Shown here in pieces: positions 1 to 64,000 of a stretch of DNA of 64,000 nucleotides. A program made the translations under genes and the position numbers. Under the pieces are notes generated by a model, which did no database searches, was not told where the DNA came from, and worked only from the letters and a program-made list of their open reading frames with translations. Within the stretch, counting starts at the first letter, position 1. Every line of letters begins with the position of its first letter. Where the stretch lies: the NCBI RefSeq assembly GCF_030486595.1, contig NZ_JAUJZH010000003.1, positions 186,001 through 250,000 on the forward strand, in the 5' to 3' direction. Source of the stretch: Variovorax ginsengisoli (GTDB lineage: Bacteria > Pseudomonadota > Gammaproteobacteria > Burkholderiales > Burkholderiaceae_C).

Positions 1-230
1 TCAACGTGGTCGCCCCAGGGCCGATCCGCACCGACATGTTTTATGACGTCGTCGAGGCCGGCAGCGAGCGCGAGCGCGCGCTCGCCGCGTCGGTGCCGGT
101 GCGGCGCCTTGGCGAGTCCGCCGACGTGGCACGGGCCGTGCGTTTCTTTGCCGATCCCGTGAACGGTTTCGTCACGGGGCAGGTGCTGTACGTGTGCGGC
201 GGAACGAGCGTCGGCAGCCTCGCGCTCTGA
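1..230 (+). CDS. SDR family oxidoreductase, C-terminal part only
   Basis: This is the tail of a short-chain dehydrogenase/reductase whose 5' end lies outside the window; the reading frame is already open at base 3. The visible 75 or so residues begin with NVVAPGPIRTDM, the substrate-loop segment that follows the catalytic YxxxK in classical SDRs. They end with FVTGQVLYVCGG, the typical last-strand signature, followed by a short SVGSLAL tail. Such proteins are cytoplasmic NAD(P)-dependent oxidoreductases. It lies 145 bp upstream of the first binding-protein gene on the same strand and may belong to the same catabolic cluster. The substrate cannot be read from this fragment. Confidence 0.85.
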   Translation, partial: NVVAPGPIRTDMFYDVVEAGSERERALAASVPVRRLGESADVARAVRFFADPVNGFVTGQVLYVCGGTSVGSLAL

Positions 231-294
231 CACCGATCGACCGCGAACTCATGGTTCTTTCCCTTGCCATCGCAGCATTGCTTCATTAGCATTC

Positions 295-323
295 TTGACA
301 CTTAAACATTTCATAAATCATGT
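295..323 (+). promoter_or_regulatory. possible promoter upstream of the first binding protein
   Basis: An exact TTGACA (295-300) lies in an AT-rich stretch 75 bp before the start codon at 376. No strong -10 is present: the best candidate, AATCAT at 316-321, has a short 15-bp spacer. ACAT/ATGT arms (307-310 and 320-323) suggest a possible operator. This is inference from composition and motif only. Confidence 0.3.
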
Positions 324-375
324 TCTTGTTTGAAGTCCCCGCTTCGTCGTTTGTCTCCAACCTGAGGAGGTTTGC

Positions 376-1530
376 ATGAAAGTCTTGACCCGACTCTGCG
401 CACTGGCGGGCCTTGCGGCCGGCTTCGGCGCCTTCCACGCCACGGCGCTGGCCGCCGACCTCAAGGTCGGCTTCATCACCTCGCTGTCGGGGCCCGTGTC
501 CTCGCTGGGCATCCCCTACGAGAAGGGCATGAAGGCCGCGGTGGCCTACAAGTCGGAGCTCAACGGCCGCAAGATCCAGCTGGTGCAGCTCGACGATGCC
601 TCGGACCCGTCGACCGCTGCCCGCAACGCGCGCAAGATGATCGACGAGGACAAGGTCGACGTCATCATCGGCACCGCCGGCTCGCCCGGAGCGCTCGCGA
701 TCGCCGCGGTGGCGCGCGAGACCAAGACGCCGTTGATCTCTATCGCCAACGCCAACCTGCCGGGCGACGACGGCGCCTGGATGGTCACGCTGCCGCAGCC
801 GGCGCCGCTGATGGTCAGTGCGGTGGTCGAGCGCATGAAGAAGTCGGGCGTCAAGACGGTGGGCTACATCGGCTTCTCCGACGCCTGGGGCGACCTGGTC
901 TACGACGCGCTCAAGAAGAGCGCCGAGCCGGCCGGCATCCAGGTGGTGTCGAACGAGCGCTATGCGCGCGCCGATTCATCGGTGACGGGCCAGGTGCTGA
1001 AGATCGTGGCGCTCAAGCCCGATGCGGTGATCACCGGCACCTCGGGCACACCCGGTGCCTTGCCCTACCTGGCACTCGCCGAGCGCGGCTACAAGGGCCA
1101 GATCTACGGCATGCACGCCCTGATCAACCCCGACTTCGTGCGCGTCGGCGGCCCGTCCGTCGAAGGCCTGCTGGCTCCGACCGGCCCGGTGATCGTGGCC
1201 GAGCAGCTGCCCGACTCGAACCCGATCCGCAAGGTCTCGATGGACTTCCGCACGGCCTACCAGAAGGCCAACGGCGCGCCGCCGACCGATGCCTTCTCGG
1301 CCTACTCGTTCGATGCCTGGCTGCTGTTCCTCGATGCCGCCGCGCGCGCCAAGGGCGAGCCCGGCACGCCGGCCTACCGGGTGGCGCTGCGCGACGCGAT
1401 CGTCAACACCAAGGAGCTGGTCGGCACCCACAGCGTCTACAACTTCAAGCCCGACGACCGCTACGGTTCGGACGAGCGCTCCCGCGTGATCGTCAAGCTC
1501 GAAAAAGGCCAATGGAAGCTGGTTCCTTAG
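376..1530 (+). CDS. ABC transporter periplasmic substrate-binding protein (HAAT/LivJ-like), paralogue 1
   Basis: This is a periplasmic binding protein of the branched-chain amino acid/amide type (type 1 fold, Peripla_BP_6), 384 aa, the usual family length. Residues 1-26 form a Sec signal peptide ending ATALA before ADLKVGF. GAGG sits just before the ATG and supports this start. The family captures amino acids, amides or aromatic acids for LivHMGF-type importers. Two close paralogues follow at 1684 and 4647, and the membrane and ATPase genes start at 6022, so all three probably feed the same transporter. The ligand is unknown; the adjacent ring-hydroxylating oxygenase and CoA ligase suggest an aromatic acid (inference). 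Confidence 0.9.
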   Translation: MKVLTRLCALAGLAAGFGAFHATALAADLKVGFITSLSGPVSSLGIPYEKGMKAAVAYKSELNGRKIQLVQLDDASDPSTAARNARKMIDEDKVDVIIGTAGSPGALAIAAVARETKTPLISIANANLPGDDGAWMVTLPQPAPLMVSAVVERMKKSGVKTVGYIGFSDAWGDLVYDALKKSAEPAGIQVVSNERYARADSSVTGQVLKIVALKPDAVITGTSGTPGALPYLALAERGYKGQIYGMHALINPDFVRVGGPSVEGLLAPTGPVIVAEQLPDSNPIRKVSMDFRTAYQKANGAPPTDAFSAYSFDAWLLFLDAAARAKGEPGTPAYRVALRDAIVNTKELVGTHSVYNFKPDDRYGSDERSRVIVKLEKGQWKLVP

Positions 1531-1540
1531 CTCGCCCCCA

Positions 1541-1650
1541 GGTTGGCTCACTTCGTGTAGCCGCCCACCCCCGACCGGGGGCAATACCAGCGGCCCGGCA
1601 TAGCCGGTTCCGCGGTATTCCTGGAATGTCCCTTGCATTGAGTGCGGGCG
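1541..1650. repeat. structured intergenic repeat between binding-protein genes
   Basis: The 153-bp gap between the first two binding-protein genes holds several nested inverted repeats. CCCCC-GACC-GGGGG lies near 1570-1583. A longer hairpin at 1583-1619 has arms AATACC(A)GCGG and CCGCGGTATT enclosing CCGGC-ATA-GCCGG. I recall similar sequence from Comamonadaceae intergenic repeats, but no search was done. It could act as a transcription attenuator or an mRNA 3'-end stabiliser. Confidence 0.55.
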
Positions 1651-1683
1651 GTTGACCGCTTTGCATACCGGAACAAATTGATC

Positions 1684-2826
1684 ATGCGTCCCTTCCTTCG
1701 ATTTCTCAGCGCCACGGCAGTTGCCTTCGCTGCTGCTCAAGCCACAGCCGCGGACCTCAAGGTCGGCTTCATCAGCTCGCTCTCGGGGCCGGTGTCGGCG
1801 CTCGGCATTCCCTACGAGAAGGGCATCCGCGCTGCGATCGCCGAGCACCCGGCGCTGGCCGGCCACAAGGTCGAGCTGATCGTGCTCGACGATGCCTCCG
1901 ATCCGACCACCGCCGGGCGCAATGCGCGCAAGCTGGTGGTCGAGGACAAGGTCGACGTGCTGATCGGCACCTCGGGCGTGCCCGGCGCGATGGCGATCGC
2001 GGCGGTGGCGCGCGAGCTCAACACGCCGCTGATCTCGCCGACCCCGGTCACCATTCCCGGGCCCGAGGGCGCATGGACCGTGACCGTGTCGCAGCCCTTC
2101 CCGCTGATGGTCGCGGCGGTGGTCGATCGCATGAAGAAGTCGGGCGTGAAGACGGTCGCCTTCATCGGCTTCTCGGACGCGCTCGGCGACCTCGCCTACG
2201 ACTCGCTCATGAAGAGCGCCGAGGCGGCCGGCATCAAGGTGGTGGCCAACGAGCGCTATGCGCGCAGCGATTCCTCGGTCGCCGGCCAGGTGCTCAAGAT
2301 CATCTCGACCCGCCCCGACGCGGTGTTCGCGGGCAACTCCGGCACGCCCGGCGCGCTGCCCTACCTGGCGCTGGCCGAGCGCGGCTACAAGGGACAGATC
2401 TACGGCACGCACGGCCTGATCAACGCCGACTTCGTGCGCGTCGGCGGCGCCTCCATCGAAGGTCTCCAGGTGCCGAGCGGCCCGGTGCTGGTGGCCGATC
2501 AACTGCCCGACAGCAACCCGATCAAGAAGGTCTCGATGGCCTTCCGCAGCGCCTACCAGAAGGCCAATGGATCGGCGCCGAACGACGCCTTCTCGTCCTA
2601 CACCTACGACGCCTACCTGCTGCTGGCCGACGCGGCGTCGCGCACCAAGGGCGAGCCCGGCACGCCGGCCTATCGCACGGCACTGCGCGATGCGATCGTC
2701 AGCACCAAGGAGCTTGCCGGCACCCACGGCATCTACAACTTCAAGCCCGACAACCGCTACGGCTCCGACCAGCGCGCGGTGGTGATCGTGCGCAGCGAGA
2801 AGGGCCAGTGGAAGCTGGTTCCATAG
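1684..2826 (+). CDS. ABC transporter periplasmic substrate-binding protein (HAAT/LivJ-like), paralogue 2
   Basis: This second paralogue has 380 aa and the same fold and length as its neighbours, with long stretches nearly identical to paralogue 1 (for example GIPYEKG, YARSDSSV, GTPGALPYLALAERG). The ATG at 1684 gives a clean signal peptide (residues 1-22, ending ATA before ADLKVGF); an in-frame GTG at 1642 would put an unlikely N-terminal extension in front of it. Its TAG stop is followed directly by the ATG of the oxygenase alpha subunit, so transporter and catabolic genes are co-transcribed. That linkage supports uptake of the oxygenase substrate or a precursor of it. Confidence 0.9.
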   Translation: MRPFLRFLSATAVAFAAAQATAADLKVGFISSLSGPVSALGIPYEKGIRAAIAEHPALAGHKVELIVLDDASDPTTAGRNARKLVVEDKVDVLIGTSGVPGAMAIAAVARELNTPLISPTPVTIPGPEGAWTVTVSQPFPLMVAAVVDRMKKSGVKTVAFIGFSDALGDLAYDSLMKSAEAAGIKVVANERYARSDSSVAGQVLKIISTRPDAVFAGNSGTPGALPYLALAERGYKGQIYGTHGLINADFVRVGGASIEGLQVPSGPVLVADQLPDSNPIKKVSMAFRSAYQKANGSAPNDAFSSYTYDAYLLLADAASRTKGEPGTPAYRTALRDAIVSTKELAGTHGIYNFKPDNRYGSDQRAVVIVRSEKGQWKLVP

Positions 2827-4137
2827 ATGAACTATCGCGACCGGCCCGATGCGATTGCCGCGCTCGTCCAGGACGATCGCGTGCATCGCGACCTGTACCT
2901 GAGCGAGGAGCTGTTTGCGCTCGAGCAGGAGCGCCTCTTTGCCCGCACATGGCTCTACGCGGGCCATGCGAGCCAGGTGCCGAACAGCGGCGACTTCTGG
3001 TCGCTGGAGCTGGCCGGCCGGCCCGTGATGATGGTGCGGCAGGCCGATGGCGCGGTGCGCGTGTTCTACAACCGCTGCGCCCACAAGGGCAGCCGGCTGG
3101 TCACCGACGAGAGCGGCAACACCGGCAAGTTCTTTCGCTGCCCCTATCACGCCTGGACCTACAAGCTCGACGGCGCGCCGCTCGCGATCCCGCTCAAGAG
3201 CGGCTATGAAGGCACGCGGCTGAAAGAGTGCGAGTCGGGGCAGGGCCTGACCGAGCTGAAGCACACGGCTGTGTACCGCGACTTCGTTTTCGTGCGGCTG
3301 TCCGACGAGGGGCCGGGCTTCGAGGAATTCTTCGGCGAGGTGGTGGGCGCGATCGACAACATGGTCGACCGCTCGCCCGAGGGCCGGCTCGCGGTCGGCG
3401 GCGGCGTGCTGCGCAACATCATCCACTGCAACTGGAAGATGTACCTCGAGAACATCAACGACACGGTGCATCCGATGTCGACCCACGAGTCGGCCACGCA
3501 GGCGGCCGATGCGCTGTGGCAGGGCCGCGCGCCCGATGCGCCCAAGCCGATGGCGATGGAGCAGATCCTGCCCTTCGGCTCGGGCTACGACTTCTTCGAC
3601 AAGATGGGCGGACGGGTGTTCGCCAACGGTCACAGCGTGCTGGGCGTCAACTTCAGCATCCACTCCAACTACGCCCAGCTGCCCGACTACGAGCAGGCGA
3701 TGCGCGATGCGCACGGCGCCGAGCGCGCCGTCGAGATCCTGCAGCGCTCGCCGCAGAACTCGGTGTTCTTCCCCAGCCTGTCGGTCAAGGGTTCGCCGCA
3801 GGCGATCCGCGTGATCCGGCCGCTGGCCGCCAACCTTACGCTGATCGAGGCCTGGAGCTTCCGCGCCGCCGGCGCGCCCGACCTGCTGTTCGAGCGCGCA
3901 ATGAACTACAACCGGCTGGTCTTCTCGCCGATGTCGGTGGTGGCCCACGACGACGTGCACCTGTTCGAGAGCATGCAGCAGGGCCTGCGCGCCGATGGCA
4001 ACGAGTGGGTCAGCCTGCACCGCGATTTCGATCCCTCGGAACTGCAGCAGTCGACGATCACGACCAACGGCACCAACGAACTGCTGATGCGCAATCAGTT
4101 CCGCGCCTGGGCCCGGTACATGGCGGCTGCCGCATGA
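2827..4137 (+). CDS. Rieske non-heme iron ring-hydroxylating oxygenase, alpha subunit
   Basis: This 436-aa large subunit of an aromatic ring-hydroxylating dioxygenase is of normal family length. The N-terminal Rieske [2Fe-2S] domain shows C84-x-H86 and C105-x2-H108. The catalytic domain shows NDTVHPMSTH, giving H215 and H220 as iron ligands and D212 as the bridging Asp; D375/D376 is the likely third ligand. The enzyme adds O2 to an aromatic ring, using electrons from a reductase and usually a ferredoxin. Neither partner is encoded here, so they must be elsewhere. The start codon abuts the upstream stop, and the 3' end overlaps the beta subunit by 4 bp. The exact substrate cannot be read from sequence; a benzoate- or cinnamate-type aromatic acid is plausible. 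Confidence 0.9.
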   Translation: MNYRDRPDAIAALVQDDRVHRDLYLSEELFALEQERLFARTWLYAGHASQVPNSGDFWSLELAGRPVMMVRQADGAVRVFYNRCAHKGSRLVTDESGNTGKFFRCPYHAWTYKLDGAPLAIPLKSGYEGTRLKECESGQGLTELKHTAVYRDFVFVRLSDEGPGFEEFFGEVVGAIDNMVDRSPEGRLAVGGGVLRNIIHCNWKMYLENINDTVHPMSTHESATQAADALWQGRAPDAPKPMAMEQILPFGSGYDFFDKMGGRVFANGHSVLGVNFSIHSNYAQLPDYEQAMRDAHGAERAVEILQRSPQNSVFFPSLSVKGSPQAIRVIRPLAANLTLIEAWSFRAAGAPDLLFERAMNYNRLVFSPMSVVAHDDVHLFESMQQGLRADGNEWVSLHRDFDPSELQQSTITTNGTNELLMRNQFRAWARYMAAAA

Positions 4138-4604
4138 CGACGCCGGAAGACTTCGTCGCGGCCGAGGCCGCCTTGCTCGACGCCGGCCGTTTCGACGACT
4201 GGCTGGCCCTGTTCACCGAGGACGGCCACTACTGGGTGCCGCTGCAGGGCGCGGCGCAGGCCGACCCCTACTCCCACAACTCGATCGCCTACGAGGACCG
4301 GCTGTTGCTGCAGCTGCGCATCGAGCGTCTCAAGAACCCGCGCGCCCATTCGCAGCATCCGGCGAGCCGGTGCCAGCACGTGCTGCAGCGTTCCCGCATC
4401 GAGAGCGACGACGCCGCAGGCGGCGAGCTGGTGCTGCGCACCCCCTTCCTCTATGTCGAGGCCCGCGGCGAGCAGCAGCTGATGCTCGCCGGCAGCTATC
4501 GCCATCTGCTGGTGCGCACGGCCTCCGGCTGGGCGATCCGGCAGAAGCGGGTCGACCTTCTCAATGCCGGGCAGGCGCTGCCGGCCATCCAGTTGTTCAT
4601 CTGA
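4134..4604 (+). CDS. ring-hydroxylating oxygenase, beta subunit
   Basis: This 156-aa small subunit has the SnoaL/NTF2-like fold typical of oxygenase beta subunits (family usually 155-180 aa). Recognisable features are the N-terminal helix with DWLALFTEDGHYWVP, the central YEDR segment, and a C-terminal beta-sheet with IRQKRVDLLNAG. It pairs with the alpha subunit in an alpha3beta3 assembly and has a mainly structural role. The ATG overlaps the alpha stop codon as ATGA, which indicates translational coupling and supports this start over longer upstream readings in the same frame. Confidence 0.88.
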   Translation: MTTPEDFVAAEAALLDAGRFDDWLALFTEDGHYWVPLQGAAQADPYSHNSIAYEDRLLLQLRIERLKNPRAHSQHPASRCQHVLQRSRIESDDAAGGELVLRTPFLYVEARGEQQLMLAGSYRHLLVRTASGWAIRQKRVDLLNAGQALPAIQLFI

Positions 4605-4646
4605 GCGATCCGCTCATTTCATTTCCACCCACCAGGAGCCCACGAC

Positions 4647-5804
4647 ATGAAGAGCTTGATGCAGACCTTGACCCGCAGCGCGCTGGCGGCCGCGCTGGGC
4701 GTCGGCCTCACGGCGACGGCGATCGCCGCCGACCTCAAGGTCGGCCTCAGCGTTTCGCTCTCCGGCCCCAACTCCTCGCTCGGCGTTCCCTACGCCAAGG
4801 GCATGCAGGCCGCGCTGGCCTACAAGCCCGAGGTCAACGGCCGCAAGATCCAGCTGATCGTGCTGGACGACGGCTCCGACCCGACCACCGCCGGGCGCAA
4901 TGCGCGCAAGCTGGTCGAGGAAGACAAGGTCGACGTGCTGATGGGCACCTCGGGCGTGCCGGCCGCGATCGCGATGGCGCAGGTGGGGCGCGATGCCAAG
5001 GTGCCGATGATCGGCCTGACGCCGATCCAGCTCGATGCGGCCGAGAACCCCTGGGTCTTCACGGTCGCGCAGCCGACCCAGCTCATGATCGACGCGGTGG
5101 TCCAGCGCATGAAGAAGGACGGCGTCAAGTCGGTCGGCTACATCGGCTTTTCCGACGCCTGGGGCGACCTGGTCTACAACGCGCTCATGAAGTCGGCTCC
5201 CGAGGCTGGCATCAAGGTGCTGGGCAACGAGCGCTATGCGCGCGCCGACGCCTCGGTCACCGGCCAGGTGCTGAAGCTGGTCGCGATGAAGCCCGATGCG
5301 GTCATGACCGGCGGCGCCGGCACGCCGGGCGCGCTGCCCTTCCTGGCGCTGACCGAGCGCGGCTTCAAGGGACCCGTGTATGGCCAGCATGGCTTGATCA
5401 ACCCCGACTTCGTGCGGGTCGTCGGCGCCTCGGGACAGAACGCGCTGATGCCCACCGGCCCGGTGATCGTCGCCGAGCAGCTGCCCGAGGGCTACCCGAC
5501 CAAGAAGATCGCGATGGACTTTCGCGCCGCCTTCCAGAAGGTCAACAACGCGCCGACCAGCGATGCCTTTTCGGCCTACTCCTTCGACGGCTGGTTGGTC
5601 TTCACCGATGCCGCCGCGCGCGCCAAGGGCGAGCCCGGGACGCCCGAGTTCCGCCTCTCGCTGCGCGATGCGATCGCCAGCACCAAGGAAGTGGTGGGCA
5701 CGCATGGGGTCTACAACTTCAAGCCGGGGAACCTGTATGGCGTCGACGAGCGTGCGCGCGTGATCGTCAAGCTCGACAACGGCCAATGGAAATTGGCGCC
5801 ATGA
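4647..5804 (+). CDS. ABC transporter periplasmic substrate-binding protein (HAAT/LivJ-like), paralogue 3
   Basis: This third paralogue has 385 aa, with a signal peptide of about 27 residues ending ATAIA before ADLKVGL, and CAGGAGCC upstream as ribosome binding site. It keeps the family core (GVPYAKG, YARADASV, GTPGALPFLALTERG) and is followed, after a tandem repeat, by the permease gene at 6022. Tandem duplication of a binding protein around an oxygenase suggests related ligands of different size or oxidation state, for example substrate and product. That is an inference from layout only. Confidence 0.9.
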   Translation: MKSLMQTLTRSALAAALGVGLTATAIAADLKVGLSVSLSGPNSSLGVPYAKGMQAALAYKPEVNGRKIQLIVLDDGSDPTTAGRNARKLVEEDKVDVLMGTSGVPAAIAMAQVGRDAKVPMIGLTPIQLDAAENPWVFTVAQPTQLMIDAVVQRMKKDGVKSVGYIGFSDAWGDLVYNALMKSAPEAGIKVLGNERYARADASVTGQVLKLVAMKPDAVMTGGAGTPGALPFLALTERGFKGPVYGQHGLINPDFVRVVGASGQNALMPTGPVIVAEQLPEGYPTKKIAMDFRAAFQKVNNAPTSDAFSAYSFDGWLVFTDAAARAKGEPGTPEFRLSLRDAIASTKEVVGTHGVYNFKPGNLYGVDERARVIVKLDNGQWKLAP

Positions 5805-5830
5805 GAAAGGCTGAGAGTGGTGCGGACATA

Positions 5831-5997
5831 GGCCGGCGCCGGGCCGCCCCAAGGCGGCCTGCGGCCCCCTCGGGGGGCAGCGACCCACACGCAGTGGGGG
5901 AGCGTGGGGGCCACACAGGCCGGCGCCGGGCCGCCCCAAGGCGGCCTGCGGCCCCCTCGGGGGGCAGCGACCCACACGCAGTGGGGGAGCGTGGGGG
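5831..5997. repeat. two 80-bp direct repeats
   Basis: Two identical 80-bp units lie at 5831-5910 and 5918-5997, 7 bp apart (period 87 bp), filling the gap between the third binding protein and livH. Each unit contains dyads: GGCCGCC-CCAA-GGCGGCC, and CCCC/GGGG arms around CTC. The units therefore look like tandem copies of a structured intergenic element. Possible effects are attenuation between binding protein and permease, or mRNA stabilisation. Confidence 0.85.
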
Positions 5998-6021
5998 CAA
6001 CATTTTTCGAAGGGCATTTCA

Positions 6022-7077
6022 ATGACATGGGACGTGGCGCTCATCCTGGGCATCGACGGGCTCGCCAATGGCGCGGTCTATCTGCTCGCAGGGCTCGGGC
6101 TGGTGCTGATCTTTTCCGTCACGCGAGTGGTCTTCGTGCCCTTCGGCGACATCGCGGCCTTTGCCGCGCTGACCCTGGCGGCCTTCGAGACCGGCCGCCT
6201 GCCGCCGACCATCGGACTGGTGATGGTGCTGGCCGCACTGGCCACGCTGACCGAAGTCGGCAGCCTGCTGCGGCGCGGCGAAGGGCGCAAGGTGCCGAAG
6301 GCGATCCTGGCCTGGGGCGTGCTGCCGCTGCTGCCCTGCCTGCTGGCCTGGGCCACCTCGCGGCCCGGCATGCCGGCGGCCGTGCAGATCGCGGTCACGG
6401 TGCTGCTGGTGGTGCCGATCGCGCCGCTGCTGGCGCGCGTCGTGTTCCAGCCGATCGCCGATGCGTCGGTGCTGGTGCTGCTGATCGTCTCGCTGGCGCT
6501 GCACTTCCTGCTGTCGGGCCTGGGCCTGCTGTTCTTCGGGCCTGAGGGCTCGCGCACCCAGCCGCTCGCCAGTGGCAGCATCGCGCTTGGCGACGGCTTC
6601 TCGGTCAGCGGCCAGGTGGTGCTGATGGTCGGGGCGGCGATCGTTCTGAGCGGCCTGTTCTTCCTGGTGTTCGAGCGCACGGTGGCGGGCAAGGCGCTGC
6701 GCGCCACCGCCGTCAACCGGGTCGGTGCGCGGCTGGTCGGCATCCGGCCGGCGCGCACCGCCTTGCTGGCCTACGGCAGCGCCTCGTTGCTGGCCGGCCT
6801 GATCGGGGTGCTGATCGCACCCGTCACCACCATGTACTACGACTCCGGCTTCATCATCGGCCTCAAGGCCTTCGTGGCCGCGATCATCGGCGGCCTGGTG
6901 AGTTACCCGATGACCGCCATCGGCGCGCTCGCGGTCGGCGTGGTCGAAAGCTTCGCCTCGTTCTGGAGCGGCGCGCTCAAGGACGTGATCGTCTTCAGCC
7001 TGCTGATCCCGGTGCTGATGCTGCGCTCCTTCATGAGCGTGCATTCGGAAGAGGAAGAAGACGAGGTGGACCAATGA
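6022..7077 (+). CDS. branched-chain amino acid-type ABC transporter permease (LivH-like)
   Basis: This 351-aa polytopic inner-membrane permease of the LivH type starts with an AAGGG ribosome site 7 bp upstream. It shows the LivH N-terminal signature (DGLANGAVYLLAGLGLVLIFSVT), several hydrophobic segments, and the EAA-like loop region RATAVNRVGARLVGI that contacts the ATPase. The length slightly exceeds typical LivH (about 290-310 aa) because of an insertion near residues 80-120 and an acidic C-terminus ([10 protein letters not shown]). The 3' end overlaps the next gene as ATGA. It works with the fused LivM-LivG and with LivF. Confidence 0.9.
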   Translation: MTWDVALILGIDGLANGAVYLLAGLGLVLIFSVTRVVFVPFGDIAAFAALTLAAFETGRLPPTIGLVMVLAALATLTEVGSLLRRGEGRKVPKAILAWGVLPLLPCLLAWATSRPGMPAAVQIAVTVLLVVPIAPLLARVVFQPIADASVLVLLIVSLALHFLLSGLGLLFFGPEGSRTQPLASGSIALGDGFSVSGQVVLMVGAAIVLSGLFFLVFERTVAGKALRATAVNRVGARLVGIRPARTALLAYGSASLLAGLIGVLIAPVTTMYYDSGFIIGLKAFVAAIIGGLVSYPMTAIGALAVGVVESFASFWSGALKDVIVFSLLIPVLMLRSFMSVHSEEEEDEVDQ

Positions 7078-8858
7078 GCCTCCTTCGCAACCGCAACTTC
7101 TGGATCGGCGTGATCGTCGTCGCATTGGCCATCGCGCCGATGCTGGCCGGCAACTTCACGGTCTCGCTGCTCAACGACATCGGCATCGGCGCGCTGGTCG
7201 CGCTGGGGCTGGTGCTGCTGACCGGCATCGGCGGCGCCACCTCCTTCGGGCAGGCGGCCTTCGTCGGCATCGCGGCCTATGCGACCGCCTGGCTCACCAC
7301 CACGCAGGGCATGTCGCCCTGGATCGGCCTTCTGTTCGCGCTGCTGCTGACCGGCCTATCCGCGCTGGCCATCGGCATGCTGACCCTGCGCCTGGGCGGG
7401 CACTTCCTGCCGCTCAGCACCATCGCCTGGGGGCTGTCGATCGCGATGCTGTTCGGCAACGTCGATGCGCTGGGGCGCCACACCGGACTGTCGAACATCC
7501 CGCCGCTGCGCATCGGCGGCTGGTCGCTGGCCGACCCGCGCGCCATCTACTACCTGATCTGGGTGCTGGTCGGGCTGGCCTTCCTGTTCAGCCAGAACCT
7601 GCTGCAGTCGCGGCCGGGCCGCGCTATCCGCAGCCTGCGCGGCGGCGCCACGCTGCTGGCCAGCGTCGGCGCCGACGCCTACCGCGTGCGGCTCACGCTG
7701 TTCGTGACGGCGGCGCTGTTCGCGGGCCTGGCGGGCTGGCTCTATGCCCACATGAACCGCTTCGTGAGCCCGTCGCCCTTCGACGTCCGCGCCAGCATCG
7801 AATACCTGCTGATGGCGGTGGCCGGCGGTCTCGGGCAGCTTGCGGGCGCCTTGGTCGGTTCGGCCCTGGTGCTGGTGCTCAAGAACGGCTTGCAGGACGT
7901 GCTGCCGATGCTCACGCAGCGCGCCGGCCAGCTCGAGGCGGTGGCCTTCGCGGCGCTGTTCATCCTGCTGCTGCATTTCGCGCGCGGCGGCCTGATGGGC
8001 TTCGTCCGGCGCTGGACCCGAGGCCGCTTCAGCGCCGCGCCGGCGCAGGCGTCGGCGACGCCGGTCGAGCCGCTCGCGCACCGCACGCTGCCCGATCGCG
8101 GCTCGCCGATCCTGACGGTGACCGGGGCGGTCAAGCGCTTCGGTGGCCTGGTGGCGGTCAACGACGTGAGCTTCGACGTCAAGGCGGGCGAGATCGTCGG
8201 CCTGATCGGACCCAACGGCGCCGGCAAGTCGACGATGTTCAATCTGCTGACCTGCACCTTGCCGATGACCGCGGGCCAGGTGCGCTTCCTCGGCCAGGAC
8301 ATCGCCGGCCTGCCGCAGCGCACGGTGGCGCGCCTGGGTCTGGCGCGCACCTTCCAGCACGTGAAGCTGCGCCCGCACATGAGCCTGCTCGACAACGTGG
8401 CGCTCGGCGCCCACTCGCGCACCAACGCCGGCGTGCTGAAGGCCGGCCTGCGGCTCGACCGCGCCGAGGAGCGCCAGATCCTGCAGGAGGCGCAGCGGCA
8501 GCTCGACCGCATCGGCCTCGGCGACCGGGCGCATGAGCTCGCAGGCAGCCTGCCGCTGGGCACCCAGCGCATCCTCGAGATTGCGCGGGCGCTGGCGGCC
8601 GACCCGGTGCTGCTGGTGCTCGACGAGCCCGCCGCCGGCTTGCGGCGCAAGGAGAAGATGGCGCTCGGCGAGCTGCTGCGCAAGCTGCGCGAGGACGGCG
8701 TGACGATCCTGATCGTCGAACATGACATGGATTTCGTGATGAAACTGGTGGACCGGCTGGTGGTGATGAACTTCGGCTCCAAGCTGGTCGAGGGCGTGCC
8801 CTCGGCGGTGCGGGCCGACGAACGGGTGCAGGCGGCGTATCTGGGGAGCGTCGTATGA
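7074..8858 (+). CDS. fused LivM permease-LivG ATPase of a branched-chain amino acid-type ABC transporter
   Basis: This 594-aa protein joins a LivM-like permease (about residues 1-325, many hydrophobic segments, contact loop [20 protein letters not shown]) to a LivG-like ATPase (about 340-594). The ATPase has Walker [10 protein letters not shown] near residue 379 and Walker [11 protein letters not shown]. The usual LSGGQ is degenerate ([15 protein letters not shown]), as is common in LivG. The switch region EHDMDFVM is intact. It presumably forms one half of the transporter with LivH and LivF. Both ends are joined to neighbours by ATGA overlaps. Fused LivM-LivG proteins are known in proteobacteria, so this is a real fusion and not a missed stop. 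Confidence 0.9.
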
Positions 8859-9592
8859 GCGGCTCGACCATGCTTGAAATCGGCGACCTGCACGTGTCCT
8901 ACGGCCAGGTCGACGCGGTGCGCGGCGTCACGCTGAAGCTCGAACACGGCCAGATCATCTCGGTGATCGGCCCCAACGGCGCCGGCAAGACCACCTTGCT
9001 GGCCGCCGCGATGGGCCTGCTGCCGAGCAAGGGCATCCTGAAGTTCGAGGGCGAGGACCTGCACGGGCTCGATGTCGAGGCGCGGGTCGAGCGCGGCCTG
9101 TGCCTGGTGCCCGAGAAGCGCGAGCTGTTCGGTGAGCTCAGCGTGCTCGACAACCTGCAGCTCGGGGCCTACTCCAAGCGGCTGGCGAGCGCTGCGCTCA
9201 AGCGCCAGCTGCAGCAGGTCTACGAGCGCTTTCCCCGGCTGGCGGAGCGGCGCTCGCAGCGCGCCGACACGCTGTCGGGCGGCGAGCGCCAGATGCTCGC
9301 GGTCGGCCGGGCGCTGATGTCGGCGCCGCGCCTGCTGATGCTCGACGAACCGAGCCTGGGCCTGGCGCCGCTGATCGTGCGCGACATCCTGGCCATCGTG
9401 CGCAAGCTGCGCGACGACGGCGTGTCGATCCTGCTGGTCGAGCAGAACGCGCGCGCCGCGCTCGAGAGCTCCGACCACGGCTATGTGCTGGAGACCGGAG
9501 AGATCGCGCTGTCGGGGCCCTCGGAGCAGCTGGAGAGCGATCCGCGCGTGCAGGCCACCTACCTCGGCGGAGGCACCCACGATGACGATTGA
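8855..9592 (+). CDS. branched-chain amino acid-type ABC transporter ATPase (LivF-like)
   Basis: This 245-aa ATPase is of LivF length. It has Walker [10 protein letters not shown], signature [15 protein letters not shown], Walker [14 protein letters not shown] (the SLGLAP ending is typical of LivF) and the switch segment [11 protein letters not shown]. It pairs with the LivG domain of the preceding protein to drive uptake. Its ATG overlaps the previous stop by 4 bp, and the CoA ligase start at 9582 lies inside its last codons, so the whole block is one transcript. Confidence 0.92.
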
Positions 9593-11180
9593 GCCGCGCC
9601 AGCTGCCGGCGGCGCAGCGCACCCTGCCTGCGATGCTGCAGCGGCAAGCGGCCGAGTTCGGGCAGCGGCCCCTGCTCAGGGTCGCGGGCCGCAGCTGGTC
9701 GCATGCCGATGCGGCCGCGGCCGCCGCCATCCGCGCCGGGGCGCTGGCGCAATGCGGCGTGACGCGCGGCGACCGCGTGGCGCTCATGAGCGGCAACCGC
9801 ATCGAGTTCGTCGAAGCCTTCCTCGGCGCCGGCTGGCTCGGCGCCGTGGCGGTGCCGGTCAACACCGCGTCGATGGGCCCCCAGCTCGAATACTTCCTGG
9901 CCAACAGCGAGGCCAGGCTGCTGGTGATCGAGGCCGATCTGCTCCAAAGGCTGCACACCGCCGACCTGGCGCGCACGGCGTTGCAGACGATCTGGGTCAT
10001 CGGCGAAGCGACCGGCAGCTGGCAGCCTCCCGAAGGTATCCGCCTGGTGCCCTGGCCGGCAGGCGCCGAGGCGATCGCGCCGGCCGCGGTCCAGCCCGGC
10101 GACCCGCTCGCCATCCTCTACACCTCGGGCACCACCGGCCCGGCCAAGGGCGTGGTCTGCCCGCATGCCCAGTATTTCTGGTGGGGCGTAAACAGCGCCG
10201 AGGTGCTCGGCGTCGGCGCCGACGACGTGCTGTGCACCACCTTGCCGCTGTTCCACATCAATGCGCTCAACACCTTCTCGCAGGCCGCGCTCACGGGCGC
10301 CGAGGTGGTGTTCGAGTCGCGCTTCTCGGCCTCGGGCTTCTGGCCTTCGATGCGGGCCAGCGGCGCCACGGTGGTCTACCTGCTCGGTGCTATGGTGCCG
10401 ATCCTGCTGGCCCAGCCCGAAGGGCCCGGCGAGCGCGAGCACCGCGTGCGCACCGGGCTCGGCCCCGGCGTGCCGGCGGCGGCCGGGCAGGCCTTCTTCG
10501 CACGCACCGGCGTGCGCCTGCTCGAAGGCTACGGCTCGACCGAGACCAATTTCGCGATCGCCACCGCCCCCGATTCGCCGCGCGGCGGCGTCATGGGATG
10601 GCTGCGGCCGGGCTTCCAGGCCCGGGTCGCCGATGCCGACGACGCTGAACTGCCAGCGGGCGAGGCCGGCGAACTGCTGCTGCGCGCCGACGAGCCCTAC
10701 GCCTTTGCGAGCGGCTACTTCAACATGCCGGAGAAGACGGTCGAGGCCTGGCGCAACCTGTGGTTCCATACCGGCGACCGCGTGCTGCGCGAGGCCGACG
10801 GCGCCTTCCGCTTCGTCGATCGCATCAAGGACGCGATCCGTCGCCGCGGCGAGAACATCTCCTCCTTCGAGGTCGAGCAGGTGCTGCTGAGCCATCCGGC
10901 GGTCGCTGCCTGCGCGGTCTACCCGGTGGGCTCCGAACTGGCCGAGGACGAGGTGATGGCCGCGCTGGTGGCGCGGGACGGCAGCGTGATCGAGCCGGCC
11001 GAGCTCATGCGATTCTGCGAGTCGCGCCTGCCGTACTTCGCGGTGCCGCGCTATGTCGACCTGCTCGACGACCTGCCGCGCACCGAGAACGGCAAGGTGC
11101 AAAAGTACAAGCTGCGCGAGCGCGGCGTGTCGGCCGCCACCTGGGACCGCGGGCCGGGCGCCCCACGCGCCAAAGGCTGA
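9582..11180 (+). CDS. acyl/aryl-CoA synthetase (AMP-dependent ligase)
   Basis: This 532-aa enzyme of the ANL superfamily forms an acyl-CoA from a carboxylic acid, ATP and CoA through an acyl-adenylate. Core motifs are present: P-loop [31 protein letters not shown], the hinge [15 protein letters not shown], and the C-terminal [11 protein letters not shown] with the catalytic Lys. The ATG at 9582 overlaps the end of livF by 11 bp and gives a normal N-terminus (MTIEPRQLP). Position directly after the transporter suggests it activates the imported acid. It resembles carnitine/crotonobetaine-type and aromatic-acid ligases; the substrate is not determinable. Confidence 0.88.
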
Positions 11181-11183
11181 GCC

Positions 11184-11933
11184 ATGTTCTCCCTCGACGG
11201 GCAGGCGGCTTTCGTGACGGGTGCGGGGCAGGGCCTGGGCGCCGCGATCGCGCTGGGGCTGGCGCAGGCGGGCGCCGGCGTGATGCTGGCCGATGTCGAC
11301 GCTGCGGCCGCCGAGGCGGTGGCGGCGGGCCTTCGCGACGCCGGCCACCGCTGCATCGCGATGGCGCTCGATGTCCGCGACGAGTCCGCGTTCGAACGCA
11401 GCTTCGAGGCCGCCGTGCAGCACTTCGGCGCCATCGACCTGCTGGTCAACAACGCCGCGCTGACGCCCTCGACCTCGCTCTGGGACATCACGGCCGGCGA
11501 ATGGGACGAGGTGATGGCGGTGAACCTGCGCGGCAGCTTCTTCGGCTGCCGCATCGCCGGACGCCACATGCGCGAGCGCGGTGCGGGCCGCATCGTCAAC
11601 CTGACGTCGATCGCAGGCCAGCAGGCCAGCGCGGCGACCGGCGCCCATTACGCGGCCTCGAAGGCCGGGCTGATCGCGCTGACCCGCTCCTTCGCGCAGG
11701 CCCTGGCGGCCGATGGCGTCACGGTCAATGCGCTGGCGCCGGCGGCGATCCGCAGCCCCTTGCTCGACGCCATGGCGCCGGAGCGGCAGCAGGCGCTGCT
11801 GCGCGGCATCCCGCTCGGCCGCTTCGGCGAGGCGCAGGAAGTGGCGGCAGCCGTGGTCTACCTGGCCTCGGCGGCCGGGGCCTTCGTCACGGGCACGACG
11901 CTCGATCTCAATGGCGGCCGGTCGATGCGCTGA
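11184..11933 (+). CDS. SDR family oxidoreductase
   Basis: This 249-aa classical short-chain dehydrogenase has cofactor motif TGAGQGLG near residue 12, NNAA, a catalytic Ser in NLTSIAG, and YAASK. The acidic residue after strand 2 (ADVD) suggests NAD(H) preference. It begins 3 bp after the CoA ligase stop. In this setting it could oxidise a hydroxyacyl-CoA or a dihydrodiol produced by the oxygenase; that role is inferred from neighbours only. Confidence 0.9.
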   Translation: MFSLDGQAAFVTGAGQGLGAAIALGLAQAGAGVMLADVDAAAAEAVAAGLRDAGHRCIAMALDVRDESAFERSFEAAVQHFGAIDLLVNNAALTPSTSLWDITAGEWDEVMAVNLRGSFFGCRIAGRHMRERGAGRIVNLTSIAGQQASAATGAHYAASKAGLIALTRSFAQALAADGVTVNALAPAAIRSPLLDAMAPERQQALLRGIPLGRFGEAQEVAAAVVYLASAAGAFVTGTTLDLNGGRSMR

Positions 11934-11955
11934 GCCCCCAAAAAAGCACCCGTGG

Positions 11956-11976
11956 TTAAAATGTTTAGTTGTCAAC
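11956..11976 (+). promoter_or_regulatory. possible promoter -10 and MarR-type operator before the second SDR
   Basis: The 56-bp gap before the next SDR is AT-rich, unlike its surroundings. It contains TAAAAT (11957-11962, five of six matches to a sigma-70 -10) and, at the expected transcription start, the palindrome GTTG-T-CAAC (11968-11976). The regulator two genes downstream is MarR-type, and MarR repressors often bind such short palindromes at the start site. No convincing -35 is seen, so this is tentative. Confidence 0.35.
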
Positions 11977-11989
11977 GGTTTTGCTAGCC

Positions 11990-12763
11990 ATGAAAAATTC
12001 ACTGAATGGGCGCCACGCGGTCGTGACCGGCGCGGCTCGTGGAATCGGCGCCGAGATCGCGCGCACCCTGGCGGCCGAGGGCGCCCGTGTCACCTTGCTC
12101 GGCCGCGACAGCGCCGCGCTGGAGCGCGTGCGCAGCGAACTGGCGGGCAGCGGGCACGGCGTGGCCGCGGTCGATGTCGCCGATGCCGAATCAGTGCGCG
12201 CGGCCTTCCAAGCCTTGCGTGCGGCGTCGGGTCCGGTCGAGATCCTGGTCAACAACGCCGGCCAGGCCGAGAGCGCGCCCTTCCTCAAGACCTCGGTCGA
12301 GCTCTGGCAGCGCATGCTCGGCGTCAACCTCACGGGCAGCTTCCTCTGCGCGCAGGCGGCGCTGCCCGACATGCTCGATGCCGGCTGGGGCCGCATCGTC
12401 AACATCGCCAGCACCGCGGGCCAGAAGGGCTACGCCTACGTCGCTGCATACACCGCGGCCAAGCACGGCGTGATCGGGCTCACGCGCTCGCTGGCGCTCG
12501 AGGTGGCGCGCAAGGGCGTCACGGTCAACGCGGTCTGCCCCGGCTACACCGACACCGACATCCTGCGCAACAGCGTCGCCAACGTGGTCGGCAAGACCGG
12601 CCGCAGCGAAGCCGATGCGCTGGCCGAGTTCGCGGTCGTCAATCCGCAGCGCCGCATCGTGCAGCCGGCCGAGGTGGCCGATGCGGTGCGCTGGCTCTGC
12701 GGCGAGGCTGCGGCCTCGGTCACCGGCCAGTCGATCTCGGTGTCGGGGGGAGAAGTCACATGA
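11990..12763 (+). CDS. SDR family oxidoreductase (3-hydroxyacyl-CoA dehydrogenase-like)
   Basis: This 257-aa classical SDR has [12 protein letters not shown], a Ser in NIASTAG, YTAAK and the terminal SVSGG. The ATG at 11990 is preferred to an in-frame TTG at 11969 because it gives the usual [15 protein letters not shown]-terminus. A possible separate promoter lies just upstream. The stop overlaps the MarR start as ATGA, so enzyme and regulator are made together, a common arrangement for autoregulated catabolic operons. Confidence 0.88.
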
Positions 12764-13299
12764 TCGACAGCACCAACGACCCGTCGCACGCGGCGCTCAG
12801 CGACGCCGAGGAACTGGGCCACGAGGCCCGCGCCGGCAACGACGACCACGCCGTGCTGAAGCTCTGGCTGCGCATGCTGGCCAGCACGACGCAGATCGAG
12901 GCCGAGATCCGCAAGCGGCTGCGCGAGCGCTTCGACATCACGCTGGCGCGCTTCGACTACATGGCCCAGCTCTACCGCTACAAGGACGGGCTCAAGATGC
13001 GCGTGCTGTCGCGCTACCTGATGGTCACGGGCGGCAACGTGACCGGGCTCACCGACGAACTCGAGCGCGAGGGCGTGGTCTCGCGCACCGCCAGCCCCGA
13101 CGACCGCCGGGCCTGGATCGTGAGCCTCACGCCCAAGGGCCGGCGCAGCTTCGAGGCCATGGCCAGCGAGCACGAGCAATGGATCCTCGAGATGTTCTCG
13201 GGGCTCGACATGAAGACCGTGAAGCAGCTGCACAGCCAGCTGGGGCAGCTGCGCGTGCACGTGATGCGCAACGAGGCCGGCGGCGAGGAGCCGGCGTGA
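12760..13299 (+). CDS. MarR family transcriptional regulator
   Basis: This 179-aa winged-helix regulator has its DNA-binding core at about residues 60-125. It carries the helix [28 protein letters not shown] and the wing [16 protein letters not shown] with the conserved D-x-R-R pattern. MarR proteins of this type repress aromatic-acid catabolic operons and are released by the acid or its CoA thioester. Its location after CoA-ligase and SDR genes fits such a role. The start overlaps the SDR stop by 4 bp, and the 3' end overlaps the thioesterase start. Confidence 0.9.
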
Positions 13300-13730
13300 G
13301 CGACGCCGCCGCCCGGGCGTTCCGTCGTGAACGGCTGATCCGCTTTTCCGACTGCGACCCGGCGGGCATCGTCTTCTACCCGCAGTACTTCGTGATGTTC
13401 AACGGCCTGGTCGAAGACTGGGTGAATGCGATGGGCGTGGGCTACCAGCGGCTGATCGTCGAACAGCGCATCGGCCTGCCGACCGTGCGGGTCGAGGCCG
13501 ATTTCCGCGCCGTGAGCCGCTTCGGCGACAGCGTGACCTTGGCGCTCGTGGTCGAGCGCCTCGGCACACGCTCGCTGACCCTGGCGCTGCAGTGCGTGGG
13601 CGCCGCCGGCGAACTTCGCATGCAGATGCGCCAGGTGCTGGTGACGACCTCGCTCGAGACGCATCGCGCGCTCGAGATCCCCGCGGCGCTGCGCGATGCG
13701 ATCCTGCGCGGCGTGCCCGACGAGGGCTGA
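13296..13730 (+). CDS. acyl-CoA thioesterase, 4-hydroxybenzoyl-CoA thioesterase type
   Basis: This 144-aa single hotdog-fold protein starts with GTG inside the MarR stop (GTGA overlap). It carries the 4HBT signature FSDCDPAGIVFYPQYF near residues 17-32, in which the Asp of DPAG is catalytic. It would hydrolyse an acyl- or aroyl-CoA, perhaps to limit CoA trapping or to release the end product of the pathway. It is the last gene of the plus-strand block and converges on the aldoxime dehydratase with an 8-bp gap. Confidence 0.87.
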   Translation: MSDAAARAFRRERLIRFSDCDPAGIVFYPQYFVMFNGLVEDWVNAMGVGYQRLIVEQRIGLPTVRVEADFRAVSRFGDSVTLALVVERLGTRSLTLALQCVGAAGELRMQMRQVLVTTSLETHRALEIPAALRDAILRGVPDEG

Positions 13731-13738
13731 GTCCTCGC

Positions 13739-14800
13739 TCAGGCCGCCAGGCCGTTCATGAGCCCGGTGCGCGGGTGGCAGTTGATGTACTCGTAGCTCT
13801 GCTCGTCCATCTTCAGCACCGACACCTCGTGGTACACGCGCAGCTGCAGCTCGAAGTTGAGCTCCTGCACATAGCGCATGAAGCTGCCGAAGATCGCCAC
13901 GTGCGTGGGATGCGACTCGGCCCAGCGCTCCATGTCGGCCAGCGAGCGCCAGAAGCTCAGGCCGAAGGACTTCTGCAGCGGCGCGCCCCTGGCGTCGAGG
14001 TGGTGCATGTAGCGGTTGCTGTAGCAGCCGATCGCGAGGCCCTGGTCGCGCAGGAAGTCCATGCCCTCGCGCAACGTCGGCTCCATGTCCTCGAGGTAGA
14101 GGGTGCGCTCCTTGCCGGTGGTGTCTGTCCATTCCTGGCCCGAGCGGATCATCGCCACGTTCTGGTGGCCCGCGATGCGCACGCGCTGGCCCGGCGCGGG
14201 CGTGGCCGGGATCGCGCTGCGGCTTCCCGATGCCACCATCGCGTCGGTCTGCGACAACGGGATCCGGTCGCGCATCGAACCCCAGTAGCCATGCTCCTGG
14301 ATCTCGCCGCTGACCCCGCCGCCCATCACGACACCCACGCCCTCAAAGCGGTCGGGCGTGCTGAACATGGTCTCGTAGTGCTCGGCCCGCGGCGAGGCGA
14401 TCTCGCGGAAGTAGCCCAGGCCGTCGTCGAGCCGCGCCGGCGAGCGCCACCAGTCGTCGATCTCGGGCGTGGCGCACCAGCGTCCGAAGGCGGCCGGGTC
14501 GCTCCAGTAGGCGATCGCGATCATGTTGTCGAAGCCCTCGGCGTCGACGAAGTGCGCCAGGTCGTGGTGGCCCGGCCCGTCGGCGAGGCCGAAGTCGCGC
14601 GCGATCTGCATCAGGGCGGCGCAGGCGCGGCCCTGCAGTTCGGGCCCGCGCGACTGCACGCCGAAGTAGCCCATCACCACCTGGCCCACGCCGGCGGCTG
14701 CGCGAGCCGACCAGACGGGGTAGGGCGGCGTGTAGTCGTCCTCCACCCGGCGGTGCCGGGTGCGCGGACATTTCAGGTGCTCGGCAATGGCGGATTCCAT
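13739..14800 (-). CDS. heme-dependent aldoxime dehydratase (phenylacetaldoxime dehydratase family)
   Basis: This 353-aa cytoplasmic enzyme dehydrates aldoximes (R-CH=NOH) to nitriles. Length and layout match the OxdA/Oxd family, and landmark segments are recognisable: TPDRFEGVGVVMGGG, GYWGSMRDRI (R177/R179, at the position of the catalytic Arg), IRSGQ (S220), ESHPTH (H297/H300, around the proximal heme ligand) and RVYHEVSVL (H324, at the position of the catalytic distal His). Those role assignments come from known family members by position. GGAAG precedes the ATG. It is followed by nitrilase on the other side of a 24-bp gap in the same operon, which completes aldoxime-to-acid conversion. Confidence 0.9.
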   Translation of the reverse strand: MESAIAEHLKCPRTRHRRVEDDYTPPYPVWSARAAAGVGQVVMGYFGVQSRGPELQGRACAALMQIARDFGLADGPGHHDLAHFVDAEGFDNMIAIAYWSDPAAFGRWCATPEIDDWWRSPARLDDGLGYFREIASPRAEHYETMFSTPDRFEGVGVVMGGGVSGEIQEHGYWGSMRDRIPLSQTDAMVASGSRSAIPATPAPGQRVRIAGHQNVAMIRSGQEWTDTTGKERTLYLEDMEPTLREGMDFLRDQGLAIGCYSNRYMHHLDARGAPLQKSFGLSFWRSLADMERWAESHPTHVAIFGSFMRYVQELNFELQLRVYHEVSVLKMDEQSYEYINCHPRTGLMNGLAA

Positions 14801-14824
14801 GGCGCTTCCCTGTGAGCCGGCGGC

Positions 14825-15880
14825 TCAGGCCACGACCGGCTGGCGGGCGACGGCCGCAGCCGCAGCCGCTTCCACCGGCGTGGACACCGGCTCGGCGGCT
14901 GCCTTCTCGGGCTCGGCCGGGCCCTGCAGCACCACCGGCTCGCGCCGCTTCCTGTTGAACAGCAGCTGCGTCACGTCGGGCCGCGAATAGTGGCCGGCCG
15001 GGTCGCCGGCGGCCTTGGCCAGCGAGATCATCCCGAGGTCGATGTCGGCCACCACCAGGCCTTCCTCGTCCTCGGCGAGGTTCTTGCCGAGCGGCGATCC
15101 GTCGGGTCCGTAGATGCGCGCGAAGCCGCCGCCGACCAGCAGCATCTGCTGCTTGCCGGCATCGGTGCACAGCAGTTCGTGCATCGCCTTCGACACCGTG
15201 GCGCAGGGCGCCACCACGAAGCACTGGCCCTCGGCCGCGTACACCTGGCTGGCGGCGTTGTTGACTTCGGCGCCGAGCGCGTAGGCGCCGCCGCGGTAGA
15301 GGGAGAAGCTGGGCCAGGCGCCGCAATGGATCTGCTCGTTCTGCGAGTACATCGCGTACTTGCTGAGCGGCTGCAGGTGCTCCCAGCACGACAGCGAGCC
15401 GATGTTGCCGATAGCCGTCTCGACCACGGCGAGGTCCGAGCCGTCGCCTTCGCCGAAGACGGTGCGCTCGACGTGCGTCGGCTTGAGCTTGCGCCGGGTC
15501 TGCAGCGTGTTGCCCTGGTCGTCGATCAGGGCCTGCGCGATGTAGAGGCTGCCGGCGGCCTTCTCGCTGTAGCCGAGCGAGACCCAGATGCGGTGCTTGC
15601 GCGCGGCCTCGCGGATGCGGTCGAACTCGGGCGAGCCGACGACCAGGGCGTTGTCGTGATAGCGCTGCACGAACTGCATGCCCCAGGCCGGCGAATCGAG
15701 CCAGATCCACCACGGATAGCCGGGCACCCAGGTCTCGGGAAAGGCGATCAGCTGCACGCCCTGGCCGGCCGCCTGGGCCATCAGGTCGATGGTCTTGTCG
15801 ATGGTGCCGTCGAGGTCGAGGAAGACGGGGGCGGCCTGCACCGCGGCGACGCGCAGGCGGGGATGGGTGGTGCTGGACAT
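14825..15880 (-). CDS. nitrilase
   Basis: This 351-aa carbon-nitrogen hydrolase converts a nitrile to the carboxylic acid and ammonia. The catalytic triad is visible: E49 in AFPETW, K131 in RRKLKPTHVER, and C165 in SCWEHLQP. FPETWVPGYPWW and GEGDGSDL are true-nitrilase features rather than amidase ones. The C-terminal 30 residues are Ala/Val-rich and lie beyond the catalytic domain. GGAGAAACGCC precedes the ATG. It is first in the operon with aldoxime dehydratase and is divergent from an AraC regulator, the arrangement known for inducible nitrilase and aldoxime systems. Confidence 0.92.
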   Translation of the reverse strand: MSSTTHPRLRVAAVQAAPVFLDLDGTIDKTIDLMAQAAGQGVQLIAFPETWVPGYPWWIWLDSPAWGMQFVQRYHDNALVVGSPEFDRIREAARKHRIWVSLGYSEKAAGSLYIAQALIDDQGNTLQTRRKLKPTHVERTVFGEGDGSDLAVVETAIGNIGSLSCWEHLQPLSKYAMYSQNEQIHCGAWPSFSLYRGGAYALGAEVNNAASQVYAAEGQCFVVAPCATVSKAMHELLCTDAGKQQMLLVGGGFARIYGPDGSPLGKNLAEDEEGLVVADIDLGMISLAKAAGDPAGHYSRPDVTQLLFNRKRREPVVLQGPAEPEKAAAEPVSTPVEAAAAAAVARQPVVA

Positions 15881-15948
15881 GGCGTTTCTCCAAAGGGGTG
15901 GAAGGGGCCCGCGGCATCCGGGTTAGCGCGGTGGCATGCGGGTTGCTT

Positions 15949-15975
15949 GAAGCGTAAGTTCGCCGCCTGGAAGCG
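15949..15975 (+). promoter_or_regulatory. possible AraC-type operator in the nitrilase/regulator divergent region
   Basis: The 171-bp region between the divergent nitrilase and AraC genes contains GAAGCG twice in direct orientation, at 15949-15954 and 15970-15975. The 21-bp spacing is two helical turns, as expected for direct half-sites bound by an AraC/XylS protein. Only the hexamer is conserved, so this is a weak inference. No clear -35/-10 pair was identified. Confidence 0.3.
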
Positions 15976-16051
15976 CCTTGTCCGGAATTCGCGGCGTTCT
16001 TGATCCAGCGTTGCAAGCGGCCCTTTGGCGCACCTCCCCGGAAGGATCCCC

Positions 16052-17017
16052 ATGACCCAACTGCTCAGCACAGCCGTCGTTCCGCGCGAGCAGCGGCTCG
16101 CCTACTGGACCGACATGATCTGCAACGTCTACGTGCAGCTCGGCTGCGATCCGGTGCCGGGCGATCGCCCCCGAGGCGAATTCGACGGCAGCATCCGCCA
16201 GCACACGCTGCCCAGCCTCGATGTCTCGGTGGTCACGTCGGGCCCGCAGAAGGTGATGCGCACGGCCGGCCACATCGCGCGCTCGTCGGACGACTATTTC
16301 CTGGTCAGCATCCAGGCCCGCGGCCGCGGCGTGGTCCGGCAGGACGGCCGCGACGCCGTGCTGTCGGTGGGCGATTTCGCGCTCTACGACAGCACGCGGC
16401 CCTATCAGCTGCAGTTCGACGACGCCTTCGAGCAGATCGTGCTCAAGCTGCCGGGCGAGCGCCTGCGCAGCGAACTGCGCCAGACCGAGGCCCTGACCGC
16501 CACCACGGTGTCGGGCCGCGAGGGCGCCGGCCATCTGCTGCTGGGCATGATCCGCACCCTGCACGAGGACATCGACGCGCTGCAGCCGGCCTCGGCGCTG
16601 GCGGTCGCCAATGGCGTGCTCAACATCCTGGTGGCCGGGCTGCAGACGCTGCCGGCGGCGCGCGCGCCGGCCCTGAGCAACCTGACGGCCTTCCACCTGG
16701 CGCGGATCAAGCGCCGCATCGACGAGCAGCTCGACGATCCGGCGCTGTCGGTCGGCACGCTGGCGGCTGCGCTCGGCCTGTCGGTGAGCCAGATCCACCG
16801 CGTCTTCAAGAGCGAGCCGGTGACGCCGGCGCAGTACATCTGGGAGCGCCGGCTCGAGGCCTGCAGCCGCGATCTGCTGGACCCGCGCGCCGCCGGCTGC
16901 ACGGTCGGCGAGATCGCCTATGGCCGCGGCTTCAGCGACGCGGCGCATTTCAGCCGGGCGTTTCGCGAGCGTTTCGGCTGCTCGCCGCGCGAGTGGCGGC
17001 AGCGCATCGCGCATTGA
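16052..17017 (+). CDS. AraC/XylS family transcriptional regulator
   Basis: This 321-aa regulator has an N-terminal AraC-binding-like ligand domain (about residues 1-200, with RPYQLQFDD) and a C-terminal double helix-turn-helix. The first helix pair is around VGTLAAALGLSVSQIHRVFK, and the second is around GEIAYGRGFSDAAHFSRAFRERFG. GGAAGGA lies before the ATG at 16052; an in-frame TTG at 16025 is less likely. AraC/XylS proteins adjacent to nitrilase (NitR) and aldoxime dehydratase (OxdR) genes activate them in response to nitrile or aldoxime, so the same role is likely here. Confidence 0.9.
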   Translation: MTQLLSTAVVPREQRLAYWTDMICNVYVQLGCDPVPGDRPRGEFDGSIRQHTLPSLDVSVVTSGPQKVMRTAGHIARSSDDYFLVSIQARGRGVVRQDGRDAVLSVGDFALYDSTRPYQLQFDDAFEQIVLKLPGERLRSELRQTEALTATTVSGREGAGHLLLGMIRTLHEDIDALQPASALAVANGVLNILVAGLQTLPAARAPALSNLTAFHLARIKRRIDEQLDDPALSVGTLAAALGLSVSQIHRVFKSEPVTPAQYIWERRLEACSRDLLDPRAAGCTVGEIAYGRGFSDAAHFSRAFRERFGCSPREWRQRIAH

Positions 17018-17082
17018 ATCGGCGCCCGGGTGCCGGGCATGGATTGCGGCATGATGCGCGAAAAGCCACACCGGAGACACCC

Positions 17083-18522
17083 ATGGCGCGCGCCGACAGA
17101 GCCGACCCTGACGAAGAACTGGACCGCCGGGCACGCGCCCTGGCAAGCGCCTTCACGACGCCCCGTCCCAGTGTCGAGGAGCGCATGGCCATGGGCAAGG
17201 CGCTGCGAGAGCGCCTGCCCCGGGCCAGCCATGGCGCCTTCGAGCGCTCGCCGCAGGTCGATCCGGTGGCGATCCTGCTGGCGCAGGCGAGCACCCGCAT
17301 ACCGGAACTGATACCGGTGCGGCACGCCCGCATGCTGCAGTCGCCGTTCGCCTTCCTGCGCGGCGCGGCGGCCGTCATGGCGGCCGACCTAGCGCCGAGC
17401 CCGAGCACGGGGCTGCAGGTGCAGGCCTGCGGCGACATGCATGTCGCCAACTTCGGCGTCTTCGCGTCGGCCGAGCGGCAGCTGGTGTTCGCGATCAACG
17501 ATTTCGACGAGACCCAGCCCGGGCCGTGGGAATGGGACGTCAAGCGGCTGGCGGCCAGTGCCTATGTGGCGGCCGATCATCTGGCGTGCGACAAGGCCGG
17601 GCGGGAAGCCGCCGCGCGGGCCGCGGTGGAGAGCTACCGCAGCCGGATGCGCCGCTATGCGGGGATGGGGCAGCTGGAGGTCTGGTACGACACGATCCAC
17701 AGCGATCGGCTGCTGGAATCGCTGCCGCCGGCCATGCGCGGGAGCGCCGATGCAGTGCTCGACAAGGCGCGCAAGCGCACCCACATGCAGGTGCTCGACA
17801 AGATGACCGACCTGGTCGACGACCAGCACCGGATCATCGAGCAGCACCCCTTCATCGTGCGCGCCAGCGTGACCTCGATGGGGCGGCCGGTGGACGAGGC
17901 GATCGGCCACTGCCTGGCCCACTACCTCGACTCGCTGGCCCCGGACCGGCGGCTGCTGCTGTCGCGCTACCGCGTGCTCGACGCGGCGCAGAAGGTGGTC
18001 GGCGTGGGCAGCGTCGGCACCCGCTGCTGGGTGGTCCTGATGCAGGGGCGCGACTGGGACGACCCGCTGTTCCTGCAGCTGAAAGAGGCGCAGCCCTCGG
18101 TGCTCGAGGCCTATGTGGGCTGCGCGGCATCGCCCGACGCGCCGACCAACCATGGCGAGCGCGTGGTGCGCGGGCAGCGCCTGATCCAGGGTTCGCCCGA
18201 CATCTTCCTCGGCTGGGGCGAGATCGACGGCGTGCACTTCTACATCCGCCAGCTGCGTGACATGAAGGGCGGCGTCGAGCTGGAGCCGGGCCAGACCACG
18301 CAGGCCGGCTTCATCGAGTACTGCCGCCTCTGCGGCTGGGCGCTGGCGCTGGCGCACGCCAAATCGGGCGACGCGGCGATGATCGGCGGCTACCTCGGCA
18401 AGTCGGACGTGTTCGACGATGCGCTGGTGGCGTTCGCGACCGCCTATGGGGCACAGACAGAGGCCGACCATGCGCGGTTCGCCGCGGCGGCGAGGGAGGG
18501 GCTGGTCGAAGTCGCCGAATAG
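17083..18522 (+). CDS. DUF2252 domain-containing protein
   Basis: This 479-aa protein belongs to DUF2252, whose fold is predicted to resemble aminoglycoside/choline kinases. The family hallmarks are visible: RHARMLQSPFAFLRGAA near residue 75, CGDMHVANFGVF, AINDFDETQPGPWEWDVKRLAAS, and GVGSVGTRCWV. The N-terminal ATG at 17083 follows ACACCGGAGACACCC, a good ribosome site. The biochemical role is unestablished and a kinase-like activity is only a structural guess. It stands alone, between the AraC gene and a broken CaiB gene running the other way, so context does not help. Confidence 0.88.
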   Translation: MARADRADPDEELDRRARALASAFTTPRPSVEERMAMGKALRERLPRASHGAFERSPQVDPVAILLAQASTRIPELIPVRHARMLQSPFAFLRGAAAVMAADLAPSPSTGLQVQACGDMHVANFGVFASAERQLVFAINDFDETQPGPWEWDVKRLAASAYVAADHLACDKAGREAAARAAVESYRSRMRRYAGMGQLEVWYDTIHSDRLLESLPPAMRGSADAVLDKARKRTHMQVLDKMTDLVDDQHRIIEQHPFIVRASVTSMGRPVDEAIGHCLAHYLDSLAPDRRLLLSRYRVLDAAQKVVGVGSVGTRCWVVLMQGRDWDDPLFLQLKEAQPSVLEAYVGCAASPDAPTNHGERVVRGQRLIQGSPDIFLGWGEIDGVHFYIRQLRDMKGGVELEPGQTTQAGFIEYCRLCGWALALAHAKSGDAAMIGGYLGKSDVFDDALVAFATAYGAQTEADHARFAAAAREGLVEVAE

Positions 18523-18533
18523 GCCCGCAGGCG

Positions 18534-19355
18534 TCAGACGATCGCCCGCTCGCGCAGCGCCTGCAGCCGCTCGGCGTTCAGACCCAGCTCCGTCGCCAGC
18601 ACCCGCGCACTGTGCTCCCCCAGCATCGGCGAAGCCCGGTGCACCACCGGCGTGCCCGAAAAGCGCAGCGGGCTGCGCAGGCTCGGCACGTCCACGCCCC
18701 GGCTGTGCGGCAGGCACAAGGCCAGTTCGCGGTGCCGGGTCTGCGGGTCGTCGAACACGCCCCGCATGTCGTTGATCGGATCGCAGGGCACGCCGGCCGC
18801 CTCGAGGGCGGCAAGCAGCTCCGCCCGCTGGCGGCGTGCCAGTGCCGGGGCCAGCAAGTCGCGCAGCGGACCCCGGTTGGCGACCCGCAGCGCGTTGCTG
18901 GCGAAGCGCGGATCGTCGGCCCACCCGGGGCAGCCCAGCGCGCGGCACAGCGCCTGGAACTGGCTGTTGTTGCCGGCCGCCACGATCAGGTGGCTGTTGG
19001 CACAGGCGAACACCTCGGACGGCGAGGCGATCGGGTAGGTGTTGCCCACCCGCGGCGGCACCTTGCCGTTCATGAGGAAGCCGCGCCAGATGGCCGTTGA
19101 GCGCGACCGAGGCTTCTCGCATGGCCGCATCCACATGCTGTCCTTCGCCGGTCTCGCGCCGGTGGAAGAGCGCGCCCACCACGCCGATCGCGGCATAGAG
19201 CCCGGTCACCACGTCGGTGATCGGGATCGCGGTGCGCATCGGTTCGGCGCCCGGCGTGCCCTCGGCCTGGCCGCAGGTGCTCATCACGCCGGCCAGGCCC
19301 TGCAGGATGAAGTCGTAGGCCGGCCGGCCGGCCGGCCGGCGTAGGGGCCGCCCGC
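18534..19355 (-). pseudogene. CaiB/BaiF CoA-transferase remnant, frameshifted and 5'-truncated
   Basis: Family III CoA-transferase sequence is spread over three frames. Reading from the 5' side: YDFILQGLAGVMSTCGQ and MRTAIPITDVVTGLYAAIG in one frame to about 19090, then RGFLMNGKVPPRVGNTYP to the C-terminus in another. The first break lies within a (GGCC)5 tract at 19318-19340, the second near 19084-19090. The N-terminal 120 or more residues, including the usual catalytic Asp region, are not recognisable; unrelated sequence starts near 19355. The remaining part covers the middle and C-terminal CaiB domain. An intact paralogue occurs at 30328, so loss of this copy would be tolerated. Confidence 0.8.
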
Positions 19356-19971
19356 CACACAGTCTTCTGATGTCGGGGGGCGTCGACGTATTGAGCCTCC
19401 GTCAGCAGCGAGACGCCATGGCCGCGGCCACGTCGACGGCATTGTTCTGCGGCTTGTTCTGTTTCCTGGAATTCAAAGCTTCTGCGTCGTGGACAGGCTC
19501 CTTCGCCCCTGCGGACCTTCAGCGACGCAATCGCAGAAAAGGCAGGCGCCGCCATCGTCCGCTGCCCCGATCACATCGGGTTCATCTCCCGTCCTCTCCG
19601 CCTCATGAAGCGACCTCAGCTTGTCTGGGCTGTCTTGCAAGCGACCATTGCCATATCGCGTCTTGGATGCCATTGGCCGAACCCAGGCGTCGCGAGCGGA
19701 GCCGCGAGGCTCGCTGGTTCTCGCGAGAGATGCCCGGTCTGCCAACCCGTTGGAGTCGCCGCCATCGTTTGGCGCAGCTTGGCGTCCCGAAAGCCGTGAC
19801 GTCGTCCACCAGCGTCACGCCCGCCTGCCAAAGCAGTGGTCTTCGGCTCCCGGGATACCCGGAGTCGGCCGCGGAATGGCGCCCTGCACCTTCACGATGT
19901 GGTCGTGGCAGATTCGGTCGAGCCAGGCCCCCGCGATGTTTCGCATGATCGCCGGGCGAGCGAGGGCCGAG
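19356..19971. other. 616 bp without a supportable gene
   Basis: Frames are open on both strands but none shows a family motif, a good ribosome site and a coherent start together. GC is lower than in the flanking operons, and composition differs from the CaiB remnant to its left. It looks like a junction or decayed sequence between the broken CaiB gene and the small gene pair. I found no terminal inverted repeats, transposase motif or target duplication by eye. Confidence 0.4.
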
Positions 19972-20304
19972 CTACGGCACAGGAATGAGACTGGTGACGA
20001 GGACAAGTGAATTGATCACGATGAAGAACGCCACGAAGTCCAGCGCCGACGCGCGTCGCGGCACGGCGAGTCCATCCCATTGCGGTGCCGCCATGGTCCC
20101 CAGTCCCTTGTCGACATAGAAGCCCGCCAGCTTGTGGGAGCAGCATTTGCAGTAGCGCGCCGAACCGAGGTTGATCGTGTTGCAGGCATCGCATACCTCG
20201 GCCGAACTGGCACTGATCCGCAGCCTCACCAGATCGATCAAGCTGCCGAAGGCGGTGGAGGGCGGCGCCGGGGCGGTCCAGTCGGGCGCGTCGGCGGCCA
20301 TCAT
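19972..20304 (-). CDS. small zinc-ribbon membrane protein
   Basis: This 110-aa protein is not assigned to a named family. It has a double CxxC zinc-ribbon (C38-x2-C41 and C52-x2-C55, with an extra C54) and one C-terminal hydrophobic segment (about residues 88-107), which predicts a tail-anchored membrane protein with a cytosolic zinc knuckle. The start ATG overlaps the upstream gene's TGA as ATGA, strong evidence that both are translated together. The stop at 19972 borders unrecognised sequence. Function is unknown; zinc ribbons of this kind occur in regulatory or scaffold proteins, but no role can be inferred. Confidence 0.65.
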   Translation of the reverse strand: MMAADAPDWTAPAPPSTAFGSLIDLVRLRISASSAEVCDACNTINLGSARYCKCCSHKLAGFYVDKGLGTMAAPQWDGLAVPRRASALDFVAFFIVINSLVLVTSLIPVP

Positions 20305-20672
20305 CGGAAATCCCCCGGGCGCCCGAGCCCTGCAACTCGCATGGACGACGTTGCCGAGCTGCAGCATGGATGGACCCTGGCCCGCCGGAAGGCTCGCCTG
20401 AGCCTTTCCTCGGCGACGGCAATCCTGGCGAACAGACGCAACTCGATGTCGGTCGGCCCGGCCCCCTGGCCCTCGACCTGGCTGCGAAACGCGGCGACGA
20501 TGCGAAGGTGGATCGCCTGTCTTGCCCGCACGGCCGCATTCCACGCCCTGCGCGCGCTCATCTCGCCGGGTCGCAGCGAGTCTCGCGCGGCTGCTCCTCG
20601 GCGGCGGATCGATACCGAGGCCCGGCTGGGCTTCCGACTGGCCGGCTTTCCGTCGTGTGTGCTGCTTGACAT
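20301..20672 (-). CDS. hypothetical protein, translationally coupled to the zinc-ribbon gene
   Basis: This 123-aa basic protein of unknown function has an Arg/Ser/Lys-rich first half. Its second half is helical and patterned like a small conserved Comamonadaceae family (AVRARQAIHLRIVAAF ... GPTDIELRLFARIAVAEERLRRAFR), including the GPTD turn before an acidic-aliphatic helix. A strong ribosome site, GGAGAG, lies 4 bp before the ATG, and the stop overlaps the next start by 4 bp. These two signals make it more convincing than the antisense frames here. Function not recognised. Confidence 0.6.
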   Translation of the reverse strand: MSSSTHDGKPASRKPSRASVSIRRRGAAARDSLRPGEMSARRAWNAAVRARQAIHLRIVAAFRSQVEGQGAGPTDIELRLFARIAVAEERLRRAFRRARVHPCCSSATSSMRVAGLGRPGDFR

Positions 20673-20719
20673 GGGTCTCTCCAGTTGGATGGGAAGTTTT
20701 CACATTTAAGCGCTCTTGT

Positions 20720-20747
20720 CCTATAGTGGTTGCAACGGATTTGTAAG
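20720..20747 (-). promoter_or_regulatory. possible promoter for the small gene pair
   Basis: On the minus strand, TTACAA (20741-20746) and TATAGG (20720-20725) lie 15 bp apart in an AT-rich patch 48 bp upstream of the start at 20672. The spacer is short and both boxes are imperfect, so this is a weak call. Short dyads (ACACAG/CTGTGT and CGGGC/GCCCG) follow in the gap toward the DUF6502 gene. Confidence 0.28.
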
Positions 20748-20886
20748 ACACAGGCTTGTCACTGTGTCCCAGTGGTAACCGGGCGTTAACAGCCCGACAA
20801 AGGTCGTGCATGAAGTGCTCCCCCATCCGACGCGCCGCCGCAACCAACTCGGCTCGGCCCCGCCGTAGCGCGGGCAACTAGGCTCC

Positions 20887-21816
20887 ATGGCCGCTCATCC
20901 CGCTGGATCGAAGAACGCCAGGAATCCGCGCGGCCGACCGTCCCATCGGGAAGGGATCGCCCAGAACAGGCAGGGCCAAATGGCTTGGGTACTCGGGGCT
21001 TGGGCGCGCGTGCTTCGACCGCTGGTGCGGCTGGCCCTGGCCTTCGGCGTCAAGCATTCGCATCTGGAAGAGCTGCTGCGCGACATCATGGTCGATGAAG
21101 CGCGCCGCATATGGCTCGAGCAGGGCGTCGAACCCAACATCAGCCAGATCTCGGTGACGACGGGATTGAATCGGAAGGCTGTCACGGTCAAGGTTCGGGA
21201 GGAGGGCGTCGAAGACCTGCCGAGATCCGAGCTGTCCGCCGAAGCGAAGACGATCACGCTGTGGCTGCAGATGTTGGCAGACGACCCCAAGCTTCGACGG
21301 CTGCCGATCGTGGCCGAAGGGAGCGGGCCTTCGTTCGAGGCGCTGGCCCGCCACGCCAGTCGAGGCAACGTGCACCATCGCACCATCCTCGACGAACTGG
21401 TGCGGCTCAACATGGTCAGCGAAGGCGACGGCCGTGTGGCACTGGACGCGGCCGGCTTCGTTCCGGCCGGCGACCTGAAGGAGATGCTTGCGTTCCTGGG
21501 CGACAACACGCGCGATCACCTGGCGGCCGCAGTCTCCAACACCCTCGGCGCCGAGCCGCCCCTGCTCGAGCGGTCGGTGTTCGCCGGTGGAATCTCGCTC
21601 GAGGGCTGCGAGCGCATCCACCAGTTCGTGCGCGAGCGGTGGGGTGGGTTGCATCACGACCTGACGCAGGAAATGACGCGCGCCTACGAAGCCGCCGACA
21701 AGAGCGCGACAGGGCGGATCCGGGTCGGCATCTATACCTACTACGAAGACACCGCAGCCGGAACCACCGCACCCGTGCCGGCCGCAACCTCCAGATCATC
21801 AGGGAAAAAAGCATGA
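20887..21816 (+). CDS. DUF6502 family protein
   Basis: This 309-aa protein matches the DUF6502 pattern. After a basic leader come WARVLRPLVRLALAFGVKHSHLEELLRDIMVDEA and a helix-turn-helix-like segment, ISQISVTTGLNRKAVTVKVRE. Later segments are TLWLQMLADDPKL and a C-terminal YTYYEDTA. The helix-turn-helix suggests DNA binding, but family function is not established. It overlaps the next gene, a DUF5666 lipoprotein, as ATGA; this pairing recurs in Burkholderiales (family knowledge), so the two probably act together. The cell-surface nature of the partner hints at a regulator-effector relation (inference). Confidence 0.82.
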   Translation: MAAHPAGSKNARNPRGRPSHREGIAQNRQGQMAWVLGAWARVLRPLVRLALAFGVKHSHLEELLRDIMVDEARRIWLEQGVEPNISQISVTTGLNRKAVTVKVREEGVEDLPRSELSAEAKTITLWLQMLADDPKLRRLPIVAEGSGPSFEALARHASRGNVHHRTILDELVRLNMVSEGDGRVALDAAGFVPAGDLKEMLAFLGDNTRDHLAAAVSNTLGAEPPLLERSVFAGGISLEGCERIHQFVRERWGGLHHDLTQEMTRAYEAADKSATGRIRVGIYTYYEDTAAGTTAPVPAATSRSSGKKA

Positions 21817-23159
21817 AGAACCAAGCGCTTCGCATCGGGATCTTTGCTTTGCTTGTCGCGTCGCTCCTTTCCTGTGGCGGCGGCGGCGGTGGCGGCGGAG
21901 GGGCAGCGTTCGGCAATGCCGCGGGCGGCGCGTCGCTCGCGAGTGCCGGCGGCAGTCCTGCGCCGACGGCGGACGCCACGCCAAGCGGCAACGGCAACGG
22001 CCTGGGCGGCATCGCGGCCGACGATGGCAGCAGTTCGACGACCACCGCGGCCTCTGGAGGCGACGATGGATCGGGCGTCGGCTCGGGAGGCACGGGCGTG
22101 AGCACCGCAGACGCCACGGGCATCGGTGCGGTCGACGGCGCGGGCAGCATCATCGTCAACGGGCTTCGCTACGAGACCGGGTCAGCAGTCGGGCACATCG
22201 AGGACGCCGCGGGGCTGCAGTTGGGGATGAGCGCGAAGGTCACAGGGCCGGTCAACGCCGACTTCACGAGCGGCATCGCCCGCCGCGTGGACTCGGCGGC
22301 AGACATGCGCGGCCCGCTGCTGTCGGTCGACCTGGCCCAGGGCCGCTTCGTCGTCCTCGGCACCACGGTGACCACCGACGAGGCCACCGTGTGGGCCGAC
22401 GCCACCGGTCTTGCGGCGCTGCCGCCCGGCCAGACGCTGCAGATCTGGGGGCTGCCTGCGGCGCCGGGCGTGCTGCGGGCGACCCGGGTCGAGCAGCGAG
22501 ACCCCGCTGCGTTCATTCTCACGGGCACGGTGCAGAACCTCGACGCGATCGCGCGAAGCTTCACGCTCGGCGGCCTCGTCGTCGACTACGGCAGTGCCGT
22601 GTTGTCCGGCAGCCTGGACGGTCGGCCGCTGTCCGACGGGACCATCGTGCGCGTGCGGGCCGACAGCGCGTCGCCGGGCAGGCTCGCCGCCACCCTGGTG
22701 CAGTGGTGGTACCCGGTGCCGATGGCAGAGGGCAGCACGGTGCAACTCGCCGGCGTCATCACCGACTTCGCGGGCACGGGCGCCCTGCGCGTGCTGGGCC
22801 TCCAGGTCGATGCGTCGTCGGCCCGGATCACGGGCGGGCCTGCGGGAGCCGTCGGCAATGGCGTCAAGGTGGAGGTCGGCGGCAAGCTGTCCGGTGGCGT
22901 CCTCAAGGCGACCCAACTGAAGATCCGCCACATACCCGGTACCGGGGGGCCGGCTTCGTTCGACCTGATCGGAACCGTCGGTTCCTTCCGTTCGGCCGTT
23001 GACTTCAAGGTCAGAGGGCAGGCCGTGAATGCCGGTGGCCCGGGCGTCTTGTTCACGAACGGCACTGCGGCCAATCTGGGCAACGGCGTCAAGGTGCACG
23101 TGCACGGCGCCCAGGTCTTGAACGGCGTGCTGACCGCGACCAGCGTCAACTTCGAATGA
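21813..23159 (+). CDS. DUF5666 domain-containing lipoprotein
   Basis: This 448-aa exported lipoprotein has a signal peptide ending in lipobox LLSC (C21), followed directly by nine glycines and a long Gly/Ser/Ala/Thr-rich linker to about residue 105. Repeating beta-rich DUF5666 units follow (for example GAGSIIVNGLRYET, LQLGMSAKVTGPV, GTVQNLDAIARSFTLGGL, VKVEVGGKLSGGVLKATQLKI). The ATG overlaps the DUF6502 stop. The poly-Gly linker probably lets the domain array extend from the outer membrane. The biochemical role is not known. Confidence 0.85.
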   Translation: MKNQALRIGIFALLVASLLSCGGGGGGGGGAAFGNAAGGASLASAGGSPAPTADATPSGNGNGLGGIAADDGSSSTTTAASGGDDGSGVGSGGTGVSTADATGIGAVDGAGSIIVNGLRYETGSAVGHIEDAAGLQLGMSAKVTGPVNADFTSGIARRVDSAADMRGPLLSVDLAQGRFVVLGTTVTTDEATVWADATGLAALPPGQTLQIWGLPAAPGVLRATRVEQRDPAAFILTGTVQNLDAIARSFTLGGLVVDYGSAVLSGSLDGRPLSDGTIVRVRADSASPGRLAATLVQWWYPVPMAEGSTVQLAGVITDFAGTGALRVLGLQVDASSARITGGPAGAVGNGVKVEVGGKLSGGVLKATQLKIRHIPGTGGPASFDLIGTVGSFRSAVDFKVRGQAVNAGGPGVLFTNGTAANLGNGVKVHVHGAQVLNGVLTATSVNFE

Positions 23160-23307
23160 CGCCCCACGCTTGTTCCCGCCAGCGTTTCTTGGTGAGAAAT
23201 TCAATCATGTCAGACAGCTCCTACCGACCGTCGGGCCTCTTTCTTGCAAATCAAATTGCGAACCTTTTACTTATACTCCGAGCCCGTGAATAGTAACAAT
23301 TTATGAC

Positions 23308-23490
23308 ATGAAACAGAGCTTCGATGATTGGGAGAGTCAATGGTCCTCGGCGCGTCGGCGCGAGAATCTCGCCACCGAGAGGCAGCACCTCGAGCAGGAG
23401 AGATACGTCGCCGGATGGAAGCGCAACCTGGCCATCATCGCTGTCCTGGTGGTGGGTCTTGCCGTCTGGCTGGTCCGTCACTTTGCCTAG
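23308..23490 (+). CDS. small single-pass membrane protein
   Basis: This 60-aa protein has a charged, heptad-like N-terminal half rich in Glu, Arg and Gln (about residues 8-35, possible coiled coil) followed by one hydrophobic span (about 41-58). The ATG at 23308 lies in an AT-rich stretch with TATACT (23272-23277) about 30 bp upstream as a possible -10. No family recognised. It lies between the DUF5666 and DUF2092 genes on the same strand, so it may belong to an envelope-related group. Confidence 0.5.
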   Translation: MKQSFDDWESQWSSARRRENLATERQHLEQERYVAGWKRNLAIIAVLVVGLAVWLVRHFA

Positions 23491-23601
23491 TCGAGGATGG
23501 CGCGCCGCTCCGGCGCACCCTCCCTAAAGGGCAATAGACAGCGGGCGCGAGGCCGCAGACAGTGGCGAGGAAGCCATGAGCGCCACCGCTGGAGAGCCCG
23601 C

Positions 23602-24405
23602 ATGAACGTCAACCTGAGACGAATCACCCGACCGTTCGCCTGCGCACTGATCGCGGCCTCCGCCTCGCTTTGGGCGCCGGGCCTTGCGCTCGCGCAAGAG
23701 AAAGCCCCGCCCGCGGCCGCACCCGCCAAGGACATCAAGGACCAGAGGGCACTCACGATCCTCAAGGCCATGAGCGACACGCTGGCCGGCGCGAAGACGC
23801 TCGGCTTCAAGGTGCGCGGCATCGTGCCGACCCATTCGCCGACCGGCCAGTACGTCAGCCTCCATGCATCGTCGCGCGTCGTCATCCAGCGGCCCGACAA
23901 GTTGTTCGTGTCGGCGCGCGGCGACCTGTTCCCGAGCGACGCCTTCTACGACGGCAAGACCGTGACCGTGGTCGGATCAGACGGCAGGTTCTATGCGCAG
24001 CGCGATGCGGCGGGCGGCTTCCTCGAGGCGCTCATGAACGGCGTGCAGCCGGGGTCCGACGCCACGGCGCCTTTCCTGGATCTTCTGGTGGCGGACCCGT
24101 ATGCGTTCCTGACCAAGGATTTCACCAGCGCGCTCTGGGTTGGGCAGACGACCGTCGGCGGCGTCAAGACCGATCACCTGGCATTCACCGCGCCGGGCCT
24201 CGACTGGGAAGTGTGGATCGGCGCCTTGGACAAGCTGCCGCGCCTGATGGTCGTCTCGTACCGGACGGGCGAGCGTCAGCCGACGTTCACCGTGGAGTTG
24301 TCCGACTGGAAGCTCGACGCAGCGGTTCCGGCGCAGACCTTCAAGGCGAGCATCCCGAAGGGCGCGGTGAAGCTCGAGTTCAAGCAGATGGGCCAGGACA
24401 AGTGA
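23602..24405 (+). CDS. DUF2092 domain-containing periplasmic protein
   Basis: This 267-aa exported protein has a signal peptide of about 32 residues ending ALAQ. The mature part follows the DUF2092 pattern: ALTILKAMSDTLAGAKTLGFKVRG, RPDKLFVSARGDLFPSDAFYDGKTVTVV, FLDLLVADPYAFL, and the terminal LSDWKLDAAVPAQTF. The fold resembles LolA/LolB-type lipoprotein carriers, but function is not established. GGAGAG lies before the ATG. A second exported protein follows 20 bp downstream, so the two are probably co-transcribed. Confidence 0.82.
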   Translation: MNVNLRRITRPFACALIAASASLWAPGLALAQEKAPPAAAPAKDIKDQRALTILKAMSDTLAGAKTLGFKVRGIVPTHSPTGQYVSLHASSRVVIQRPDKLFVSARGDLFPSDAFYDGKTVTVVGSDGRFYAQRDAAGGFLEALMNGVQPGSDATAPFLDLLVADPYAFLTKDFTSALWVGQTTVGGVKTDHLAFTAPGLDWEVWIGALDKLPRLMVVSYRTGERQPTFTVELSDWKLDAAVPAQTFKASIPKGAVKLEFKQMGQDK

Positions 24406-24425
24406 TCACGCAGAGGAGCAGCGCG

Positions 24426-24881
24426 ATGAAGCCAATCAAGACACTCCTTTCCGGCATCGCGATCGTGGCGGGCGTTTTAGTTCCGCTGTCGGGTGCCAAC
24501 GCGTGGATTGCTGCAGCCGGAGGCTGGCGGGGTGGCGCCGTTGCGGTCGGCGGCTATCACCCCTATCACCCGTATTACCGACCCGCCGGCTGCTACGGCT
24601 GCGGCGCGGCCGCGGGCGCCGTGGCGGGCATGGCGGTGGGTGCCGCCATCGCAGATTCATACCGGCCCGCCGTGGTCGTGCAGCAACCCGCAGTGGTGGT
24701 GCCGCCGCCCGTCTACGTCACCCAGAGCAACCTGCCGCTCGGCACGCAGGTGGCCGCATTGCCCGGCGGGGCGCGCAGCATGGTGGTGAACGGCGTCAAC
24801 TTCTATCAGTTCGGATCGACCTGGTACAAGCCGTACTTCGGATCGAGCGGCGTGTATTACGAGGTCGTTCCGGCGCCGTAG
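24426..24881 (+). CDS. exported Tyr/Pro-rich protein with a glycine-rich hydrophobic segment (DUF6515-like)
   Basis: This 151-aa protein has a signal peptide of about 25 residues ending ANA. Next come a His/Tyr/Pro patch (YHPYHPYYRP), a short Cys pair (CYGC), and a Gly/Ala-rich hydrophobic stretch reminiscent of a glycine zipper. The C-terminal motif, MVVNGVNFYQFGSTWYKPYF, ends YYEVVP as in small exported proteins found beside DUF2092 genes. GAGGAG precedes the ATG. It is likely an envelope protein; role unknown. Confidence 0.7.
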   Translation: MKPIKTLLSGIAIVAGVLVPLSGANAWIAAAGGWRGGAVAVGGYHPYHPYYRPAGCYGCGAAAGAVAGMAVGAAIADSYRPAVVVQQPAVVVPPPVYVTQSNLPLGTQVAALPGGARSMVVNGVNFYQFGSTWYKPYFGSSGVYYEVVPAP

Positions 24882-24892
24882 TCGGGTCGGTG

Positions 24893-24990
24893 GTGGGGGC
24901 GTTCGGGGCGCGTGCCGAGGGCACCGGGTGGCCCCCTCCGCACGGGTAGTGCCGTGGGGCGCTGTCGAGGATGAACCGTCGGCGTGAGCC
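24893..24990. repeat. probable copy of the intergenic repeat family seen at 32929-33213
   Basis: The 143-bp convergent gap holds GAGGGCACCGGGTGGCCCCC and, further right, GAGGATGAACC and CGGCGTGAGCCC. All three pieces recur, some inverted, in the repeat block near 32930-33200. It is a degenerate copy, judged by eye. Confidence 0.5.
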
Positions 24991-25024
24991 CCGCCCCAAC
25001 TCAACCAGACTGCGGTTGCCGACC

Positions 25025-27349
25025 TCAGCCCGGCAGGTCGAGCACCTGCCGCGCGAGGATGTTCCGCTGGATCTCGTTGGTGCCGCCATAGATCATTGCG
25101 GAGGTCGATCCGATCAATGGCGAGAGTGCATTGAAAGGCTGGCCGTCGACGTCGACATCGCCGGCGATCGCGCCTTGTTCCTCGCTGGCCTCGACCAGCA
25201 GACCGCCGATGCGGTGGTAGGTCTCGCTGGCAAAGATCTTCAGCAGCGACACCGAGGCAGGCAACGGCTTGCCGGCCTTCACGATGTTGGCGAAGCCCGT
25301 GTATGCGGCCGACAGGTCGGCGACGTCGAGCCTGAGGGCCGTGTAGCGCTGCATGAACACCGGGTCCGCGAACAACCGCCGCGCTTGTGCCAGGCGCGCC
25401 AGCTGGCCCAGCGCGTACTGCGACTGCTTCGGGCTGCCGAGGAAGATGCGCTCGAAGCCCAGCAGCGCCTTGGCGATGGTCCAGCCGCCGTGCAGCCGGC
25501 CGACCAGGTTCTCGGCCGGCACCCGCACGTTGTCGAAGAACACCTCGCAGAATTCAGGCTCGCCGGCGAGCGTGTGGATCGGCCGGATCGTGATGCCCGG
25601 CGTCGCCAGGTCGCACAGCAGGAAGCTGATGCCTTCCTGCTTCTTGGCATCGCGGTCGGTGCGCACCAGCATGAAGATGTGGTTGGCTTCCTGCGCCAGC
25701 GTGGTCCAGATCTTCTGGCCGTTGACGATGAAGTGGTCGCCCGCGGCATCGCGCGCCTGCAGCGCCTCGGTGCGCAGGCCGGCGAGGTCGGAACCGGCGT
25801 TCGGCTCGGAGTAGCCCTGGAACCAGACGTGGTCGCCCGCCAGGATGCGTGGCAGAAAGCGCTGCTGCTGCTCGGGCGTGCCATGCTGGATCAGCAGCGG
25901 CCCGATCATCACGATCCCCTGGTCGGGCGCGCGGGCCACGCCGTATTGCTCCAGCTCCTCGATCCAGGCGATCATCTTGTCGGCCGGCAGGCCCATGCCG
26001 CCGTGCGCCTGCGGCCAGGCCGGCGCGATCCAGCCCTGCGCCGACAGCGTCAGGTACCAGTCGCGCATCTCGCTCCAGCGCGCGCGGTGCGACAGGTAGC
26101 GCAGCTGCGCCGGGTATCGCTGCTGCAAGAAGGCGCGCACCATGCGCCGGAAGTCGGGCTCGGACATGGCGCCCCAGTCGGCCGTGCGCGGGAATTCGCC
26201 GGTCCAGGCGATCGCGTCGTCGGCCCGGGCGCCGGCCTCGGCCAGGGCGGCATAGCGGCGCTGGTGCGCCGTGGCGTTGCCGAGCCAGGCCGCGAGCCGC
26301 AGCGTGCGCTTGTAGAACAGGCTCAGGTCGCATTCCTGCGTGTAGCCGATCGCGCCGTGCAGCTGCACCGCCGAGCGCGAGATCTGCAGCGCGGCCGCGC
26401 TGCAGCGTGCGTTGACGCGGCTGGCCTCGGCCTCGAGCCGCTCGATCGGCAGACCCGGCTCGGCCGCCAGCGCCAGCACCTCGGCCAGGGTGGCGCGCGC
26501 CACTTCGAGCTGGATGAACATGTCGACCGCCCGATGCTGCAGCGCCTGGAAGCTGCCGATCGGCTTGCCGAACTGCGCGCGCGTGCGCAGGTAGGCCAGG
26601 GTCTGGTCGAGCATCGCCTGCGCCGTGCCCGTCAGTTCGGCGGCCTGCAGGATCTGACCGGCGGCCAGGGTCTGGCGCAGCGCCTCGCGGGCGGTGCTGC
26701 CTTCGGCCAGCACGGCTTCGGCGGGCAGCGAGACGCGGTCGAAGCGCAAAATGGCCGCCTGTTCGCCATCGACCAGCGGCGTCAGCGTCTCGGTCACGCC
26801 GACGGTGCCGCGCGGCACCCACAGCAGCACGGTGTCGTCATCGCCGCGCGCCGACACCAGCCAGCCGCTGGCGGCCGCCCCCGGCAGCACCATCATCTTC
26901 TCGCCCTGCAGCAGCACGCGGCCCTGCGGATCGGCTTCACAGCCGCAATCCAGCGGCACGTCGCTGAGGTCGCCTGCGCTTTCCTGCCAGGCCAAGGCAG
27001 GCAGGCTCCGGCCTTCGACCAGTTCGCACAGCAGCCTGCTGGCGGCGGCACAGTCCAGCCGCCGCAGCAGCAGGGCGCCGAGGCCGGCCACGGCCAGCAG
27101 TGGCTCGGGCGCCACGTGCTCGCCGGCGGCGCGCAGCAGTTCCGCGGCGCCGGCCAGGTCGAAGGCCAGGCCGCCCGCGGACTCGGGCGCCAGCATGCCG
27201 GGCCAGCCCAGTGCGACCAGCGCGGACCAGGCCGCCGCTTGGGCGCCGCGCGGGCTTTCGGTCAGTGCGCGGCAGCGGCGGATGCTGCCGCTGCGCTCGA
27301 AATAGTCCAGTGCCGCTTCGCGGATGGCGGCCAATGAGTCGTGGTCCAT
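25025..27349 (-). CDS. acyl-CoA dehydrogenase with two fused modules
   Basis: This 774-aa protein holds two acyl-CoA dehydrogenase modules in tandem; normal enzymes have about 380-400 residues. Module 1 (about 1-370) is shorter and more diverged, with AIGYTQECDLSLFYKR. Module 2 (about 375-774) has the full set: QGYSEPNAGSDLAGLRTEA and NGQKIWTTLAQEANHIF (FAD/substrate loops), LLGFERI, and the terminal GGTNEIQRNILARQ. The ATG at 27349 gives MDHDSLAAI; an in-frame GTG at 27412 would add 21 unlikely residues. It probably oxidises an acyl-CoA using FAD and electron-transfer flavoprotein. Divergent from the citryl-CoA-lyase operon, it likely shares its control region. Confidence 0.86.
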   Translation of the reverse strand: MDHDSLAAIREAALDYFERSGSIRRCRALTESPRGAQAAAWSALVALGWPGMLAPESAGGLAFDLAGAAELLRAAGEHVAPEPLLAVAGLGALLLRRLDCAAASRLLCELVEGRSLPALAWQESAGDLSDVPLDCGCEADPQGRVLLQGEKMMVLPGAAASGWLVSARGDDDTVLLWVPRGTVGVTETLTPLVDGEQAAILRFDRVSLPAEAVLAEGSTAREALRQTLAAGQILQAAELTGTAQAMLDQTLAYLRTRAQFGKPIGSFQALQHRAVDMFIQLEVARATLAEVLALAAEPGLPIERLEAEASRVNARCSAAALQISRSAVQLHGAIGYTQECDLSLFYKRTLRLAAWLGNATAHQRRYAALAEAGARADDAIAWTGEFPRTADWGAMSEPDFRRMVRAFLQQRYPAQLRYLSHRARWSEMRDWYLTLSAQGWIAPAWPQAHGGMGLPADKMIAWIEELEQYGVARAPDQGIVMIGPLLIQHGTPEQQQRFLPRILAGDHVWFQGYSEPNAGSDLAGLRTEALQARDAAGDHFIVNGQKIWTTLAQEANHIFMLVRTDRDAKKQEGISFLLCDLATPGITIRPIHTLAGEPEFCEVFFDNVRVPAENLVGRLHGGWTIAKALLGFERIFLGSPKQSQYALGQLARLAQARRLFADPVFMQRYTALRLDVADLSAAYTGFANIVKAGKPLPASVSLLKIFASETYHRIGGLLVEASEEQGAIAGDVDVDGQPFNALSPLIGSTSAMIYGGTNEIQRNILARQVLDLPG

Positions 27350-27504
27350 GGTGTCCAACTTGGTGAGATCCGGGTTGGGAGCGTGCCAGAGCGGGCGCGC
27401 ACCGACGTTCACGATTGCCGAAGGGAGCCTTCGGCAATCACAGACCGCGATCGCTGCAACGGGACTAGATTCGCGGGGTCGACATTTCGCGCACCCATTC
27501 CTCC

Positions 27505-28287
27505 ATGACCAAGATCAAGAAGTCCCTGCACACCGAACTCGGCCACAGCACGCCCGACAAGATCACCGTGCGCGGGCGCGACCTGCCCTCCGAGATCCTC
27601 GGCCACCTGAACCTCGGCGACATGGCCTTCCTCGAGCTCACCGGCCGGGTGCCGACCCCGCAGGAATCGATCACTTTCAACGCCATCGTGGTGACGCTGG
27701 TCGAGCACGGCATCACGCCGAGCGCGCTGGTCGCCCGCCTGACCTACGCCGGCGCGCCCGAGGCGCTGCAGGCCGCCGTGGGCGCCGGCCTCTGCGGGCT
27801 GGGCAGCGTGTTCGTCGGCAGCACCGAAGGCGCCGCGCGCATGCTGTACGAGGCGATCCCGCCCGGCACCCAGCCCACCCGGCCGTTGGCCGACCTGGCG
27901 CGCGAGATCGTCGCCGCCTACCGCGCCCGCAAGGAGATCGTGCCGGGCCTGGGCCATCCGCTGCACAAGCCGATCGATCCGCGCACGCCGCGGCTGTTCC
28001 AGATCGCGGCCGAGAACGGCCTGTCGAGCCACTACGTGGCGCTGATGCAGGCGGTGCAGGCAGAAGCCGAGCGGGTCTCGGGCAAGTCGCTGCCGATCAA
28101 TGCCACCGGCGCCATCGGTGCCATCGCGGCCGAATTCGGCTTCCCCTGGCGCATCATCCGCGGCTTCGGTGTGATGGCGCGCGCCATCGGCCTGGTCGGC
28201 CACATCCTGGAGGAGATCGACGATCCGATGGGCGTCGAGATCTGGCAGCGGGTCGAGCGCGAGGCCGGGGGCCCGCGCCAAGACTGA
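27505..28287 (+). CDS. citryl-CoA lyase-like protein (citrate synthase superfamily)
   Basis: This 260-aa protein is shorter than citrate synthase (about 370-430 aa) and matches small citryl-CoA-lyase proteins. Features include GHLNLGDMAFLELTGRVP near the N-terminus, PGLGHPLHKPIDPRTPRLF with the conserved His, and NATGAIGAIAAEFGFPW near the C-terminus. It would catalyse reversible cleavage of a citryl-CoA-type ester to acetyl-CoA and an oxoacid. It heads a plus-strand operon with hydratase, dehydrogenase, CoA transferase and a CitE-like lyase, so a citramalyl- or methylcitryl-type CoA ester is a reasonable substrate guess. Confidence 0.8.
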   Translation: MTKIKKSLHTELGHSTPDKITVRGRDLPSEILGHLNLGDMAFLELTGRVPTPQESITFNAIVVTLVEHGITPSALVARLTYAGAPEALQAAVGAGLCGLGSVFVGSTEGAARMLYEAIPPGTQPTRPLADLAREIVAAYRARKEIVPGLGHPLHKPIDPRTPRLFQIAAENGLSSHYVALMQAVQAEAERVSGKSLPINATGAIGAIAAEFGFPWRIIRGFGVMARAIGLVGHILEEIDDPMGVEIWQRVEREAGGPRQD

Positions 28288-28298
28288 AAGGCCAGGCC

Positions 28299-29162
28299 AT
28301 GACCGACCCGCTCGACATCGCCCACCTGCAAACCTGGATCGGCCGCACCGAGACCCATGACGACCTGCTGTCGCCCTGGACCGCGAGCGCGCTGGCAGCC
28401 ACCCTTCGCAACGACGACCAGCCCTGGCCGGCGGGCCGGGCGCTGCCGCCGCTGTGGCACTGGTGCTACTTCCTGCCGACCGCGCCACAGATCCAGCTCG
28501 GTCCGGATGGCCATCCGGCGCGCGGCGGCTTCCTGCCGCCGGTGCCGCTGCCGCGCCGCATGTGGGCCGGCAGCCAACTCGAGTTCTTCGCGCCGCTGCC
28601 GCTCGGCGCGCCGGCGCGCAAGACCTCGCGCGTGGCTGACGTCACCCTGAAGCAGGGCAAGGCCGGTGCCCTGGTGTTCGTCAAGGTCGCGCACGAGGTG
28701 CACGCAGGCGACACGCTGGTGCTGCGCGACCTGCACGACATCGTCTACCGCGAGGCGGCGAAGCCGGGCGAATCGGCGCCGCCGCAAGTTCCGCCGGCCG
28801 ATGCGGCCTGGTCGAACGAGCACCGGCCCGACGCCACCCTGCTGTTCCGCTACTCGGCGCTCACCTTCAACAGCCACCGCATCCACTACGACCATCCCTA
28901 CGTCACGCAGGTCGAGGGCTACGAGGACCTGGTGGTGCACGGTCCGCTGATCGCCACGCTGCTGCTCGAGGCGGCGCAACAGCACAACCCGGGCCGGCAG
29001 GTGCTTGGCTACAGCTTCAAGGCCGTTCGCCCGCTGACCTGCGGCCGCCTGCTGCGGGTCTGCGGCCACGCGGCCGATGCCGACGGCAAGGTTGCACTCT
29101 GGGCCGAAGACGGCCAGGGCGCGCTGCTGATGCAGGCCAGCGCCGAACTCTCATCCTCCTGA
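28299..29162 (+). CDS. MaoC/HTD2-type acyl-CoA hydratase (itaconyl-/mesaconyl-CoA hydratase-like)
   Basis: This 287-aa double-hotdog protein has an N-terminal FAS1-like dehydratase half (LPPLWHWCYFLP, WAGSQLEFFAPL) and a C-terminal half with the hydratase motif FRYSALTFNSHRIHYDHPYV, in which the His/Asp pair is expected to act. Family members hydrate mesaconyl-C4-CoA or itaconyl-CoA to citramalyl-CoA. The ATG at 28299 is 11 bp after the lyase stop. With CaiB transferase and CitE-like lyase in the same operon it fits a C5-dicarboxylate route, but other 2-enoyl-CoA substrates remain possible. Confidence 0.82.
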   Translation: MTDPLDIAHLQTWIGRTETHDDLLSPWTASALAATLRNDDQPWPAGRALPPLWHWCYFLPTAPQIQLGPDGHPARGGFLPPVPLPRRMWAGSQLEFFAPLPLGAPARKTSRVADVTLKQGKAGALVFVKVAHEVHAGDTLVLRDLHDIVYREAAKPGESAPPQVPPADAAWSNEHRPDATLLFRYSALTFNSHRIHYDHPYVTQVEGYEDLVVHGPLIATLLLEAAQQHNPGRQVLGYSFKAVRPLTCGRLLRVCGHAADADGKVALWAEDGQGALLMQASAELSSS

Positions 29163-29167
29163 TCGCC

Positions 29168-30328
29168 ATGACCGATTCCAATCCCCGCTTCCCCGACATC
29201 CGCGACGCCGTGCGCGACCTCTGCGCCCAGTTCCCCAACGAGTATTTCCGCAAGGTCGACGAGGCCCGCGCCTATCCGGCCGAGTTCGTCGACGCGCTCA
29301 CTAAGGCCGGCTGGATGGCGGCGCTGATCCCGCAGGAATACGGCGGCTCGGGCCTCGGGCTCACTGAAGCCTCGGTGATCATGGAGGAGATCAACCGCGC
29401 GGGCGGCAACTCGGGCGCCTGCCATGGCCAGATGTACAACATGGGCACCTTGCTGCGCCATGGCTCCGAGGGGCAGAAGCGCCAGTACCTGCCGAAGATC
29501 GCCAGCGGCGACCTGCGACTGCAGTCGATGGGCGTGACCGAGCCGTCGACCGGAACCGACACCACCAAGATCAAGACCACCGCGGTGAAGAAGGGCGACC
29601 GCTACGTCATCAACGGCCAGAAGGTCTGGATCTCGCGCATCCAGCACTCCGACCTGATGATCCTGCTGGCGCGCACCACGCCGCTGGCCGACGTCAAGAA
29701 GAAGTCCGAAGGCATGTCGATCTTCATCGTCGACCTGCGCGAGGCCATCGGCAACGGGCTCACGGTGCGGCCGATCCTCAACATGGTCAACCACGAGACC
29801 AACGAGCTGTTCTTCGAGAACCTCGAGATCCCGGCCGAGAACCTCATCGGCGAGGAAGGGCAGGGCTTCAAGTACATCCTCGACGGCCTCAACGCCGAGC
29901 GCACGCTGATCGCGGCCGAGTGCATCGGCGACGGCTACTGGTTCATCGACAAGGTCACCGCCTACACCAAGGAGCGCGTGGTCTTCGGCCGTCCGATCGG
30001 CCAGAACCAGGGCGTTCAGTTCCCGATCGCCGAGGCCTTCATCGAGGTCGAGGCGGCCGACCTGATGCGCTACGAGGCCTGTCGCCGCTTCGACGCCCGC
30101 GAGCCCTGCGGCGCCCAGGCCAACATGGCGAAGTACCTCGCCGCCAAGGCCTCGTGGGAGGCCGCCAACGCCTGCCTGCAGTTCCACGGCGGCTTCGGCT
30201 TCGCCTGCGAATACGACATCGAGCGCAAGTTCCGCGAGACCCGGCTCTACCAGGTGGCGCCGATCTCGACCAACCTGATCCTGAGCTACGTGGCCGAGCA
30301 CATGCTGGGCCTGCCGAGGAGCTTCTGA
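29168..30328 (+). CDS. acyl-CoA dehydrogenase
   Basis: This 386-aa enzyme is of standard family length, with FAD-dependent dehydrogenase motifs: MGVTEPSTGTDTTKIKTTA, VINGQKVWISRIQHSD, LNAERTLIAAECIGDGYWF and the C-terminal LQFHGGFGFACEYDIER. The catalytic Glu cannot be assigned with certainty. It starts 5 bp after the hydratase stop, and its TGA overlaps the CaiB ATG (TGATG). Oxidation of a saturated acyl-CoA such as a methylsuccinyl- or substituted succinyl-CoA would fit the operon (inference). Confidence 0.9.
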   Translation: MTDSNPRFPDIRDAVRDLCAQFPNEYFRKVDEARAYPAEFVDALTKAGWMAALIPQEYGGSGLGLTEASVIMEEINRAGGNSGACHGQMYNMGTLLRHGSEGQKRQYLPKIASGDLRLQSMGVTEPSTGTDTTKIKTTAVKKGDRYVINGQKVWISRIQHSDLMILLARTTPLADVKKKSEGMSIFIVDLREAIGNGLTVRPILNMVNHETNELFFENLEIPAENLIGEEGQGFKYILDGLNAERTLIAAECIGDGYWFIDKVTAYTKERVVFGRPIGQNQGVQFPIAEAFIEVEAADLMRYEACRRFDAREPCGAQANMAKYLAAKASWEAANACLQFHGGFGFACEYDIERKFRETRLYQVAPISTNLILSYVAEHMLGLPRSF

Positions 30329-31518
30329 TGCGGCCGCTCGAAGGCATCACGGTCCTCACGCTCGAACACGCGATCGCGGCGCCGTTCTGCACCCGGCAAC
30401 TGGCCGACCTGGGCGCCCGCGTCATCAAGGTCGAGCGGCCCGGCAGCGGCGACTTCGCGCGCGCCTACGACCAGCGCGTGCACGGGCTGGCCTCGCACTT
30501 CGTCTGGACCAACCGTTCCAAGGAGAGCCTCACGCTCGACGTCAAGCACCCGCAGGGCCAGGAGATCCTCCAGCGCCTCGTCGCCGAAGCCGACGTGCTG
30601 GTGCAAAACCTCGCGCCGGGCGCGGCCGCGCGGCTGGGCCTGTCGTTCGAGGCCTTGTCGCCGAAGCATCCGGGCTTGATCGTGTGCGACATCTCGGGCT
30701 ACGGCGACGATGCGCAGAAGCCCGGGCCCTACCGCGACAGCAAGGCCTACGACCTCTTGATCCAGAGCGAGTCCGGCTTCCTGTCGGTCACCGGCACGCC
30801 GCAGGACATGGCGAAGGCCGGCTGCTCCATCGCCGACATCTCGGCGGGCATGTACGCCTACAGCAACATCCTCGCGGCGCTGCTGCAACGCGGCAAGACG
30901 GGCAAGGGCTGCCGCATCGACGTCTCGATGCTCGAGAGCATGGTCGAGTGGATGAGCTTCCCGATGTATTACGCCTTCGACGGTGCCGAGCCGCCGCCGC
31001 GCGCGGGCGCCGCGCACGCGACGATCTATCCCTACGGTCCGTTCCAGGCCGGCGACGGCAAGCTGGTCATGCTGGGCCTGCAGAACGAGCGCGAATGGCA
31101 GGTGTTCTGCGCCCAGGTGCTGGAGCAGCCGGCCCTGGCGACCGATGCGCGCTTTGCCTCCAACACGCAGCGCACCGCGTCGCGCGATGCGCTGCGCGAG
31201 ATCATCGTGCTGGCCTTTGCGCCCTTCACCGCGGCGCAGATCATGAAGCGCCTCGACGCCGCGCAGATCGCGACCGCGCAGGTCAACACGATGCACGACG
31301 TCTGGCGCCACCCGCAGCTCGAGGCGCGCGGGCGCTGGACCGAAGTGGGCACAGGCGCCGGCCCGATTCCGGCGCTGTTGCCGCCGGGCGTGCCGCGCGA
31401 ATGGGATGCACGCATGGATGCGGTGCCCACCCTGGGCCAGCACACCGATGCGATCCTGGCGCAATGCGGCTACGACGCGGACGCCATCGCGGCACTGCGT
31501 TCCGACGGCGCCGTGTGA
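30328..31518 (+). CDS. CaiB/BaiF (family III) CoA-transferase
   Basis: This 396-aa enzyme is of normal length. Motifs include LEGITVLTLEHAIAAPFCTRQLADLGARVIKVE at the N-terminus, FVWTNRSKESLTLDV, and DSKAYDLLIQSESGFLSVTG containing the D expected to carry the catalytic acyl-anhydride. It moves CoA between carboxylic acids, probably from succinyl-CoA or a pathway thioester to the incoming acid. Succinyl-CoA:mesaconate and itaconate transferases belong to this family. Its ATG overlaps the dehydrogenase stop by one base. Confidence 0.9.
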   Translation: MRPLEGITVLTLEHAIAAPFCTRQLADLGARVIKVERPGSGDFARAYDQRVHGLASHFVWTNRSKESLTLDVKHPQGQEILQRLVAEADVLVQNLAPGAAARLGLSFEALSPKHPGLIVCDISGYGDDAQKPGPYRDSKAYDLLIQSESGFLSVTGTPQDMAKAGCSIADISAGMYAYSNILAALLQRGKTGKGCRIDVSMLESMVEWMSFPMYYAFDGAEPPPRAGAAHATIYPYGPFQAGDGKLVMLGLQNEREWQVFCAQVLEQPALATDARFASNTQRTASRDALREIIVLAFAPFTAAQIMKRLDAAQIATAQVNTMHDVWRHPQLEARGRWTEVGTGAGPIPALLPPGVPREWDARMDAVPTLGQHTDAILAQCGYDADAIAALRSDGAV

Positions 31519-31550
31519 GCAACGAAACCTTTTCGACCGAGACCCTTGCC

Positions 31551-32918
31551 ATGAGCACCCACGCATCCGATCACCCGAGCCAGGCGCTCGCCACTTTCGC
31601 CTCCGAACTGACGTTCGAGCGCATTCCCGATCCGGTGCTGCGCCGCGCCGAGGACCTGATGCTCGACTGGCTGGGCTCGGTGCTCGCCGCCCGGTCGGCG
31701 CGCCCGGTGCAGGCCATCCAGCGCTTCGCCGAGATGATGGGGCCGGCCGAGGGGCCGAGCGAGGTGCTGATCTCGCGCCGTACCACTTCGCCGGTCTTCG
31801 CGGCGCTGGTGAATGCCGCGGCCTCGCACTACGTCGAGCAGGACGACGTCCACAACGGTTCGGTGTTCCATCCGGCGGCGGTGGTGTTCGCACCCGCGCT
31901 GGCGACCGCACAGGCACTGGGCGCGAGCGGCGCGCAGTTGCTCACGGCCGTGGTGGCCGGCTACGAAGTCGGCATCCGGGTCGGCGAGTTCCTCGGCCGT
32001 TCGCACTACCGCACCTTCCACACCACCGCCACCGCCGGCACGCTGGCGGCCGCTGCGGCCGTGGGCCGGCTGCTCGAACTCACGCCGGCCCAGATGCTGC
32101 ACGCCTTCGGCTCGGCCGGCACCCAGTCGGCCGGCGTGTGGGAGTTCCTGCGCGACGCCGCCGATTCGAAGCAGCTTCACTGCGCACATGCGGCGGCGAG
32201 CGGGCTGATGTCGGCCTACCTCGCGAAAGATGGCTTCACGGGCGCGCAGCATGTGCTCGAAGGCGCGCAAGGCCTGGGCGTGGGCATGTCGAGCGATGCC
32301 GATCCCGCGCGCCTCGTCGATGGGCTGGGCACGCGCTGGACGCTGGCCGAGACATCGTTCAAGTACCACGCCTCCTGCCGCCACACGCACCCGGCCGCCG
32401 ATGCGCTGCAGCAGGTCATGGCGCGCGAACGGCTCGCGCACGGCGACGTCGCGCGCGTCGTGACCCATGTCCATCAAGGGGCAATCGACGTGCTGGGCCG
32501 CGTGGTCGTGCCGACCACCGTGCACCAGGGCAAGTTCTCGATGGGCACGGTGCTGGGCCTGATCGCGGTGCACGGCCGCGCCGGCCTGACCGAGTTCGAC
32601 CGCGACTACATGGCGCCCGAGGTGGCTGCCTTCCGCGACAAGGTCATGATGGAGCTAGACCGCGAGGTCGACACCGCTTACCCGGCGCGCTGGATCGGCA
32701 AGGTCAGCGTCACGACCACCGACGGGCGCACCTTCTCCGGCCGGGTCGACGAGCCCAAGGGCGACCCCGGCAACACGCTGAGCCGGGCCGAGATCGAGGA
32801 CAAGATGAAGCGGCTCGTCGCGTACGGCGAAGCTGCCACGCCGCAAGAGGCGCAGGCGCTGTGCGATGGCATCTGGTCGCTGGCGGCGGCGCCGCGCGTC
32901 GAACGCCTTCTGGCATAG
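31551..32918 (+). CDS. MmgE/PrpD family protein
   Basis: This 455-aa protein of the 2-methylcitrate dehydratase/cis-aconitate decarboxylase superfamily shows LMLDWLGSVLAARS, HYVEQDDVHNGSVFHPAA, GYEVGIRVGEF and SFKYHASCRHTHPAADAL. The conserved His and Lys of the active-site region are in these blocks. Family members dehydrate or decarboxylate tricarboxylates, or isomerise related acids. An alternative GTG at 31515 overlaps the CaiB stop by 4 bp and would add 12 residues; the ATG gives a conventional N-terminus. It suggests that the operon handles a tricarboxylate or methyl-branched dicarboxylate. Confidence 0.88.
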   Translation: MSTHASDHPSQALATFASELTFERIPDPVLRRAEDLMLDWLGSVLAARSARPVQAIQRFAEMMGPAEGPSEVLISRRTTSPVFAALVNAAASHYVEQDDVHNGSVFHPAAVVFAPALATAQALGASGAQLLTAVVAGYEVGIRVGEFLGRSHYRTFHTTATAGTLAAAAAVGRLLELTPAQMLHAFGSAGTQSAGVWEFLRDAADSKQLHCAHAAASGLMSAYLAKDGFTGAQHVLEGAQGLGVGMSSDADPARLVDGLGTRWTLAETSFKYHASCRHTHPAADALQQVMARERLAHGDVARVVTHVHQGAIDVLGRVVVPTTVHQGKFSMGTVLGLIAVHGRAGLTEFDRDYMAPEVAAFRDKVMMELDREVDTAYPARWIGKVSVTTTDGRTFSGRVDEPKGDPGNTLSRAEIEDKMKRLVAYGEAATPQEAQALCDGIWSLAAAPRVERLLA

Positions 32919-32928
32919 GTCGGGGGCG

Positions 32929-33024
32929 GGCTCACGCCGACGGTGTGCTCTGCTCCGCGAATGTCCCCCGGCCTGCGGCCTCCTCCTTTATTTCGCTGCG
33001 CAGAGCACACCATCGGCGTGAGCC
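32929..33024. repeat. large inverted repeat, element 1
   Basis: Arms of 25 bp at 32929-32953 and 33000-33024 are reverse complements with a single mismatch. They enclose a 46-bp loop that resembles, on the opposite strand, the loop of element 2 at 33071-33164. It starts 10 bp after the MmgE/PrpD stop and would form a very stable hairpin in RNA. Confidence 0.85.
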
Positions 33025-33070
33025 GTCAAGTCGGTGGTTCATCCTCGGCCAGTACGACACGACGCTACCC

Positions 33071-33164
33071 GTGACGAGGGCGCCGGGTGGCCCCCGCAGC
33101 GAAGTAAAGGAGGAGCCGAAGGCGGGGGACATGAGCGGAGGGGGCCACCCGGCGCCCTCGTCAC
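33071..33164. repeat. large inverted repeat, element 2
   Basis: Perfect 25-bp arms lie at 33071-33095 and 33140-33164. The 44-bp loop, read on the minus strand, is nearly the same as the loop of element 1, while the arm sequences differ completely between the two elements. It ends 49 bp before the CitE-like gene, so it may affect how that gene is expressed relative to the operon upstream. Confidence 0.85.
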
Positions 33165-33213
33165 ACGCCCCGGACAACCCGGTGCCCTCGACACGCATCA
33201 CTGGAGACCCGAC

Positions 33214-34035
33214 ATGACACAACCCGCCCGAAGCCTGCTCTTCGTACCAGGCCATCAACCCACGCGCTTCGACAAGGCCTGCGAGAGCGGCGCCGACGCG
33301 GTCGTGCTCGATCTCGAGGACGCGGTGCCGCTCGACCGCAAGGACGAAGCGCGCATGCAGGTCGCCCACTGGCTCGAGGCGCGCGATGTCGATGGCGGCC
33401 CGATCGTCGGCGTGCGCATCAACGCCGCCGACACGCCCTGGCATGCCGCCGATGTCGCGATGTGCGCGCAGGCTCGTGTCGCCGCTCTGATGCTGCCCAA
33501 GGCCGAAGACGCGGCCGTGCTGCGGGCCATCGCCGCGGCGCTGCCTTCGTCCGTTCTGTGGCCGCTGATCGAGACCGCGCGCGGCATCGACCAGCTCGGC
33601 GCGATCGCAGCGGTACCGCGGGTCCAGCGGCTGGTCTTCGGGTCGATCGACTTCCAGGCCGACCTGGGCATCGAAGGCGAGGGCGTCGAACTGCTTCTGT
33701 TCCGCTCGCAGATCGTGCTGGCGTCGCGCCTTGCCGGACTGCAGCCGCCGGTCGATGGCGTCAGCACCTCGATCGACGATCCGGCCAGTGTCGAGGCCGA
33801 TGCGAGGCAGGCGCGGCGCCTGGGTTTCGGCGGCAAGCTCTGCATCCATCCGAAGCAGGTCGAGACCGTCAACCGCGGTTTCTCGCCGACGCCGGCACAG
33901 CTCGAATGGGCGCGGCGCGTGATCGAAGCCGATGCGGCCAGCGGCGGCGCGCCGGTCGCGGTCGACGGCAAGATGGTCGACCGCCCCGTGGTGCTCAAGG
34001 CGCAGGCGCTGCTCGCCGCGGCCGACCGCGGCTGA
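33214..34035 (+). CDS. CitE-like acyl-CoA lyase (HpcH/HpaI aldolase/citrate lyase beta family)
   Basis: This 273-aa TIM-barrel lyase has SLLFVPGHQPTRFDKA at the N-terminus, DAVVLDLEDAVPLDRK (acidic metal site), LPKAEDA, PLIETARG (catalytic-site Glu/Arg), and GFGGKLCIHPKQVETVN. Relatives cleave citramalyl-, malyl- or citryl-CoA with Mg2+. GGAGA precedes the ATG. Together with the HTD2-type hydratase and CaiB transferase it makes the last step of an itaconate/mesaconate-type route plausible: citramalyl-CoA to acetyl-CoA and pyruvate. Two different lyase types in one operon is unusual. Confidence 0.87.
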   Translation: MTQPARSLLFVPGHQPTRFDKACESGADAVVLDLEDAVPLDRKDEARMQVAHWLEARDVDGGPIVGVRINAADTPWHAADVAMCAQARVAALMLPKAEDAAVLRAIAAALPSSVLWPLIETARGIDQLGAIAAVPRVQRLVFGSIDFQADLGIEGEGVELLLFRSQIVLASRLAGLQPPVDGVSTSIDDPASVEADARQARRLGFGGKLCIHPKQVETVNRGFSPTPAQLEWARRVIEADAASGGAPVAVDGKMVDRPVVLKAQALLAAADRG

Positions 34036-34048
34036 GCCGCCCGCGCGT

Positions 34049-34756
34049 TCAGGCGAACAGGCGCCCGTGGCCCGGCGAGCGCGCGTCGAGCCCGGCGCTT
34101 CGCACCAGGTCCCAGAAGCCCGCGGGCGAACTCGACACCACCGGCACGCCGAAGCGTGCCTCGACCTCGCGCACCGCGTCGAGCGTGACCAGGCCGCCGC
34201 ACGAGATCAGGATGCCGTCGGCGCCCGGACTCGCTTCGAAGACAGTCGCGCAAAGGTCGACCAGCACGGCGGTCGGCACCTCGCCGACCGCCTGCACGTC
34301 GGAGATCGACAGCCCCTGCAGCGCCAGCGGCTCGAAGTCGCTGTCCTCGAGGTAGCGCCGCAGATGCACGTTGACTTCGTCGATGTAGGCGGTGGCCACC
34401 GCGACCCGCCGCACGCCGAGGCTGCGCAGGCCGCCGACGATTGCGTTGCTCATCGTGCTGCAGGGCAGCCCGGTGGCGCGGGCCATCTCCTGCTGCAGCT
34501 CGCGGTTGAATGCGGCGCCGCGAAAGAAGCTCAGCGAGGTGCCCATCAGCGAGACCGCGGCCACGCCTTCGGCCTTGAGTTCGAGCGCTTTCTCGACCAC
34601 CGAGTCGATCACCTCGGTGTAGCCGCGGGTGGAAATCTCGCCGAGGCCGAGCCCGCGGGCGCTGAAGCGGATGCGCTCGCCGTACAGCAGCGGGCCATCG
34701 ACCGGCACCGCGCCGGCGGCCGGGGGAACGATCAGGCCCAAGTGCGCTTGCGTCAC
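34049..34756 (-). CDS. arylmalonate decarboxylase homologue (Asp/Glu racemase superfamily)
   Basis: This 235-aa protein starts with GTG one base after the Bug stop codon. It follows the arylmalonate decarboxylase pattern closely: LGLIVPPAAGAVPVDG, VVSLMGTSLSF-type block (G72-T73-S74), ATAYIDEVN (Y124), SCGGL with the single catalytic Cys (C186), and VVSSSPAGFWD. In the characterised enzyme the T-S pair, Tyr and Cys-Gly-Gly form the dioxyanion hole and proton donor; here they sit two positions earlier. A second Cys at the racemase position is absent, as expected for a decarboxylase. It removes CO2 from disubstituted malonates to give chiral acids. Neighbouring Bug protein and enolase-family enzyme suggest a malonate-derivative pathway. 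Confidence 0.88.
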   Translation of the reverse strand: MTQAHLGLIVPPAAGAVPVDGPLLYGERIRFSARGLGLGEISTRGYTEVIDSVVEKALELKAEGVAAVSLMGTSLSFFRGAAFNRELQQEMARATGLPCSTMSNAIVGGLRSLGVRRVAVATAYIDEVNVHLRRYLEDSDFEPLALQGLSISDVQAVGEVPTAVLVDLCATVFEASPGADGILISCGGLVTLDAVREVEARFGVPVVSSSPAGFWDLVRSAGLDARSPGHGRLFA

Positions 34757-34757
34757 T

Positions 34758-35777
34758 TCAGCTCCCTTCGGCCACGATGCGCTGGTCGGTGATGATGCGT
34801 TTCCAGCGTGCCGTCTCGTCGGCCAGATCCTTGCGCAGCTGCGCGGGCGGCGCGTAGGCGCGCAAGGTGCCTTGCGCGGCCGCCGCGGTGGCCGCCTCGG
34901 GGGTGTCGAGCACGGTCTTCACGGCCGCCGAGATCTTGTCGACGATGTCGTCGGGCGTGCCCGCCGGCGCCAACAGGAAGAGCCGCGGCGCGACGTCGAA
35001 GCCCGGCAGCGCATCGGCCAGCGGCGCCACGCCGTCGGCGCCGTCGAGCTTCGCCTTGTTCATGAGCGCCACCGCGCGCAGCTTGCCGGCCTTGGCCTGC
35101 GCCATGCCCGCCGTGGCGCTGACGACGCCGATCGGAACCTGCCCGCCGACCACGTCGGGCACGATCTGCGCGGCTCCGCGGTAGGGCACATGCACCACGA
35201 AGCTGCCGGTGGTCTGCTTGAGCATCTCGAAGCCCAGGTGCTGCACCGTGCCGACGCCCGAGGTGGCGAAGGAATAGCGGCCCGGATGGGTCTTGAGCTC
35301 GGTCACCAGTTCGGCCGGCGTGCGGGCCGGGAAGTCGTTGCCGGTGACGATCATCAGCGGCGAGACGAAGGCGCCCGCCACCGGCTTGAAGCTGGTCAGG
35401 GGATCGATCGCGATTTTCGGCTGCAGCAGCTTGGTGATCAGCATGGCGCTGTCGCCCATCATCAGCGTGTAGCCGTCAGGTGCCGCCTTGGCGACCAGGT
35501 CGGCCGCGATCATGCCGGTGGCGCCGGCGCGGTTCTCGACCACCACCTGCTGGCCCAGCACCGCCGGCAGGCGGGCGCTCAGGATGCGTGCCGCGGCGTC
35601 GACGCCGCCGCCGGCCGAATAGCCCACCACCAGGCGGATCGGCCGGTCGGGGTACTTCTGGGCCCAGGCGGCGCCCGTCATCCCGAGCGCCATTCCCAGG
35701 GTTCCCAGCGTTGCCAGGGTCGCCAGGCGCAGGGCCCGCCGGCGTGAGGATCGAGTCGCTTGCTGTCTCTTGTTCAT
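34758..35777 (-). CDS. Bug-type tripartite tricarboxylate transporter substrate-binding protein
   Basis: This 339-aa periplasmic binding protein of the TctC/Bug family has a signal peptide with an Arg-rich start (SSRRRALRLATLATLG) ending AWAQ. Mature-domain marks are KYPDRPIRLVVGYSAGGGVDAAARIL, NRAGATGMIAADLVAKAAPDGYTLMMG, VPYRGAAQIVPDVVGGQ and FLLAPAGTPDDIVDKI. GGAGA 6 bp upstream supports the ATG at 35777 over one at 35801. Such proteins bind carboxylates, often without linked membrane subunits, as here. Direct linkage to arylmalonate decarboxylase suggests it binds the malonate substrate. Confidence 0.9.
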   Translation of the reverse strand: MNKRQQATRSSRRRALRLATLATLGTLGMALGMTGAAWAQKYPDRPIRLVVGYSAGGGVDAAARILSARLPAVLGQQVVVENRAGATGMIAADLVAKAAPDGYTLMMGDSAMLITKLLQPKIAIDPLTSFKPVAGAFVSPLMIVTGNDFPARTPAELVTELKTHPGRYSFATSGVGTVQHLGFEMLKQTTGSFVVHVPYRGAAQIVPDVVGGQVPIGVVSATAGMAQAKAGKLRAVALMNKAKLDGADGVAPLADALPGFDVAPRLFLLAPAGTPDDIVDKISAAVKTVLDTPEAATAAAAQGTLRAYAPPAQLRKDLADETARWKRIITDQRIVAEGS

Positions 35778-35809
35778 CGTGTCTCCGTTGTCCTTGTCCA
35801 TGGCCTGCC

Positions 35810-36964
35810 TCAGGCTTTGCCCTTGCCGTGGGAGGTCGGGAGCTTCGCCAGCTCCCGCACCCGCTCCGCGTTGGGCGCGAAGCCGAGCCCCGGCGTCTCG
35901 GGCAGCGTGAGCCAGCCCTGGTCGGGCACCGGCAGGCCGTCGAAGATCTTCTTCAGCATCTCGACTGCGACGTAGTGGTATTCGACCATGCCGCCGTTGG
36001 CGACGCCCGCATGCAGGTGCATGTTGTGGAAGGGCCAGGCGCCGCCATTGTCGATCGGCACGTTGAAGGCCTGGGCCATGCCGGCGATCTTCAGGCACTG
36101 CGAGTAGCCGCCCGAGATCGTCACGTTGGGCTGCAGCACGTCGGCCGCCTGGTTGACCAGCAGGTCGCGGAAGCGGAAGGCCAGGCCTTCGTTCTGCCCG
36201 CAGGCCAGAGGGATCGTGGTGCGGCTGCGCAGCTGCGCCATCTGCCGCACGTCGTTCTGCGTCAGCGGCTCCTCGAAGAAGCTGATGCCGTAGGGCTCGA
36301 TGCGGCGCGCCAGCTGAGTCGCGTGGAACAGGTCGAGGCCGCAGTTGGCGTCGACGTAGAGCTTGACGTCAGGGCCCACGGCCTCGCGCACCGCGGCGAC
36401 GCGGCGCACGTCCTCGTCGATCACCTCGTCGATCGGGCGCGGCTCGTCGCGGCGCGCGAGCGCATGGCCGCCGACCGTCATCTTGAGCCGCTGGAAGCCC
36501 TGCGACACCCAGAGCTTCGCCGCCGCGGCGAGCTGGTCGCGCTCGAAGAAGCCGAAGCCGAAGGTGGCATAGACCGGGACCCGCGAACGCGCGCCGCCCA
36601 GCAGGCGCCACAGCGGCTGGCCCAATGCCTTGGCCTTGAGGTCCCACAGCGCGATGTCGAGCGCGGCGATCGCGTGGCTCGCGTAGCCGGTCTGGCCGCG
36701 CGGCGAGAGCAGCCAGTAGAGCTTCTCCCAGAGCCGCTCGGTGGCCATCGGGTCTTCGCCGATCAGCGCCGGGCCGGCCACTTCGCGCACCGCGGCGGCG
36801 ATGATCTCTTCTTCGGTGATGGCGGTCATGCCATGGCCCACCAGGCCGGTGTCGGTCTCGATCTCGGTCAGGCAGAGCGACAGCGAGGTCTGCTTGGCCA
36901 GGCCCAGCACGTCGATGGTGACCGGGATGTTCAGCGGCGTGGCGCTGACGCGGATGATCTTCAA
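35810..36964 (-). CDS. mandelate racemase/muconate lactonizing enzyme family protein
   Basis: This 384-aa member of the enolase superfamily has an N-terminal capping domain (to about residue 125) and a TIM barrel. In the barrel, RLKMTV gives the first catalytic Lys, VDANCGL and FEEPL give Asp and Glu metal ligands, GQNEG the third ligand region, and NGGAWPFHNMHLHAG the final strand. It abstracts a proton alpha to a carboxylate, with racemase, dehydratase or cycloisomerase outcome. It lies 32 bp upstream of the Bug gene in the decarboxylase operon and might process the alpha-substituted acid produced there. Confidence 0.88.
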   Translation of the reverse strand: MKIIRVSATPLNIPVTIDVLGLAKQTSLSLCLTEIETDTGLVGHGMTAITEEEIIAAAVREVAGPALIGEDPMATERLWEKLYWLLSPRGQTGYASHAIAALDIALWDLKAKALGQPLWRLLGGARSRVPVYATFGFGFFERDQLAAAAKLWVSQGFQRLKMTVGGHALARRDEPRPIDEVIDEDVRRVAAVREAVGPDVKLYVDANCGLDLFHATQLARRIEPYGISFFEEPLTQNDVRQMAQLRSRTTIPLACGQNEGLAFRFRDLLVNQAADVLQPNVTISGGYSQCLKIAGMAQAFNVPIDNGGAWPFHNMHLHAGVANGGMVEYHYVAVEMLKKIFDGLPVPDQGWLTLPETPGLGFAPNAERVRELAKLPTSHGKGKA

Positions 36965-37072
36965 GAATGTCTCCTTTGCTTGCTCGGTTGCGCGATTCTT
37001 GACGCGCGCGAGCGGGAGAACAATTCGTTTGTGGCGGGCGCGAGGCTTCGCGGGACGCGAAGGCTCGGGCTG

Positions 37073-37444
37073 CTATGACCAGCGCTGCACGGCCTCGGCG
37101 GTATCGCTCGGCCGGGTGTTGAAGCAGATGCGGGCGCCGGGGGCAGCCCGGTGCACGACGTTGATCAGCTGCTCGAACAGAAGAAAGTAGGCCGGGAGGG
37201 TCCGGATGCCGGCACCGATGACCACGCAATCGAAGGCCTTCTCGGACAGCTTCCGGGCCACCACGTCGGCAGCGGTCTCCCCGAGGTCGGTCAGGCACAG
37301 CTCGGCCTCGTACCCCAGGGCTGCGAGCTTCGCCTGGTCCGCTTCGAGCCCGGCCCGGACCTTGCCGGCGTTCATGTCGGGCATGCTGCTGAAGTCGACC
37401 AGCGTCGGCTCCAACCCGATCACCAGCACTTGCGTCTTCGTCAT
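37073..37444 (-). CDS. conserved hypothetical protein
   Basis: This 123-aa protein has a Rossmann-like pattern: TQVLVIGLEPTLVDFSSMPDM at the N-terminus, a central ELCLTDLGETAAD, then FDCVVIGAGIRTLPAYFLLFEQLINVVHRAAP. It resembles small stand-alone proteins of unknown function common in Proteobacteria. AGGAG lies just before the ATG at 37444. It sits between the LysR pair and the enolase-family gene, separated from the latter by 108 bp, so operon membership is uncertain. Confidence 0.6.
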   Translation of the reverse strand: MTKTQVLVIGLEPTLVDFSSMPDMNAGKVRAGLEADQAKLAALGYEAELCLTDLGETAADVVARKLSEKAFDCVVIGAGIRTLPAYFLLFEQLINVVHRAAPGARICFNTRPSDTAEAVQRWS

Positions 37445-37475
37445 GGGCTTCTCCTTCGAAAAGATCAAGGGCCGG

Positions 37476-38369
37476 TCAGGCCGGATCCGGCATCCGCAGA
37501 TGCTCCAGCACCGAACGCGCCGCCGCGGTCAGGTCCTGTTCGCGCCGCACGCACAGCAGGTGGCGGCGCATGGCCCAGGGCGCGTCGAGCCGCAGGCAGC
37601 GCAGCCGCAGGATCTGCAACTGCGGCAGGATGGCGGCGAAGGGCAGCACGCCGATGCCGATGCCCTGCTCGACCATGCGGCAGACCATGTCGAAGCTGCC
37701 GACCTGCATCCGCACCTTGAGCGGCACCTGGGCCTCGAGCGCCGCGGCGAGCAGCACGCGGTGCAGTGCCGTGCCTTCGCGAACCACGATATGGTCGTGC
37801 CGCAGCACCTCTTCGACGCCGACCCGCTTGCGGCGTGCCAGCGGATGGTCGCGTGCCACCACGACGGCGAGCTCGTCGCTGCGGTAGGCCAAGCATTCGA
37901 GCCCGTCGGCTGGCGTGTGGCCCTCGATGACGCCGATGTCGGCCAGGCCGCCGACCACGGCCTTGACCACCTCGGTGCTGGCGCGCTCCTGGAGGTCGAT
38001 CTTGAGCACCGGATGCAGCCGCAGGAAGGAGCCGATCTGCGCCGGCAGGAACTGGGCGATGGCCGATGCATTGGCCGTGATGCTGACCACGCCGGCCACG
38101 CCGTTCTGGAAGTCGTCGAGCTCGGCGCCGAGCCGGTCCATGGCCGACAGCACGGCGCGGGCATGCAGCAGCAGGCCGTGGCCGGCTGAAGTGAGCGTGA
38201 CGCCGCGCGCATGGCGCACCAGCAACGGCAGCTTGGCCCGCGCCTCGAGGTCGGAGATGCGCTTGCTGGCGGCGGCCAGCGCGATGTGGCAGCGCTTGGC
38301 GCCCTCGCTGATGCTGCCGTGGTCGGCCACGGCCACGAACAGGCGCAGCGATTTGAGGTCGGCCGACAT
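37476..38369 (-). CDS. LysR family transcriptional regulator
   Basis: This 297-aa regulator is of standard length. The N-terminal winged helix (LRLFVAVADHGSISEGAKRCHIALAAASKRISDLEARAKLPL) is followed by a periplasmic-binding-type effector domain (FLPAQIGSFLRLHPVLKIDL, ADIGVIEGH, MVEQGIGIGVLPFA). It lies 5 bp downstream of a second LysR gene and upstream of the decarboxylase operon on the same strand. LysR proteins usually activate adjacent metabolic genes in response to a substrate, here perhaps a malonate derivative (inference). Confidence 0.9.
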   Translation of the reverse strand: MSADLKSLRLFVAVADHGSISEGAKRCHIALAAASKRISDLEARAKLPLLVRHARGVTLTSAGHGLLLHARAVLSAMDRLGAELDDFQNGVAGVVSITANASAIAQFLPAQIGSFLRLHPVLKIDLQERASTEVVKAVVGGLADIGVIEGHTPADGLECLAYRSDELAVVVARDHPLARRKRVGVEEVLRHDHIVVREGTALHRVLLAAALEAQVPLKVRMQVGSFDMVCRMVEQGIGIGVLPFAAILPQLQILRLRCLRLDAPWAMRRHLLCVRREQDLTAAARSVLEHLRMPDPA

Positions 38370-38374
38370 CGGGC

Positions 38375-39277
38375 TCAGTCCGGCTTCGAGGGCTGGGCCA
38401 GGTAGTCGAAGAGTTCGCGTGCGGACGCCGGCAACTGCTCGCGGCTGCGCGCGATGATCTTGAGCTCGCGCTCGGCCCAGGCGTCGGTCAGCGGCACGGT
38501 CTTGATGCGAAGCGCGCGCGACAGGCGCCGCGCCGACGAGGCCGGCAGCACGCCGACCCCGACACCGGCCTCGATCATCAGGCAGATGGCCTCGAAGCTG
38601 CCGACCTGGATGCGGGGCGCGTAGTCGCGGCCCGCCAACTCGGCCTTGCGCAGCAGGAAGCGGTGGATCGCGCTGGCATGGTGCAGGCCGACATGCTGCT
38701 CCTCGAGGGTGTCGACGAAGGCCATCGCGCTGGCGTCGGCAAAGCGGTGGGCCGTGGGCACCACCAACACCAGCTGGTTGCGGCCGAAGGGGCGGGCGTC
38801 GAAGTCGCCGGTGTGGGCGTCGCCCGCGAGGATGCCGATGTCGGCGCCGCCGTCGGCCACCGAGCGCACGATCTCCTCGCTGAGGTATTCGCGCAGGTCG
38901 ACCTGCACCGCCGGATGCTGGGTCAGGAAGCCGGCCAGCTTCTCGGGCAGGTACTCGGTGATCGACGTGGTGTTGGCGAACACCCGCACGTGGCCCTTGA
39001 TGCCCTTGCCGAAATCCTGCATGTCGATGCGCAGGTGCTCCATCTGCTGCATCACGCGCTTGGCGTGATAGAGCAGGGCCTCGCCGGCGGCCGTGAGGTT
39101 CACGCCCTGGGCGGTGCGGTGCAGCAGCTTGCCGCCGATGGCCTCCTCCATCTGCTTGATGCGGGTCGAGGCCGCTGCGAGCGAGATGCAGGCGCGGTCG
39201 GCGCCGCGCGTGAGGCTGCGGGCCTCGGCGACGAAGGCGAAAAGCTTGAGGTCGAAAAGATCGAAGTGCAAGTTCAC
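38375..39277 (-). CDS. LysR family transcriptional regulator
   Basis: This 300-aa regulator starts with GTG at 39277, chosen because MNLHFDLFDLKLFAF is the usual LysR N-terminus; longer in-frame starts reach into the SDR gene. The helix-turn-helix (SLTRGADRACISLAAASTRIKQMEEAIG) resembles that of its neighbour (IALAAASKRISDLEA), and C-terminal blocks agree too (IEAGVGVGVLPASSARRL against MVEQGIGIGVLPFAAI). The two look like tandem duplicates that may answer to related ligands. Confidence 0.9.
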   Translation of the reverse strand: MNLHFDLFDLKLFAFVAEARSLTRGADRACISLAAASTRIKQMEEAIGGKLLHRTAQGVNLTAAGEALLYHAKRVMQQMEHLRIDMQDFGKGIKGHVRVFANTTSITEYLPEKLAGFLTQHPAVQVDLREYLSEEIVRSVADGGADIGILAGDAHTGDFDARPFGRNQLVLVVPTAHRFADASAMAFVDTLEEQHVGLHHASAIHRFLLRKAELAGRDYAPRIQVGSFEAICLMIEAGVGVGVLPASSARRLSRALRIKTVPLTDAWAERELKIIARSREQLPASARELFDYLAQPSKPD

Positions 39278-39308
39278 GGGCAGATTGTCCCGCAAGCTTG
39301 GGGGCTCG

Positions 39309-40214
39309 TCAGATCGGGTCCCAGCTGAACACATCGGCGGAGCGGTCGAGCGGATAGAAGCTGGCCCGCATCGCCGGCATCGCATGCTCGGCGATGGTCT
39401 GCGGCGTCCAGCCTTCGGAGCGGTGCACCGAACGCACCGGCCGCGGCTGGCTGATCAGCGATATCTCGTTGTTGCGCACCGAGAAGATCTGGCCGTTGAC
39501 CTCGTGCGCCGCATCGCTCGCCAGGTACACCGCCAGCGGGGCGATCTTCGACGGCGTCATCTGCTGGATCTTGGCCACGCGCGCCTTCTGCTCGTCGGTG
39601 TCGGTCGGGATGGCGCCGATCATGCGGCTCCAGGCGAAGGGCGCGATGCAGTTGGAACGCACGTTGAACTTCAGCATGTCGAGCGCGATCGACTTCGACA
39701 GCGCCGCGATGCCGAGCTTGGCGGCCGAGTAGTTGGCCTGGCCGAAGTTGCCGATCAGGCCCGAGGTCGAGGTCATGTGCACCATCGCGCCCGCGTTCTG
39801 TTCCTTGAAGAAGGTCGCGGCGGCGCGGCTCACGAAGTAGGTGCCGTACAGGTGGACCTTGATCACCGAATCCCACTCGTCGACCGACATCTTGTGGAAG
39901 AAGCGGTCGCGCAGGATGCCGGCGTTGTTGACCACCGCATCGATGCGGCCGAAGTTGTCGACCGCGCATTGCACCATGCGCGCCGCGCTGGCGGCATCGG
40001 CGACGCTGTCGGTGTTGGGCACCGCCTCGCCGCCGATCGCGTGGATCTCGTCGACCACCTGCTGCGCCGGACCGGCGCTGTGGCCGGCACCGTCGACCGC
40101 GGCGCCGATGTCGTTGACCACCACGCGGGCGCCGTGCCGCGCCATGGCCAGCGCGATGTCGCGGCCGATGCCGCCCCCCGCGCCGGTGACCAGAACCACT
40201 TTGCCTTCGACCAT
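39309..40214 (-). CDS. SDR family oxidoreductase (peroxisomal multifunctional enzyme type 2-like)
   Basis: This 301-aa protein is longer than a classical SDR. It resembles the dehydrogenase part of MFE-2/17beta-HSD4: TGAGGGIGRDIALAMARHGARVVVNDIGAAVDG, NNAGILRDRFFHKMSVDEWD, YSAAKLGIAALS and a C-terminal extension with SVHRSEGWTPQTI. It likely oxidises a 3-hydroxyacyl-CoA with NAD. GGAGA precedes the ATG. It is 100 bp downstream of the thioesterase gene and so may still belong to the operon with the CoA ligase and dehydrogenase. Confidence 0.88.
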   Translation of the reverse strand: MVEGKVVLVTGAGGGIGRDIALAMARHGARVVVNDIGAAVDGAGHSAGPAQQVVDEIHAIGGEAVPNTDSVADAASAARMVQCAVDNFGRIDAVVNNAGILRDRFFHKMSVDEWDSVIKVHLYGTYFVSRAAATFFKEQNAGAMVHMTSTSGLIGNFGQANYSAAKLGIAALSKSIALDMLKFNVRSNCIAPFAWSRMIGAIPTDTDEQKARVAKIQQMTPSKIAPLAVYLASDAAHEVNGQIFSVRNNEISLISQPRPVRSVHRSEGWTPQTIAEHAMPAMRASFYPLDRSADVFSWDPI

Positions 40215-40314
40215 CGGATTTCTCCAGAAACTTGCCTGCGGAATCGCCTGCGCAGGATGCCACGGGCGGCGCCGCCCGTGCTTCGGGATTCCGAAAGAGG
40301 GGCTTCAGTCCGCC

Positions 40315-41136
40315 CTAGTTCCGCTCGCGCACCACCAGCGTCTGCACGGCGGTGCCGATCGGGCCCCGCTCGTCATAGAGTCGCGACAGCGTGAGGCCGG
40401 CGCCGCTGGCGTCGACCTGGGTTTCCGACGACAGGCCGATCCATTCGCCCGCCGGCGCGCGGTGCAGGTGCAGGTTCAGGTCGGCATTCGAGAACAGGAA
40501 GCGGTCGGGCGGCAGCACCCAGCTGAGCCCGTTGCCGAAATCGGCCGCGGCGGCGGCGCGCATCGCGGGCGAGTTGGGCACCCCTTGCACCAGCGGCACC
40601 GCCAGCCGGAACCATGCGGCGCCCGGGCCGGGCCGGGAAACGTCGCCCTGGGCCGCCAGGGTGTCGACCGCGGTGGCGTAGAACGAGATGCCCTCGGGCA
40701 GCCCCGGGATGCGCAGCGGCTCGCTGCAATCCTGCGGCGCCGGCAGCAGGCGCGCTGGCGACGGACCGGGCAGGCCGTCGGGCAGGGCCAGCGCCTGGCC
40801 GCGCAGCATCAGCGCATGGCCGCGCGCCACCAGCGTGTCGCCGGCCAGCAGCTCGATGGTGAGGCGCGTGGTCGAGCGCGCGGACTGCATGCTGAAACGG
40901 GTGGCGAGCGGTGCGACCGGCACCGGCTTGACCAGCTCGACGGTCAGGCGCGCCAGCTGCCAGCCGGGTTCGTCGATGGCGCTTTCGGACACGTGCGCGA
41001 GCAGGGCGCTGGGAGCGCCGCCGTGCTGCGCGCGAGGGTCCCAGGGGCCGCGCGAGAGCGCGCTGGGCAGCCAGGCCTCGCCCTCGCGGGTGAAGACGGC
41101 GGCAGGGCGTTCGGATTCGATCGGGGGATGGGTCAT
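40315..41136 (-). CDS. acyl-CoA thioesterase, double-hotdog (TesB-like) type
   Basis: This 273-aa protein is built from two hotdog halves. The first carries WDPRAQHGGAPSALLAH near residues 30-50, the second SNADLNLHLHRAPAGEWIGL and LSRLYDERGPIGTAVQTL. The pattern DxNLHLHR...G is that of the TesB/YbgC-distant thioesterase family. It would hydrolyse acyl-CoA thioesters. Ten bases separate it from the upstream ligase gene, so it belongs to the ACAD-ligase-thioesterase operon. Confidence 0.82.
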   Translation of the reverse strand: MTHPPIESERPAAVFTREGEAWLPSALSRGPWDPRAQHGGAPSALLAHVSESAIDEPGWQLARLTVELVKPVPVAPLATRFSMQSARSTTRLTIELLAGDTLVARGHALMLRGQALALPDGLPGPSPARLLPAPQDCSEPLRIPGLPEGISFYATAVDTLAAQGDVSRPGPGAAWFRLAVPLVQGVPNSPAMRAAAAADFGNGLSWVLPPDRFLFSNADLNLHLHRAPAGEWIGLSSETQVDASGAGLTLSRLYDERGPIGTAVQTLVVRERN

Positions 41137-41146
41137 CGCCGTATTC

Positions 41147-42649
41147 TTACCGCAGCTGGTGCTTGAGCAGCTTGCCGGTCGCGGTGCGCGGCAGCGCCTC
41201 GCGCACTTCCCAGGCGCGCGGGATCTTGTAGCGCGCCAGCTGCGGCTCGAGGTACTTGCGCAGCGCGTCGCCGTCGAGCACCCGGGCCGGGCGTGCCACC
41301 ATCACCGCGGTCACGGTCTCGCCCCATTCGGGGTGCGGCCGGCCGATGACGGCCACGTCCTGCACGTCGGGATGCATCGCCAGCACGTCTTCGACCTCCT
41401 TCGAGTAGACGTTCTCGCCGCCGGTGACGATCATGTCGCGCAGCCGGTCGACGATGAAGAGGAAGCCGTCCTCGTCGATCCGCGCCAGGTCGCCGCTGCG
41501 GTACCAGCCCTCGTCGTCGAAGGCGGCGGCCGAGGCCTCGGGGTTGTCGAGGTAGCCCTTCATGATCGCGGGCGAGCGCAGGTGGATCTCGCCCACTTCG
41601 CCGGCCGAGCAGCGCTCGCCGTCGGCGCGGCGCACCTCGACCGCGACCCCCGGCACGCCGGCGCGGCCGATCGAGCCGGCCTTGGCGATCGCCTCTTCGG
41701 GGTAGAGCACCGTGCCCAGCGGGCCCGACTCGGTCATGCCGTAGACCTGCACGAAGCGGTCGCTGCGGTAGCTGTCGGCCAGCTTGCGTGCCATGTCGGC
41801 GCCCAGCGGCCCGCCGCCGTAGGCCCACACCCGCATCGCGCTGAAATCGTAGGACTGCAGCTCGGCCACCACCTGCAGCGGTGCCAGGAAGGCGATCGGC
41901 GCGCCGAAGGTGAAGCTGATGCGCTCCTGCGCCAGCGTGTCGAGGAAGGCCTTGGGCGCGTACTCGCGCAGCAACACCACGCTGCCGCCCATCAGCAGGG
42001 TGCCGAGCAGCCAGTTGTTGAGCGGCGACGAATGCCAGGCCGGCATCGCGATCAGGGTGCGCTCGTGGCGCGTGATCGAGGTGCTTGCGGCCGCGCACAC
42101 CGCAGCGAGGAACACGTTGGCATGGGTGTGCAGGCAGCCCTTGGGCTTGCCCGTGGTGCCCGAGGTGTAGAGGATCTCGGCCAGCGCGTCGGTGGCTGGC
42201 GGCGTGCCGCGCTCCAGGGGCGCGGCCTGCGCGAGCAGTTCGTCGAAGCTGGCCATGCCGGCGCCGGCGCTGTCGGTCGAGAGCCACGCCGGTGCATGCT
42301 CGACCTTCTGCGCGAGCGCCGCCAGTGCACCGTCGACCACGCACAGCTTGCTGCTCGAATGCCGCAGCACGTAGTCGACCTCGGGCGCCTGCAGCTTGTG
42401 GTTGACCGGCACCACCGCGGCCCCGAGCCGCCAGGCGCCGAACAGCGCGAGCACGAAGCCCTGCGTGTTGAAGCACAGCAGCGCCACGCGGTCGCCGGCG
42501 ACGATGCCCTGGCCGCGCAGCACGGTGGCGGCGCGGCGGCTCAGCTCTGCGAACTCGGCGTAGCTGTAGGAGCGGCCCGCGGCGCGCAGGAACTCCTTGC
42601 CCGGCTGCACCCGGGCGTGCTGGTCGAGGATCGAAACGAAATCCGTCAT
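41147..42649 (-). CDS. acyl-CoA synthetase (AMP-dependent ligase)
   Basis: This 500-aa ANL enzyme shows P-loop [64 protein letters not shown] and C-terminal PRTATGKLLKHQLR with the catalytic Lys. It activates a medium/long-chain or aromatic acid to its CoA thioester. It lies between the AidB-like dehydrogenase (13-bp gap) and thioesterase (10-bp gap) genes. All are divergent from the TetR gene, which probably controls them. Confidence 0.9.
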   Translation of the reverse strand: MTDFVSILDQHARVQPGKEFLRAAGRSYSYAEFAELSRRAATVLRGQGIVAGDRVALLCFNTQGFVLALFGAWRLGAAVVPVNHKLQAPEVDYVLRHSSSKLCVVDGALAALAQKVEHAPAWLSTDSAGAGMASFDELLAQAAPLERGTPPATDALAEILYTSGTTGKPKGCLHTHANVFLAAVCAAASTSITRHERTLIAMPAWHSSPLNNWLLGTLLMGGSVVLLREYAPKAFLDTLAQERISFTFGAPIAFLAPLQVVAELQSYDFSAMRVWAYGGGPLGADMARKLADSYRSDRFVQVYGMTESGPLGTVLYPEEAIAKAGSIGRAGVPGVAVEVRRADGERCSAGEVGEIHLRSPAIMKGYLDNPEASAAAFDDEGWYRSGDLARIDEDGFLFIVDRLRDMIVTGGENVYSKEVEDVLAMHPDVQDVAVIGRPHPEWGETVTAVMVARPARVLDGDALRKYLEPQLARYKIPRAWEVREALPRTATGKLLKHQLR

Positions 42650-42662
42650 GCTGCAATCCGCC

Positions 42663-44297
42663 TCACTGCCACGCGGCGCGCAGCAGCGCGGCCGGATCGC
42701 TGGTGCCCGAGGTGATGCCGGTCACCGGCCCCCAGTCGGGGTCGAAGCGGCTGCCGATGAAGGCGGCCGACGCCTCGGCGCTCGCGTGCTGCAGCATCAG
42801 GCAGGCCTGGGCCGTGAGCACCAGCCGCTGCGTGAAGCGGCGCGCCTGGCGTTCGAACTCGGCCGGCGGCAGCGCGACCGCGTCGCGCAGCGCCTGTGCC
42901 TGCGCCCGCAGGCGGCTGTCCTGCGACGCCACTTGCTGCAGGTGGTCGAGCACGAGGTGCGCATCGTCCGGATTGCGCGAGACCGCGCGCAGCACGTCCA
43001 GGCTCATCACGTTGCCCGAGCCTTCCCAGATCGAGTTGACCGGCGCTTCGCGGAACAGGCGGCCCATCGGGCCGTCTTCCACATAGCCGTTGCCGCCGAA
43101 GACCTCCATCGCCTCGCCGGTCAACGCCACCGCGCGCTTGCAGTTCCAGAACTTGGCGGCCGGCGTCACGAGCCGGCGCCAGGCGACGTCGAAGGGATCG
43201 GTCGAGCCGAAGTGCGAGGCCAGGTCCATCGCCAGCAAGGTGGCGGCCTCGGACTCGAGCGCCATGTCGGCGAGCAGCTCGGTCATCACGGGCTGCTCGA
43301 TCAGCGCCTTGCCGAAGGCGTGGCGGTTGCGCGTGTAGTGCAGCGCCTGTGCCAGCGCCTGGCGGATGAAGCCGGCGCTGGCGAGCGCGCAGTCCAGGCG
43401 GGTGTAGGTCGCCATCTCGATGATGGTCGGGATGCCGCGGCCCTCGTCGCCGACCAGCACGCCCCAAGCCTCCTTGAACTCGACCTCGCTGCTCGAGTTG
43501 GAGCGGTTGCCCACCTTGTCCTTGAGGCGCTGGATCTGGATCGGGTTCTTGCTGCCGTCGGGCCGCCAGCGTGGCACGAAGAAGCAGGTGGACCCGCGCT
43601 CCTCGGTCTTGGCGAGCACCAGGTGGCCGTCGCACATCGGCGCCGAGAAGAACCACTTGTGTCCGGTGATCAGGAACTCGTCGCCCCAGGGGCCCCGGCC
43701 CGCCGGCACCGCGCGCGAGGTGTTGGTGCGCACGTCGCTGCCGCCCTGCTTCTCGGTCATGCCCATGCCGACCGTCATCGAGTCCTTCTGTGCGAAGGGC
43801 AGGTCGCGCGGATCGTGCACCGTCGCGTTCAGTTTGGGTTGCGTGGCCTCGAACAGCGCCGGATTGAGCCGCATCACCGGGATGCAGGCCTTGGTCATGG
43901 TGGTCGGACAGGTCGAGCCGGACTCGATCTGGCTGTGCATGTAGAGCGAGGCGCCGTAGGCGGTCCAGGCCGAGGGGCGCGGGTCGACGAAGGGCAGGTT
44001 GGCGATGCCGTTGCGGCGCGCGATGCCCATCATCGTGTGCCACGCAGGATGGAACTTCACGAGGTCGATGCGCTCGCCGGTGCGCGAGTGGGTGTGCAGT
44101 TCGGGCTCGTGGCGGTTGGCGTCTTCGGCGGCGCGGAGGGTCGCTTCGCAGCCGTACTCCGCGCCCTGGCGCAGCAGCTCGTCGTCGCGCCAGCCGGCAC
44201 CGCCTCGCGCCACCGCGCGGCGCAGCGCCGGGTCGCTGGCGTAGAGGTTGTAGTCCTTGAGTTCGGGGGCCTGGTTGTCGGGATGGATGCCGGTCAT
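42663..44297 (-). CDS. acyl-CoA dehydrogenase, AidB-like
   Basis: This 544-aa protein is longer than ordinary acyl-CoA dehydrogenases and has the AidB layout: HTHSRTGERIDLVKFHPAWH near residue 70, CPTTMTKACIPVMRLNP, MGMTEKQGGSDVRTNTSRA (FAD site), TGHKWFFSAPMCDGHLVLA, RNRHAFGKALIEQPVM and GNVMSLDVLRAVSRNPDD. AidB proteins bind FAD and have been linked both to acyl-CoA oxidation and to DNA-alkylation protection. Operon placement with a CoA ligase and thioesterase favours a catabolic role here. Confidence 0.9.
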   Translation of the reverse strand: MTGIHPDNQAPELKDYNLYASDPALRRAVARGGAGWRDDELLRQGAEYGCEATLRAAEDANRHEPELHTHSRTGERIDLVKFHPAWHTMMGIARRNGIANLPFVDPRPSAWTAYGASLYMHSQIESGSTCPTTMTKACIPVMRLNPALFEATQPKLNATVHDPRDLPFAQKDSMTVGMGMTEKQGGSDVRTNTSRAVPAGRGPWGDEFLITGHKWFFSAPMCDGHLVLAKTEERGSTCFFVPRWRPDGSKNPIQIQRLKDKVGNRSNSSSEVEFKEAWGVLVGDEGRGIPTIIEMATYTRLDCALASAGFIRQALAQALHYTRNRHAFGKALIEQPVMTELLADMALESEAATLLAMDLASHFGSTDPFDVAWRRLVTPAAKFWNCKRAVALTGEAMEVFGGNGYVEDGPMGRLFREAPVNSIWEGSGNVMSLDVLRAVSRNPDDAHLVLDHLQQVASQDSRLRAQAQALRDAVALPPAEFERQARRFTQRLVLTAQACLMLQHASAEASAAFIGSRFDPDWGPVTGITSGTSDPAALLRAAWQ

Positions 44298-44350
44298 GGT
44301 GTGCCTTTCGGGGGTGAAGGGGGCGCGGCCTCAGCCGCCCGCCGGGCGCC

Positions 44351-44425
44351 TCAGGCGGGTTGGGCCGAGGCGGTGGCAGCGGCCAGCGCAAGCGCGGCCG
44401 AGGCCGCCCGGAGGAAGGTTGTCAT
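44351..44425 (-). other. 24-residue signal-peptide-like micro-ORF
   Basis: A 24-residue reading frame encodes MTTFLRAASAALALAAATAS followed by AQPA and a stop. It looks exactly like a Sec signal peptide with an AxA cleavage site and almost nothing after it. GGGAGA lies 9 bp before the ATG. It lies in the divergent gap between the AidB-like and TetR genes, just upstream of the AidB-like gene on its strand. It may be the stub of a lost periplasmic protein or a leader peptide; chance is also possible. Confidence 0.35.
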
Positions 44426-44568
44426 GTGTTGCTCGTCTCCCGTTTTTCTGCGTTCCGCGCCGGGCTTCGGCGCTGCTTTCCAGGGCTGCAGAATGCAGCC
44501 GGTCAGCTCTAAAAATTCTAGGAACAACCGACGCTTCGAGTGTTCGGGTTCCAGGCAAGGAGGCCAGG

Positions 44569-45198
44569 ATCAAACGCTCACCGACTTCTCCCCCGAGGAG
44601 GAAGCCGCGACAGTCGCGCGCACTTCACACTTCCCAAGCCCTGCAGGACGCCTTTGTTCGGCTTTTGGTCGAGCGCGGCTACGCGGGCATCACGATCCGC
44701 GAGATCGTCCTGGTGGCCGGCACCGGCCTCGGCAGCTTCTATGAATACTTCGCGAGCAAGGAAGACCTCGCGCGGGTCTGCCTGCACCTGCGCTCCAAGG
44801 CGCTGCTGATGGCGCTGCGCGACGCGGCCGAACGCCACGCCGGCCGGCCGATGCGCGAGGTCGTCGACGCGGCGATTGAATCGCAGATCGAGGCGCACCG
44901 CGAGCACCCGCTCGAATGGGGCGCCCACTACCTGCTCGAGCGGCAGCTCTCCGGACCCGACGCCTACCGCAAGATGTACGACCGCTTCGTCGACGAGTGG
45001 GGCCAGGCGCTCGCGGCCGCGAGCGACGCCCTGCCGCCCGGCCCGAGGGCGGAGGCGGCACGGGTCTGCCTGACCTTGATCTACGGCCTGATGGCGCAGG
45101 CCCACATCGGCGTGCGCAGCGCGCCGGACATGCGGGCGATCTCGCGCCAGGCGCGCGGCGCGCTCCACGCCTACCTGGACAGCCTGCGGCCCGCCTGA
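44569..45198 (+). CDS. TetR family transcriptional regulator with probable ATC start codon
   Basis: This 209-aa TetR regulator has the N-terminal helix-turn-helix SQALQDAFVRLLVERGYAGITIREIVLVAGTGLGSFYEYFASKEDLARV, then a helical ligand domain. No ATG, GTG or TTG lies in frame just upstream of the helix-turn-helix. The nearest alternatives are far upstream within the divergent gap and would add a junk-like extension. ATC at 44569 follows a full AAGGAGG ribosome site with a 5-bp gap, so it is the best start. It probably represses the divergent dehydrogenase-ligase-thioesterase operon. The 3' end is one base from the convergent Lrp gene. Confidence 0.82.
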   Translation: MKRSPTSPPRRKPRQSRALHTSQALQDAFVRLLVERGYAGITIREIVLVAGTGLGSFYEYFASKEDLARVCLHLRSKALLMALRDAAERHAGRPMREVVDAAIESQIEAHREHPLEWGAHYLLERQLSGPDAYRKMYDRFVDEWGQALAAASDALPPGPRAEAARVCLTLIYGLMAQAHIGVRSAPDMRAISRQARGALHAYLDSLRPA

Positions 45199-45199
45199 C

Positions 45200-45697
45200 T
45201 CAATGCCCCAGCGGCACGCTGGCTTCCTTCAACACCCGCAGCACGAAGCTCGACTTGCTGTGGCGGATGCCGGGGATCTTGTAGAGCTTCTCGCGCAAGA
45301 GGCGCTCGTAGTCGCGCGTGTCGCGCACCGCGATGCGGATGTAGTAGTCGTAGTCGCCCGACACCAGGTAGGCCTCCTGGATCTCGGGAATGGTCGCCAG
45401 CACGCGGCCGAATTCGTAGAGCGTCTCGTCGGTGTGGCTCTCGAGCGTGAGCTGGACGATCACGAAGTCGTTGTAGCCGAGCTTGGCCGGGTCGAGGTCG
45501 ACCGTGTAGCGCTTGATCACGCCCTGCGATTCGAGCTTCTTGATGCGGGTCCAGCAACTGGTGGCCGAGAGCCCGACCGCGGCGCCGATCTCCTGCAGGG
45601 TCTTGCGCGAGTCCTCCCGCAGCTCCCGCAGGATGGCGAGATCGATTCTTTCCGATGAATCTTCGATCAAATCGTCTTTAGTGCGATTGGTTTTCAT
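45200..45697 (-). CDS. Lrp/AsnC family transcriptional regulator
   Basis: This 165-aa regulator has an N-terminal helix-turn-helix (IDLAILRELREDSRKTLQEIGAAVGLSATSCWTRIKKLESQGVI) and a C-terminal RAM ligand domain (LVSGDYDYYIRIAVRDTRDYERLL). Lrp-family proteins sense amino acids and often control a divergent neighbour. The neighbour here is an acetolactate-synthase-type gene only 64 bp away. That pairing makes branched-chain amino acid or pyruvate-linked control plausible (inference). Confidence 0.9.
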   Translation of the reverse strand: MKTNRTKDDLIEDSSERIDLAILRELREDSRKTLQEIGAAVGLSATSCWTRIKKLESQGVIKRYTVDLDPAKLGYNDFVIVQLTLESHTDETLYEFGRVLATIPEIQEAYLVSGDYDYYIRIAVRDTRDYERLLREKLYKIPGIRHSKSSFVLRVLKEASVPLGH

Positions 45698-45761
45698 TGG
45701 ATGGCGCGAATGAAGCGGAAAAATGAAGCCTATTCTGCGCCAGAGCCGGAAGAATCATGGC

Positions 45762-47564
45762 ATGCAATCCTCCCTGGCCCTTTCCCCTTCGCCCGCCGCG
45801 CCGGCGCCCTTCGAGGCAGCGCGCCTGCGCAATGGCGCCGTCGCGCTGCTCGACACGCTGATCGACTGCGGCGTCGACACCCTCTTCGGCTACCCGGGCG
45901 GCGCCGCGCTGCCGCTGTACGACGCCCTGCACGGCGAGCCGCGCCTGCGCCACGTGCTGGTGCGGCACGAACAGGCGGCGGTCCATGCCGCCGAGGGCTA
46001 TGCCCGCAGCACCGGCCGCGTCGGCGTGGTGCTGGTCACTTCGGGGCCCGGCGTCGGCAACACCATCACCGGCCTGCTCGATGCCATGAGCGATTCGGTG
46101 CCGGTGTTGTGCATCAGCGGCCAGGTCGCCAGTTCGGTGATCGGCACCCAGGCCTTCCAGGAGAGCGATGCGCTCGGCATGTCGCGGCCGGTCACCAAGT
46201 GGAACCACCAGCCGCGCTGCGCGGACGACGTTCCGTCGGTGATCCGCCGGGCACTGGAGATCGCGGCCTCGGGCCGGCCGGGGCCGGTGCTGGTCGATGT
46301 GCCGAAGGACGTGCAGCTGGCCTTGCTGCAGCGGCCCGCGCCAACGCAGCCGGCCGCGCCCGCGCGCAAGGCGCGCGCAGCGGTCCTGCCGCCGCCCGAT
46401 GCCTTGCAGCGCGCGGCCGACCTGATCTCCACCGCGCGCCGGCCCGTGCTGTACGGCGGCGGCGGGCTCGTGAACTCGGGCCCGCTGGCCTGCGCCGCCT
46501 TCACGCGCCTGGTGCGCCGCCTCGACGCGCCCTGCACGTTGACGCTGATGGGCCTGGGCGCCTTCCCGGGTTCCGATCCGCGCTTCCTCGGCATGCTGGG
46601 CATGCATGGCGCGCTGGAGGCCAACCTCGCGATGCACGAGGCCGACCTCGTGGTCTGCGTGGGCGCGCGCTTCGACGACCGCGTCACCGGCAAGCTCGAC
46701 GAGTTCTGTCCCCTGGCGCGGAAGATCCACATCGACATCGATCCGGGCAGCATCGACAAGGTGGTCAAGGTCGACGTGCCCCTGCCGGGCGATTGCGGCG
46801 CGGTGCTCGATGCCTTGCTGGCCCAGCCGGCACTCGACGGCCCGGCACCCGGGCGGCTCGCGCCCTGGTGGCAGCGCATCGCGCGCTGGCGGGCCGAGCG
46901 CTGCTTCGACTTCGCGCCGCGCGCCGGCGCGATCCTGCCGCAGCAGCTGATGGCGTCGCTGCAGGCCCAACTGGCCAACCGCGACGCGATCGTCTCGACC
47001 GATGTCGGCCAGCACCAGATGTGGGCCGCGCAGTACCTGCGCTTCGAACGGCCCGGCCGCTGGCTCACCTCGGGCGGCGCCGGCACCATGGGCTACGGCC
47101 TGCCGGCGGCCATCGGGGCGCAGATCGCGCATCCCGAGGCGCTGGTGGTGTGCGTGAGCGGCGATGCCTCGGTGCTCATGAACATCCAGGAACTGTCGAC
47201 CGCTGTGCAGCATCGCACGCCGGTCAAGCTGGTGCTGTCGAACAATGGCTACATGGGCATGGTGCGGCAGTGGCAGGAGCTCAACCACGGCAACCGGCTG
47301 AGCCACAGCTGGAACGAGGCGCTGCCCGACTTCGTGGCGCTGGCGAAGGCCTTCGGCTGGGGCGCGCGGCGCGTCACGGCGCCCGCCGAGCTGGAGGCCG
47401 CGCTGGCGGAATGCCTCGCGAGCGCGGGTCCGTTCTTTCTCGACGTTCAGGTGGCGGCCGAGGAAAACTGCTTTCCGATGATGCCGTCCGGTTGCGGGCA
47501 CCATCGGGTGATGCTCGCGAAGGACCGCTGGTACGCGGACCCGGTCACGGCAGCCAGCCCCTGA
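45762..47564 (+). CDS. thiamine-diphosphate enzyme, acetolactate synthase large-subunit type
   Basis: This 600-aa enzyme has the three-domain ThDP layout of Ilv[18 protein letters not shown] and [15 protein letters not shown] (catalytic Glu), [14 protein letters not shown], a central domain with [15 protein letters not shown], and the diphosphate motif [15 protein letters not shown]...[12 protein letters not shown]. It joins two pyruvates, or pyruvate and 2-oxobutyrate, to an acetohydroxyacid. There is no adjacent IlvN small subunit. The ATG at 45762 has GGAAG upstream; an in-frame ATG at 45723 would add 13 residues. The 3' end overlaps the convergent NRPS gene by 20 bp. A specialised rather than housekeeping role is possible. 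Confidence 0.87.
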
Positions 47565-50500
47565 ACAGGCGCTTGAACAACCGCCGCCGTGCCCGGTACG
47601 GCCGGGATTGCGCATGGCCGGCCGGCGCCGGGGCCGGTGCGGGAATCGCGGCGCTGGCCGCGAGTTGCGCCAGCGATTCGAAGAGCAGCCTTCTAGGCTC
47701 CAGGCGGATGCCGCCGAGGCGCAGGAAGTCGATGGCGACGCGGCCGGCCTGGAGGGAGTCGCCGCCGAGATCGAAGAAGTTGTCGGAACGTGATATCTCG
47801 AAAGGCGCCAGGCCCAGCACGCCGCCCCACACGCCCGCAAGGGCGATTTCGGCGGCGGTGGCGGGCTCGTCGCCGCGCCGGGCGGCCGAACGATCCTCCG
47901 CCTTCGGCGCCGGGAGCGCGTGCCGGTCGATCTTGCCATTGGGCAGCAAGGGGAGCGTCGGCAGCGCCACGTAGTGCTGCGGCAGCATGTAGCCGGGCAG
48001 CCAGGGCCTCAGGTGCTCCTTGAGCGCGAGCGCGTCGAGCGCCCCTTCGCGCGGTACCACGTAGGCCACCAGGCGGATGTCGCCCGGCCGGTCTTCGCGC
48101 GCCGTCACGAGGCACTGGGCCACCGAAGGATGGACCAGCAGGCGGGCCTCGATCTCGCCCGGCTCGATGCGATGGCCGCGCACCTTGACCTGGAAGTCGA
48201 GCCGGCCCTGGTGCTCGATCAGCCCGTCGTGCCGCCATCGCCCGCGGTCGCCGGTGCGGTACAGGCGGGCTTGCGGGTCCGGATCGAAGGGATCGGCGAT
48301 GAAGCGCTCGGCGCTGAGTTCGGGCCGGTTCCAATAGCCCAGTGTGACGCCGTCGCCGCCGATGAAGATCTCGCCGGAAACGCCGGGCGGACATGGCCTG
48401 TGCTGCGCATCGAGCACGTGGATGCGGGTGTTGGCGATCGGCCGGCCGATCGAGATGGCCTGCGCGTCCGGCTGCACCTTCCAGCAGGTGGACCACACCG
48501 TGGTCTCGGTGGGGCCGTACATGTTCCAGAGCTCGCCGCTTCGCTGCAGGAGTTCGCGGGCCAGGCTCGGGTTCAGGCTCTCGCCGCCGACCAGGGCCTT
48601 GAAGGTCGGCGAGCCGCGCCAGCCGGCATCGATCAGCATGCGCCAGCTCGCCGGGGTGGCCTGCATCACGGAAGCCCGTGAGCGCTCGATCAACTGTCCG
48701 AGTGCGATCCCGTCGGTGGCCTGCTCGCGGGTCGCCAGCACGACCGTGGCGCCGATCGAAAGCGGCAGCAGCAGTTCCAGCACCGCGATGTCGAAACTCA
48801 GCGTGGTGACGGCCAGCACGGCGTCCTGCGCCGTGAGCCCGGGTTCGCGCTGCATCGACAGCAGGAAGTTGACCACCGTCCGATGCGGCACCACGACCCC
48901 CTTGGGCTTGCCGGTGGAGCCGGAGGTGTAGATCACGTACGCCGCGTCCCCGGCGCTCGCGTCGCGCTCGGCGTCGGGCGGCAGGGGCGTGTCGGGCTGC
49001 GCCGTCAGCGCGGCCTCTTCGCTGTCCGGCACCAAAGTCGGCAGCCCGTGCTCGCGCCACCATTCGATCATGTCCTGCGGGCTCATGAGCAGGCTCAGGC
49101 CGGCGTCCAGGGCCATGTCGAGCAGGCGCAGGCGAGGATAGGCCGGGTCCAGCGGCACGTAGGCGGCGCCCGCGGACAGGATCGCGAGTTGCGCAACCAC
49201 CATGGACGGGCCACGCTCCAGGCACAGGCCGACGCGGCAGCCGCGCTGCACGCCCCTGTGGCGCAGCGCGTGCGCCAGGCGGTGCACGCGCGACCACAGT
49301 TCCGGGTAGCCCAGCGCCTCGCCCGGAATTTGGAGGATCGCCGTGCCGGCCGAGGCGCATTGCCCCGCGAGCAGGCCGTGCACCGTCATCGCGCGGGGGT
49401 AGGCGCTCTCGGTCTGGTTCCACGTCGCCAGCCTGGCCAGCTCCAGCGGGTCGGCGGCCGCCAGATCGTACAGCGGCCGTTCCGGATCCTGCATGAGCCG
49501 GTCCAGCAGATGGAGGTAGCTGTCCAGCAGCGCCTGCGCCGTCGCCGGCGCGAAGAGCTCGGTGGCGTAGGTCAAGGCCAGCGAACGCTCGTCCTCGGTC
49601 TCGATGGTGAGCGCCAGATCGAACTGGGTCGCTCCCAGGCTCAGGGGAATGAAGCTCGTCTCCAGCCCTTCGAACCGGGGATTCTGGCGGGGTGTGTTCT
49701 GCATGTTGAACATCGCGCGGACCTCGGGAACCCTGCTGCCGCTGTTGTTCCGCCGCAGACTGTCGACCACATGGTCGAAGGGCGCATGCTGATGACTGAA
49801 GGCCGACAGGCAGGTCTCGCGCACCTGGCACGCCAGCTCGCGGAAGTTCATGGCGGGCTGCACATCGCTGCGCACCATCAGGGTGTTGACCAGCGAGCCC
49901 ACCAGGGTCTCGGCCTCGACCCGCGTGCGACCCGCAATCGGCGTTCCCACCACGATGTCCTGCTGGCCGCACTGGCGCGCGAGCAGCACCTGGAACGCCG
50001 CCAGCAAGGTCATGAAAGGCGTGAGGCCCAGGCGCCCGCTGAAGCGGGCTACTTCCTGCATCCAGTCGTCGGGGATCAGCCGTCGAACGTTCTCTCCGCG
50101 GCTCGTGCGCCGGCGGGTCACGGCGGAATCGGCCACCAGGTTCAAGGGGCTCATGCCGGCGAGTTGCTGCAGCCAGTAGCGGGTGTCGCCGGCCAGCGTC
50201 TCGGCGTCGGCATGGCCGCGTTCCCAGCTGGCGTAGTCGACGAAGTCGATCGATTGGCGCTGTGCGGGAGCGGGCGCTCCGGCGCAGGCGGCGTTGTACA
50301 TCGCCTCGAGGTCCTGCAACAGCACGCCCCACGACCAGTCGTCTCCGATCAGGTGGTGCATCACCAGGACCAGCGCATGGTCCCGGGCGCCGAGTTCGAC
50401 CAGGATGAAGCGGTGCAGCGGTCCGTGCGCCAGGTCGAAGGGCTCGGCGGCCAAGCGCGCGGCCTGCCGTTCGAGTTCGGTGTCCCGTTCGGGGCCGGGG

Positions 50501-52584
50501 GTGGCACGCAGGTCCAGCCCGACCAGGTTCGCCGGTTGCACCGGTCCGACGGTGGCCATCGGTTCGGCGTCCCCCATCGCGAAGGTGGTGCGAAACGCCT
50601 CGTGGCGGGCGACGAGCCCGTCGAGTGCCTGGCGCAGCGGCGCCGCCTGGAGGGGCCCGCGCAGGCGAAGCGCCTTGCGGACGTGGTACGCGGCACCGTG
50701 CGGGTCCATGTCGTGGAACATCCACATGCTGCGCTGCGAGAACGACACCGGCAGCGGCCGGTCGCGCGAGACCGGCACGATCGGGGCAGGCCCCGCGGCG
50801 GCGCCACCGGACAGCGCCGGCCGATGTGCATCGATCGCCCGGGCCAGGGTCTCGATGGTCGGATGTTCCAGCACGCTGCGCACCGGCAGTTCGACCTTCA
50901 GGGTCGCGCCGATGCGCGAAGCGATCTGCGTCGCCGACAGCGAGTGGCCGCCGAGCTCGAAGAAGTTGCTGCGAATGCCGAATCCGGATCGTCCGAGCAC
51001 CGCCTGCCAGATGTCCATCAGGATGGATTCGGAGGTTGATCGGGGGGGCAGCCGGTCGAACTGTTCGGCGTCGACCCGGACGGCCTGGTCGTGCAGGTCG
51101 CGGCGCCTGACCTTGCCGCCCGGGCCGACCGGAATCGTCTCGAGCACGCGGATTCGCGCCGGGATCTTGAAGTCGGCCAGTTGCCCGAACAGCGTGGCGC
51201 GCAGCGCCTGTTCCTCGATGGCGTGGCCGGCCGCGGGGATCACGATGGCGTGCACGTCCTCGCCGAGTGTCGGGTGCGGCGCGGGGTAGGCCGCCGCCTG
51301 GGCGACACCGGGCAAACGCAGCAGGGCCTGCTCGACGTCGAAGGGCGAGATCTTCTCGCCGCCGCGATTGATCATCTCCTTGCTGCGTCCGGTGAGGAAC
51401 AGGTCCCCGTTGGCGTCGAAGCGGCCCAGGTCGCCGGTGAGGAACCAGCCGTCGCGAAAGGCTTCCGCATTCGCCTCGGGGTTGTCCTCGTAGCCCTCGA
51501 AAAGGGCCGGACCGCGCGCCACCACGGCGCCGACCTGCCCGACGGGCAGGCTGTGGCCGTGTCCGTCGACCACGCGCAGCTCGGCGCCGACCGGGCGCCC
51601 CACGGAGCCCGGCTTGCGCGGCGCGGGCGGCAAGGGATTGCTCGCCAGCTGGGTGGCCGATTCGGTCATCCCATAGGACTCGATGACCGGCACTCCCCAG
51701 AGGTCCTCGACACGCCGCAGCAACGCCGCCGGCATGGGCGACGAGGCCGAGCGAATCAGGCGCAGGGCATGTGCGGGCACGGCGATGCCTTCGCGGGAGG
51801 CCTGGTCCGCGATGGCATGGTGGACGGTCGGCGCGGCGGTGTACCAGGTGGGCTCGAACTCGGCCATCCAGCCCATGAAGGCCGTGGCGTCGAAGGCCGG
51901 CGCGCAGACCACGGACGATCCGGCCGCCAGCGGCGCGAGCAGGCCGCCGACCAGGCCATGGCTGTGATGGATCGGCATCACGCACAGTGCGCGATCCGCC
52001 GGCGCGAGGGCGAGATGCCGCGCGATGCTGCGGGCCGAACACACGACCTGGCGCTGCCCGAGCGGCACCCGCTTGGCCTTGCCGGTGGTGCCCGAGGTGA
52101 ACAGCACGAAGGCGGTCTGCGACGGCTCGGGCCAGGGGGCGTTGACGTCCGCCGCGCCTTCGGACGGGCGCGCGAGCCAGTGCGGAAGGTCGAACTCCAG
52201 GGGGACCAGGTTCAGGGTCCGTGCGAGTCGAGCCGGCACGGCATCGCCGGGCAACCCGACGATGGCGTCGGCGCGCGCATCGGCGAGCAGGGCCAGCAAT
52301 TCGGGCTCGGGCAGTCCCGGAGGGAGCGGGATGCAGGTGGCTTGCGCGCCGATCGCCAGGGTGGCTACGGCCGACTCGATGCCGCTCGGCAGGACCACGG
52401 CGATGCGCGAGGCAGGGGAGAGCGCGCGAGCGGCCAGCCAGGGCCGCAGGCCCCGGACGATCGCGAACAGTTCGGCATAGGCGATGGCCGGCTGTCCGGG
52501 GGACAGCAGGGCCGTGGCCAAAGGCTGCACGAGCGCATGGAGCGCCAACTGAGTGTGCAGGGTTGCGGCGCCGTGCTCGTTCAA
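47545..52584 (-). CDS. nonribosomal peptide synthetase, AMP ligase-PCP-C-A-PCP
   Basis: This large synthetase has about 1679 aa if read from the TTG at 52584 ([13 protein letters not shown]); a GTG at 52782 would add 66 residues without homology. Domains in order: loading AMP ligase (about 1-480; [37 protein letters not shown]), PCP with GGHSL (Ser near 548), condensation domain with HHLIGDD (about 570-1010), adenylation domain (about 1030-1530; [29 protein letters not shown]), and PCP with GGDSL (near 1605), then a basic tail. The adenylation pocket reads D-I-L-Q-V-G-M-V-W by manual alignment, near the glycine code. No thioesterase or reductase domain is present. An N-acyl- or N-aryl-glycine product is a guess. 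Confidence 0.88.
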
Positions 52585-52814
52585 GACAGTTTCACCGGGC
52601 AGGCCGGCACAACCAGCAGAACGCAGCGGCGAGGCAGAACCATCGCGCCGTTGATGCGTTCTGGTGGTTGGTGGTTCCTGGACGTGGACAGCATCGAAAC
52701 ACTCTGCCGTGTTTCGGCTGAACTGACACTGACATCGAGGGGGCGTCTCACAGACAGGACTCCATTGCGTGATTTTGTTCACGAAGCTTGCTTGCCGCTC
52801 GAAACATGGCGCGC
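52585..52814. other. NRPS upstream region
   Basis: This stretch between the NRPS start and the tRNA terminator is less GC-rich than the coding DNA. An in-frame open reading continues upstream to 52782 on the minus strand, but its residues have no domain character. No strong promoter was identified by eye. Confidence 0.4.
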
Positions 52815-52851
52815 AAAAAGAAAACGGCGCTATCTTTTCGATAGCGCCGTT
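52815..52851 (-). terminator. rho-independent terminator of tRNA-Lys
   Basis: A perfect 12-bp stem (52823-52834 with 52840-52851) has a 5-nt loop. Read on the minus strand it is followed by TTCTTTTT, the right direction for the tRNA transcript that ends at 52874. The plus-strand side also has a short T-run, so it may work both ways. Confidence 0.88.
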
Positions 52852-52873
52852 CTTTTACCAGCGATGGGTTTGC

Positions 52874-52949
52874 TGGTGGGCCCTGAGTGACTCGAACACT
52901 CGACCTACGGATTAAGAGTCCGCTGCTCTACCAACTGAGCTAAGAGCCC
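52874..52949 (-). tRNA. tRNA-Lys (anticodon CTT)
   Basis: This 76-nt tRNA includes an encoded 3' CCA. The acceptor stem GGGCTCT pairs with AGGGCCC (one G-T pair), the D-arm has AGCTCAGTTGGTAGAGC, the anticodon loop is CTCTTAA with anticodon CTT, and the T-arm has GTTCGAGTC. It decodes AAG. A TATAAT box and a terminator flank it. Confidence 0.97.
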
Positions 52950-52984
52950 CTGAAAAGCATTACTGCTACTCAGGCAATCCCACG

Positions 52985-52990
52985 ATTATA
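52985..52990 (-). promoter_or_regulatory. -10 box of the tRNA-Lys promoter
   Basis: A consensus TATAAT on the minus strand lies 36 bp upstream of the tRNA 5' end. The -35 region, which would fall near the thiolase stop codon, has no good match. An AT-rich patch surrounds it. Confidence 0.55.
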
Positions 52991-53011
52991 GCCATAACTT
53001 TTGCCGCTTCT

Positions 53012-54193
53012 TCAGGTCCGCTCAAAAATGCAGGCAATCCCCTGGCCGCCGCCGATGCACATCGTCACCAGCGCGTACCGGCCCTGGATGCGCTCGAGCT
53101 CGTACAGCGCCTTCACCGTGATCAGCGCGCCCGTGGCGCCGACCGGATGGCCGAGCGAGATGCCCGAGCCGTTCGGGTTCACCTTTGCCGGGTCCAGGCC
53201 CAGGTCCTGGGTCACGGCGCAGGCCTGCGCCGCGAAGGCCTCGTTGGCCTCGACCACGTCCATGTCCGAGGCCTTGAGGCCGGCTTTTTCGAGCGCCTTG
53301 CGCGAGGCCGGCACCGGACCGATGCCCATGTAGGCCGGGTCGACGCCGGCGAAGGCGTAGGCGACGATGCGCGCCATCGGCTTCAGGCCGCGCCGCGCGG
53401 CCTCTTCCTTTTCCATCAGCACCACCGCCGCCGCGGCGTCGTTGACACCCGAGGCGTTGCCCGCGGTCACCGTGCCGTTTTCCTTCAGGAAGGCCGGCTT
53501 GAGCTTGGCCATGTCTTCGATCCTGGCGTCGTTGCGCACGTGCTCGTCGGTGTCGAAGAGGGTGGTGCCCTTGCGGCTCTCCAGCGCCACCGGGACGATC
53601 TGCGACTTGAAGTAGCCGGCTTCGATCGCCTTCTGCGCGCGTTGGTGGCTGGCGAGCGCGGTCTGGTCCTGGGTCTCGCGGCTGATGTCCCACTTCTTGG
53701 CGATGTTCTCGGCCGTGATGCCCATGTGGATGGTCTGGAACGGGTCGTGCAGCGCGCCGAGCATCATGTCGACCATCTTGCTGTCGCCCATGCGGGCACC
53801 CCAGCGCGCCGTGAGGGACGCGAAGGGCGCCCGGCTCATGCTCTCGGCGCCGCCGCCGACCGCCACCTTGGCATCGCCGAGCTGGATGCTCTGCGCCGCG
53901 CTGACGATCGCCTGCAGGCCCGAGCCGCACAGCCGGTTGACTGTCAGCGCGGGGGTTTCCTGGGCGCAGCCGCCTTCGATCGCGGCAACCCGGGCCATGT
54001 ACATGTCGCGCGGCTCGGTGTTGATGACGTGGCCGAAGACCACGTTCTCGACGTCCTTGCCGTCGACCTTGGCGCGGGCCAGCGCCTCCTTGGTGACCAG
54101 GGCGGCGAGCTTGGTAGGCGGGACGTCCTTGAGGCTTCCGCCGAAGGTCCCGATGGCGGTGCGAACGCCGCTGACGACAACCACTTCCTTCAT
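53012..54193 (-). CDS. acetyl-CoA C-acyltransferase (beta-ketothiolase, BktB-like)
   Basis: This 393-aa thiolase carries the acyl-accepting Cys C89 in NRLCGSGLQAI, the base His in NGSGISLGHPVGATGAL, and the second Cys in MCIGGGQGIA. VEANEAFAAQA is the fourth family block. The sequence resembles BktB-type thiolases that condense acetyl-CoA with propionyl-CoA or cleave 3-oxoacyl-CoA. GGAGAA precedes the ATG. Neighbours are tRNA-Lys downstream and a divergent SDR, so it could serve fatty acid oxidation or polyhydroxyalkanoate supply. Confidence 0.92.
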   Translation of the reverse strand: MKEVVVVSGVRTAIGTFGGSLKDVPPTKLAALVTKEALARAKVDGKDVENVVFGHVINTEPRDMYMARVAAIEGGCAQETPALTVNRLCGSGLQAIVSAAQSIQLGDAKVAVGGGAESMSRAPFASLTARWGARMGDSKMVDMMLGALHDPFQTIHMGITAENIAKKWDISRETQDQTALASHQRAQKAIEAGYFKSQIVPVALESRKGTTLFDTDEHVRNDARIEDMAKLKPAFLKENGTVTAGNASGVNDAAAAVVLMEKEEAARRGLKPMARIVAYAFAGVDPAYMGIGPVPASRKALEKAGLKASDMDVVEANEAFAAQACAVTQDLGLDPAKVNPNGSGISLGHPVGATGALITVKALYELERIQGRYALVTMCIGGGQGIACIFERT

Positions 54194-54291
54194 GAATTTC
54201 TCCTTGGCAAACGAAGCGCCGATGATGCCAGCCCGGCTGCCGCCGCGGTAACGCCCGCGTTACGATGCGCTCCCCGAACAGGAGTGTTGCG

Positions 54292-55002
54292 ATGACCGAT
54301 TCCAGCTTTCCCCGACATGTGGTGGTCACGGGCGCCGCCGGCGCGCTGGGGCGCGCGGTGGTGCAGCAGTTTCTCGGGCAGGGCGCGCGCGTGGCCCTGG
54401 TCGACCATCGGCTGGAGCACCTGGCCAGCACCTTTCCGGGGCTGGACAACTCGCAGCACCTGCTGCTCGAAGCCGACGTGACTTCGACCGAGGCCATGGC
54501 CGGGGCAGGGCAGCGCATCCTGGCCGCCTTCGGCGGGCAGGTCGACGCCCTGGTCCACATCGCCGGCGGCTTCGAGATGGGCGAGCCGGTGCATGCGCTC
54601 GGTCGCGCGGCCTGGGACCGCATGATGAACCTCAACGCCTGGTCTTTCGTGGCGGTGACACAGGCGCTGGTGCCCGCGATGATCGAGCGCAGGGCCGGCC
54701 GGGTGATTGCCGTGAGCGCCAAGACCGCCGCCCGCGGCGCCGCCGCCATGGCCGCCTACATCGCCTCCAAGAGCGCGCTGCAGCGCCTGGTCGAGGCCGC
54801 CGCGGCGGAACTCGCGCCGCACGGCATCGGCGTCAACAGCATCGCGCCCAGCGTGCTCGACACGCCTGCCAACCGGCAGGCGATGCCCAACGCCGACCCG
54901 GGCCAGTGGGTGTCGACCGCGGTGGCGGCGCAGACCGTGGCCTTCCTGGCCTCGCCGGCCGCCGCGGCGCTGCACGGCCAGCACCTGGCGCTGGACGCCT
55001 GA
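54292..55002 (+). CDS. SDR family oxidoreductase
   Basis: This 236-aa short-chain dehydrogenase has TGAAGALG (glycine-rich loop), HIAGGFEMG in place of NNAG, AVSAKTAARGAAAMAAYIASKSAL with catalytic Ser/Tyr/Lys, and a C-terminal GQHLALDA. AGGAG 6 bp before the ATG at 54292 supports that start over the in-frame codon at 54265. It is divergent from the thiolase with a 98-bp gap and 165 bp upstream of the sulfatase. Substrate unknown. Confidence 0.87.
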   Translation: MTDSSFPRHVVVTGAAGALGRAVVQQFLGQGARVALVDHRLEHLASTFPGLDNSQHLLLEADVTSTEAMAGAGQRILAAFGGQVDALVHIAGGFEMGEPVHALGRAAWDRMMNLNAWSFVAVTQALVPAMIERRAGRVIAVSAKTAARGAAAMAAYIASKSALQRLVEAAAAELAPHGIGVNSIAPSVLDTPANRQAMPNADPGQWVSTAVAAQTVAFLASPAAAALHGQHLALDA

Positions 55003-55167
55003 GCGGCCTGGCGCCAGGGCGCGCCCGGTCGGGTTGCACCAAGGGGCAATCGCCGCTTCACCTTGGGACAAGTGCGTTTTGTGCCCGGCTTGCGCATGCT
55101 GTGGGCACGCTGCGGCGCGGCGGGTTGCCCGCACGCGCCAGCGCACCCCTCACAACCAGGAGTCGAC

Positions 55168-56742
55168 ATGGCATCGAAGAAACCCGCCGCCAGCCCGTCC
55201 GGAGCGAAGCCGCCCAATATCCTCGTGATCTGGGGCGACGACATCGGCATCGCCAACCTCAGCTGCTACACGCACGGCCTGATGGGCTACCAGACGCCCA
55301 ACATCGACCGCATCGCCAGGGAAGGGATGAAGTTCACCGACTCCTACGGCGAGCAGTCCTGCACCGCCGGCCGCTCGTCCTTCATCACCGGCCAGAGCGT
55401 CTACCGCACCGGGCTCTCGAAGGTTGGCATCCCGGCCGCGCCGATCGGCATGAGCGACAAGATCGTCACCATCGCGGCGCTGCTCAAGACCCGGGGCTAT
55501 GCCACCGGCCAGTTCGGCAAGAACCACCTGGGCGACCGCAACGAGATGCTGCCGACCAACCACGGCTTCGACGAATTCTTCGGCAACCTCTACCACCTGA
55601 ACGCCGAGGAAGAGCCGGAGATGTACGACTACTACCCAGAGAAGGACTTCCCCAATTTCAGGAAGAAGAACGGCCCGCGCGGCGTGATCCACTCCTATGC
55701 CACCGACAAGGACGACGCGACCGAGGAGCCGCGCTGGGGCCGCGTCGGCAAGCAGAAGATCGAAGACACCGGCCCGCTGACCAAGAAGCGCATGGAGACC
55801 TGCGATGACGAATTCGCCGAGGCGGCGAAGGGATTCATCGGCAAGCAGCACGAGGCGGGCAAGCCCTTCTTCGTCTGGCTCAACTTCACGCACATGCACA
55901 TGTTCACGCACACCAAGCCCGAGAGCCTGGGGCAGGCCGGGCGCTGGCAGTCGCCCTACCACGACACGATGATCGACCACGACAAGAACGTCGGCCAGCT
56001 GCTGGACTACCTCGACGAGCTCGGCATCGCCGAAGACACCTTCGTCATGTATTCGACCGACAACGGCCCGCACATGAACAGCTGGCCGGACGGCGCGATG
56101 ACGCCTTTCCGCAGCGAGAAGAACACCAACTGGGAAGGCGCCTTCCGCATTCCGATGGTGGTGCGCTGGCCCGGCCATGTGCCCGCCGGCAGCGTCTCCA
56201 ACGGCATCGTCCAGCACCACGACTGGCTGCCGACCTTCCTCGAGATGGCGGGCGAGCCCGACATCGTCGAGAAGTGCAAGAAGGGGGTGCAGGCGATCGG
56301 CCGAACGTACAAGAACCACATCGACGGCTTCAGCCTGCTCGGCCACATCACGGGCAAGGAGAAGGAGAGCCCGCGCAAGCTCTTCGTCTACATCAGCGAC
56401 GACGGCGACATCCTCGGCCTGCGCTACGACAACTGGAAGGTGGTCTTCATGGAGCAGCGGCTGCCCGGCACCATGGCGGTGTGGGCCGAGCCCTTCGTCC
56501 GGCTGCGCCTGCCGAAGATATTCAACCTGCGAACCGATCCCTTCGAGCGGGCGGACACGACGTCGAACAGCTATTACGAGTGGTTCCTGTATCACGCCTA
56601 CATCCTGTATGGCGCCTACGCGATCGCCGACCAGTTCGCCGCCACCTTCAAGGACTTCCCGCCGGTCCAGAAGCCCAATACCTTCACCATCGACGACGCG
56701 CTGTCGAAGATGGCCGAAGCCTCCGCGGGCGGCGCCACCTGA
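55168..56742 (+). CDS. sulfatase (arylsulfatase family)
   Basis: This 524-aa sulfatase has the N-terminal metal site PPNILVIWGDDIG and the modification motif SCTAGRSSFITG, in which the Cys would be converted to formylglycine. It is a C-x-A-x-R variant of the usual C-x-P-x-R. Further sites are FGKNHLGD, HMHMFTHT, YSTDNGPHMNSW and FRSEKNTNWEGAFRIP. No signal peptide is evident, so it may be cytoplasmic; sulfatase maturation needs a formylglycine-generating enzyme not seen here. AGGAG precedes the ATG at 55168. It leads an operon with DUF1254, HAD, DUF202 and RND efflux genes, which suggests handling of a sulfated or organic anion. Confidence 0.9.
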   Translation: MASKKPAASPSGAKPPNILVIWGDDIGIANLSCYTHGLMGYQTPNIDRIAREGMKFTDSYGEQSCTAGRSSFITGQSVYRTGLSKVGIPAAPIGMSDKIVTIAALLKTRGYATGQFGKNHLGDRNEMLPTNHGFDEFFGNLYHLNAEEEPEMYDYYPEKDFPNFRKKNGPRGVIHSYATDKDDATEEPRWGRVGKQKIEDTGPLTKKRMETCDDEFAEAAKGFIGKQHEAGKPFFVWLNFTHMHMFTHTKPESLGQAGRWQSPYHDTMIDHDKNVGQLLDYLDELGIAEDTFVMYSTDNGPHMNSWPDGAMTPFRSEKNTNWEGAFRIPMVVRWPGHVPAGSVSNGIVQHHDWLPTFLEMAGEPDIVEKCKKGVQAIGRTYKNHIDGFSLLGHITGKEKESPRKLFVYISDDGDILGLRYDNWKVVFMEQRLPGTMAVWAEPFVRLRLPKIFNLRTDPFERADTTSNSYYEWFLYHAYILYGAYAIADQFAATFKDFPPVQKPNTFTIDDALSKMAEASAGGAT

Positions 56743-56772
56743 GCCGGCGGCCGCCGGTTCGGGAACAGCGTC

Positions 56773-58248
56773 ATGAGCCGCCCGGCCCGCCCGCGTGGGT
56801 GGACCGCCCGCAGGGCCGGCCCGGGCCTGCCGCGAGCCCGCCCCGAGTGCTTCCCGCTGCAGGCGCTGGCCCTGGCGCCGGCCGTCCCGGGACCCGATCC
56901 CGACGCCCGGCTCAGCGACGACTACGTGCGCCTGGTGGCGCGCGACGCCTACTTCTGGGCCTGGCCGATCGTCAACGTATACAACCGGCGCATCGCCCTC
57001 GGCCGCTTGCCGCATCCGATGCTGCTGGGCGGGGTGCTGCCGGCCGGACCGGCCAACAGCCTCACGATGCTGAGCGACTACGTCGATCCCGCCGGGCGGG
57101 CGGTGGCCTGCCCGAACCATGACCTGGTGTGCGGCAGCGGCATCGTCGCCCTGGATCAGTCGCCGGTGGTGCTGCAGGTGCCCGACTTCGGCGATCGCTT
57201 CTGGGTCGTCCAGGTGCTGGATTCGCGCACCGACAGCATTGCCGAACTGGGCCGAATGTACGGCTCGCCGCCCGGCTTCTATCTGCTGGTGGGACCGAAC
57301 TGGGTCGGCACGGTGCCGCCGGGCATCCGCCGGGTGTTCGTCTCGCAGACCCGTACCGGGGTCGTGATTCCGCGCGTGTTCCGCGACGACAGCGTCCCGG
57401 ACCTGAAGACGGTGCAGCGGCTGATCAGCCAGCTCGGCCTGTACCCGGTGGCGCAGTTCGATGGCCGCATGAAGACGACCGACTGGCGCCAGGTGCCGGT
57501 GGTGCCTGCCGCGGCCGGCGGCGGGGACGCGGAAACCCGCTGGGTGGCGCCCGAGACGTTCCTGGCCGACCTGCCCGCCGCGCTGGCCGATGCCAGGCCG
57601 CTGCCGGGCGAGTCGGCGCGCTATGACCAGGTGCTGGCGGTGGTGGCCGCCGCCGCCAGGGACGCCCGCCTCAGGCAGGTCTTCGAGCAGGCGGTGGCGG
57701 CGGCCGACCGCGAGCTGGTCGAGCCCCTGTTCGAGTTCCGCAGCCATGGCCGTCGGCTGCCGCACCACTGGTCGACGATCGCCAACGGCGCCTGCTTCGG
57801 CACCGACTACTTCACCCGCACCGCGGTCGCGAAATCGAACATCTTCGTCAACAAGCCCAACGAGGCGCAGTGCTTCCACCAGGACTTCGACCGCGACGGT
57901 GCACGCCTGTGCGGCAGCGGACGCTACACGGTGACCTTCGCCCAGGGGGCCGTGCCGCCGGTGAAGGGTTTCTGGTCGATGAGCCTCTACAACGGCCGCC
58001 ATCTTTTCGAGGTCAACGCGCTGGGACGCTATGCGGTGGGCAGCAAGAGCAGGATGCGGTTCGCCGCCGACGGCTCGCTGACCATCCACGTCCAGCCGCA
58101 GTCGCCCGGTGCCGAGCACGAGAGCAACTGGCTGCCGGCACCGGCTGGCAACGCGGGCGAGTTCTCGCTTTCGATCCGCGCCTACTGGCCGGAGTCCGCG
58201 GTGCTCGACGGCCGCTGGACGCCGCCGGCCGTGGTCCGCTGCGCATGA
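56773..58248 (+). CDS. DUF1254 domain-containing protein (DUF1254/DUF1214)
   Basis: This 491-aa protein has DUF1254 (about residues 50-200; RDAYFWAWPIVNVYNRR, PNHDLVCGSGIVALDQSPVVLQ, DRFWVVQVLD) and DUF1214 (about 340-475; GRYTVTFAQGAVPPVKGFWSMSLYN, IHVQPQSPG). The N-terminus is Arg/Pro-rich and not a clear signal peptide, so the real start could lie slightly downstream. DUF1254 proteins are widespread, often beside sulfatases and HAD proteins, with unknown activity. The stop overlaps an alternative start of the HAD gene (ATGA). Confidence 0.85.
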   Translation: MSRPARPRGWTARRAGPGLPRARPECFPLQALALAPAVPGPDPDARLSDDYVRLVARDAYFWAWPIVNVYNRRIALGRLPHPMLLGGVLPAGPANSLTMLSDYVDPAGRAVACPNHDLVCGSGIVALDQSPVVLQVPDFGDRFWVVQVLDSRTDSIAELGRMYGSPPGFYLLVGPNWVGTVPPGIRRVFVSQTRTGVVIPRVFRDDSVPDLKTVQRLISQLGLYPVAQFDGRMKTTDWRQVPVVPAAAGGGDAETRWVAPETFLADLPAALADARPLPGESARYDQVLAVVAAAARDARLRQVFEQAVAAADRELVEPLFEFRSHGRRLPHHWSTIANGACFGTDYFTRTAVAKSNIFVNKPNEAQCFHQDFDRDGARLCGSGRYTVTFAQGAVPPVKGFWSMSLYNGRHLFEVNALGRYAVGSKSRMRFAADGSLTIHVQPQSPGAEHESNWLPAPAGNAGEFSLSIRAYWPESAVLDGRWTPPAVVRCA

Positions 58249-58256
58249 AGGAATCC

Positions 58257-59270
58257 ATGATGATGAAGTCCAGAACTTCGGTCACGCGCGCGGCGCGCCG
58301 CCTCCTGCTGCTGGCCTGGCTGATGGCCGCGGCCACTCTGGCGCAGGCGCAGGGTCTGCCTTCCTGGAACGACGGTGCCGCCAAGCAGGCGATCCTGCGT
58401 TTCGTGGCCGATGTCACGACCCCGGGCTCGGCCGGCTTCGTGCCGCCGGGCGAGCGCATCGCGGTCTTCGACAACGACGGCACGCTGTGGCTGGAGCAGC
58501 CGATCTACGTGCAGTTCGCCTTCGCGCTCGACCGGGTCAAGGCGCTGGCGCCGAAGCATCCCGAATGGAAGACCACGCCGCCTTTCGACGCGATCCTCAG
58601 GGGCGACATGAAGGCCTTCGCGGCCTCGGGCGAGAAGGGCCTGATGCAGGTGCTCGCCGCCACCCATGCGGGGATGACGACCGAGGAGTTCTCGCGTGAG
58701 GTGGCCGACTGGCTCGCGAAGGCCCGCCATCCGCGCTTCAAGCAGCCCTACGAGGCGCTGGTCTACCAGCCGATGCTGGAGCTGCTCGCCTACCTGCGCG
58801 AGAACGGCTTCAAGACTTTCATCGTCTCGGGCGGCGGCGTCGAGTTCATGCGCGTCTTCGCCGAGAAGGTCTACGGCATTCCGCCCGAGCAGGTGGTCGG
58901 CTCGACCGGACAGCTGGCCTTCAAGACCGGCGCCGACGGCAAGCCGGTGCTGCTCAAGCTTGCGAAGATCGACCTGGTCGACGACCATGCGGGCAAGCCG
59001 GTCGGCATCCAGCGCTTCATCGGCCGGCGCCCGATCTTCGCCTTCGGCAATTCCGACGGTGACCAGCAGATGCTCGAATGGACCGCGGCCGGCGCCGGGC
59101 CTCGCTTCATGGGCCTGGTGCATCACACCGACGCCGAGCGCGAGTACGCCTACGACCGGACGTCCAGCGTCGGCAGGCTCGACAAGGCGCTGGACGAGGC
59201 CGGCACGCGGGGCTGGACCGTGGTCGACATGAAGCGCGACTGGAACAAGGTGTTCGCGTCGGACAAGTAG
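58257..59270 (+). CDS. exported HAD-superfamily phosphatase
   Basis: This roughly 337-aa protein begins at ATGATGATG with AAGGA just upstream; an ATG at 58245 that overlaps the DUF1254 stop is also possible. A signal peptide (ARRLLLLAWLMAAATLAQAQ) suggests periplasmic location. HAD motif I is VFDNDGTLW, motif II TFIVSGGGVEF (Ser), and motif IV FAFGNSDGDQQML with acidic residues; the helical cap between them resembles phosphoserine-phosphatase-like proteins. It would hydrolyse a phosphate ester. It shares the operon with sulfatase and DUF1254, which suggests joint processing of an exported or incoming substrate. Confidence 0.87.
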   Translation: MMMKSRTSVTRAARRLLLLAWLMAAATLAQAQGLPSWNDGAAKQAILRFVADVTTPGSAGFVPPGERIAVFDNDGTLWLEQPIYVQFAFALDRVKALAPKHPEWKTTPPFDAILRGDMKAFAASGEKGLMQVLAATHAGMTTEEFSREVADWLAKARHPRFKQPYEALVYQPMLELLAYLRENGFKTFIVSGGGVEFMRVFAEKVYGIPPEQVVGSTGQLAFKTGADGKPVLLKLAKIDLVDDHAGKPVGIQRFIGRRPIFAFGNSDGDQQMLEWTAAGAGPRFMGLVHHTDAEREYAYDRTSSVGRLDKALDEAGTRGWTVVDMKRDWNKVFASDK

Positions 59271-59286
59271 CCAAGGAGGTGCTCGC

Positions 59287-59760
59287 ATGGCAGATGACAA
59301 GGCATGGGTCGACCCGGGGGCGGACTTCGATCGGGTCTCGGTCGAGCTGTCCTCGCGCCGGACCGGGATGTCGTTCCAGCGCACGCGCATGAGCGCGGAG
59401 CGGACCCTGATGTCGGTGATCCGGACATCGTTGTCGCTGATCGGCTTCGGCTTCACGATCTTCCAGGTGTTCCAGAAGCTGCACGACATGCAGGTGGTCA
59501 AGAGCAGCATGGCGGCGCGCCGCTTCGGCGAGGCGCTGGTCCTGATCGGGATCGCGATGCTGGTCTCCGGCATCGTCTACCACTGCACCTTCATGGCCGG
59601 GCTGCGCGCCGAACGCAAGATGCTGAAGAGCCAGGGGCTGATCCATGCCGAGAGCCAGTTCCCGCCGTCGCTGACGCTGGCGGTGGCGCTGCTGCTGTTG
59701 CTGCTCGGCTTCCTCGCCATCTCGAGCATGGTGTTCGACATCGGTCCCTTCGGGTCCTGA
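59287..59760 (+). CDS. DUF202 domain-containing membrane protein
   Basis: This 157-aa protein has the DUF202 N-terminal block (RRTGMSFQRTRMSAERTLMSVIRTSLSLIGFGFTIFQVF) and three hydrophobic spans (about residues 48-65, 84-103 and 128-148). AAGGAGG sits 8 bp before the ATG. Small DUF202 membrane proteins are of unknown function. Here one lies between HAD and RND genes in the same transcript. Confidence 0.85.
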   Translation: MADDKAWVDPGADFDRVSVELSSRRTGMSFQRTRMSAERTLMSVIRTSLSLIGFGFTIFQVFQKLHDMQVVKSSMAARRFGEALVLIGIAMLVSGIVYHCTFMAGLRAERKMLKSQGLIHAESQFPPSLTLAVALLLLLLGFLAISSMVFDIGPFGS

Positions 59761-59770
59761 GGGGCTCCCG

Positions 59771-61339
59771 ATGCGCCGAACGATGACTGGGTCCATGGTC
59801 GGGCCCGCCGTGCTGCTGGCCGCGGCCCTGCTGGCCGCCTGTTCCGGCAAGGAGGCCGACAAGCCGAAGCCGCCGCCCGCCGAGGTCTCGGTGCATGTCG
59901 TCAAGACCCAGACCGTGCCGGTGGTCTACGAGTTCGTGGGACAGACCGAAAGCTCGCAACAGGTCGAGATCCGGGCCCGCGTCAACGGCTTCCTCGAGCG
60001 GCGGGTCTATACCGAAGGCGCCTACGTCAAGGCCGGTGAGGTCATGTTCCTGATGGACGCCAAGCCTTTCGAGGCCAGCCTGAAGGCCGCCCGAGCCGAG
60101 CTGGCGCAGCAGCAGGCGCGCTTGAGCACGGCACGCGCCAACCTCGCCCGCGTGAAGCCGCTGGTGGCCGACGATGCGCTGGCCGTCAAGGACCTCGACG
60201 AAGCCACCGGCCAGGAGCAGGCCGCCGCGGCGGCAGTCGAAGCCGCGGCGGCCAAGGTCACCGACGCCCAGCTGAACCTGGGCTACGTGACCATCACCTC
60301 GCCGGTGGCCGGCATCTCGTCCTTCGCCAAGGTCCAGGACGGCGCCTATGTCAGCGCCGCCAACAGCCTGCTCACCTACGTCGCGAAGCTCGATCCGATG
60401 CGGGTCAACTTCAGCCTGTCGGAGAACGAGTCGCTGCGCGTCCAGGAAGAGATCGCCAAGGGCCAGCTCGTGAAGGCGCCGAACGACGACTATGGCGTCG
60501 AGCTGCTGTTGGCCGACGGATCGACCTTCCCGGCCCGGGGCCGCGTCACCTTCGCCGACGCGGCCTTCAGCCAGGAGACCGGCACCTTCCTGTTGCGCGC
60601 CGAGCTGCCCAATCCCAGGGGCCAGCTGCGCCCCGGCCAATTCGTCCGCGTCAAGGTGTCCGGCTTCACGCGGCCGAATTCGATCGTGGTGCCGCAGCGC
60701 GCGGTGCAGCAGGGCCCGCGCGGCCAGTTCGTCTGGACCGTCGACGGCGAGGGCAAGGTGATCCAGCGGCCGGTCGAGGCCGGTGACTGGCTCGGCGACC
60801 AATGGCTCGTGACCGGCGGGCTCAAGAATGGCGAGCGCGTGGTGGTCGACGGCTTCATGCGGCTGGCGCCCGGGATGGCGGTGAGCGCCAAGGAGGTGCC
60901 GGCGGAACCACTGCCCGTGGAGAAATCGACGCTGGCCGCGTCGGCGGCGCTGCCTTCGGTGTCGGCCGGACTGCCCGCCATGGGCGCAGTGTCCGCGCCG
61001 GCCATGCCGCCCGCCGCCGCCGACAAGGATGCCGTCTATTTCGAGCGCGGCCGCGCCGTGCTCGACGCCACCGGCCGCGCGCGGCTGCTGGGCGTGGCCG
61101 CGACGCTGAAGTCCCGCCCCGCGATGCGCGCCGAAGTGCAGGGCTATGTCGATGCCAGCGGCGACGCGGCCGCCAACAAGACGCTGGCCCGGGACCGGGC
61201 GCAGGCCGTGCGCGACGCACTGGTCGCCGCCGGCGTGGCGCCGGGTCGCATCGTGCTGCACGAACCCCCGAACCTGGTGGGTGCCGATTCGCCTGCGCTG
61301 GCACGCCGGGTCGACGTCGTGCTGGCGGAGGCACGATGA
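59771..61339 (+). CDS. RND efflux periplasmic adaptor lipoprotein with OmpA-like C-terminal domain
   Basis: This 522-aa membrane-fusion protein has a lipobox (LLAAC, Cys near residue 24), a barrel-sandwich/lipoyl half (VNGFLERRVYTEGAYVKAGEVMFLMD), a coiled hairpin (about 95-180), the second lipoyl half (LGYVTITSPVAGISSF) and beta-barrel blocks (RPGQFVRVKVSG, VVPQRAVQQGPRGQFVW). Ordinary adaptors end near 380-400 aa. Here a Pro/Ala/Ser linker (about 385-417) leads to an OmpA/MotB-like domain (about 418-520). Marks of that domain are VYFERGRAVLDATG, VQGYVDASGD, NKTLARDRAQAVRDALVAAGV and ARRVDVVL. The D and R expected to bind peptidoglycan are present. It pairs with the RND permease through an ATGA overlap. 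Confidence 0.88.
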   Translation: MRRTMTGSMVGPAVLLAAALLAACSGKEADKPKPPPAEVSVHVVKTQTVPVVYEFVGQTESSQQVEIRARVNGFLERRVYTEGAYVKAGEVMFLMDAKPFEASLKAARAELAQQQARLSTARANLARVKPLVADDALAVKDLDEATGQEQAAAAAVEAAAAKVTDAQLNLGYVTITSPVAGISSFAKVQDGAYVSAANSLLTYVAKLDPMRVNFSLSENESLRVQEEIAKGQLVKAPNDDYGVELLLADGSTFPARGRVTFADAAFSQETGTFLLRAELPNPRGQLRPGQFVRVKVSGFTRPNSIVVPQRAVQQGPRGQFVWTVDGEGKVIQRPVEAGDWLGDQWLVTGGLKNGERVVVDGFMRLAPGMAVSAKEVPAEPLPVEKSTLAASAALPSVSAGLPAMGAVSAPAMPPAAADKDAVYFERGRAVLDATGRARLLGVAATLKSRPAMRAEVQGYVDASGDAAANKTLARDRAQAVRDALVAAGVAPGRIVLHEPPNLVGADSPALARRVDVVLAEAR

Positions 61340-64000
61340 AGTTCGCGCACTTCTTCATCGACCGCCCGATCTTCGCGTCGGTCATCTCGATCATCATCGT
61401 GCTGGCCGGCGCGGTGGCGATGCTGAACCTGCCGATCGCGCAGTTCCCCGACATCACGCCGCCGCAGATCTCGGTCAGCGCCACCTACCCGGGCGCCAGC
61501 TCGGAGGTGGTTTCGCAGAACGTGGCGGCGCCGATCGAGCAGCAGGTCAACGGCGCCGACCGCATGATGTACATGAACTCGACCTCGAGCTCGACCGGCA
61601 ACATGACCTTGTCGATCTATTTCGAAATCGGCACCGACCCGTCGCTGGCCCAGGTCGATGTCCAGAACCGGGTCAACCTGGCGCTGCCCACGCTGCCTTC
61701 GGCGGTCAGCAGCCAGGGCGTCTCGGTGGCCAAGAAGTCGCAGGCCTTCATGATGATCGTGGCGATCTATTCGCCCGACAACAGCCTCGATCCGACCTAC
61801 ATCGCGAACTACGCCAACATCAACGTGCTGGACGCGATCAAGCGGGTGCCGGGGGCCAACCAGAGCTCGATCTTCGGCTCGCCCGACTATGCGATGCGGC
61901 TGTGGCTCAAGCCCGACCGCATGGCGGGCCTGGGCCTGACGGCCTCCGACGTGCAGCGGGCGGTGGCGGCGCAGAACCAGCAGTACGCCGCCGGCCGGCT
62001 CGGCGCCTCGCCGACCGCGACGCCGGTGCAGCAGACCATTCCGGTCACGACCTCGGGCCGCATGACCGAGCCCTCGCAGTTCGACAACATCATCCTGCGT
62101 GCCCAGCAGGGCACCGGCGCCATCGTCCGGGTCAAGGACATCGGCCGCGCCGAGCTGGGCGCCAAGGACTATTCGATCCGCTCCAAGTACAACGGCAATA
62201 CCGCCACCCTGATCGCGATCTACCAGCAGCCGGGTGCCAACGCGCTGCAGGTCGCGACCGACGTGAAGAAGCTGCTCGGCGAGATGAGGCCGACCTTCCC
62301 CGAAGGCCTGGACTACGACATCGCGCTCGACACCACCGACTTCGTGCGCGAGTCGATCAGCGAAGTGGTCCACACCTTCGTCGAGGCGGTGGTGCTGGTC
62401 GTGCTGGTCGTCTTCCTGTTCCTGCAGAGCTTCCGCGCGACGCTGGTGCCGATCCTGGCGGTGCCCGTGTCGATCCTCGGGGCCTTCATCGGCATGACCG
62501 CGATGGGCTTCTCGATCAACATGCTCACCCTGTTCGGCATGGTGCTGGCGATCGGCATCGTGGTCGACGACGCCATCGTGGTGGTCGAGAACGTCGAGCG
62601 CAACATGGCCGAGTTCGGCCTCGGCCCCAAGGAGGCCGCGAAGAAGGCGATGGACGAGGTCAGCGGCCCGGTGGTGGCCATCGTGCTGGTGCTGTGCGCG
62701 GTGTTCATCCCGGTGGCCTTCCTGTCGGGCATCACGGGCCAGCTCTACAAGCAGTTCGCGATCACGATCGCGGTGTCGGTGGTGTTCTCGGGCCTGGTGG
62801 CGCTGACGCTCTCGCCGGCGCTGGCGGCCATCCTGCTGAAGCCGCCGAAGCCGGGCGAGCACGAGAAGAAGGGCTTCTTCGGCTGGTTCAACCGGCGCTT
62901 CGAGCGCCTTACCGAGGGCTACACCTCGACCACCCGATTGGCGATCCGGCGCGTGGGCTTCTCGCTGCTGCTGATCGCCGGCATGGTCGCCATCATGCTC
63001 GGGCTCTTCAAGCGCGTGCCGTCGACCTTCCTGCCGGTCGAGGACCAGGGCTACATCTTCACCGCGGCAATCATGCCCGACGCCGCCAGCTCGACCGCAC
63101 CGAGGCGGCCACCGACCGTGCCCAGCAGTGGTTCAGCAAGCAGCCGGCGGTGAAGTCGGTGGCGTCGGTGCCCGGCTTCAGCCTGATCGACTCGCAACTC
63201 AAGTCCAACGCGGGCGTGCTCTTCGTGTCGCTCAAGGGCTTCGCCGAGCGGCAGGCGCCTGGCGACCGCGCCGACGCGCTGATCCGCGACGCCACGGCCG
63301 AATTCTCGACCTTCAAGGAAGGCGTGATGGTGCCGGTCAATCCGCCGTCGATCCCGGGGCTGGGCACCACCGGCGGCTTCGAGTTCTGGGTCCAGAGCGA
63401 AGGCGACGCCAGCCTGCAGCGGGTCGAGGAGGTGACGCGGGAGATCATCGCCAGGGCGCGCCAGCGGCCCGAGCTGCGCGGCGTCAACTCGACCATCAAC
63501 ACCCGCTCGCGGCAGCTGCTGGTCGACGTCGACCGCGACAAGACCGAGAGCCTGGGGGTGTCGGTGGACGAGGTCTATTCCACGCTGCAGACGCTGTTCG
63601 GCTCGCTCTACGTGAGCCAGTTTCCGAAGAACAGCCGGCTGTTCCAGGTCATCCTGCAGGCCGAGCCCGACTACCGCATCAAGCCGGACGACCTGCAGAA
63701 CATGTTCGTGCGCAACCACGACGGCAAGATGGTGCCGCTGAAGGCCGTGGCCACCACCCGATACGTGACTGGCGCCGACATCGTCACGCGCTTCAACAAC
63801 TTCACCGCCGCCAAGATCACCGGCGACGCCGCCGAGGGCTACAGCTCGGGCCAGGCGCTGGACGCCATGGAGGCGCTCGCCAGGGAGGTGCTGCCGCAGG
63901 GCTTCTCCTTCGCCTGGTCCGGGCAGTCCTACGAGGAGCGCAAGGCCGGGTCCACCGCCGGCATGGTGTTCGCCTTCGCAGTCGTGATGGTGTTCCTGAT
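61336..64000 (+). pseudogene. RND family efflux permease (AcrB/HAE1 type), frameshifted and cut by the window end
   Basis: This is the inner-membrane pump subunit of a hydrophobe/amphiphile RND system. It starts at an ATG overlapping the adaptor stop. MKFAHFFIDRPIFASVISIIIVLAG and FPDITPPQISVSATYPGASSEVV open the sequence, and GIVVDDAIVVVENVERN carries the proton-relay acidic pair of TM4. The frame breaks at about 63090: MPDAAS runs into an unrelated reading that stops at 63153, while the adjacent frame continues as LDRTEAATDRAQQWFSKQ and stays open to the window edge. Loss of a single C explains it. All conserved blocks survive on both sides, so either a recent inactivation or a sequencing error is possible. 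Confidence 0.85.

Follow-up and report, generated by a model that had tools for sequence, protein, structure and literature searches.

A short OmpA-like module fused to an RND efflux adaptor of Variovorax ginsengisoli and to other inner-membrane machines of Burkholderiales: a candidate peptidoglycan tether

The relation of tripartite efflux pumps to the peptidoglycan is an open question, a "missing piece" in the available text of one account of these pumps (PMC8158685). A locus of Variovorax ginsengisoli (genome of 7.8 Mb in 86 contigs) puts this question in a direct form: does the adaptor of an RND pump carry a domain of its own that could clip the pump to the wall? The window, i.e. the whole stretch of 64,000 nucleotides analysed, encodes a 522-residue adaptor for which the original prediction had proposed about 100 extra C-terminal residues of OmpA pattern beyond a Pro/Ala linker. 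The relevant features are as follows.

59287..59760, plus strand: DUF202 membrane protein, 157 residues, upstream of the adaptor (PF02656, E 1.3e-12)
59771..61339, plus strand: RND adaptor with C-terminal OmpA-like module, 522 residues (ORF list, TIGR01730, PF00691, AlphaFold)
59771..59842, plus strand: signal peptide with lipobox-like LAAC end (Cys24), predicted lipoprotein (motif by eye)
59885..60889, plus strand: adaptor core, residues 39-373 (TIGR01730, 263.4 bits against a curated cut-off of 94.9)
60923..61018, plus strand: disordered Pro/Ala linker, residues 385-416 (AlphaFold pLDDT <50)
61025..61330, plus strand: short OmpA-like module, residues 419-520 (PF00691, predicted fold)
61151..61153, plus strand: codon of D461, counterpart of Acinetobacter OmpA D271, a diaminopimelate ligand (motif and ungapped structural numbering)
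61196..61198, plus strand: codon of R476, counterpart of Acinetobacter OmpA R286 (motif and ungapped structural numbering)
61336..64000, plus strand: RND permease, continuing past the window, its ATG overlapping the adaptor stop (ATGA)
L029:10514-11992 (numbering of the window locus, L029), downstream, outside the window: OprM-like gene (locus comparison)

The domain fusion of an RND adaptor and an OmpA-like module is confirmed and well supported. The protein passes the curated cut-off of TIGR01730, and Cys24 of its putative lipid anchor is identical in 7 of 7 aligned orthologues. A profile search, as had been suggested, gives a PF00691 match at residues 423-496 (53.2 bits, E 4e-14, cut-off 27.2, model positions 1-76 of 98) that lies, by its score, far beyond chance; a DUF748 match on the same tail is weak (35.6 bits, below the cut-off of 50). 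The predicted motifs are all in place, G-x-V-D as GYVD at 458-461, N-x-x-L-x-x-x-R-A at 469-477 and R-R-V-D-V at 512-516, and the domain start proposed at 418 agrees with a model folded from 419. Among 14 adaptor-type matches in this genome only the adaptor at 59771-61339 aligns into the tail.

The full-length AlphaFold model, built from 29 aligned sequences (mean pLDDT 84.7; below 50 at residues 1-12, 25-30, 385-416 and 503-505), consists of an AcrA-like core, a disordered linker and a confident separate OmpA-like fold at 419-520. Its best structural matches are AcrA (E 1.6e-38) and MexA chains, and it has the hairpin, lipoyl, barrel and membrane-proximal parts of that fold, the alpha-hairpin being formed by helices 98-133 and 139-171. 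The tail is a separate fold beyond a disordered stretch, which rules out that it is a portion of the normal membrane-proximal domain, and on this point too the original prediction held. The module modelled alone from 36 sequences (pLDDT 88.8, pTM 0.81) has an OmpA-like fold over 102-105 residues, with OmpA/Pal/OprF/TagL/MotB-type domains as its neighbours: 9uu2 at Z 14.9, Pal 4g4w at 14.6, 3td5 at 14.0 (rmsd 2.5, 105 aligned residues), 3td4 at 13.2, TagL at 13.2 and MotB at 12.2. By their entry titles, 3td4 is a complex with diaminopimelate and 3td5 a complex with the peptidoglycan pentapeptide L-Ala-gamma-D-Glu-m-DAP-D-Ala-D-Ala. Searched by sequence, the PDB yields YiaD (2k1s, E 6e-19) as the best match, followed by OmpA and Pal domains; further matches are MotB, MotY and the PsaB chain of a photosystem I (7f4v).

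Diaminopimelate is bound by D271 and R286 of Acinetobacter OmpA, according to the available text of PMC6572160. Numbering by aligned ranges (model 1..105 on 228..339, assuming no earlier gap) places model residues 44 and 59 on 271 and 286, so that D461 and R476 would be the counterparts, and the motif G-x-x-D-x-x-G-x4-N-x-x-x-x-x-x-R-A gives the same equivalence. The motif Asp, Asn and Arg (here D461, N469 and R476) are kept in 36 of 36 modules of the folding set and in 61 of 62 related modules; the lone exception, L170, a module on a reaction-centre cytochrome, has Ser in place of Asp.

Of 101 genomes from the genus, 18 have an orthologue at E <= 1e-150, and 16 of these matches extend through the tail to the last model position, the remaining two ending at a contig edge (G027) and at model position 424 inside a 576-residue frame. 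Since the same frame is intact in orthologues, a frameshift or assembly artefact joining two genes is ruled out. Nei-Gojobori estimates for 11 orthologue pairs indicate purifying selection on the module in all 11 (dN/dS 0.07-0.44) and stronger constraint on the adaptor core (0.03-0.16); the linker drifts (0.16-1.16 in 10 pairs, undefined in one), also in length. It measures 47 residues here (cut at 373-420) and 21-86 over 21 fused proteins, the shortest being that of locus L035.

The adaptor adjoins an RND permease, with an OprM-like channel gene downstream, and this arrangement recurs: all 16 fused loci tested have the permease directly 3' of the adaptor, the ATGA overlap is found at the window locus and 14 of the 16 others, and 15 of the 16 have an OprM-like gene, the contig of the last ending first. 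In this assembly the permease frame is interrupted near window position 63090, the match to the orthologous permease being split between two frames with their junction at L029:9091, and the pump encoded here may therefore be non-functional; the permease is one frame of 1049-1066 residues in 15 of 16 relatives and is open to the contig end in the sixteenth. Since a DUF202 relative is near the adaptor in only 2 of 16 fused loci checked (L040 and L041), the DUF202 gene is probably not part of the system. It is the last of a set of genes at 55165-59760, ahead of the pump and on its strand, that encode a sulfatase-like protein (by eye), DUF1254/DUF1214, a HAD hydrolase and DUF202.

The tail is sparse. 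The Burkholderiales survey that had been proposed alongside the fusion gives, besides the 18 genomes out of 101 within the genus, at least 3 of 200 genomes of the order with the module on an RND adaptor. In a family survey of 399 genomes a close adaptor occurs in 11, fused in four (the window's own genome, G094, G168 and G263) and unfused in six; in the eleventh (L037, genome G164) the adaptor frame continues without a stop into the permease and carries no module, either a real fusion or a draft-genome error. Among 369 genomes of the GTDB class Gammaproteobacteria, 10 have so close an adaptor, the window's included, and the other nine carry no module on it. A plasmid-borne trait was considered and rejected: seven plasmid records match the adaptor, none of the seven covers 80% of the query and none reaches the tail.

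A tree of adaptor cores (47 rows, 18 fused and 29 unfused, after 21 of 68 rows were dropped, L052 for a contig that stops within the linker and the rest as distant or near-duplicate) requires five changes of the fused state, gains and losses counted alike, at least four of them forced by well-supported branches; a quick tree of all 68 rows, with L052 counted as unfused, requires six. One ancestral fusion is rejected, a single fused clade having p-AU 6.6e-6 on the 47-row tree. Fused adaptors are found in Variovorax together with two further genera of Burkholderiaceae, in G463, in Dyella halodurans, which is surrounded by four Dyella with unfused adaptors, and in L066 and G263, which adjoin unfused relatives. 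A module tree weakly groups the modules of L035, L066 and L119 with those of COX2 proteins; it has few columns, and donors are beyond its resolution.

Within its own genome the tail is closest to the module of a one-helix protein, at 46.1 bits, and then to the C-terminal end of a membrane pyrophosphatase, at 39.7 bits; ordinary OmpA and Pal domains score 29.3 bits or less. The pyrophosphatase (L101, G000:C79:256806-257087, minus strand; Pfam H_PPase at E 1e-276, and OmpA) carries the same short module at its C-terminus beyond a Pro/Ala linker, and the small protein (L100, G000:C14:125652-125924, minus strand) has one hydrophobic segment and the module, as do similar proteins in other Burkholderiales. 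A profile of the module over 200 Burkholderiales genomes, with 24 first-look candidates per genome scored, gives at least 40 copies that reach 84.3 bits, spread over at least 26 genomes, and the next match among the candidates scored is at 71.9 bits. The corresponding Pseudomonadota survey (12 first-look candidates per genome) gives at least 15 of 398 genomes with a copy at 84 bits or more, two of the 15 outside Burkholderiales, and a next match at 74.6 bits. Judged by these sequence scores, the module is a compact OmpA subfamily apart from ordinary OmpA/Pal. One copy from outside Burkholderiales (L140, genome G997) is on a DUF2853 protein. The hosts of the 40 copies, with the one-helix class and the classes of L105, L157 and L166 assigned by eye, are:

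Membrane pyrophosphatases: 13 (for one of them, a C-terminal piece alone)
Small one-helix proteins: 7
COX2 (cytochrome oxidase subunit II): 6
RND adaptors: 3
BON proteins: 3
Reaction-centre cytochromes: 2
Other cytochromes: 2 (one FixP)
DUF937 proteins: 2
Unclassified: 2

Pfam families on 58 collected hosts are OmpA (58), H_PPase (15), HlyD_D23 (9), COX2 (8: L106, L110, L118, L123, L137, L139, L161 and L165), CytoC_RC (3: L125, L127 and L170, reaction-centre cytochrome subunits), DUF937 (2), BON (2), FixP_N (1: L115) and DUF2853 (1). A literature search, mostly without subscription journals, found no published description of the adaptor fusion or of the pyrophosphatase and oxidase tails; the adaptor fusion is one instance of a broader pattern that, within the literature searched, is apparently undescribed.

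The protein shares with the AcrA/MexA family (TIGR01730) the adaptor core, a lipid-anchor-like N-terminus and an operon with permease and OprM-like channel, and differs from it in the added linker and about 100 residues, structural alignments to AcrA and MexA ending with the adaptor core; to our knowledge AcrA and MexA have no OmpA domain. The module shares with the OmpA/Pal/YiaD domain (PF00691) its fold, the Asp/Asn/Arg motif and an RRV motif before the last strand, but has a shorter loop before that strand and an invariant Pro, and forms a separate score class (at least 84 bits against at most 71.9 among the candidates scored in the Burkholderiales survey). As in MotB and TagL, which tie a machine to the wall and which the module matches in fold, an inner-membrane anchor, a linker and an OmpA-like domain follow one another; unlike MotB, the protein has no plug and no MotA-type partner, its host part being an RND adaptor, and the scan of the adaptor gave no MotB-specific Pfam family, its neighbours being the RND permease and the OprM-like channel. 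An OmpA-like tail on an inner-membrane energy complex is also seen in PDB 7f4v (chain aB, residues 754-864, photosystem I PsaB-type, 46.8 bits with the module profile), although the host there is a cyanobacterial photosystem, which we take to be that of Gloeobacter; a peptidoglycan-binding tail on that PsaB was reportedly remarked upon in older work. In the available text of the Gloeobacter structure paper the model of PsaB extends as far as residue 727, and the word peptidoglycan does not occur (PMC9000952). The YbjP lipoprotein on TolC is likewise an extra part holding a tripartite pump in the envelope, but unlike the adaptor tail it binds TolC at the outer membrane, according to the accessible part of its structure paper (PMC13082787).

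The protein is probably an RND adaptor of HAE-1 type to which a peptidoglycan-binding tail has been added, a clip that tethers the efflux pump to the wall; the wall binding, the reach and the effect on the pump are what we infer. Anchoring of the pump to peptidoglycan is consistent, at the level of sequence, with the kept Asp/Asn/Arg motif and the linker. The adaptor would be lipid-anchored at the inner membrane and packed around the RND permease, its C-terminus leaving the membrane-proximal domain as a flexible Pro/Ala linker that reaches toward the wall and ends in the compact OmpA-like domain, which would grip the diaminopimelate stem peptide through D461 and R476. The consulted portion of PMC8158685 states that the adaptor is hexameric, six per pump, and subtracting distances given there puts the inner face of the wall roughly 94 A away from the inner membrane in E. 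coli and roughly 154 A in P. aeruginosa. A stretched 47-residue linker could by our own estimate span about 160 A; at L035 reach to the wall is uncertain because the linker is only 21 residues. Up to six clips per pump might hold it at an opening in the wall, a wall that the YbjP paper locates between AcrA and TolC (PMC13082787), and so stabilise the assembly or fix its position. In pull-downs MexA-OprM was stabilised by peptidoglycan although no domain of this kind was present (PMC8158685, available text), so that the tail would reinforce a tendency already there.

Tethering is favoured by the PF00691 match, the separate fold, the structural matches to diaminopimelate complexes, the kept motif, selection on the module, the operon context and the module's presence on other hosts; counted against it are the patchy tail, the weaker constraint on the module than on the core, the short linker of L035, the Ser of L170, the interrupted permease here and the fact that AcrA/MexA-type pumps function without such a tail. 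That the tail is a passive passenger of a chance fusion, with no selected function, would accord with the patchy distribution and the commonness of unfused adaptors, but is very improbable: module dN/dS is below 0.5 in every one of the 11 pairs, the adaptor tree requires the fused state to have changed at least four to five times, and other membrane machines bear this module too. If the domain had been re-purposed for protein interaction or assembly, e.g. by contact with the outer-membrane channel or with adjacent adaptors, and had lost its hold on the wall, this could explain why ordinary OmpA/Pal domains have a longer loop before the last strand (105 residues of module where 3td5 has 112 in the corresponding span) and why the module is a distinct sequence subfamily. 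Such a role is distinctly unlikely, however, given a diaminopimelate motif kept in nearly all modules across unrelated hosts, which would not have one protein partner in common.

The tail might also bind peptidoglycan and yet serve the wall or envelope, the adaptor being an abundant inner-membrane lipoprotein that makes an extra membrane-to-wall tie, in which case loss of the tail would alter envelope integrity and not efflux. This is rather unlikely, as the tail is in frame and under purifying selection within a pump operon and is present in only a minority of genomes, even though the module does occur on proteins of unrelated activity, including one-helix proteins in which it is the only recognised domain. 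As for the preferred tether, its module is also found on pyrophosphatases, cytochrome oxidases, reaction-centre cytochromes and small membrane proteins, so that tethering in general is a likelier role than one peculiar to efflux pumps. The module would then not have been made for efflux but would be a reusable periplasmic clip, attached in evolution to several energised inner-membrane complexes in Burkholderiales. Chances are about even that this order in fact uses one tail, acquired several times, as an exchangeable clip that fastens a range of complexes to the wall (pyrophosphatase, haem-copper and cbb3 oxidases, photosynthetic reaction centres and RND pumps) and so as a general means of positioning or stabilising them.

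A natural pump with its own wall-binding-type domain on the adaptor makes the relation of pump and wall testable. The occurrence of one module on a pyrophosphatase, oxidases, a reaction centre and an efflux adaptor hints at a common way of clipping inner-membrane energy machines to the wall, and such tethering may recur in Burkholderiales.
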